Of a DNA stretch of 42,742 nucleotides, positions 1 through 42,742 are shown piece after piece. The translations under genes were made by a program, and so were the position numbers. The stretch comes from Monosiga brevicollis MX1. Its lineage: Eukaryota; Opisthokonta; Choanoflagellata; Craspedida; Salpingoecidae. A model generated the notes under the pieces. It was not told the DNA's origin. It did not search any database and was given only the letters and a program-made list of their open reading frames with translations. The stretch lies in the NCBI RefSeq assembly GCF_000002865.3, contig NW_001865080.1:17875-60616 (forward strand), written 5' to 3'. Position 1 is the first letter of the stretch; each line of letters opens with the position of its first letter.

Positions 1-2
1 CC

Positions 3-182
3 AAGCACATTGCTGTCAAGTATCGCTTTGTGCAAGAGAGGTATGAACGCAACCAGCTCGATGTCCGGTTCTGCGGGACCAAGGACATGGTTGCTGACCT
101 TCTCACCAAGCTGCTCAATGGACCGAGCCATCGTCGTTTGTGTGACATGCTCTTCCGTTCTCAGCTTGAAGGGGAGTATTAG
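3..182 (+). CDS. Ty1/copia Pol C-terminus (partial, enters from left edge)
   Basis: Reading from base 3 gives 59 codons and a TAG stop. They begin KHIAVKYRFVQERY and contain LDVRFCGTKDMVADLLTKLL. This matches the end of the Ty1/copia RNase H domain, where a KHI.V.YHFVRE segment is followed by a T.DM.AD.LTK block just before the polyprotein stop. The enzyme would degrade the RNA strand of the RNA/DNA hybrid during reverse transcription. Only this tail lies in the window, so integrity of the rest is unknown. A purine-rich stretch overlaps the last codons, as expected for the polypurine tract at the 3' LTR border. The family call is firm; element activity cannot be judged. Confidence 0.85.
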   Translation, partial: KHIAVKYRFVQERYERNQLDVRFCGTKDMVADLLTKLLNGPSHRRLCDMLFRSQLEGEY

Positions 183-595
183 AGGCACAATCTGAGACGG
201 TATACTTTACCACGTTGTGTGTCCTCTGGTACTTGATGTTGTCCCACCTTGTTGTGTAACATCTTGCTGTACCATCTTGCTGTATCATCTTGTTGTGGCA
301 TCTGTTGGTCCCAACAGATTGCTGATATCGCTTCCACCTGTCTTCAGTGTGATAGTCCATTCTCTGTCTCCACTGTGTGTGTGTGTGTTTCCACCTGCTA
401 TAAATGGGAGCGATCTCCCTGGATCGGTACCATTTTCCTTCTTGACCTCGGTCGTTCCACTTCCCTCCTTCTGTCTTGTTCTGTCTTGTTCCTTCGCCTT
501 GCTTCAATCCATGTTCTCGTATGCACTTCGATTGGTTGGATACCTCTGTGACAATCGCCTTGTCCACACACATAACACTGTACTGGACATACACC
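183..595 (+). mobile_element. probable 3' LTR of the copia element
   Basis: This stretch directly follows the Pol stop and polypurine tract, where a copia element places its 3' LTR. It holds short degenerate direct repeats of a CATCTTGCTGTA-like unit around 260-300 and a good TATA box at 399. I see no second LTR to compare with, so both borders are guesses. The right border is set where the minisatellite begins. Confidence 0.45.
399..404 (+). promoter_or_regulatory. TATA box in the probable LTR
   Basis: TATAAA in the context CTGCTATAAATGGGAG, about 215 bases into the presumed LTR, where a U3 core promoter would lie. Inferred from sequence and position only. Confidence 0.45.
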
Positions 596-603
596 TTTAT
601 AAT

Positions 604-1764
604 CTTCTCGAACCTGATCTGTTCGAGCCTGATCTGTTTGGTCCTGCTCTACTCGAACTTGATCTGTTTGGGCCTGATCTGCTCGAACCTGATCGGTTCG
701 GGCCTGATCCGTTCGGGCCTGCTACGTTAGGTCCTGCTTTGCACGAGCCTGATCTGCTCGGACCTGATCTTCTCGAACCTGATCTGTTCGAGCCTGATCT
801 GTTTGGTCCTGCTCTACTCGGACTTGATCTGTTTGGGCCTGATCTGCTCGAACCTGATCGGTTCGGGCCTGATCCGTTCGGGCCTGCTGCGTTAGGTCCT
901 GCTTTGCACGAGCCTGATCTGCTCGGACCTGATCTTCTCGAACCTGATCTGTTCGAGCCTGATCTGTTTGGTCCTGCTCTACTCGGACTTGATCTGTTTG
1001 GGCCTGATCTGCTCGAACCTGATCGGTTCGGGCCTGATCCGTTCGGGCCTGCTACGTTAGGTCCTGCTTTGCACGAGCCTGATCTGCTCGCTGATCTTCG
1101 ACCTGATCTTCTCGAACCTGATCTGTTCGAGCCTGATCTGTTTGGTCCTGCTCTACTCGGACTTGATCTGTTTGGGCCTGATCTGCTCGAACTTGATCGG
1201 TTCGGGCCTGATCCGTTCGGGCCTGCTGCGTTAGGGCCTGCTTTGCACGAGCCTGATCTGCTCGGACCTGATCTGCTCGAACCTGATCTGTTCGAGCCTG
1301 ATCTGTTTGGGCCTGCTCTACTCGGACCTGATCTGTTTGGGCCTGATCTGCTCGAACCTGATCGGTTCGGGCCTGATCCGTTCGGGCCTGCTGCGTTAGG
1401 TCCTGCTTTGCACGAGCCTGATCTGCTCGGACCTGATCTTCTCGAACCTGATCTGTTCGAGCCTGATCTGTTTGGTCCTGCTCTACTCGAACTTGATCTG
1501 TTTGGGCCTGATCTGCTCGAGCTTGATCTGTTCGGGACTGATCCGTTCGGGCCTGGTCTGTTCGGGCCTAATCTGCTCGGGTCTGGTGTGCTCCGATATG
1601 TTGTGCTCGGGCCTGATCTGCACGGGCCTGGTCCGCTCGGACCTTCTCTTCTCGCGCCTAACCTGTTCGAACCTGATCCGTTTGGTCTTGCTCTACTCGA
1701 GTCTGATACGTTCGGGCCTAAAATGCTCGGGTCTGATGTGGTCGAGCCTGATAATAATAAATAA
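604..1764. repeat. 15-bp minisatellite in 165-bp higher-order units
   Basis: The basic unit is 15 bp, close to TTCGAGCCTGATCTG. Eleven variant units make a 165-bp higher-order repeat whose copies start at 604, 769, 934, 1108, 1273 and 1438. The third spacing is 174 bp because of a 9-bp insertion near 1090. After about 1540 the units continue but diverge. Because 15 and 165 are multiples of three, a plus-strand frame stays open from 217 to 1764 (pentapeptides such as FEPDL and FGPAL). A minus-strand frame is open from 1796 to 597 (SGPNR-type repeats). I do not call a gene: there is no recognisable domain and the openness follows from periodicity. Confidence 0.9.
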
Positions 1765-2217
1765 ATTAGGTGTTTGAACCTCAGAGCTGAAAGCAAAGCT
1801 GTGCAACCCCGACATCAAAATCACAACGGCACGCAAAACAACACAAGAGAACAAGTTACATTCGCTGGCTTTTATCATGCCAAGAAGTACAAGCGCGAAG
1901 AATCACGCACATAGAAACAAAAATCGTACAAAACGACCAAGTATAACCAGAGATAAGGCCATTTCAAACACAAGACACCCAGAAGGGCAGTCACACATCA
2001 CAAGTATAAGCCATCACAGCACAAACACAATGAACACCACGGCACGCTCACATCCAACGAGACACAACGTCGGATTGAGAAAACAACCGACCACAGAAGA
2101 CAAAGACATCATACAAAGGACCTTACAAAAATTCAGCAGAATACCACAAAATACAGCAAAAATTAAAACAGGTGCACACAGGGATCCCCACAGAGGGACC
2201 CCCGAGACGGTGCCTAC
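1765..2217. other. non-coding stretch, possible 3' tail of the minus-strand retroelement
   Basis: A-rich, lower-GC sequence between the minisatellite and the end of the retroelement reading frame. On the minus strand it lies directly downstream of the retroelement stop and could be its 3' untranslated region. I see no homopolymer tail marking an element end, and no gene. Confidence 0.4.
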
Positions 2218-4260
2218 CTACGACGAGCGCAGGCAGGCACCGCCAAAGTGGCGCTGGATGTGGTCAGCGTTCATCTGATGGACCAGCGCCGCAAAGCGAC
2301 CTTTCCACCGAGGAACAAAGGCCTCATCCAGCCCCGGCTGGTACACACCACGGGCCTCGGCGCAGCGGGCGAGCTGACCAAGCAGATCCACAAAGGAGGA
2401 GGCGAACCCACCGGTTGTCGTCATCGCCGCAGGGACGATCAGAGTTTTTCCATGGTTGAAACCGGTGTAGTAGTCGCGCTTCTCCTTTTCGGCTCGGCGA
2501 AGGGCAGCGCCCACCTTGATGCAGGCTTGCGAGGTGGTCGGGGGTTGGGCTGTGCGCACAGTCACGTCAATGCCCAGGTCGGGCAGAGCTGGGCCCAGAG
2601 CACCGCCGGGAAAAGGGTTGCGGCAGTGCAGGTCGATGCGGCAGCTCTGGCCGTTGGCGTTGTAGCCAGACTTTTCCACCCAGACATGGGAGAGGGTGGC
2701 GTACCTGAGCAGGCGGCCCATCTCGTCGCGAAGGGCGTTGTGACGCTTGATGGGACGGCAGGTTAGCAGGTGCTCGCGGGTCAGTCGCGGCTGAGGTGTC
2801 TTGCTGCTGCAGAGCGGGCACTTGTCCGTCGGCTTGACGTTGATGAGTTCATGGAGGCCAAAACCCATCATGGACACGACCGCAATGGCAAAGGTCGTGT
2901 CGCTCAAGCGACGCAACTTGTCCCGACCCCGCATGGTCAAGAGTGTGTGAACATGTTCACACACCAAGACAGTGCTGACGCCCCATTCGCGTGAGGCCAG
3001 ATATGCCTGCTGCAGGTCCAGTGCACACTTGGCCATCAGGTCGTCCAGTGCCGCCTTGGAACGAAGGGCAATGATCTCAGCTGGTCGCTGAGTCGCCGCG
3101 TCCTTGACCGTGGCCATCTGGAAGCCAGCTCGCTGCACATGGACCTCAAAGTCGGCAGCCCTCGATGCATCCTCCAAAAGTCGATCGTAGACCCGAGGGT
3201 AGCGAGTGGCCAGCTTGGCCATGTTGCAGACATAAGCCACCGGACCGCGCTCAACCAGGTCGTGCAGGCCAAAGCCCCCGGTGTTGGCCCGCGTGAAGAT
3301 GCGAGCCTCCAGGAGCTGTTCCAGCGTAACGTCATGACCTTCAGCTCCGGCTGGTGCAGACAGGTTTACCTTGGCAAAAAAGGCTTTGACAAAGGTCTCC
3401 TTGCAAGCACGGTTCAAGAGCTCGGACAAGCCCGACGTCAGACTTGGGGGCAGCGTGTAGAGGTGGTTGATGAGGCTAGGCACGTACTGCATGGCCGTGA
3501 GGAGGGCCTGAAGCGAGACACCGGTCGTCAGCATGTCATTGAGCTTGCCAGCAATGTGCTTCGCCTTGTCGTTCAGCTGCTTCTTCATACACTCGCGACG
3601 GCCAATCGGCGTTCCCATGACCGTCATGCCCGTGTTGGCCGTCTCGCGCACGGCATCTGGCAAGACAGACTTGATAGCAGTGATGGAAGCCGAATGGTGG
3701 CGAGGCATGTAGAAGCGGCTCTTACTGGGCTGCAAATGAAGGCCAGCAGACTCTGCACGAGCCTTGACAATCTCGACGTCGGCCGCCACGTCCTCCGCGG
3801 GACCCATCAGTACAATGTCGTCGAGGTACTTGATGACCTTGCAGCGATAGTCAGTGGTGGCGTCGAGGAGACCGAGGACCTCACAGGAGTACAGGGCAAA
3901 GAAGAAGGGCGATAGCTCGTTGCCCTGCACAATGCCTTGGCCAACATCAATGTCAATGACCTTGAAGAACTTGTCGACAATGCAGTGGGTAGTGGGTCGA
4001 GCATAGTGTCGTTCAAAGGCGCGCAAGAGCCAGGGACCTTGTCGGCCACAATCTCGTGCAGCCGTGCTCGGTCGGTGTAGTTGAAGGCACTCTTGAAATC
4101 GAGGGAGAGCATGGTCCAGCCCGGGGTAGACTCACAGGCTTGAAGCTCACCAAAGGCCATGCCAACTGCTGCTGAAATGCCGTCCTTGACTCCGACGGCC
4201 AGCTCTGGACTGGCCTGCAGCCATGCCAAGAGACGCAGGATCAAAAACCCCTCCTTGACA
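2218..4260 (-). pseudogene. non-LTR retrotransposon: reverse transcriptase plus restriction-like endonuclease, truncated and frameshifted
   Basis: Two overlapping minus-strand frames encode one protein. The upstream frame, readable to about 4030, has RT motif A (LDFKSAFNYTDR) preceded by a GVKDG segment. The downstream frame ends at 2218. It has motif B (QGNELSPFFFALY, about 3900-3945), motif C (YLDDI, about 3820) and the following GLHLQPSKSRFY. Near its end are a CxxC...H....C knuckle (about 2760-2825) and a PDLGIDVTV / RRAEKEKRDYY block, as in restriction-like endonuclease elements of the R2 type. The frames join only with a -1 shift near 4030-4060, which I read as a one-base deletion; programmed frameshifting is possible. 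RT sequence upstream of the GVKDG segment is missing, so the copy is 5'-truncated near 4250. Confidence 0.8.
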
Positions 4261-4631
4261 TGGCCGATGCGCACATACGTCCCAATAGATGCTCTCATAT
4301 ACTGTCCTTTCGTATCAACCATTTCATACTCCCTCTCTGTCTTCGTCTTTGCCGCTGCCTCTGTCTCATTCATAACCTCATACTTGTCTCTACCCGTCGT
4401 CGTGTTGAATAGCTCTAACAGCTACGCTGCATATCCATTACAAACGGCGTCCTGGCATAATCGTCTTGCCCGCTATGTTGCCTTTCGTCGAGGCTCGAAA
4501 AGATGTGATTCCTTACACAGCTCATCTTCTCTCGAATGTTGATGAGAGTCGGTGCAGGTGACTTTTGCGAATTACGAGATTCAGCTAGGATTCATGAGTC
4601 GATTTGTGTCTTCAACTCTCTGGTTATTCGA
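4261..4631. other. spacer between retroelement and KIAA1143-like gene
   Basis: No recognisable coding sequence or RNA gene. It includes the 3' flank of the KIAA1143-like gene. I see no clear AATAAA on the minus strand. Confidence 0.4.
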
Positions 4632-5385
4632 TCAGTCTTCCTCGTCATCATCCTGGAAGGACAGAGTGCTTGCGTTTTTCTTGTTCAGACTCTTGCTACG
4701 CTTCGATCCATCCTTCACTTCCTTGTGGGTCTTGTCTCGTTTCTTTTTTGCAAACTTGGGTTGATCGTGAGCTGCAAGAACTGCTTCAGTTCCCTCTGTT
4801 AAAAAAGCACAAACGCATGAAACAAGGCCGTTAGAGACGCACAAGGTAGACGGGGGGAAGGTGTGTGAAAGGATGGAAGGACCACACAAGTTGGCAGTGC
4901 CACGTACTAGCACCGCTGGCGACGGCTGCTTTTGCCTCTTGCATGGTCAGATCTCCATCTTTGAGCACGACCACCTATCATACACAAGGCATGAACAGCA
5001 GCAAAGTGGATGTATCAAGAATATGGCCCAGGCGCCCCGAGTCAGTATTGAGCTTGCTTATTGTCACAATGGACGGGGCCCGCCAAAAGCACGGCGATGG
5101 AGCGGGCGTTGCACCTGAGGCTCATCCTCCACCTTGACGTGGAAGGAATCGTCATCATCCGTGGCTTTGGGCAGCTTGGCAAACTTGGCTTGAATGTCTT
5201 CTTCCTGCTGCTCCTCGCGAGGCTTGAGGCCATGTGTCGCTCTGCCGGCGGGCATCAATGCTGAGCATGTTCAAGTTGTACGCATCAAGCAGCAAGAGTA
5301 GGGGGTCACAGGCAGACCTGAGCTTTTGCAGAAACTTGGGTTCTCGGATCCCGGTGAAGCTCACATCGACCTTTTTGCGCGACAT
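4632..5385 (-). CDS. DUF4604 / KIAA1143-like protein
   Basis: Four exons on the minus strand: 5385-5318, 5241-5115, 4974-4908 and 4795-4632. They join in frame to 141 residues. The N-terminus MSRKKVDVSFTGIREPKFL matches the DUF4604 start (a basic start followed by a P.FL motif). The middle reads EDEPQ / VVVLKDGDLTMQEA across an intron, like human KIAA1143 (EDEQPQVVVLKKGDLS). The end LSFQDDDEED parallels the human SLLSFDNEDENE tail, preceded by a Lys-rich stretch. The function of the family is not established to my knowledge; the protein is small, highly charged and probably nuclear. Introns are 73, 140 and 112 bp. The start is the ATG opening the conserved N-terminal motif. It shares a 0.76-kb divergent spacer with the PX gene. 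Confidence 0.85.
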
Positions 5386-5571
5386 CGTCGAGGACTGTCG
5401 CTGCCGACCGGACATGATGCTGCTGCTGATGATAACGATGCTTGGAGATGTTGTCACCAAGAAAGAGCTCTATCTAGAAAGTGAGATGCCGCTGCCGTGG
5501 CCTTCAAAGCTCAAGGCGGATGCGAATCATTGCCCTCACCGCAGCCCAGCGCCATGAGGACAGCCGCGGAC

Positions 5572-5812
5572 GAGAGTGAGGAAGAGAGAGAGCGAGAGAG
5601 AGAAAGTGTGAGAGAGAGAGAGAGAGTGAGTGAGTGAGAGAGAGTGAGAGAGTGAGAGAGAGTGAGTGAGAGAGAGTGAGTGAGAGAGAGTGAGTGTGTG
5701 TGTGTGAGAGAGGGAGAAAGGGTTAGAGAGAGTTAGACTTTTTTTCAGAGGGAATTTTGAGATTTACAGAGAGAGAGAGATTTTGAGAGAGAGAGCTTTG
5801 AGAGAGATACGC
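5572..5812. repeat. (GA)n-rich microsatellite with GAGT interruptions
   Basis: Nearly continuous GAGAGA / GAGTGA sequence on the plus strand, so CT on the sense strand of the KIAA1143-like gene, beginning 187 bp upstream of its ATG. It fills much of the divergent spacer with the PX gene. Confidence 0.95.
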
Positions 5813-6012
5813 ACAACAGACTATTTGGCTGAATTTCTGTGAAGTGGAGGGCAGAGTGTTGTCGGTCTTGGAAGCGAGCAGGTCGAGGGCGGGGACGGGG
5901 AATGGCAATCTCGATGAAGCATTTGCTTTCACTTTTGGTGGGTATCAGGGGGCTACGGCTCCCACTCTACCTCTCCCCTTTGGATGTCGGAAACGCCTGA
6001 AGGTGAGCATCT

Positions 6013-6014
<2 letters not shown>

Positions 6015-6044
<30 letters not shown>
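6015..6044. repeat. (GT)15 microsatellite
   Basis: Uninterrupted GT dinucleotides about 100 bp upstream of the PX-gene start chosen here. Just before it, ATGTCGGAAACGCCTGAAG followed by GTGAGC could be a small alternative first exon, but its phase does not fit the next exon. Confidence 0.9.
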
Positions 6045-6047
<3 letters not shown>

Positions 6048-6145
6048 GAGTCGTTCTGCTGGTCATGGATGGCTAGCTCGGCCTGCCGGCTGGGCTGAGG
6101 AAACAAGCCGCCGTGCTCCCTGACGCTGTAGGAATGTGTTCGTAG

Positions 6146-7879
6146 ATGCCACTTCCAATGCCTCCCGCTCGTTGTAGCGTGCCCTCTTTCCGCTGGATGG
6201 GTGAACACATCTACTTTGAGATTGTCTGCAGCAATCAAAATCAAGGTTGCTCACACTTCGCCAGCGCCCGTGGCTGGGTCCGAAACATGCCGCAGCCCCA
6301 ATTATGCCCTGATTGTTTGACACTCATTTCGGGCCTTTATTATAACGCGATGTAGCTGTCGTTGGCTCTGTGCAGCAAACGTACGACGACTTTTTTGAGC
6401 TGCATTGCCGCTTGCTCGATGAATTCCCGATCGAAGCAGGTCGAGGTACCCATCCACGGTACGGCCTGCTCATGCCTGTGAGCCCGGACACCAGATCGCA
6501 GCGCCCGACGAGCCATTCCTCAGATTGGTCCCTGATGCCTGTCATCCTTGAATCACACCTGGAATCCCCCACAACAACAATAGCATCTTGCCTCCTCTGC
6601 CAGGCAAGCGCCTCCTGAGCTTCAAGGCGTCTAAGTCAGCCCGGAGACGAGGTGAGCCTGTGATTCGAATCCGGCATGAGATGCTGCCGTCGTTGTAGAG
6701 CACAATCGGACGGGTCTTGCACACCTTTCATCCCTCTTGGATCAACGGATGCTGAATCGAGAGTTGGTCACGAGTGCTCTCACACTTGGTGCATTGCGCC
6801 TGCGTAGCTGCCGAGGATCTTGCGACGCGCCGCAGACCAGCACTTGAACTCTATCTGAATGGTCTCCTGCGCATCCCAAATGTGGCTCAGTACGTCAAGG
6901 ATGCCCCCATTTCCTGTCGCTGACACTAGAGTTGAGACTCTTGAGCTCCATATTCATCACATATTGCGCTTTTGTGGCCCACAGCTCCCCACCAGTCCTG
7001 TCATTTCTGCGGTCGCCGTCACTCCCAGATCAAGTCATACGGTCTACTGCCAATCTGCCTGCCAAACACATGCCCGAGCAGGCCAACACCCAAAACGCCA
7101 ACGACGTCAACGTTGAACTGAGAGATTACGCCATGTATCAAGGGCCTTTTAGTCGACGCCAGCGCCTCGTGCTTGCCATCGCTGAGCCAAAACTAGGTCG
7201 CATCCTGTTATACAAAGCCGCTTTCAAAGGAGATCAAAGGTACGCGCGACAAGTTTAAGCCACACAATGCCATGCCTTTTCTCCATCGGTTTTACCTGTT
7301 CCATGCATATGCCCTTGCTCTTGTGCTGCTCCTGCGGCGGTCTCACGGCCGAGGCCAGCTTGCCATATGTCGGCGAGGTGCCGGTAATAGCAAGCAGCAT
7401 TCATGCTGCACAATCTCCTGACAATAACCTGGTGGACCAAGTAAGCTTCGCTCCCGCCCTCTCTAGGAATGTTTAAGGAGTGTTTGAAAACTGACCTATT
7501 CTCATCTCCGATGGGTGACCTGTCGCTTCATCTCCAACGATAGCCGGACCCTGACCATGAACAACCAGACATGCCACACAGCGAGGCGACTCATCTCGTG
7601 ATCAACGTCAAAGATCATGCGCATGACCATCATATATGGCTATCCACGGCCCTCGAAGCCGCGCGATGGCTGACATACTTTCATCAAGTTGTGCCTGAGC
7701 GCGTTGTGTACGGTACGTTTAGCGTAATGCTTGGTTGACTGCTACCAACTCTGCCGCAAAGGTGCTGTAACTTTGTTGGATGGTGATGCGACACAGATGG
7801 CCGAGAGATCGCCCCGGCACCTGCAGCGCCTTTCACGATCCATGAGGTACAGTGGCCGTCGAAGTTGAAGCTCCACTGA
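6146..7879 (+). CDS. PX-domain protein
   Basis: Nine exons join in frame to 289 residues: 6146-6245, 6356-6458, 6584-6651, 6841-6889, 6930-6973, 7029-7239, 7398-7440, 7544-7712 and 7797-7879. Residues about 15-120 form a PX domain, the phosphoinositide-binding fold of sorting nexins and p47phox. Landmarks are GEHIYFEIV (strand), YDDFFELHCRLLDEFP (the RRYxxF helix region), LPPLPGK (the proline loop) and a C-terminal helix ending ILRF. The usual RRY is QTY here, so the Arg that holds PI3P is missing. The second half (PFSRRQRLVLAIAEPKLGRI, later WLSTALEAARWLTYFHQV) could be a PH-like fold, but I do not recognise it. The first exon is uncertain and introns 1, 4 and 5 have weak donors or are under 60 bp. 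Confidence 0.6.
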
Positions 7880-8139
7880 GTTCCACTGGAGTGTATATAT
7901 CGTCTTATGGTCTGCCCACACACGCCCGCCTCTCTTTCCGCTTTACGTTGGGATTAGGCGCCGGAACCATCCAATCAGGGAGGTGTCCCAACCGCAAGAG
8001 CATCGGAATCTCAGCACAACAGCGCGACAGAGGACATGGAGGGTCGAGGCTCAATTTTGAGTTTTTCGGAACAGACTTCACCACAACTCGAGCACGCATC
8101 ACTGGGTGCACTCGTCGACAACCGATCAGGCGGCCATCA

Positions 8140-11100
8140 TCACCTTGCCACCTGAGAGCCAGACTTCTTCTTCATAAACTGCCTGCGGAAGGCACGAGTT
8201 TTGTCGTCCACTTGGTAGCCCTCACCAAAACCGCCGCCACCACCACGCTTCTGAACCTTGCCCTTGCTGGCATGCACATCTACAAACGCGGTTGGATCAG
8301 ATTTACAAAAGGCAGATTGCCAAAAAAAGAACAAAAGCAAAGAATAATAATGAGAACTGATAAACGGACAGTGTAAGTCGTGAATCGGGTATATGTGTGG
8401 GTGTGTGTGTGTGCTTGCAGCCAGCAACGCGCGGGCGTGCTGCTGGTCATGTTTAGCCAAAGCTTAGCCAAAGCAAAATTGACTCGAGAACGTTTGTCTG
8501 CCAGCAACGTCCACTTACTCAGGTTGACGTTGGGAGGCACGGAAAAACCAAAGGCCTTGCCGACACGACTGAGGTCCAAAGTGTTGACATCAAAAATCTG
8601 CACAAAAAAGAATGAGTGTTGGCGTGCCTGCTCACCCTGATGCAGCCATGGATCGAGTCACACCTGCTTGAGTGAATGCGAAGCATAGGCCTGCAAGTAG
8701 GAGCGATAGCCTTCCTTGGCAGACTTGTGCAAATAGTAATTCTCCTGAATCAGCTTTTCAAGCTGGGAAAAAAAAAATAAGTATCAGATAAGTGGAAAAC
8801 AATTGCAGGCATTGGTGTACCAAGCTTTGGGTGCACTTCGACCCGAAAGGCCCACTGCGACATGGGGCTCACCTGCATCTGTACATTGCTGATCTTGGCC
8901 GCTGGGAACTCGTACTCTTTTGGGCGCACCTTGGCCTGCTTCAAGTATTTGAGAAACGCGACTTCCTCGGGAAGGAGGAAAAGAAGCGCCTTGCCCGATT
9001 TGTCTGTGCCACGAGCCGTACGACCGACGCGATGGATGTAATCCTGTTGTGGGAAGCGCAAACCCCAGGAGCAATCAGTGATGTCTTGATTGATGCCAGC
9101 CCAAGAAAAGACGCCCTTGCGGACAGGTAATTGGCAGAGACGGAAGCGGACGTACGCGAGGATCATCCGGGGGATCATACTGCACGATCCAATCCACATT
9201 GGAAATATCCAAGCCACGCGCAGCGACATCGGTACACAGAAGAATGCCATGCTCTGCGTTGCAAAACTCGAAGAAAGTGGTCGTGCGCTTTCCTTGCTTT
9301 TGCTTGCCCTGTGACCATCATCAAATTGGGAAGTGAAAAAAAGGCGAGGCTCTCCAACACCGAGTGCACCACAAAAAAAAAGGAAGGACATAGCAAAAGG
9401 TATGGACAAGGTGGGATAAAATAAAGACGGGGTCAACCACGGCGAATGTTGCTGAGCTTACATGAATGTCCAGGACGGGGATGTCAATGTAGTTGAGCAG
9501 CTCGGCATGGAATTTTACACTGTTGCAAGAGCTGAGAAAGACCATGACCTTCTTCTTCAGGTTGCGCTTCAAAAATGTGAAGAGAAGCAAGAAGCGCTTG
9601 TCTGCGGGGCAAATCTATTGAGAAGCACGGCAGAGTCGAAGTGATATGAGCAAGGCAAAAACGACAGCACGCTTGAAGAATCTGACGTGAAGGGTTACGA
9701 CATTGCAAGGACTCACAATGTAGCCCTGTTCAATGTTGTCAGCTGTCGCCTCTTCGTCTTGGTCGTTGACACCAACGTAGAGGGGCTCGCCCTTGAGACT
9801 GATGCGAGCCAAGTCTTCGACCTTCCGCGTCTGTGTGGCCGAGAACAAAAGGGTCTGGCGCTTCTCTGCGGACATCCAAAGGCAAAGATGAGCCGTGGAG
9901 ACGTGGCTCGTACCTTTGCGCACGCGCGCGCGCTCTCTCTTTATTATTTGTTACATCAGATCAATCAGCGTAGGCTGAGCACGAGGTGCTTAGAACGTAC
10001 TGGGGAGCAGCTTGATGATTTGGCGCATCTCTTCCTCGAAACCGACTTGCAGGATGCGATCAGCCTCGTCAATGATCAAGCATTGCAGGTTCTTGTAGAG
10101 GAAACCTTGCGTGTTCTGCAGGTGATCGAGCAGTCGACCGGGGGTAGCGACCAGTACGTTGACGCCCTTGACCAAGCGATCGGCTTCAGCCTGTGCAAGC
10201 ACGCGAGGCGGGCATTGGGTAAGGAAAGGGGAGCAGATGGCTCACGTGGAGGATAGACAAGCCAGATGGGACAGAGAGAGAGAGACAGAGAGAGAAAACG
10301 TCGTTTTGAGCAGTAAGCACAGTGCTGGTTTGTAATTTGGACTTACTCGGCGGTTGGCACCACCCATGACAAGGCCATGTGTTTGGGGATGGTAGCGAAG
10401 GAGGTCCTGAACGACACCGTATGTTTGCAATGAAAGCTCACGGGTGGGGCTGATGATGATAATGCCGGTGCCGTTGCGGGGGGTAAACTTGAGCGTCTGC
10501 ATGAGCTCGACGGCGGGCAGCAGGAAGGCCATGGTCTTGCCCGAGCCTGTCTTGGCGGCACCGAGCAAGTCGCGCTTTTGCAGGAGGAGGGGCAATGTTT
10601 TGTACTGAATTTCCATCATGTGTGTAAAGCCCATTTCCTGTCAATGTCGTGAGCACAAAAGGGAGGTGAGGCATGCGATGGGAGCCCATGCGGCCAGAGT
10701 TTGTTGGATGGATCCATGGTCATGGCTCAAACGCGGCAGAAAATAAAGACCAGGGAGCCAGGGAGGCCCGGCCAGGTCGGTGCGAGCGTACATCAATGGC
10801 CTTCATGGTATTTTCTGAAAGCAGGTGCTGAAAGGCTGAGAACTTGACATGGTCTGCGCCCTTCTCGTAGTCGGGCAGAGCGTCTGGATGCAACGCTTCG
10901 AGGGCCGAAACGGCGGCTTCCGGGTCCACTTTAGCGCGCTTGGCCTGTTCGGGTGAAGTCGCGTGCTCGGTCTTTTCCTGCCGGCGGCTGACGGCTTGCT
11001 CGGGTTGCTCGGGGCCCTCGCGGTCACTCTTGCTCGCATGCCCTGCCAATTGCGATGAAAGGAGTTTAGATTTGTTGAGCTGATTCGCGGGGAGGGGAGG

Positions 11101-11239
11101 GCTGCAGGTGGTCTCGGCATTGACTTTGAAAGACATGAAAGCGGGGATGCCAGAACCTACCACGCTTGGGGGTCGCCATCTTGCCACCGGCAGCCTTTTT
11201 GCGCTGCTGGCCCATCGCCTTTGCACCTTTAGGCGCCAT
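8140..11239 (-). CDS. DDX18: DEAD-box ATP-dependent RNA helicase DDX18 / Has1
   Basis: Eleven exons: 11239-11161, 11042-10792, 10637-10347, 10190-10001, 9865-9717, 9614-9462, 9308-9156, 9043-8873, 8762-8664, 8597-8519 and 8279-8140. All join in phase to 584 residues (human 670, yeast Has1 505). Visible motifs: [10 protein letters not shown] with the Q-motif Gln (121), AAKTGSGKT (Walker A, 137-145), [20 protein letters not shown] (248-251), SAT (279-281), ARGLDIS and HRVGRTARG (426-434). Has1-specific stretches such as IEQGYI/ICPADKR and the Gly-rich KRGGGGGFG tail separate it from other DEAD-box proteins. In yeast and human this nucleolar helicase releases snoRNAs from pre-ribosomes and is needed for 40S and 60S assembly. 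The charged first 110 residues are poorly conserved. It is divergent with CCT5 and convergent with the PX gene (260 bp apart). Confidence 0.95.
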
Positions 11240-11267
11240 CTTGCCCCCAAATGGCTCGGCCTCTCAG

Positions 11268-11400
11268 AGCAGAGAGCAGAGAGCAGAGAGCAGAGAGCAG
11301 GAAAAGCGCGCGCGCGCGTCAGAGAGCGAGAGAGAGAGAGAGAGAGAGAGCGCGATGTGCGCGAAATGAGAGAGAGAGAGCGCGTGTGTGTGTGAGAGAG
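11268..11400. repeat. (CAGAGAG)n, (GA)n and GTGTGAGAG tract
   Basis: Purine-rich simple repeats start 29 bp upstream of the DDX18 ATG. On the DDX18 sense strand this is a long CT tract, probably in the 5' leader or core promoter. Confidence 0.9.
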
Positions 11401-12430
11401 ACAACGAACGCGTGTCCGTCGAAAATGCTGACATTTGACGTTGGCTAGAGGGGGCACGTGTGTGTTGCTTGTGAGCAAAACGGCGCTACGTTTGTGCGGT
11501 CAGGCTACTTTAGAGGATCAAAGTCAAAACTAGAGGGATAAAGTGTCCAGCAACCTGGCTATTATTTTACTTCCTCTTTTGGTGGTGAAACAATACAGAG
11601 CCTTGACAACAACAGCGTAGCAACCGCACCCTCTCTCTCTGTGTAAAAGTGTAAATGTGTGTCTCACATGTACATGTAGTAGTAAAGTCTAACACCACGC
11701 GGGTGCAGCTTCTCTCTCTCTCTCTCTCTGTGCCGTCAGACAAAAGATCGCTCTTTTCTTTTGTTCTCACACCTTTGCTGTTGCTCCCCACACGCTCTGG
11801 TGCTTGCTGCTGGATACTCATTTTCTCTGGGTGAGTGATGGCTGCCCCGCATCTTCTCTGACCTTCCTTGTATTTTCCCTTCCATCTCACACCCAGAAAT
11901 CCCACAACGACACCCTCCTCTCAACATCTCCCTCACTCCCACCCCCTCTCTCACACGGACGCTCGCTCTCACCCTCTCTCTCTCATGGCTGTGTGCGTCT
12001 GATTTTCGGTTTTTGGCGTTTTTTTTAGTTTCTCTGGACCGACTGGGTGAGTGCGCGCCGTCTCGTTTGTTCCTCCTCCTCCTCGTTGTTGTTGTTGTTG
12101 TTGTCGCTCTTGGCTGCCGTTTATGTTGCAAAGAGGGGACTGCACTTGTACGGTCCATCCATCCATCTTCCAGTTTGCAGGCGGCGGTGGCCTCGTGATC
12201 ACCGCCTGCCGCTTTCTTGTGTGTTTGGGGAATCGTCTTCTTGTCAACCGTTTTTTTTTTCAGCCGTGAAAGGTTGTCGCTCGTCGGGCCTGAGAGTGGC
12301 GTGCAGTGCCTCCGGGGTCTGCCTCGTTGACAACACAGGGGCTTAATTGGCGAGGCCAGGTCATCGCGCTCGGCAACACAACTTACTCTGTTCACAACTC
12401 TTCTTATCCTCGCTCTCTCCATCTATTTTC

Positions 12431-12478
<48 letters not shown>

Positions 12479-12750
12479 TGTGTGTGTTATATGGTGTTAT
12501 ATGGCAGTTGCTTGTCAATTCATCGTTTATCACTGGTATCGACCATACCCTGGCGCCACCTCACAGTGTCTGCCTGGTGCTTTTGAATGCTGTTCTCGTC
12601 ACGTAGGCACCTCTTTTTGCTCAGCGTTGACCCAACCCGTCTTTCTCATCTTGCTTAGTTGCGGCACAGTTTGCCGAGCGGTTGGCCAATTTCGGCCCAG
12701 ATCCGAAGAAAACACCGTCACACACCCTTGCAGGTCCACACACCGCCGCC
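11401..12750. other. divergent promoter spacer DDX18 / CCT5
   Basis: No convincing gene. It holds short CT tracts (11633-11641, 11712-11729), pyrimidine-rich sequence, a GTT run near 12087-12103, a T run with a following GT run (about 12433-12487) and the CCT5 5' leader. Both gene promoters should lie here. Confidence 0.7.
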
Positions 12751-14824
12751 ATGGACAGCGCTCAGAACGGTCAGGTTACCTTTGACGAGTACGGTCGCCC
12801 CTTCCTCATCATCCGTGATCAAGACCAGAAAGCTCGCCTCTCCGGTCTCGAAGCGCAGAAGGTTTGTTGGCCCACCCAGCTCAGCATGCTTTAGAGCTGT
12901 GCGCGCGTCGGCGTGCTTTTTTTTTTCTTCTTCTTTTTTTTTTTTTTTTTTTTTTGAGGAACAAAAGAAAAAAAAACCAGGAGGAAGGGAAGAGAACTTT
13001 GACGCCCGATTCTGTGGCATGTCGTCATTTTAGGGCGCCGTTTGGGTTGTGCTATTTGTGCTGCTGTGTGCCATGTCTCTTTCTAGTGACCTGGTCAATT
13101 CTGATTTTTTTTTTTCGTTTCTTCACTTGATTAGGCACACATTCTGGCCGCTCGCTCGGTGGCCAACACGCTCCGCACTTCCCTGGGTCCCAAGGGCTTG
13201 GACAAACTTCTCGTGAGCCCTGATGGCGAGATTACCATCACCAACGATGGTGCCACCATCCTCGACAAGATGGTGAGTTGACTCTGTCCACCCAACCTCG
13301 CACCACATTCCTTGGTTGAGACTGCCACTAACCCTCAACTGGGTCAATCCTGTCACGTTAGGATGTGAGTCATGAGATTGCCAAGTTGATGGTACAGCTG
13401 TCCAAGTCCCAGGACGATGAGATTGGTGATGGCACAACCGGCGTCGTGGTGTTGGCTGGTGCTCTCCTGCAGCAGGCCGAGCAGCTCCTGGACCGCGGCC
13501 TGCACCCTATTCGTGTTGCCGATGGTTATGAAATGGCTGCCAAGGTTGCTCTGGACCGTTTGGATGCCATTGCCGACACCTTTCCCGTCGATGTCAAGAA
13601 CCCTGAAACGCTCGTGGAGACTGCCATGACCACCCTCAGCTCAAAGATTGTCAACCGGTGTCACCGCCAGTTTGCTCAGATTGCTGTCGATGCCGTGCTT
13701 GCTGTCGCCGACCTCGAAAAGCGCGACGTCAACTTTGAACTCATCAAGATGGATGGCAAGGAAGGTGCGAAGCTCGAGGACACTATGCTCGTGCACGGCG
13801 TCGTTCTGGACAAGACCATGAGCCACCCGCAAATGCCCAAGACGGTCAAGGATGCCCGCGTGGCCATCCTCACCTGCCCCTTTGAGCCCCCTAAGCCCAA
13901 GACCACGCACAAGCTGGACATCAACTCGGTTGCGGCCTACGAAGAGCTGCGCAAGTACGAGCAGGAGAAGTTTGCCGAAATGGTCCAACAGGTCAAGGAC
14001 ACGGGTGCCAACCTCGTGCTCTGCCAGTGGGGCTTTGATGACGAAGCCAACCATTTGCTCCTCCAGAAGGAGCTGCCCGCCGTCCGCTGGGTCGGTGGCC
14101 CCGAGGTTGAGCTCGTGGCCATTGCCACTGGCGGCCGCATCGTGCCCCGCTTTTCCGAGCTCACCGCTGACAAGCTGGGTAAGGCTGGCCTCGTGCGCGA
14201 GTTGGCCTTTGGCACCACCAAGGAACACATGATGGTCATTGAAGAGTGCCAAAACTCAAAGGCCGTGACCATCTTTGTGCGTGGTGGTAACAAGATGATC
14301 ATTGACGAGGCCAAGCGTAGCCTTCACGATGCTATTTGCGTGGTCCGCAACCTCGTCCGCGACGACCGTGTGGTGTATGGTGGCGGTGCCGCCGAAATCG
14401 CTTGCTCCATTGCCGTTAAGAACGAAGCTGACAAGGTGCGTTCAAGTGCTATCGTTCGTCCTCGTTGCTCGTTTAAGTTGCAATGACCTCACCGTTTTGT
14501 TGTCGATTTGCCTTTGCGTTACAGGTGTCGTCGCTGGAGCAGTACGCCATGCGTTCGTTCGCCGATGCCCTTGAGAGCATTCCTCTGGCCCTGGCCGAGA
14601 ACAGTGGCTTGCCTCCCATTGCCACGGTCTCCGAGGTGATTGCCCGTCAGGTCAAGGAGGGCAACGCATATCTGGGTGTTGACTGCTTGAGCAAGGGCAC
14701 CAATGACATGAAGCAGCAACACGTTCTTGAAACACTGATTGGCAAGAAGCAGCAGATCAGCCTAGCCACTCAGCTGGTCAAGATGATCTTGAAGATTGAC
14801 GATGTCCGAACCCCCGCGAACTGA
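12751..14824 (+). CDS. CCT5: T-complex chaperonin CCT subunit epsilon
   Basis: Four exons, 12751-12861, 13135-13272, 13362-14435 and 14525-14824, give 540 residues; human CCT5 has 541. The start fits the epsilon signature [17 protein letters not shown]. Group II chaperonin ATP motifs are intact: NDGATIL in exon 2, [18 protein letters not shown] (GDGTT at 105-109) and [10 protein letters not shown]. The C-terminus [20 protein letters not shown] is also specific to epsilon. The protein is one of eight subunits of the cytosolic TRiC/CCT ring that folds actin, tubulin and WD-repeat proteins using ATP. Exon 3 carries about two thirds of the protein; intron 1 is the largest (273 bp) and contains long T runs. 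An AATAAA lies 121 bp after the stop. Confidence 0.98.
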
Positions 14825-14945
14825 GATGCCGAATAGTCTTTAACTGGATTGACTCGTGGCAGGACCTTGCCGCCTCTTGTAGCTTATGGCCTGACTCCTA
14901 AACCTTGTGGCTGGCGTCTCTTTCCCGCGTCGAGAAGTGAAAAAA

Positions 14946-14951
14946 AATAAA
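14946..14951 (+). terminator. probable CCT5 polyadenylation signal
   Basis: AATAAA in an A-rich context, 121 bp after the CCT5 stop. Position and sequence fit the canonical signal; the cleavage site is not known. Confidence 0.55.
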
Positions 14952-15584
14952 AATTTATGAGAAACACTCTTTCAACCGAGTCTTGGTCATTTCCGATGCC
15001 TGATCTAGGGGTCCGAAGAAAGGAAAGACCAGTCTGTTTGGCATCAGTTGTTCAATTCTTGTTGGTCAAGGAAGCTCATGTGATGAGCGAAAACCGAAGA
15101 TAACAAGACGCATGACCAAAGAACGGAAGCAGGGGCATTTTATCAAAAGAAAGATGAACAAACATCAGGACTCGTGGAAAGGAAACACAGCAACAGACTG
15201 AACCACATATCCTGAAGGGTGTGGAACAGGGCTGTACTCTACCAAGCTCGGACACGGAGCAACTTCAAGTCGAATGGAAAGTCGAAATGCATTTGCGCGC
15301 CCAGTTGGCCGCCCGCAGGGCGCCGAGTGAAACAGTCAAAAGAGTGACCAACAGTCAAACAAAACAAGGCACTAACAAGCCAGATGAACCAAAATTAAAC
15401 TGCGGAGGACTCGACAGAAGAACATTCAAAGTGCCTCGTGCAAAATGCACGGTGTCAGCAAAGAGGTGGCATACCGACCAATGAGGTCCACAGAAGGCAG
15501 ACAGCACGTGGGCTGGTGTCTGCTCAAGTCAAAACAAGACGCAGCAGCCTACTTGTGGAGAAGGCCGTATCAACTTCTCATGGT
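14952..15584. other. convergent spacer CCT5 / SLK-like kinase
   Basis: I see nothing coding here. Reading frames present are short, lack domains and have no supporting splice sites. It should hold the 3' ends of both convergent transcripts. Confidence 0.5.
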
Positions 15585-16855
15585 CTACACCAAGGATTGG
15601 ACGAGCGTCTTGAGTTTGCCCTTGTCGCCCTGTTCGCTGACAAAGGGGTGTTTGCTCAAAGCTCCAGCTATCAAAGCCATCGCACAATGGTGATGTAATT
15701 GTGAGCTTTGACGGGAATCCCAAGAAGGGGGGGGAAGCGGGGCGGCACTGATGACCACAAATGCGTACCAGTGATGCGGTCGGTGGGCTTTTTCACCAGT
15801 GCCGAGGCGACAAAATCGTGAAACGAACTACTAAAGCCACGGCTGGCGTCGAGGGTCGGGCTAGGTCCAGAGAGAATTTTGAACAACACCTGAAAAACCC
15901 GGATAGCACGACGCAAGGGGGAGAGGCAACTTTGGAATGAGTCTGCAACAAATGAGCGATTGTTGTGGACAGCTTGGCTAAGGCCACTAGTGTCGGGCGG
16001 ACGGGGTCATTTGTCGAGTACCTTGATGGGGTGGAGGTCAGCATGCGGCGGGCGGCGTTGGGCTAGCTCCAAAGCTGTGATGCCCAACGACCAAATGTCG
16101 GCGCGCGAGTTGTAGGCGTTTGAGCTATCATTTTCACAGGCCACGACTTCTGGAGCCATCCAATGTGGAGAGCCGACAAAGGTGTGCCGGCGCTGGTCTT
16201 CGCTCTTGCCGAGGGCGGATACGCCAAAGTCGGCGAGTTTGACGGTGCCGTGGCGGGTGATGAGGGTATTGGCGCAATTGATGTCGCGATGGATTACAAA
16301 ATGAGCGTGCAGGAAGACGAGGGCTTTGAGCATTTGGTGCATGATGGGAGCAATGTAGCCTTCATCAAAACCGGCTTCTGTCTTGTCAACGAGCGAGCCC
16401 AGGGATCCACCATCACAGAGTTCAATGATAATCCACAAGTCAGGTTTGTTGAAGTAGCCGTCGATAAAGTTTGTGATGTTATCATGGCGGCAGCTGGTCA
16501 AAATGTCAACTTCGGTGGAAAAATCACTGAGCTGAGCGCTGGCACCAATTTGAGCAATCTTGGCGGCCGCCTTTTGACCTGTTTGTCGATGCCGCACAAG
16601 GTGAACCTTGCCGTATGTGCCTGGTGGGGGTGCGGAGCAAATGGGGGATGACATGGCAGAGATGAGGAACAGGAGGGACACAGGGCTAGGAAGGCGATGA
16701 ACAAGTGGGAGGTGTTTGGGCCCAAGTGGGCACTGGAGCCGAGCAGGAGGGTCTAGGAGGGGGCGCGCACCTGCACCCAGGTCGCCCGTAATTTGCCAGA
16801 TGGTGATTGGGTTTTCGTTCTTGATGTTTCGCAGCTTGGTGGAGCTGAGACCCAT
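15585..16855 (-). CDS. STE20-family (SLK/STK10-like) protein kinase, minimal, with altered catalytic loop
   Basis: Four exons, 16855-16771, 16620-16022, 15889-15769 and 15667-15585, give 295 residues, almost only a kinase domain. It resembles the germinal-centre kinases SLK/STK10: glycine loop GDLGAGTYGKV (24-34), ATP-anchoring AAAK (K49), helix-C Glu (E65), ADFGVSA (DFG 159-161), WMAPEVV, ADIWSLGITALELAQ and the closing LSKHPFVS. The catalytic loop reads HRDINCAN (139-146) where the family has HRDLKAGN, so the Lys two residues after the catalytic Asp is Asn143. Asp141 and Asn146 are kept. The long C-terminal coiled coil of SLK is absent. The frame is also open further upstream, but the ATG before GLSSTKLRNIK fits the family N-terminus. 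Catalytic activity is uncertain. Confidence 0.85.
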
Positions 16856-17535
16856 GGTGCTGGACACAGCAACCACACTCGTGGAATATCGAGTAGGAAT
16901 AAGCAGCGAGGTGACACGGCGCTGAACGCTGTGGGCCCAAAGGCGACGAGCGTACAAGGCAAAGTGGCGGGCAGGCCGGGGTCTGAGCCACCGCCAGATC
17001 GTATCTGCGCGTGCCCTGGGGCTGACCAGCTGTTTGGCACCGTTGATGACACTGCCTCTGGGGGCTTCCAACCTTGAGTAATCGGGTCGGCCTCACCAGG
17101 AAATGGGAAAGTTGATATGGGCCCGGCTAGAACTCGTTCCTTTGCGCTCCTGTGTGGCGCAGACAAGGGGCACACGAGCAGCTCGAGATCAGCTTGCCCG
17201 AGGTGTGCATTCATCGAGGACGACCCACAAACCCATGCTAGCCAGATTCATTCAGGGTCGCTAGGCAGCGATGCCATCTGGCGCATCAAGGGGTGCAGCG
17301 GCGGCGAAAGAATTCTTTTGCCGCCGTCGCCTCAAGAGCCCCGCCCCCAACTTTGCTTTGATCACGCAACGCCGTCATGAATCACCGCCTCCACCTATCC
17401 TTGCTCCCTCTTCCTCGCCCTCCATCCCGCTCCCCAAGCCAAAATCGACATACCTCGTCGTCCGCCCCGTTCCCCCTTGCGGCGCGTCAAAATCGTCCAG
17501 CTGCCAAAACTGAGATCCCCGATCCGCCTCCTTGC
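16856..17535. other. 5' flank of the SLK-like kinase
   Basis: Left half of the divergent spacer with eS10. An open minus-strand frame continues upstream of the kinase start to about 17071 but has no recognisable motif. No other gene seen. Confidence 0.4.
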
Positions 17536-17720
17536 CCGTCCGTCCGTCCGTCCGTCCGTCCGTCCGTGTGTTGTGTTGTGTTGTGTTGTGTTGTGTTGTG
17601 TTGTGTTGTGTTGTGTTGTGTTGTGTTGTGTTGTGTTTGTGTGTGTGTGTGTTGTNGCGGCCTCAACGTGAAGAGAGAGACAGACACACACAACACACAC
17701 ACACACACACACACACACGA
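17536..17720. repeat. compound microsatellite: (CCGT)n, (GTGTT)n, (GT)n, (GA)n, (CA)n
   Basis: Five simple-repeat types follow one another: CCGT at about 17536-17565, GTGTT at about 17566-17636, GT to 17655, GAGAGACAGA, then CA to about 17718. An N at 17656 sits among them, so the assembled length is unreliable. Confidence 0.9.
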
Positions 17721-18518
17721 TGAATTGTCAGATGAATTGGCACACCAGGAGCTGAGGTTACCAGATGTTAGTCATCCTTTTTGGAAGGTTTGCTTGACAG
17801 CAAACGACTGGCTCATCTCTCCGGTGCTACCAAGTGTGAACCGGGGTCAAGAAACACACGACCAGTCAACGTGTTCAGCTGTATCAACCACGCGGGAAAA
17901 ACACCCGTAAAACAATACGGTTCCTGACACGCGCGAACAGCCTTTTCCTCTGGCCGCCATTCGCAGCAAACCGGTGAGCCGTTCCATCCTGCCAGTCGCG
18001 ACCCTGGACTGTCGCTGCACCGCTGCCCTTTTGATGTCGGTGTTGGATGCATGTGTCGGAGGCAAAGCGGGCGGTCGTACACACAGCTGTCATTTATTTG
18101 AATGGGTTTGAAAGGGACTGCCCTGGGCAAGGGCTGCCTCATGCCGCCCGACATGCCACGCCTCCCGTTTCGATGCGGCTCGCCGGGTCTGGTTGGAACA
18201 CATTGGCGTGGCATGGCGGTAACCGGCAGCGCTACCACCTCGCCTCATTATGGCAGTTATCGTTGATCAATGAACCACCGAGATGCCCCTGGGGACGCAA
18301 TGCTTGATACCCCACCTCTCCTTGAAGTTTCCGGCCGTTCTCTCTCAGCGTTGTTCGTCGTGTTGTCCGTGTGGTTTTCTTGTTGATTTGGGTGTGGTCG
18401 GGTTGGCTACTCTCCTCCGGTGGTGGTGGTGGTGGTGGTGATGACACTGGCTTGTCGTGATGCATGCTTGCTGATCTTGTACCACCTCTGTTTGCTCCCT
18501 TAAATGTCATCAGGCACC
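17721..18518. other. 5' flank of the eS10 gene
   Basis: No gene recognised on either strand. A (GGT)n run lies near 18417-18439. The sequence ending CATCAG just before GCACCATG, at 18513, looks like a splice acceptor, so an intron in the eS10 5' leader is likely. Confidence 0.5.
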
Positions 18519-19697
18519 ATGCTGATTCCCAAGGCGAACCGCAAGGCGATCTACACCCGCCTCTTCCAGGAGGGTGTCCTCATCGCTGAGAAGGATTTCA
18601 ACGCTCCCGCTCACTCTGAGCTGGCCGAGATCCCCAACCTCCAGGTCATCAAGGCCTGCCAGTCGCTCAACTCTCGCGGCTATGTCAAGGAGCAGTTCGC
18701 GTGGCGCCACTACTACTGGTACCTGACCGATGAGGGTCTCGAGTACCTCCGCACTTACCTCCACCTTCCCGCGGAGGTTGTGCCCAACACCCACAAGCAG
18801 CCTGCTCGCCCCACCGCTCGCCCCGGTCGCGCGGCTGCTCGCCCTGCTGCCTCGGGTTTCCGTGGTGCCGCGGATTCCTACCGCCGTGGTAAGCCTGCTC
18901 TCCAAATGATCCAGCTTCCACACACGCACAACTTTTGATACACCAAACAGCTCCACAACTTGTTGATACGATTGCTTTGTGGAGTGGCAATCTGCCAACG
19001 ACTTTGACATGTCCATGCTATTTTATGGCCGTGTTTGTTCCCCAACCCGCCCGAACACCAAGTGTTTCTTCTTTTTCTTGTTCATTGATGACTCAGGCAT
19101 TTGGCTTTATGCCGGCCTGTAGTGGGTCGGCACATGCTGAAAACTCTAGCTACCTTTTACATCTCTGAGAACAAGCAAAGATGACCTGTGTTGTGTTTGT
19201 GTCTGATTCTTTTTCCTCCCCGGCACGGGCAAGGCGCGTTTGGGTCTGCCTCGACCCAGTTTTGTTCCCTGATGACTCAGGCATTTGGCTTTATGCCGGC
19301 CTGTAGTGGGTCGGCAAATGCTGAAAACTCTAGCTACCTTTTATTTCTCTGAGAACAAAATCCCGCCTTGCTTGTGTCTTCGATTTGTTGGTGGTGCTTT
19401 TGTCGTTTATTCTTGTTCACTGATGACTCAGGCATTTGGCTTTATGTCGGCCTGTAGTGGGTCGGCACATGCTGAAAACCCTAGCTACCTTTAATTACTC
19501 TGAGAACAAGACAACTGATACCCATCCTTCACCATCCAATCACATGCATCGCCCTGCCGCTGTTTTTTTGCACGCTAGCTCACTCGTACTCTTCCTTGCT
19601 TTTGCTACTTTCTTCAGACGAGGGCAAGGTTGGTGGTGCCGGTCCTGGCTTCCAGCCCCAGTTCAAAGGCTCGTACGGTCGTGGTGCCTCCATGTAA
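18519..19697 (+). CDS. RPS10: 40S ribosomal protein eS10
   Basis: Two exons, 18519-18888 and 19618-19697, give 149 residues (human 165). The N-terminus [20 protein letters not shown] and the block [19 protein letters not shown] are diagnostic of eS10, a winged-helix protein of the 40S head near the mRNA path. The tail is rich in Pro, Ala, Arg and Gly and ends [16 protein letters not shown], like the GRG-type tail of other eS10 proteins. An in-frame ATG at 18504 would add MSSGT, but it lies upstream of a likely splice acceptor and the conserved protein begins at MLIP. The 729-bp intron is large for this region and carries three snoRNA-like copies, making eS10 a snoRNA host gene. Confidence 0.97.
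19077..19175 (+). ncRNA. intronic box C/D snoRNA, copy 1 (U15/snR13-like guide)
   Basis: Terminal stem CTTGTTC / GAACAAG encloses box C (TGATGA, 19086-19091) and box D (CTGA, 19165-19168). Right after box C comes AGGCATTTGGCT (19095-19106), complementary over 12 nt to AGCCAAAUGCCU, a very conserved LSU rRNA segment just 3' of helix 69. It is followed by CTTTA, placed like a degenerate D' box. A hairpin TGCCGGCC / GGGTCGGCA (19110-19132) and GCTACCTT (19149-19156), complementary to the adjoining AAGGUAGC, complete it. Human U15 carries an AGGCAUUUG guide before its own box D, hence the family suggestion. Confidence 0.85.
19260..19360 (+). ncRNA. intronic box C/D snoRNA, copy 2
   Basis: Same layout as copy 1: terminal stem TTTTGTTC / GAACAAAA, box C at 19270-19275, box D at 19349-19352. 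The guide AGGCATTTGGCT, the hairpin and GCTACCTT are unchanged. The terminal stem differs from copy 1 on both strands yet still pairs fully, which supports selection on the fold. Confidence 0.85.
19412..19510 (+). ncRNA. intronic box C/D snoRNA, copy 3
   Basis: Terminal stem CTTGTTC / GAACAAG, box C at 19421-19426, box D at 19500-19503. The guide AGGCATTTGGCT is identical. The hairpin has one change (TGTCGGCC), which turns a C-G pair into a U-G pair and keeps the stem. The sequence before box D is more diverged (TTTAATTACT). Confidence 0.85.
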
Positions 19698-20534
19698 AAA
19701 TTGATGGCTGCCATCTAGTTGACCGTTTGGAGAGTGTTGTGCCCCGGCTCATCGCATACGACTGACTCCAAATCAAAAACAAAAACCCCCAAATTCAGCG
19801 CGTGGTCGCTTTGTCGACATGCCCAGTTCTATGAAGACCAAAGTCACATTCAAGCCGGGAAAGGGACACACACTGAACTGAAGACAACACACACGTGTAT
19901 TTCAACAATTGCAAGGGGCTGAGACATCACTCGTAGGATTGGTTCGGGCTGTCGTGGGTACCACAGTTGCTTTCTATTACTATACGGTTAGGTCCCGTCG
20001 TTGGGCTTATCACTCTCGGCTGCTGACCTTCAACCCTCTCGCATAGCATATTGGACAGTGCACAACACTTGATCAAACGTTTCAACATTAAGTAGGGCTC
20101 TTCTCTGTCTTGGTGTCATGTTGGAGTCAGTTCGGTTCAGTTTGATCTTTCCAATTTGGTTGTCGGGTTCAATAAACATACAAAGGCGGAGAAGGAAGTT
20201 GGGCGGAGGAGCACACGCTGGCATCACAGCATACGTGGACGTGGCGAGGCCACCGTTGACCGCCACCGTCAGTCACATACCGCAGAAAACATATCACTCA
20301 TCGATGCCAAGGAAAAAGTCAAGCGAAGGAAAAAAAAAAAAAAAAAGAAAAAAAGAAAAAGAAAAAGGCATAAAAAAGGGGGGCAGGTGAACCAAAGTAA
20401 AAAATGAGGCATGGCCTCTCGGGGTGGCTGGATGGGGAAAGGACAGAAAACAAGGCAACATCAAAGGACGGCACATGAAAACGAAAGAAGGGTTCAAAAG
20501 AACATGCGCTTGGACAAGCGTCAACAGGAAGCGT
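19698..20534. other. convergent spacer eS10 / eIF3L
   Basis: No gene recognised. AATAAA occurs on the plus strand at 20171, rather far from the eS10 stop. An A-rich run with AAG interruptions lies at about 20329-20375. Confidence 0.5.
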
Positions 20535-23500
20535 TTATCGGTTAGACGTAACCATCTTCAGGGAAGCTGTCAAGAAATCGTCGCCGTAGCTCTTCTTGAC
20601 AGTCATGGTGGCAATGCAGATCTCATCGCCATCAACATAAAAGTCAACGCTGTCCGTGAACTGACGTTCGCCGGCCAGCGGCTCGCCTCCAGGAGTATGA
20701 ACAATCTGGCTCATCTTGTGCTTGAAGCTGTGCAACATTGATCGCAGCTGCGGCACCGTCTGAAATAAAAATAAGAGGCGGGGGTGCAAGACGAAGAAGC
20801 ACATGAGACATGGACATGTCGGTAAAAGAAGATGCACAACGAAGAAGAGAAAAAAAATAATAGAAGGTCCATCAGACAATTAAAACCTTATCATTAGTCT
20901 CGACAGAGCACTTAGAGCGCTTAAGTAGTACCAATATAGAAAGCATCATTGGACCGCTTCAACAAGAACGACCAAAAACAGAAACGAAAATAACTAGGCT
21001 CACACACGCATGCAAACACAATAAAACGCACCAGTTCCAAGAACTTGGCCAACTTCTCGAGCTTCATGCGCGTGTAGAGCTTGAGGTAGCTGCGGATTTG
21101 ACCCAAAAGGATCAACTGCTTTGCCTCTTGCTTGAACAGTTCCAATTGTCGCTCAGACTCAGCCTTGAGCACGTCCTCCTCAGGAGGTTGTTGGGGGTCC
21201 GCCAAAAAGGGGCAAAGGAATCGAGGAGCACCACGGAGCAGAAGATGGTTGATGGCTTCATCGGCACCCTCGCCAGACTGAATCTTGCGAATGTTCTCAC
21301 CCTCCTTCTCGTTCATCAGATGCTCGACCGAGCGCTCAAGGCGCTGGGGCAGCAGACTGTAGGCGAGAGCAAGGAGGCAGACAATGGTGTCGCGTTTGCG
21401 GCCTCCATCGTAATGACCAGGTCCACGGTGGCTGGCCATTTGGATCAGAATCGACTCGAACAGACGGAAGGCATCCTGATAACGGCGCAACATCAAATAG
21501 CAAAATCCTATGCCAAGAAAAGAGCAAGCAGTCAGTCTAACAGCTGCAAAAGTATGCACAGATTCAAAGGCGAAACAAATCTTACCGAGATGATAGTGGA
21601 GAGATACGTTGCAGGCCGGCACGAGAGAGAAGATGAAACGGCGATCCAGATCAACGTTCTTCATGATCTGCAGAGCTTGACGATAATCGCCTGATGACAT
21701 GCGCAATGCCAAGGTGGAGTGAGACCAACGTGCAAGAGATGATAAAGACAACGCAGCGCGTGCCTCAGCCACACTCGGAAAAGGCGAGAAAAGGAACGAA
21801 ATATCGTCTGCCAGCAGGGGGAAATGTCGGCACAAAAAGCCGCACGCCTCCAAAAAAGCAGAACTCAATCTAGCGTCCGCCTCTTCAACATCATTCATGG
21901 AATCCCCGAAGGGATCCTCTTTGACGTTGCTTTGAACGGCGCATATAACAAGGCAAAAGCGGACAAGGGATGCCAAGATAGCCAAACGACAAGACTCGAC
22001 GGCATGCGTGTGTTCAAGCGTTGCACGACACAGCTACTAACCAAGGTGGCACTGCAGACGGACAAGGCCGACAAGGGAGAAGCAGCCGAGCATTTTGTAG
22101 AGGCTGCTCTTGCCAAAGGCACCAGCCATCTCAGTGGGGTTTTGGCCGCTGCGGTAGGCCTCGAGTTGTTCGTTGATTTCGCTCTTGAGAATGAGGGAGT
22201 GCAGGGCGTTGAGAACAATGGTGACGTTCCAGGCGTTGGGTCGCTCGGCGATCTCCTGATAGTCGCTCTCGGTCTTGGCGTCATCAACGCGGGATCGGAA
22301 AATGACAAAGTCTTGGAACTATGAGATGTGAATGACACGCACATGATGGGAGCGTGAGTAAGCCTTGAAACATGGCCAAAGATGTGCGAGGGTGCTTGGA
22401 GTGGGGGTGGGGAAGGAGCCTCAGGTTGTCAGAGGTCAAGTATCATCACATAAAATCAGGACGATAACGCAGTATGATGCTCATCTTTGGCAACTTCCCA
22501 CGAGTGTGTTTGTTTTGTTTTATCAACAACCATGGCAAGATGTCAGCTGGGAGAAAAAGAATGAAGAAGAAGAACCAACCTGGTACAAGAACTCATCAAT
22601 CATGTCCCAAAGCCACTTGTTAGGCAGCTCGAGGTCGAGAGGCGCATCCGGCTCTGTGCAAAAGAGAACCCATTGAAAATGCCGGTTAGGAATGGCCTGT
22701 GACGATAGCCAGTGTCAGCAAGACTAGAGATGACGAGTAAACTCACCGACAAACATGTTGATGAGCTCAATGTAGTGGTCGTACGAGGCATGGCGATCCT
22801 CCACGGTGATTTCAATGTTGGTGTTGCTGGAACGGTAGTAGACATCACGGTAGTAGAGCTCGGGATACAACGAAACGAAGTACGAGTCCTCCTGGCCTTC
22901 CTGCTCGAACATGGCCTGGATGTACACGGGCTCGGGCCATCGGCTGTCCTTGAAGTATCTAATGAATCATGGGAACCCAGGGAAAAAAATCAGAAATCGG
23001 TCATGGCAGTTCTCTCAGCTGGGTTCTTTGGAAACACGTGATCAAACTGGACCTTGGTGCCAACGTACTGGTCGGTGGTGCGACGCCATTTGTATTCGTA
23101 ATGCTCTTCGATTTCCTTGAGGCTCTTCTCTTGAATGGCCTTGTTGAACGAGCGGAGGTAGTTTTGCACCTCTTGCGGGACATTGGCGTTAATGTCCGCA
23201 ACGGTGATTTCTGCGAGACAAAAGTCACACCATTGTCGCGTCAGGTATGCATCAAGACTGAAGGGCTTTGAAGCTATGATGATCAGTCGACTGACAGCAC
23301 AGCACCAGAGGCCGCAGAGAAAACAAAAATTCTCAAATGCCAAAAAAAAGCAGTCAAGGCAACGGAAAGAAGGAAGTTTCATGCCGGTTTCCCTTTGACA
23401 TGCCACAGGACGGGAGCCGTAAGGCCCACGACCACGACAGCCAAAAAAATACGACATTGTTAATCTTGCACTGCAGCGAAAGCCATCTCGCCAGAGAGAA

Positions 23501-23718
23501 GACCAGCTGATGGTTTTAGAAACAGTGCTTGGGAGCGCGACGGCGCACACACGGAACAAAGCCGATAAAGAACATAAAAAAAAGGGCAGACAACCACAAA
23601 AAAAAGGGCATCCAGTCTTGCCACAAACGACGGCCACTCAAAGTCTTGGCGCTGCAATCGGTGCAGGCCACGGCCAGAGAAGGAGCTCACCTTGCTCTTC
23701 AAAGGTTTCCTGCTCCAT
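20535..23718 (-). CDS. EIF3L: eukaryotic translation initiation factor 3 subunit L
   Basis: Eight exons: 23718-23691, 23210-23069, 22958-22747, 22653-22580, 22318-22042, 21690-21586, 21507-21032 and 20759-20535. They give 512 residues (human 564). Family landmarks include SLYPELYYRDVYYR, LELPNKWLWDMIDEFLYQ, WNVTIVLNALHSL, SLYKMLGCFSLVGLVRL, LMLRRYQDAFRLFESIL, RSYLKLYTRMKLEKLAKFL and FKHKMSQIV followed by VDFYVDGDEICIA. The last blocks belong to the PCI domain that packs this subunit into the eIF3 octamer, which loads mRNA and Met-tRNAi on the 40S subunit. Phase at every junction is consistent. The first exon codes for only nine full residues. The N-terminus is shorter than in animals. It is divergent with PSMD11 (782 bp) and convergent with eS10. 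Confidence 0.96.
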
Positions 23719-24499
23719 GATGTCGGTTCACGATCAGTGAGCGCCAGAGGGAAGTGTGAGGGCAGCCCTGATACCACACACACGAGGCAGAGTGAAGAGA
23801 GAGAGAGAGAGAGGGAGACCACGAGTTGAACACTGACAAGAGGTAGCACACTCTCTCTACCTCCTCTCTCTCAACGGCTAAAACACATTCATGCAAACGA
23901 CAACGTGGGAGCTGAAGCTTGTGGGCCTGTGCAACGTGAAGGGCTATCTAAATATAGTGCAAGCATCCGAAGATAGAACGATCGACTCAAACTCGTTTGT
24001 TTTTGCCCCACCCTCATTGCTACTAAATGTACTTGATCTGTCTTTTGTTCAACAAAAGCAGAAAAAAAATTTCAAGAGAGAGAGAGAGAGAAAGAGAGAA
24101 ACTCAACTCAGTGGCGTTGGTGACTTGATGTGACGTGGTGAAGGCCCATTTAACACACACTGAACCGGACCAGACCGCCTGAGACACGCTCGGGCCCGAG
24201 TTCGCCTCAGTCGCAGGTGCTAGTGGCTGTTGCATTCTTTGAACCGGCTCCAGTAGCTGCTGTTGAGGTTTGACGGTGCCGTGTCAGCTTGCAGCACGCG
24301 CCTGTAAGCCCCCCGGACGCCGCCGGCTGTTTAAACACATCAGCAAAACAAATAGTAGGTCAGGAGCCCCCTGTCACGGACACTGGCAACCATCGACTCA
24401 TCGACTGTTGCGAGGCTTGACGTCCCCGCCTCGTCGCCTCTCACTGGTCGTGGATATGTGCCCGTCCTGCCTGCGTTTTGACGGACAGCCACCAGCATC
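23719..24499. other. divergent promoter spacer eIF3L / PSMD11
   Basis: No gene. (GA)n runs occur at about 23795-23815 and 24076-24101. The first is 77 bp upstream of the eIF3L ATG and reads CT on its sense strand. Confidence 0.7.
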
Positions 24500-26445
24500 A
24501 TGGCCACCATGGAGGCTCGAATGGACGTGGATGCCGAGGACGAGCTTGAACACCAGGCTCACCATGAAGCTCAGACGCTGGTTGACCCAGAAGGCGCCAT
24601 GCAAGCCCTCCGTGATGCAAGTCAGTTGGGACCAGATAGATGTGCTTGCTCTGCAACTCTTGATCCGACCCTGATGTCGACATTGGCGCCACCCCACACC
24701 TAACACAATTTCTTCCCATGCTCGTTGACACCTTGACAGTTGCACAGCCTCTTGACCGCTCCGTCTCTGGCGCTATCAAGAAGCGCGACAAGGACATTAC
24801 CGAGCTGAGCCAGCTCTATTCCAAATATGACAAGGCTGCCGAAATGCGTCAGCTTATCGATGACGTTCGTCCCTTCCTCGAAGTCATCAGCAAGGCCAAG
24901 GGCGGCAAGGTCTTCAAGAATCTTATCGACCGCTTTGTCGAGCTAAAATCCGCTACGCCCGATGAGGTCTGAGCGCGCTGTTTAGCGCATCCTTCTGCTC
25001 TGCCCGCAACTTTGATGTGCTCCGCCCCTTTCCCTACCTTGGACCTAAGCCGTCCGCTTGCCTCTTCGTCGATTGGCGCGCCACATAGAAAGTCAACATG
25101 TGCAAGGATTGCATTGCCTGGGCCCAGGAGAACAAGCGCACGTTTCTGCGCCAGGCTCTTGAAGTCCGACTCATTGCCCTCCACCTCGATGCCAAGGTGC
25201 GTGCCCTACCTTTTGCTCTCACAACACCAGGCTAGGCTTGACCACGACTTGCGTTGTTTATCTTTGCGCTCACCCCGTCAATCGCCACTCTGATGGCTCT
25301 CTGCTGGGACGCAGCAATACCAAGAGTGTTTGGCAGAGCTTCAGCCATTGGTCCGGGAGCTCAAGCGCCTGGACGATCGCCAGCTGCTCGTTGAGGTCAT
25401 GCTGATGGAATCCCAAGCCCTCTTCGCTCTGTCCAACTACCCCAAGGCACGCGCCTCGCTCGTTTCAGCGCGCACCACCGCCAACACCATCTACTGTCCG
25501 CCCAAGATGCAAGCCGCGCTCGATCTGCAGTCTGGCATCCTGCATGCTCAGGAGGGTGATTACAAGACTGCATACTCATACTTTTACGAAGCCTTTGAAG
25601 GCTACGACTCAGTGGACATGCCGGCCAACGCCCTTCGTGGCCTCAAGTACATGCTGCTGAGCAAGGTCCTGCTCAAGGATGCCGCAGATGTCCCGGCCAT
25701 TGTCACCGGCAAACTGGCTCTCAAGTACTCGGGCCGTGATATTGAGGCCATGCAGGCCGTCGCGGCCGCCGACCTGAAGCGTTCCGTTGCCAACTTTGAG
25801 CGGGCGCTCAAGGATTATCCTTCGGTACGTTGAACAAATCGACCGCGCCTGCAGAACAAGGCCAGGCCCACCTCCTTGTGTTTGAAGACGGCCTTCAATA
25901 AACGGGCGCCGAGGCTCACTTCTCATCAACACCACCTCTAACCCTTCCCCTCTTGCATTGCTTCAGGAACTGCAAGATGACATGGTGGTTCAAGGACATG
26001 TTCATGATTTGTGGGATTCCCTGTTGCAGTCCAACTTGGCGCGCATCGTCGAGCCCTTCTCGCGAGTAGAGATTACCCACGTCGCCGAGACCATCAACCT
26101 CTCCGTGGCTGACGTGGAGAAGAAGCTCTCACAGATGATCCTGGACGGCCAGCTCCACGGCATCCTCGACCAAGGCACAGGCTGTCTGGAAATTTTTGAA
26201 CCTGAAACCAAGGATGAGACGTAAGGCTCGACCCGGAATCTTTTTTTTTTTTTCTTTTTTTTTTTCCTCTGGCCCATGACTTGCGCATGACAATCGTGGT
26301 AATTTTTTTTTTTTAACTGTTGCTTCGTCTTGTTGGTTCCCACCTGTTCCGTGCTACTTGCAGCTATGACTTGGCATTGCAGACGATTGAGCACGCTGGG
26401 TCGGTGCTGGATGCGCTCCAAAAGAAAGCGCAAAAGCTGTATTAA
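24500..26445 (+). CDS. PSMD11: 26S proteasome lid subunit Rpn6 / PSMD11
   Basis: Six exons, 24500-24620, 24740-24966, 25089-25196, 25315-25824, 25967-26220 and 26364-26445, give 433 residues (human 422). Landmarks: [84 protein letters not shown], then the PCI domain [18 protein letters not shown] with [18 protein letters not shown]. Rpn6 is a solenoid-plus-PCI scaffold that clamps the proteasome lid to the base and core. The first ATG (24500) is used; a second in-frame ATG at 24509 has a better Kozak context (ACCATGG) and would remove only three residues. Introns are 118-142 bp. Confidence 0.96.
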
Positions 26446-26768
26446 GATGTGACCCTCGTTCTGTGCCAAGCCGCAGTGTCCCGAGGATCTCTGCAGGCAA
26501 TGTCCGTGTGCCCTGGATTTCTGTCTCAACTCATTTGCGTCTCTTTTGTACCGACAACGGAAGAAAAAGAACGAAAGAATGGAATGGAAAAAATGGAAAA
26601 GTTTCCCGATGCTCTGAAACAGGTTCACCCTCAAAGCTGAACTCGGCACACATTGCATATGTAATTTTTCGACACGAGACATTTGACAAGAGCAGAGGGA
26701 GTGAGGGGTGGCATGGCTAGTAGGAAGCCCAAGCATTCCTGGTAGGAGGCAGGCTTTTGCCAGTGTAT
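26446..26768. other. convergent spacer PSMD11 / GID8
   Basis: Shared 3' flank, 323 bp between the two stops. No gene and no clear AATAAA on either strand. Confidence 0.5.
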
Positions 26769-27998
26769 CTAAACCACGGTGCCCTCCATGGGTTGGCTGG
26801 CGTTGAGCTTGGTGACCGCCTTTTCGACGGCCTCGGCTGGGTTCAGCGCTGGATACGCGATACCAGCTTCCGTCATTTGCTCTTGGCACCATTCCAGCAG
26901 CCGAACCATGTTTGTCAAGGTTGTGCGTGCCTCGACTCCCTGCGATGACAGTTGCAAAATCAACAATCGCCCCCATTAGATGAGGCGACACAAGTGGACG
27001 AGAGCCAAGCCGAGGTGTCCTACCTGAGCTTGCAACACGGCCGTATTGATCAGCGAAGCCAAATGCTGGCGGCGCTCAACGGACAACAAGCCCTGCAGTG
27101 GGGATCTGGCAGCAATATCAGTGATGAGCCGTGCACCGTGCAGCGAGGTGAGCTGGCTGCATGTCCAAAGAGGCAAAGGGACTGGAGTGACGATGAACAA
27201 AAAAGATCAAGTCAACCCCCACCCCCACCACCACCCCCCTCAAAAAAAAAAAATAAGTAAATAAATAATAGTGACGCACGATTGTGGCTGCCCAAATGCC
27301 AAAAGGCCCATGGCCTGCTGAATCTCAGAGCGAAGGGCTGCTGTGGCTGAAGACTCTTCATCCGCATCGCTGGCCGTCAACTGGTCGACGTTGAATTCGG
27401 TCTGACACAAGAAATTGGCAGCGAGATGAGTCTGCAGGTTGAGTGGCTGTGGAGCAAGCAGCACATGACGAGGCTAGGCGAGGTGCCAACTTGAGCAAAG
27501 TTGATGGCTTCAGACAAGGCCCCTTTGCGTATCAGTTCGATAAACTGTTGAACTCGCAGCTTGAGGTACAGCTGGTTGTCGGTATCAAAAATGTCTGTGC
27601 TAATGTCATTGACGCGGCGAAACGCCCCCTCCACATCCCCAGCGTCGATGGATTCACGAATCTACGGCCACGCGCAGGATGAGACCAGCGGGCCAGAGGA
27701 TGATGGCGTCGAGATGCAAAGGCACAGCAACCAAGGTGACTTGGGAAAGGAGTCAAGACACGAGCAGCCAGGCACGGGGCACCTGTTGTCGAGTGTCCAC
27801 AGCGCTGAGGTCACCGGTGGCATCCAGGTCTGCCTCATGGGCTAGTGCTTCAGCAGCATCCCTGTAGCCCTCAACGATCAAAAACTCGAGTACGGCACGA
27901 TCCAGTGCCTGCAGTCGGGGCGCTCTTTCACGATCGGCGTGCTCACGCCAGCTGGCGTCCACCTCTGGCGCCGCCAGCTCGTCGACGTCGACGTTCAT
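26769..27998 (-). CDS. GID8: GID8-like subunit of the GID/CTLH E3 ubiquitin ligase
   Basis: Five exons, 27998-27783, 27661-27491, 27401-27280, 27156-27024 and 26939-26769, give 270 residues (human GID8/TWA1 228). Residues about 30-60 form a LisH motif (DRAVLEFLIVEGYRDAAEAL). Then come CTLH (IRESIDAGDVEGAFRRV, LKLRVQQFIELIRKGALSEA) and the CRA helices (QQAMGLLAFGQPQS, SLINTAVLQAQ, TTLTNMVRLLEWCQEQM). GID8 is the core scaffold that joins the RING subunits to substrate receptors; in yeast the complex degrades gluconeogenic enzymes. The protein is about 40 residues longer than human, partly from an acidic N-terminal extension (MNVDVDELAAPEVD). RanBPM also has LisH-CTLH-CRA but carries a SPRY domain, which is absent here. 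Confidence 0.93.
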
Positions 27999-28460
27999 GC
28001 CGCTGTTGCTCGTGTTTGTTGTTGGTGGAACCGGTGATGCTGATAGTGTTGACTCTCACTGCATCAACGTCTCTCTTGTGTGTGGCGCGGTCGCCAGCCA
28101 AGGACCCACGGCCAGCCACCAATCCCAGCAAGAAAGCAACCAGCAACAAAACTATGCCTGTGTACAGGATGTCAAGGTGTCAGACGGAGCGAGGGTGCGG
28201 GGACGACTAGGGGGGTCGTCGGCGGGAATGAAAAGAGCCCATCACAACAAAGCAAAACTGCGTGACATCCAGTGCGGGCTGAGCCAAAAGCAAAGGCCGG
28301 ACCAGCCGTCGCTTCCACCCCCAACGAGACTTACTTTGCAGGGCGCCTTCAGCCGTATCTTGCTCCAATGTCACGTCACCCCCACCGGCAAGCATTCACT
28401 GGCTGTGCAAGCAGCCACCCCATTGATCGAACTGCCAAAAAAAAAAAAAAAAAAAAATAG

Positions 28461-28462
<2 letters not shown>
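27999..28462. other. GID8-side half of the GID8 / acyltransferase spacer
   Basis: No gene recognised. An A run at 28438-28457 borders the CT microsatellite. Confidence 0.5.
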
Positions 28463-28510
<48 letters not shown>

Positions 28511-28520
28511 CTCTCTCTCT

Positions 28521-28574
<54 letters not shown>

Positions 28575-28603
28575 CTCTCTCAAGCTCTCTCTCTCTCTCT
28601 CTT
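28463..28603. repeat. (CT)n microsatellite with CAAGCT interruptions
   Basis: Plus-strand CT repeat of about 140 bp, broken several times by CAAG. It lies in the divergent promoter spacer. Confidence 0.95.
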
Positions 28604-28986
28604 TCGAGCGAGTGGCAACAAGAAACTCGAGTGCAGTGAGCATACCTTTTCGAGTGGGCTCGAAAGAAGTGACCATATCCGCTTGTTGGCCCTCTTTGGA
28701 TGGACTGGTGATGGTGATGGTGGGGTGAGTGCCGGACGTGCTAGTACGGGGTGTAGTCAACTCCGTGTGCCTACCACCTGCTGGCCTCCTTCTCCCCCGA
28801 TCCAAACGCACACCCTGAGCCCTTGGCGCCCTGTGCGTGTGTGTACTCGAGTTCGTCTGTCACTTGTCTGTACACTCTCTCACCTCTTTGTCCAACACAC
28901 TTGTCCGCGTGGATGACACTACAGGGTTATGTGATACATTTTAGAGAAGCGTATTCAATTTTACTTCAGGGTGTCTTCTCAGCAAC

Positions 28987-29027
<41 letters not shown>

Positions 29028-29403
29028 GGGCGCGCGCGCTGCGCCATCCGCCAGAGCGACGTGGTGGCTGCCGTCAGTCTTGCTGCTTCCGACTCCTCGT
29101 CCTCCTCCTCCTCTTCTTCTTCTTCGTCTTGTTTTTTCGACTCCTTGTACTCTTCTCCTCTCCCTTCTCTCTCCCTCTCTTTCTCTCTCTCTTTTTCGTT
29201 GACACGAGGGACGATCTTCCGTTGATCCACCTTTTGCTCATTCGCCTCGTGTGCTGCATCGATCCTCAGGAATTAAACAGCGCGCCTTCTTCTTCTTCTT
29301 CTTCGTCGTCGTCGTCGTCTCTGATGGGGATAGGGTATTGGGCAGGGCACGTCATTTGCTTGGAAGACAAGAAACACCAAAGGCGTCTGGGTGCGGCACA
29401 GCC
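28604..29403. other. 5' flank of the acyltransferase gene
   Basis: No gene recognised. Contains a (CA)n run at about 28989-29025, CTC/TTC triplet runs near 29100-29130, a CT-rich stretch at 29155-29195 (sense strand of the acyltransferase gene) and TTC/GTC triplets at 29286-29320. Confidence 0.6.
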
Positions 29404-32392
29404 ATGCGCGCCACGGCGCAGCAAGCCCGCACCAGGGCCATGCCCTCGCTCTACCTGCTTCTGCTCCTCCTCTCCCTGACAAGGCCACTTGTATGTCACG
29501 CCAAGGTCGATCTCGATCTTGCGCGCCAGCTCATGGCACCTCAGCTGCAGGCCATTGCCAATTTTCTGGACGCTTACGATACAGCCCGGAGCACGCTCCA
29601 ACCAGCGGCGCCCTTGCCTGCCTCCTCAGCCGGCTCTGCTGCTCCAGCTGCTGCTGCCCGGGGCCCGACACAAAGCCCGGGCCCAATCATTGACAAATGC
29701 ATCTATGATCTCAATGAGCTATTCCCGCGCATCCTACCCCCCGGGGATCAAAACTTTTCCCACCGCAACCTGACCCTCAACGGCCTGCGCATGGTCGATG
29801 CCTGGGGCAAGCTTCCGGCCGGTGTCCTCACCAGCCCACCTTCCATCCAAATGTTCGGTGACTATGCCGAATGCATATCCTTGCACCCGCCGAGCATCCC
29901 ACTCCAATTTTGCATGGTGGAAGGCTTTGAGCAGGTGACCCCCAATGAAACCCATGTCCTGGCCGCTGAAACCACCCAGGTGGCCTCGTGGGGCATCTGT
30001 CTCCCACGCTCCTGCAACGAGCCCTCAGTCAAGTCCCTGGTCGACAACGCCACCGCCACCTACCTACCTGGCCTCTTCTCCTCCACCACAGTCCACTGTG
30101 CCCGCAGCCAACATGTGACTCCGGGCAATGCTTCCGTTTTCATCGTCCTCGGCCTGCTCGTCGCGCTCGTTGCTGCCGGCACCGGCCTGCACCTCTGGCT
30201 TACCCTCCGAAGCCGACTCTGGGCCCCCAAGCTCTTGCTCGAAGAGAATGGCTATGCTTCGCCCCGCGCAGATGGCACGGCCTCGAATCGCTACTCTTGG
30301 GCACGCGCTTCCGTCTCGGATGACCCCAACCAAGTAGGTGACCCCTCCCCATACCAGCGAATTGTATCCCCGCCCAGCTCTCAGCCCTCCTCCAGTGAAC
30401 CCCTCTCGCGCGACGTCTTGGTGGATCACCCCGCCAATGCCGCCAACGCCGCCAACGCTGCCACCCGTGACCATTACGCTTCCACCAATGGCCCGGTGAA
30501 CAGCACAGGCCCTGGCCTTCAGACCCGTCGTGCTGCCCCTCTGAGCAATGGCCATACTGGCAGCAACCACAGTAGCATGGAAGAGGCTCCAGTCACCGCC
30601 ACGGTGGCAACGCCGACAGCAGTTGACGTTGGGCCAAATCGCCTTGCGTCCAACTTGGCGCTCACCCGCTCTCTGCCGGGCTTTCGTCAGAAAAGTTTGG
30701 CAGCTGGGCCGGGTGCTGGTCGTGACTTGCGGCTTAGCCCCAGCACTCCGCGCTACGAATTGGATCTCGCCGCCCCGCCCACCCCAAGCGAAGAGGCAGA
30801 GGATCAAAGTCACATCGATGGCTCTTCCGAACACGCGCCACTCCTCAAACGCATCTCCTTCGACGGCCTCACTGCCGCCAGTACCCCCTTTCAGGGCATC
30901 ACAGAGCCTCAACCGCCCGCCTGGCAGCGCTGCCTGCTGGCCTTTTCGCTCCGCACAAACCTCCCGCGCTTGCTAAGCATGCAACGCAACCGCCACTCCA
31001 TCGCCATTTTTGATGGTATGCGCAGCTTAAGCATGTTGTGGGTTATCCTGGGCCACAGCTGGCTCTGGATCTTCAAACAATGGCCGCAAAACATGGTCGC
31101 CGTGATTGCCCTAGGCGATCGGCTTTCCTTTCAGGCTATCGCTGCCACCTCATACGCGGTCGATACCTTCTTCTTCATCTCGGGCTTTCTGGTCTGTTAC
31201 AGCTGCCTGACGGTGCTCAAGAAGCGCAAAACCCTCCCCTGGTTGCGATACTACCTGCACCGTTACATTCGCTTGACCCCGTCCTATGCATTGGTCATGC
31301 TTCTGTTTGTGAATCTCTCCCCTTTCCTTGGCGACGGGCCCGTCTTTTACCGCCAGCAAGAGAGCATGTCCATGGATGCTTGCGAAGGCCTCACTCGCTC
31401 GTCCTGTGGCTGCGCCAAGTACTGGTGGGCCAATTTTCTCTACATTCAGGTACAAGACCCCGACGGCAGGATCGAAGCGCGCCTCGCCAGCCCTGACCGA
31501 CTTTTTTGCTCTGCATGCTTCCTGCGGCCTCGCTTCGTAGAATTACTACCCGAGCTCAGATCCCAACAATGAGTGCATGGGATGGACCTGGTACCTGGCG
31601 CTCGACATGCAAATGTATTGGGCCAGCCCCCTCTTGCTTTTGATCCTCCACCGTCACAAGGTGTGGGGTATGATCGTCTGGTCTGTGGCCTTGCTGGCCA
31701 GCATCGTGATTCCCTTTGCACTGGCCTATCACTACCACCTCTCTGCCAACGCCTTGCCGGGCGTACCGGGGGAACATTTTACCAGCCGGACCGATCAGGG
31801 CAACATCTTTTCGCTCATCCAGAATAAGCCCTGGACGCGCATGGCGCCCTACCTCATGGGCATCATGCTTGCCTATCACCTGACTGTCCGCCACAACTCG
31901 TACAGCCCCCAGCTGCGGCTCAAGCCTGCCCTTCATGCGGCCGGCTGGGCGGTGAGTGCGGCTCTGCTCTTCATCATCATCTATTGTGCCACCGGCTTTC
32001 AAGCGCGACTGTTCGACTACAACTTTTCCCAGTTTGAGGATGCCGTCTGGATCTCCCTGTGCCGTCCTCTCTGGGCATTGGTGCTTTGCTGGATCACTTA
32101 TACCTCGGCCATGAATGCGGCAGGCTGGGTCTCAGACCTGTTGGCTGCCCCATTTTGGCTGCCTGTCTCCCGCCTCACCTTTAACGCATATCTGATTCAC
32201 CCAGTCGTGTTGAACACCTTCTTCAACAACCTCCGACAACCGATTTACTATCAGGACGGCGTGGCCATCAACTTTTTCATTGGCAACACCGTCATGAGCT
32301 ATGCTGCGGCGGGCTTGGTCGCGTTGTTGGTGGAGATTCCTTTTGCTGAGCTCGAAAAGGTTTTTACTTCCCGCAAATGGCGCAAGCCATAA
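29404..32392 (+). CDS. NRF-6-like acyltransferase 3 family membrane protein
   Basis: Two exons, 29404-31449 and 31541-32392, give 965 residues. An N-terminal signal peptide (SLYLLLLLLSLTRPLVCHA) leads to an NRF-type extracellular domain with paired Cys (CIYDLNELFP, FGDYAECISL, WGICLPRSCNEPSV) and N-glycosylation sequons. A membrane helix follows (VFIVLGLLVALVAAGTGL, about 245-262), then a 260-residue Ser/Pro/Ala-rich linker. From about 530 an Acyltransferase 3 domain runs to the end (FDGMRSLSMLWVILGHSWLW, TFFFISGFLVCYSCL, RYIRLTPSYALVMLL), with many helices. Worm nrf-6 and ndg-4 belong to this family; the substrate is unknown. The acceptor at 31540 restores ECMGWTWYLALDMQMYW, conserved in the family. 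The start at 29404 was chosen just upstream of the signal peptide; 29440 is an alternative. Confidence 0.9.
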
Positions 32393-33024
32393 CCCTGTCT
32401 TTTAATTCCTCTGTCACAAGAGGGTGCTTGTGTGCTGTGTTCATGTGGAATCCGTACGTCGAGTGTATGGAAGTGGGTTTGCCAGCGCAATGGGCTTGTG
32501 CTTCAGGCTGCCACAGCTGTTTCCGACCAGAGAAAAAATGTTGATTGATTTCATGCCAAGAACGTCTTGTTGTGTTTTCGTTTTTGTTTTTTTGTTTTTT
32601 TGTTTTTAGCTTTCTCCTCAACCCTGATAATTGAACAACCAGATTTAAGCAGGGCTGTCTAGTCGCATTGGGCATGCGATTATGGCAGAGGCCATTTCAA
32701 CATCAACTTACATGTGAATCAAGAGGGGCAGGAGAATCGTCAATTCGACTTGTGAAGACTTTGGTTGGCGAGTACGAGAAAGAGGCGCAAGAGCATGAAG
32801 AAGAATCTGATGGTCGATGGTCGATAACTCAAACAGGATACTCGGGGACTACACGCCAGACTGGGCATGCAGGGAGAAAAGGGAAGATGATGATAAGAGA
32901 CGGCAGGCATGGAATGAAGAGAAGCGGCCAAGGTTACGAGAACGAGAACCAGCTCGAAACAAGGAAAAAGGAAAAAAAACTTTCAAAGATCTGGTCTTGT
33001 GCACGGACAGCAAAAACGATGTGC
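32393..33024. other. convergent spacer acyltransferase / MNK-like kinase
   Basis: No gene. A T-rich run with TTTTTG units lies near 32579-32608. Confidence 0.5.
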
Positions 33025-34254
33025 TCAGTCCCGGAAGCTGGGCGTCACAAGTTCGTCAAGATCGTTCTCACGAATCTCATTGAAAGCTCGAGCAACAACG
33101 TGACGCGAGGACCGACGTCGCTGGCTGATGGTGCTCTTGGTTGGGTGGCAAAGTTTCAGGCTCTCGCTGCTCACGTTCATGCGCCGGTGTGTTGCATTGG
33201 CTGCATCTGCAAATTGATCAAGGGTATTGCGGCGCTGCCGGTCGCGCAGAATCTCTGGCGTCTTGAGAGCAATGGCTGGGGGGTCATGACGAATCCATGG
33301 ATGCATCAAAACTTGCCGCGCAGTCAACCGCTGCAACAAACAAATCAGCAACCAAAACAGGTGAGCGAGGACCGCTTGGTACCAGCAGACGCAAGGAAAG
33401 AAAAGAAACCGAGGAGGGGTTGGGGACTTGGCGTACGTCTTCGGCGCGAACAAGGAGACGTGTGATAAAGTCCTTGGCCCCGCTGGAGATGTGATGCCAA
33501 TGCGAAGCAGGAAAGCTGAATTCTCCTCCAGAGATGGCGTCCAAGAGTTCCTCCTATCTCATGGATGGTCAGTGCAGTGCCCGCGCCGTCCCCATGCATA
33601 AGCAAAGCCTGAGTGAGAAAGGGGGTGCGCTCAACCTGGATGCCGCGACCACAGCCAATAGCTGCATGAAGATAGGGGCGTCGATGCAGACGAGGTAACA
33701 GACCGTGTGTAGCGCTGCCATTTGACCTCTAAGTTGAGCTGCCGTGTTTGAGTTGGCGGGACCTCGAAAAGGGGCCTGGCCCGAAAGAATGAGATAAGTC
33801 ACCACACCCAGCGACCAACAGTCGCAAAGAAAATCGTAGCTAGCGGCTCCGCCAAAAATGGCGTCGGCCACCTCGGGTGACATGTACTCTGCAATCGGGC
33901 AATACGCACGCACACACGTGGTGCAAAAGGGGGGTGAGGACTTGACATGGGGTCGAAGGTTTCAAAGCAAACAACAACAACAACAAAAGAAAAGGAGGGG
34001 GGAACAAAAAGGTACCTGGAGTTCCGACCGGAGTCATCAGCGGCTTGCTTCCATTGGAAGAGTCGATGACGGCGGCGAGATTGAAATCACAAATTTTAGC
34101 AGGGGTAACCTTGCCTTCATGTTGACAGAGAATGTTTTGGGGTTTAATGTCGCGATGCACAATGCCATTGCGATGGAGGTAGCTGATGCCGCTAGCAACG
34201 TCGCGTATAACCATGCTCGCCAGGCGCTCCGTAAAAGCGGAGAGGCCCTGTCGA

Positions 34255-34291
<37 letters not shown>

Positions 34292-35456
34292 CGATGAAAA
34301 TGAGTTGAAGGGAGAGGCAAACAGGTCTGGGATGAGTGGCAGAATGAGGTCGTGCGAGTGCGATCTCCTGGACCCCAAGAGCGGTGCGAGCGAGGTGGGG
34401 AAGAGGACGCACACGAATGCATTCCATTAGATTACCACCAGCCATGTGTTCGTAGACGATACAAAATCGATCAGGTTCCTCAATATAAGTAAAGTACTGC
34501 ACAACATTGGGACACGCTCCCACCTGACACGTGCGCGAGTCAAAAGAGCAGCGGGTGTTGCAGGTCAGCAAACGAAGCGGAGCTGGCAAAGGAGAGCGCT
34601 CAAGGGCTGGACATACTCTGACGGCAATGTCTATTTCCCGCAAGACTTGCTTGCGATCGAATTGATCGGTGGCTTTAAAAACAATCTTGACTGCACGACG
34701 CTTGTGCGTTTCATACTCGAAACACTCGTTCACGACGCTGAAAGCGCCTTTACCGAGTTGGGGGCCCATGCGATACCGTTCTGCCATAGCAATCCAGCAG
34801 CACAGCGGTGGGAGGGGGATGAGGGGATAGGAGGTACGCATCAAGCAAAAAAAAAAGGGGGTGGGGGGTTTCGGGACTAGGCAATGGGTGAGGTAGGGCT
34901 GAGCCGTCAAGTACAGAGGGGAAGCTGAGGTCTCACCATCAAAAGAGATGGGCTTTTGCTTGATGACGACCTTTTTCTTTTTCTTTTTGACGGCTTTGCG
35001 GTCAGGGAGAGCAACGTTGAGGAGGGCTGAGTTGCTGTCGGTGGATGCATTGAGGTCGTCGCGGGAGGATGTGGAGCTGGAAACTGGGGTGGGGTTCTGC
35101 GAGCTAATCGCGCGAGGAGCAGAGGAGGCTGGATATTGGGTTGAGCTGTGAGGGGACAAGACCGAGTCATTGTGGGAGCGGGCAGTGCGCGAAGAGGCGG
35201 CATCGTCTTGGGAGCTGGACGGATATGAGTCGATGTTGGTGGGGGTCTCGGGGTTGCTGCCCTGGCCGTTGCTGCGATGGGGTGACCCATTCTGGAGGCG
35301 GTTTAGAACGGTGGCACCTCGTAAGCTGTCAAAGGTGAAGACGTCGGGCTCGGCCGAGGAGCGCAGTGAGCGGCCCTCCTCGGAGTTTTGGGGTAGAGGC
35401 GGTACTGGGGTACCCAGCTGTTCGGCGCCGCTCTCGCCACGATCCAAGGCTGACAT
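33025..35456 (-). CDS. MNK-like (MAPK-interacting) protein kinase with DFN motif
   Basis: Seven exons: 35456-34937, 34780-34617, 34523-34413, 34247-34016, 33888-about 33763, 33553-33437 and 33330-33025; about 525 residues. The fifth exon's 3' end is unsettled, because the listed donor (GTCCCG) is out of phase with exon 6. A Ser/Pro-rich N-terminus ends in a polybasic KKKKKKVVIKQK run just before the kinase domain, as in MNK1/2, where it binds eIF4G and importin. Kinase landmarks: LGKGAFSVV (182-190), HRDIKPQNIL (D298), KVTPAKICDFNL, TPVGTPGEYMSPEV, SLGVVTYLILSGQAPF, ISSGAKDFITRLLVRAEDR and VLMHPWI. MNKs are unique in having DFD instead of DFG; here it is DFN (319-321). MNKs phosphorylate eIF4E. 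The tail is basic (QRRRSSRHVVARAF) without a clear MAPK-docking match. Confidence 0.88.
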
Positions 35457-36555
35457 GCCGAAGGGTGCCCAAGTTGCAGCGCAGCAGCAGCAAAGTCCTG
35501 ATTCCAACAGCGGCAGCCAACACGCATCCGGTGGCAGCAGGCAGGGGAGCTCCAAAGTGGCTGATGTCGAGCGCACTCAAGAGCCCAAAGCACCAATCAC
35601 ACAGCCAAAGCTGCCGGAAAGCCGGACAGCGAGAGCGCGCGCGCGAGACAGAGAGAACGCGCGCGCAGACACACGCACACACACACAGCAGGGGGCTTCG
35701 TCGATCACGTTGATCGGTGTTGTTGTTGTTGTTGTTGTTGTTGACTTGCTCTTCTGCACCGTAGGGCCGTGTGGGCGGGGTGGTCTGCTACAGCGGTCTG
35801 CTTGGCTTGAATCACCAGTGTAGCTGCCAACGGCGCTGGAAATCGTTGACCAAGTCGTCGTTCGGTGCGCGCTGCCATATCCTATTTTTTTTTTTTTTTT
35901 AAGCCATCTCGTCCTGTCAAGGTACTGCAGCAAAAGAAAAACACCAGAGACGGTGACTGAGAGGGAAGAGAACTTGAGAGGGATGGATCGGAAGGGAGGA
36001 AGAAGTAGAGAGGGGAAGGGAGGGAGAAGCGCGGTTAGAGAGGGGGAGAGGGATTGGTGGATGTTCAGAGGTGGATGCTGATGTCGAGTGGGAATTGACG
36101 TTGAAGAAGAGGTGAAAGGAGAGATGCGTGTGATGTATGAGAGTGAGACAGAGATGTGTGATAAACTGTATACCTGACAAGAGAGAGAGGCAAAGGCGAT
36201 ATAGCCGGCAGAGTGAGAGGTGTGACGAGCGTCAACAGCAAGAGAGGAGAGGACTACTGGTGTTTGGCTGAAGAAGTGTCAGTCCTTGGGGCAGCGAAGA
36301 CAGGCATGAAACGACGCCAACCCGCCAGGTGCTGAAGCCATTGGTGCAGCAGCATTCGCACCCATCGTGTACCTGTCGACTCCATCAAACCCGGGCTGAT
36401 CACGGCTCGGACGGGACTCGGGTCGGCGCTGCCGTTTGCCCGACCCAACCGAAGAAGCGCAGATGTTGTTTTTATATCCGAGAGATGTCTTTAGAGTACT
36501 GAACGTTCATCTTACAGGGGTCATTGTTAGATTGTGGTCCTAAGCGTGGGCGAAA

Positions 36556-36556
<1 letters not shown>
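35457..36556. other. divergent promoter spacer MNK / ELP1
   Basis: No convincing gene. Contains CA and GCGC-rich repeats (about 35636-35690), a GTT run (35716-35742), a T run (35885-35900) and purine-rich GGGA/GAGA sequence from 35950 to 36200. Confidence 0.6.

Positions 36557-36638
<82 letters not shown>
36557..36638. repeat. (CT)n microsatellite
   Basis: Uninterrupted CT of about 80 bp, ending 105 bp upstream of the ELP1 ATG and reading CT on the ELP1 sense strand. Confidence 0.97.
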
Positions 36639-36642
<4 letters not shown>

Positions 36643-36742
36643 CTTGTTCCGCGTGCACGACCGTTCAGACGGCGGCGGCGAGAGCCGAGTGGTGTTGGGT
36701 TGTGAGGACGGCGAAGCGGGTGTTGTGGGGTTTCAGGTTGAA

Positions 36743-39700
36743 ATGAAGAACTTGGCTGTGACGCGCCAATGGCGCTCTGCTGCGGGCACGGCCCCCAACG
36801 TGGAGCAGCTGGCCATCAACGTCGACACTGAAGGCCTCTACAGCGCCAGCAGCGGCGCGGTACACTACCACAATGACGAGCTGACCGAGGTGCGTGCCCT
36901 CAAGAACAACGGCGCTTGAATGTCCGCGGGACACATTGCTCATCTCGAGACGTTGCGCCTCGTTTCATCCGCATCCACAGGTCGTGGATCAGCACGAGCT
37001 TGTGCCCGAGGCCAGCCTTTGCGGTCCTGTCGTGGCCCTGCAGCACTTGGCCCTGCTCGAGTGTGTCAATGCCGTGACGGCTCTGGGCCAGATGTACAAC
37101 ATCGAGCCCCTATCCCATGAGGTGAGCCTGGGAACATTATCCCACTTCCCCTGCAGTTTCTTCATCCCACCTCCCCTCTCATTGGCACCGTGTCAAACCA
37201 TCTTGGTGCTCTAGGTCGAGCTTGTCGGCGAGGTGCCTGGCGGCATTGAGGCTGCTGCCTGGAGCCCCGATGAAGAGGTATGAAGGCCCTTGTTCTCATC
37301 TTACAGACTTTCCTTCTCGATTCCAGTCTCTCGGTGGGCCTACCCCCGCCTGCCGTTGGCCCCAGCTATGCTCGGCTGACCTGAATGCTGCCCTCTTTGG
37401 CACTTGCCCTTGCTGTAGTTTCTCGTCACCGTCACGTGCAATCAGCAGCTCCTCATGCTGACCAAGGACATGGACGTTCTAATTGAGACCCCGGCCCGGC
37501 CCACGGACTATGGTCTGGATCAGCCTGTCACTCTAGGTGGGTACCCAAAAACTGGCAAGTCTTCCATGACCCAAACGATTGGCGGCCCTCATCCAGGTAC
37601 CTCGTCCGCCACCTTTCAACAGGATGGGGCAAGGCTGAAACTCAATTCCAAGGCAAGGCGGGCAAACTTTCAAGCCGCCCGCGCCAGGTGGAAGCTGCCG
37701 TGCCTTTTGATGATGGACGGGCACGCATTTCCTGGCGTGGGGATGGCGAGTTCCTTGCCACCTCCACCCTGGATGAGGATGCTCGATCTGAAGGCCACCT
37801 CCGCAAGCTTCGCATCTGGCGCCGTGATGGCACCCTTTCTGCCACAGCCGAACGCGTCCGTACCCTGCTTGGCGCTCCCACAACCAACAGTCCCTCGCCT
37901 TCATTCTTTCAAAAGCACACCTGCCACCGTCGCCTCATCCGCGCATTTTGCTGCTGCAGGTGCCTGGCTTGGAGTCTTGCTTGGCCTGGCAGCCCTCTGG
38001 CAGGCTAATTGCTACCAGTCAGCGACTACCCAGTGCCCACCACATTGTTTTCTTCGAACGTAACGGTCTACGGTACGCCCCCAGCTTCGCGTGGCATTCC
38101 AAGAAATAAGCCCCGCTTCTCAGTCGCGGGTCCTTGTTGTTACTGCTGATGTGACTTTTTTTTTAAAAAGATGACTTTTCTTCCGTTTATTCTTTCTCCG
38201 CCACTCATCACTTTTGACTGGCTTTGCCTCAGCCATGGCGAGTTTGCGCTGCCGTTTGCACAGTCCGAGGTGCACGTTCGACACTTGGCCTGGAATGCCA
38301 ACTCGACCATCTTGGTGCGCACCTTGCCAGAGTCGCGGGCGGTCCTTCCCCATCTTTTTTCTTGGGTCGAAGACGAGGCAACCTGACTGCGGCTCTCATC
38401 CGTACCCATAGGCTGTCTGGCTCCAGCGCCTAGGCGAGAATCAAGAGCCCACTGCTGAGAGCATCTTGCAGCTGTACACAGTAGGAAACTATCACTGGTA
38501 CCTCAAGTTTGAGCGCCGCTTTGCCGCTGCGGCCAGCTTGGCCAGCCTACGCTGGCACTCAGAAGATGCAAATCGGTACGTGCTAACTTGCGCTAACCAG
38601 TCGAATATATCCCACAGACTCACAATCCATGCACGCACGCGCTTAACAAACTTGTGCGCGTGGCTGTGTCTCCGTGGGGTGGGGTGGAACAGGTTGTACA
38701 TGGCGACCACAGATGGTCGGCTGGAAGGTCTCGAGCTACATCGTGCAGTGTCGCGTCCTGCCATTTCGTCTGGAATGGATCAGGGTCATGTAAGCGCAAG
38801 TCGTTCTGGTTTCGATCCCCTCCTGCTGTGCTACACACGCCTATCCCTCGTGGATCTTATGACTCGCCCAACCGAACCTGCTGTGCACAGGTGGCCGTCA
38901 TTGATGGACCCAAGCTGCTCCTCACTGCCTGTCGCCAGGCCGTTGTACCGCCCCCCATGGCTCAGCAATCACTTCAGCTACCTGCAAGCATCGTGGCAGT
39001 GGATGTGCAATCGTTTCCCACGGTACGGATCTGCCCATCCACAAGTCCACACGTAGTTTGAGCGGCATGCGCACCAGCGCGAGACAAACAACGGCATGTG
39101 CCGCCAGTGCAGCCAGCGCAATCCTTCGACACCGTGTGTGTCTCATGTGACGTCATTTACTTACTGGGTCGTGGCACCTAGACGGGGTGTATGTTGGCCG
39201 CCGTAACTGCCGATGGTCAATTGACCCTGGGCCAGCTGGAAGCCAAGGGCGAGGCCACGCTCCAAGCAGCCCAGATGCTGCCCGATAACCTGGTGCTTGA
39301 TGTGCGTCACTATAGCGTGCCCGAAAAAAAAATGGCCCCAAAATGCTGCCGTCGTCTAACTCTTTCACCCGCATGTGTAGGGACGATTGATCGCGCACTT
39401 GTGCTTGCTCTCGGCCACGCGGGTGGCAGTGATTGTTGAGCAAGGGCTTTGGGTCTTGAGCATCAGTAGCACGATTCAAGTAGAGCGCCAGCTTTCTCTG
39501 CCGGCACCGGTGACGGCCGTGACGGTTGTGGATGGCACGCTCTTTCTTGCAACTCGCGAGGGCAAAGTTTTCCAAGTCAATGCTGACGCTGAAACCGTGG
39601 CACCTATGCCAACCCCCGCTGCATCCCACACCGAGGACAGCCAGTTTGTGCAGTTTCCCGAACCTGTCTACGACTTGGCCGTCGTAAAACTGGGAGGCAA

Positions 39701-42490
39701 CTGGCGCGCTCTCGGTCGATCGCGCCGCAACCGTTTCTACGTCAATGAAGTGGAACTGTGCAACAATTGCAACAGCTTTGCCTTGCGGGATGACTTTCTC
39801 TTGTTGACGACGACAGAACACCGCTTGCATTGCTGGCCAACGACTCAAGACGTGACCGCTGAGACCCGGCTTCCCTCGCAAAAGGCGCACGAGTATGATG
39901 GGCGTCTGCGCGCTGTGGAACGCGGCGCTGAGTTGGTTGTTGTGCCTGGCCGAGATATCAAAGCCGTCTTGCAGATGCCTCGCGGCAATCTCGAAGCCAT
40001 CTATCCGATGGCGCTCGTGGTGTTTGAGATTCGTCGGCTCTTATCGCTGCAAAAATGGCGCGCGGCATTTTTGTTGCTACGACGCCACCGTGTGTCGCTC
40101 AACCTGATGATTGATCACGATCCAACCGCCTTTGAGTCGCGCATTGACGACGTCGTGCGCGCCCTGGACAGCTCCGACTTTGTCAACCTTCTCATCATGG
40201 AACTCAAAGACGAGGACACAACGCAACACATGTATCTCCCACTTGAAACCGCCCACCAGGTATGTCACAACGCAAAACGCCCCCGCTTGTCGGAAACTGA
40301 AGCAGAGTGGGTCTTCTGCGCAACTACGCGTGTGGTTCTGGAGCTGACCATGCTTGCATGTTGTGTGGTAGGTGCCGGCCGAGGCCGCTTATACCCGGGC
40401 AGGCAAGGTCAACAAGTACTGCCTTTTGCTCCGTGAGGCGTGCACGCGACTCGATGAGCAGCGCTACCTACATTCAATCCTGACGACCTGTGTCAAACAT
40501 CAGCCGCCGCTGCTAGAGGAGGCTTTGCGTTATGTCCTCAACCTGCGCAAGGATGCGGGCGCACTCCCGGCGAGCACGGTGACGGGGAACGCAGGAGCCG
40601 ATGCCGCTCGCTCGGCACTGAAGTACCTGCTGCTACTCGTGGACGTTCAGCAGCTTTATCGCGCCGCACTTGCCAGCTACGACCTCAAATTGGCCCTTAT
40701 TGTTGCCCAGGTGTGTCAAACTACGGGGGCAGGAGAAACACTCAAATGGGGAGACGAGACTAAATTTGACGAGCTCGGGCACGCATCGCCACCCGCGATG
40801 ATCAGCGCCCACACACCCAGCTCACGCTGATGTGATGGTTCAAACTAGGTGGCACAAATGGATCCGCGTGAGTACGTGCCCTTTCTGCAGCGTCTGGATA
40901 CACTTTCTGAACCGCTGCGTGCGTATGAGATTGAACTCTTTCTCAAGCGCTTTCCTCGGGCCTTTGAGCACCTCTTGCGGGCTGGTCCAGCGCATTTTGC
41001 TCAAGCGTGCGAACTCGTTGAGCGCCAGCATCTGCATGCGCATGCGCTGCGACACTTGGCACAGGAACGGGCCACAAAGCCTGAGACGGCAGCCGAACTG
41101 CACCAGATTCAGCGAGACATTGCTCTGGCCTATGGTGAGGTGCTTGTTGGCGCCAGCCAGATGCGCGAGGCCGCTCTAATGTTCATCAAGGCTGAGGCCC
41201 TTGATCGCGCGGCAGAAGTCTTGGTCGATGCTGGAGCTTGGCGCCAGCTGGCCCCACTTCTGCCACAGCTTGCTCCGGCTCGGGCTGATGATCTGCGGGA
41301 GCGCATGCGAGAATCGCTGGACACGCTGCAAGCGCATCGTGAGCTGGGGGCGTTCGTGGAACTCTGTTGTCTGCCCGTGTGCACCGAAAGTGCCTCGCAG
41401 AACCTGGCTTCGGAGGCGCTTGAGGCCTACTGTCAGGCTCGTGCATGGGCGGATGCGCTACGCTTGGCTGCCGTGGTGACGGGGGGTCAACACGCGGTTC
41501 AAACGGCCCTCGTGACGCATCACAATGGCCTGCAGCAGCAATATTCGGCCATGTTGGAGCAGTTGCAGCGCCACACGAGCCGACTGGATGCCGTGCGCGT
41601 GCGCAAGGTCGAACTCGCACATGAGGATGCCCTGGGCCTTTTTGACGAAGACGATGAGGATACGCTTTTCATGGGGCGTGATTCGGACCTCTTTAGCCAA
41701 GCCAGCAGGTACGGCGGAGCAGACCTGTACCGGGTGGTGGCATCCCCCCCCCTTTGTTTTTGTATTTCTTTCCGTTTCTCTTTCGCGCTCGCATTGCTTT
41801 GGCTCGTCTAGCTTGGGCCGACCACCATGTTCGCAACTCATTTGGCCTGTGCGCGTTGGCTTGTGCAGCGTGAAAAGCAAGACATCGCGCGGAAGCTCGC
41901 GCACTCGCAGCTCGCGCCGCTCCACTTCAAAGTCGTCCAAGGGCCGCCGTCGACACGAGGCTAAGAAGTTCAGTCTGAAAGAAGGGGGCATGTTTGAAGA
42001 GGAGGCTCTTCTGCATGAGCTGGCTCGCCTGGGGCGGCTCTTGGAGGATGCCGCGGATGCCGTTCGTGAGGCCTGTGAGGCGGCTGTGTCTCTTGACCTG
42101 TACCAGCTGGCTGACCAAACACAAGATCTGTACAACCAGTGTCGCCAGCGCGCGCAGCGTTCGATTAATCACGCGTGGACGCCGGCGGCCATGCGCCTGA
42201 CCTGGCTCATTGACATGGGCGCGTCTCCGGTCAAGAGCGAAAGTGATATGCCAGCCCTGCTGCGCACTGCGCGAGGTGAGCGCGACCCAAGTTTGGAGAC
42301 GCAAGGCACCACCATGATTACGGCCAAGGGTCGGCGAGCCGCCGCGCGGTCGCTGGCCGCTGAGCAAGAGGTCGAGTTTGCCGAACGGCCCCTCAAGCCT
42401 CGTCTGGCCGAAACCTCGAGTGTGGCGCTTGACTGCCTCACTCATCCCAAGCAAGCGGCGGCCGCCTCCGCCGAGAATCCGATGGCCTAA
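36743..42490 (+). CDS. ELP1: Elongator complex protein 1 (IKAP/ELP1)
   Basis: Fifteen exons: 36743-36889, 36981-37121, 37215-37277, 37419-37536, 37623-37855, 37960-38072, 38233-38314, 38412-38575, 38693-38789, 38891-39022, 39182-39301, 39381-40259, 40372-40710, 40849-41708 and 41869-42490. They join in phase to 1369 residues (human 1332). The first half is WD-repeat propeller (GWGKAETQFQGK, RISWRGDGEFLA, FFERNGLRHGEFALPF). Then come RNRFYVNEVELC, LLLTTTEHRLHCW, LQMPRGNLEAIYP and helical repeats (LNLMIDHDPTAFE, AARSALKYLLLLVD, LALIVAQVAQMDPREYVPFL). Near 1163-1205 is the Ser/Arg/Lys-rich tRNA-binding stretch leading to KKFSLKEGG. ELP1 is the dimerising scaffold of Elongator, which starts the cm5 modification of wobble uridine in tRNAs. 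Introns are 64-160 bp. Confidence 0.97.
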
Positions 42491-42605
42491 GTGGTGTTTT
42501 CTTGCGCTGCTGCAATTGAAAAGGGTCCACCAAAATCCGGATATATCAAAACTTGTTTGAACATGTTAACGTTCAAATTGATGAAAAAAAATGAATGAGA
42601 GAGAG

Positions 42606-42742
<137 letters not shown>

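Follow-up and report, generated by a model that had tools for sequence, protein, structure and literature searches.

The eS10 gene of Monosiga brevicollis MX1 has an intron in which a repeated unit with the features of a box C/D small nucleolar RNA occurs three times in tandem. This raises the questions of whether these units are working guide RNAs, where on the ribosomal RNA they would be aimed, and how they relate to the guides already known for that site. Positions given below without a contig name refer to the window, which is the whole stretch of 42,742 nucleotides that was analysed. Judged from the sequence, the intron probably encodes three paralogous snR13-type box C/D snoRNAs, which would methylate the equivalents of yeast A2280/A2281 in the large-subunit (LSU) rRNA. 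The find is modest, since every ingredient has already been described. What appears to be new here is the presence of a U15-like RNA beside the units in the same genome, and the triplication and a D' box that lacks GA seem unusual as well.

The Host Gene and Its Neighbours

The first coding exon of eS10 (18519..18888, forward strand) carries the Plectin/S10 domain (Pfam PF03501, E 2.1e-45) and matches eS10 chains in the PDB, and the second, which includes the stop codon, lies at 19618..19697 (+). Joined, the two exons give a reading frame of 149 aa. They are separated by an intron of 729 nt (18889..19617, +), which begins with GTAAGC, ends with TTCAG and has a candidate branch site, CTCAC, at 19579 (+). 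The initial annotation had called this the only eS10 intron, a statement that holds within the coding sequence, as the joined frame indicates; a further intron in the 5'-UTR is possible. Folding also predicts a 9-bp hairpin, GCTCCACAA/TTGTGGAGT, at 18950-18985 (+), in the 5' part of the intron upstream of unit 1.

Among the PDB chains that match eS10, one set outscores another; the higher-scoring chains are presumably those of S. pombe, fly and mammal, and the lower-scoring those of N. crassa and Chaetomium. Elsewhere in the window, a CCT-epsilon fragment at 13365-14486 matches two groups of PDB chains, which we take to be mammalian and yeast, with scores of up to 624 and 478 bits, respectively. 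A reverse-transcriptase fragment at 2218-4026 (-) matches RVT_1 at 36 bits and is probably a retroelement copy or remnant. At 29251-32392 (+), an NRF N-terminal domain is followed by Acyl_transf_3 over two open frames, with a presumed intron, and this is an architecture that we assume to be animal-like. Two kinases of the window resemble SLK/STK10 and MNK, and Chitin_synth_1 has one match in the genome, at 35.3 bits (cut-off 25). Taken by themselves, these proteins suggest an opisthokont outside the Dikarya, perhaps a unicellular holozoan, and speak against a filamentous fungus, which had been considered at first.

Anatomy of the Three Units

All three units are on the forward strand. Each begins with one arm of a terminal stem, followed by box C (TGATGA), CTC, a 12-nt antisense element AGGCATTTGGCT, TTA and a 9-bp apical hairpin. 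The 3' half continues with one base, ATGCTGA as box C', eight bases, a second antisense element of 8 nt, GCTACCTT, another eight bases, box D (CTGA) and the other arm of the stem. In unit 1 (19077..19175), box C occupies 19086-19091, the guide 19095-19106, the D' box CTTTA 19105-19109, the hairpin 19110-19132, box C' 19134-19140, the accessory element 19149-19156 and box D 19165-19168. The same elements lie in unit 2 (19259..19361) at 19270-19275, 19279-19290, 19289-19293, 19294-19316, 19318-19324, 19333-19340 and 19349-19352, and in unit 3 (19411..19511) at 19421-19426, 19430-19441, 19440-19444, 19445-19467, 19469-19475, 19484-19491 and 19500-19503. The distance from box C to box D is 83 nt in every unit, terminal stems of 7, 9 and 8 bp in units 1, 2 and 3 close the two boxes, and both antisense elements are invariant and in the same register throughout. 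The initial description of three tandem box C/D copies with stem, boxes, hairpin and invariant antisense is thus confirmed in all of them. The accessory element was also considered as a guide for box D and was rejected, because its end sits 8 nt upstream of CTGA.

The internal boxes depart from the consensus. Box C' (AUGCUGA in the RNA) has one mismatch to RUGAUGA, a C for an A, and the D' box CUUUA, which had already been described as degenerate, lacks the GA found both in the consensus CUGA and in the yeast box UCGA. Owing to these changes, the C'/D' motif is short of one sheared pair. In the predicted fold of the naked units, the terminal stem is present in all three and the apical hairpin in copy 2 only; the structure made of terminal stem and apical hairpin alone has -16.0 to -17.4 kcal/mol, compared with minimum energies of -29.3 to -31.0.

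Since one intron would have to yield three RNAs, cleavage in the spacers would be needed, for end-trimming alone should not part them. Splicing, debranching and spacer cleavage would then produce RNAs of ~100 nt, shielded at the C/D terminal stem. A predicted 6-bp hairpin in the spacer between units 1 and 2 (19241..19258, +) abuts the start of unit 2, for which it may possibly be a processing signal.

Conservation Among the Copies

In an ungapped alignment of the three units, 89 of 101 columns are invariant. The 12 that vary all lie outside the 40 columns that make up boxes C, D', C' and D, the guide and the accessory element (p about 0.0015), while four of the eight columns directly upstream of box D vary (p about 0.006), the regions having been picked in both cases after seeing the data. 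This pattern indicates that the guide and the accessory element are constrained and that a box-D guide is not. Because half of the box-D guide slot varies, the D' guide would be the sole guide of the units, and their box-D side would guide nothing.

The 70-nt flanks of the units resemble one another no better than shuffled sequence in any of six comparisons, in each of which between 99 and 284 of 300 shuffles did as well as the real pair; units 2 and 3 are separated by just 49 nt, and two of the six flanks consequently reach 21 nt into the neighbouring unit. The earlier remark that the spacers are unrelated is therefore borne out. Also present as first described are a change in the terminal stem of copy 2 that keeps the pairing (C-G to T-A) and a wobble in the hairpin of copy 3, although covariation across the three copies is not significant, being matched by 170 of 500 shuffles. 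It is conceivable that the units are decaying or unexpressed tandem duplicates, alike through gene conversion instead of selection, and their pairwise identity of 89-91% in global alignments would agree with this. Such an origin is highly improbable, however, given that the changes spare every box and antisense element and that the flanks are at background level; the compensatory stem change points the same way but is by itself not significant.

When unit 1 was used as a DNA query against the 39.5-Mb genome, only the three units matched. The looser pattern TGATGA-N(0,20)-GGCATTTGG occurs at nine places, namely the three units and six others, and at five of these six (the place on C44 was left out) box D, stem and accessory element are not found together. 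Among the candidates rejected as further units, that in L015 has CTGA and a 5-bp stem but no accessory element, and that in L014 has GCTACC but lacks a CTGA within range. The exact pattern TGATGACTCAGGCATTTGG has no match in viral contigs and two in bacterial and archaeal genomes; one of these appears to lie in a bacterial coding sequence and the other near a tRNA, and both were set aside as chance.

The Target in the LSU rRNA

The reference for pairing was an 84-nt LSU segment printed in PMC12180492, which is vertebrate and is not the host's own LSU. Most of this segment, through AAATGCC, has also been used as a Metarhizium PCR primer (PMC9489797). In the assembly, a search for the host's rDNA found no exact LSU 17-mer, one match with two mismatches to a 19-mer and no 5.8S; without an exact 17-mer or a 5.8S, the rDNA seems to have been left out of the assembly. 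The genome contains two U2 snRNA matches above the cut-off, at C49:43326 and C41:435868.

The units are complementary to the printed vertebrate segment over 12 nt in the guide and 8 nt in the accessory element. The D' guide AGGCATTTGG would pair over up to 12 nt with AGCCAAAUGCCU in the LSU rRNA, and the accessory element would clamp the overlapping LSU sequence AAGGUAGC. In the segment the guide target occupies positions 45-56 and the accessory target positions 40-47, and the LSU stretch opposed to the antisense is AAGGTAGCCAAATGCCT. The accessory target had been described as directly adjoining that of the guide; in fact, the two overlap by 3 nt, and their union is the 17 nt first proposed. 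When unit 1 and its ends (19073-19180) were shuffled base by base 5000 times, a single shuffle reached an antisense match of 12 nt to the segment. When unit 1 minus the guide was shuffled 50000 times, 372 of the results had some complementary 8-mer that adjoined the guide target or overlapped it. The view that the units would be aimed at the LSU AAGGUAGCCAAAUGCCU segment is thus supported. This stretch holds a methylated A common to Arabidopsis, human and yeast (PMC3511168), and comparison with published sequences places it inside the R2 target DNA, overlapping the I-PpoI site (PMC12180492; PMC6294500).

Which adenosine would be addressed depends on how the D' box is read. The fifth pair upstream of the 5-nt box CUUUA is the last A of GCCAAA, whereas that upstream of the 4-nt box UUUA is the middle A; these are positions 51 and 50 of the vertebrate segment, the equivalents of A2281 and A2280, respectively. 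We infer the yeast numbers from the 7-base spacing between the last A and the G that is equated with yeast 2288. Fibrillarin at the C'/D' motif (AUGCUGA with UUUA or CUUUA) would methylate the A2280 equivalent, by way of the 4-nt box, and/or the A2281 equivalent, by way of the 5-nt box. The initial annotation had the units aimed at the same adenosine as U15 and snR13, which is too simple in view of the two readings and of the separate U15-like RNA described below, although the target is indeed akin to theirs.

A Separate U15-Like RNA

The pattern GGCATTTGNCTGA, a box-D version of the guide, occurs at four places in the genome, and only the place at C15:158534, where the sequence is GGCATTTGTCTGA, is accompanied by a box C (with one mismatch) and a stem. 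The RNA to which it belongs lies 121 kb away from the units. The corresponding 144 nt, C15:158408-158551 (L026 1375-1518), match SNORD15 (RF00067) at 49.1 bits (E 7.9e-10 in a search of 231 bases), which falls below the gathering score of 75. With this score, the mismatch in box C (GTGACGA) and a stem of 4 bp, the RNA is called here only U15-like. At the fifth pair, its D' guide TTAGATGACGAG faces the G2288 equivalent and its D guide ACGAGGCATTTG the A2281 equivalent. The same layout has been described for Arabidopsis U15, where box D serves the A site and D' serves the G site (PMC8053127). By eye, from the list of open reading frames, the U15-like RNA lies roughly 0.8 kb downstream of the apparent end of an AP-1 mu gene.

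When unit 1 is aligned locally with the U15-like RNA, the best match covers only the 12-nt guide stretch, which argues that the units form an additional snR13-like system and are not U15. The units could nonetheless be redundant helpers of U15, if both they and the U15-like RNA guided the A2281 equivalent only and the triplication served dose. The 5-nt reading of the D' box agrees with this proposal, as it leads to the very base of the U15-like D guide. The proposal is quite improbable given the restricted alignment, the position of the unit guide at D' rather than D and the failure of SNORD15 to match the units, even if all of these are compatible with a common target.

Because the target of the unit guide overlaps that of the U15-like D guide (positions 48-59 of the segment), the units and the U15-like RNA are not expected to bind simultaneously, and ordered binding or a division of labour is likely. 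The same overlap would suit units that bind the rRNA but no longer methylate it, with the 17-nt clamp acting as a folding chaperone or competing with or timing the U15-like RNA. A degenerate C'/D' motif with a D' box that lacks GA would be understandable in such a clamp, as would the unchanged guide and accessory element in all three copies, and the U15-like RNA already guides the equivalents of A2281 and G2288. Nevertheless, loss of methylation is unlikely. The register of guide, D' and C' is identical in the three units, as it is in snR13, where an odd D' box is active (PMC5389607), and in Arabidopsis ordinary guides often have extra pairing and degenerate D' boxes occur beside assigned guides (PMC8053127). 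The initial annotation had gone further, regarding the second element as a sign of something more like a folding chaperone than a simple guide. The element is no pointer to such a role, which is possible but not required: extra pairing has a precedent in yeast snR13, so the seemingly chaperone-like contact corresponds to a known accessory-guide arrangement.

More tentatively, two guide systems might serve one rRNA stretch, with the U15-like RNA acting on the A2281 and G2288 equivalents and the units either adding A2280 or clamping 17 nt in competition with it. If the clamp version were true, the dose of the units would be tied to a ribosomal protein. More generally, such an arrangement would imply that guides of the U15 and snR13 types are able to coexist, and that they perhaps did so before animals and fungi each kept one.

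The probable reading of the units as snR13-type guides has points against it as well, namely that no Rfam family matches them, that the D' box lacks GA and that the U15-like RNA covers one of the two adenosines. Even so, the units are very likely genuine guide RNAs of a kind already known, in an unusual combination. Their anatomy, complementarity to LSU rRNA and conservation favour the original claim of functional guides in a ribosomal-protein host gene, whereas their expression, processing and methylation, and the adenosine chosen, are what we infer from the sequence. A genome with both a U15-type and an snR13-type RNA lends itself to examining how neighbouring sites are shared out among guide RNAs, and whether an odd D' box together with accessory pairing decides which of two adenosines is marked.

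Comparison With Known Guides

When scanned with Rfam, the window, the intron and unit 1 all stayed below threshold, and what matched at E up to 10 was at chance level. The covariance-model search named in the initial annotation as a check for box C/D RNAs thus went against the units, which no Rfam family, snR13 and SNORD15 included, matches credibly. Across the whole genome, the snR13 model (RF01223) has a single match at E up to 10, which lies elsewhere and scores 20.4 bits (E 8.68, cut-off 47). In the absence of an RF01223 match, the units are called snR13-type by their anatomy and not as members of that family. The snR75 model likewise has no match above threshold in the genome; its best, 17.6 bits at C15:158414, falls on the D' side of the U15-like RNA.

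Extra base-pairing of the kind seen here is well represented among C/D snoRNAs. In Arabidopsis, extra pairs have been described at 45 of 104 assigned sites, with 7 to 15 bp and more than half of them adjacent to the guide pairing (PMC8053127), and overlap between guide and extra pairing has been described for yeast (PMC5389607). The units likewise have a second antisense element beside the guide target, and both its 8 bp and its adjacency are within the described range.

U15 (SNORD15) is similar to the units in that its antisense, AGGCATTTG in the Rfam consensus, is directed to the same LSU site, and the snR13 and U15 families share the Rfam clan CL00045 (PMC3511168). It differs in that its guide for the A site belongs to box D and that for the G site to D', whereas the units have no conserved D guide and do not match RF00067. 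The snR75 / N. crassa CD7 type (RF01185) acts on the same part of the LSU rRNA, at the G2288 equivalent close by (PMC2780460; PMC3511168), but with a different guide, and in this genome that G is faced by the D' guide of the U15-like RNA.

The closest likeness is to snR13. In yeast, a single D' guide with overlapping UCGA/CUCGA boxes methylates both LSU A2280 and A2281, and full methylation depends on additional pairing that overlaps the guide region (van Nues and Watkins, PMC5389607). Double marking is not general, since in Arabidopsis methylation is reported at only one of the two sites that snR13 marks in yeast, the position-5 site and not the position-6 site (PMC8053127). The D guide of the U15-like RNA is a misfit in this respect, as it maps to A2281, the position-6 base. 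Homologues of snR13 in filamentous fungi include N. crassa CD1, an intronic RNA with a D' guide for 26S-Am2242 (PMC2780460), and T. rubrum TRnc_338, which is also intronic and assigned to Am2267; TRnc_4316, in a 5'UTR, is filed as snR13 too, with no target listed (PMC3890542). No mention of snR13 was found in passages of PMC3596301 and PMC5640933. Among the listed matches in the open-licence literature, titles and the first lines of abstracts mention neither three snR13-like RNAs in one intron nor U15 beside snR13. The triplet is unusual beside N. crassa, where snoRNA genes are mostly singletons (PMC2780460).

The units differ from snR13 in their three tandem copies within one eS10 intron, in belonging to a genome that is probably outside the Dikarya, in the U15-like RNA of the same genome, in a D' box of CTTTA instead of CTCGA and in the lack of a match to the Rfam model. 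They share with snR13 the D' guide, the same LSU adenosines, an odd D' box of 4 or 5 nt and an accessory element that overlaps the guide target, and with its two homologues CD1 and TRnc_338 their intronic position. This likeness is one of function-like anatomy only, and it is possible that the units and snR13 have converged on the same target.
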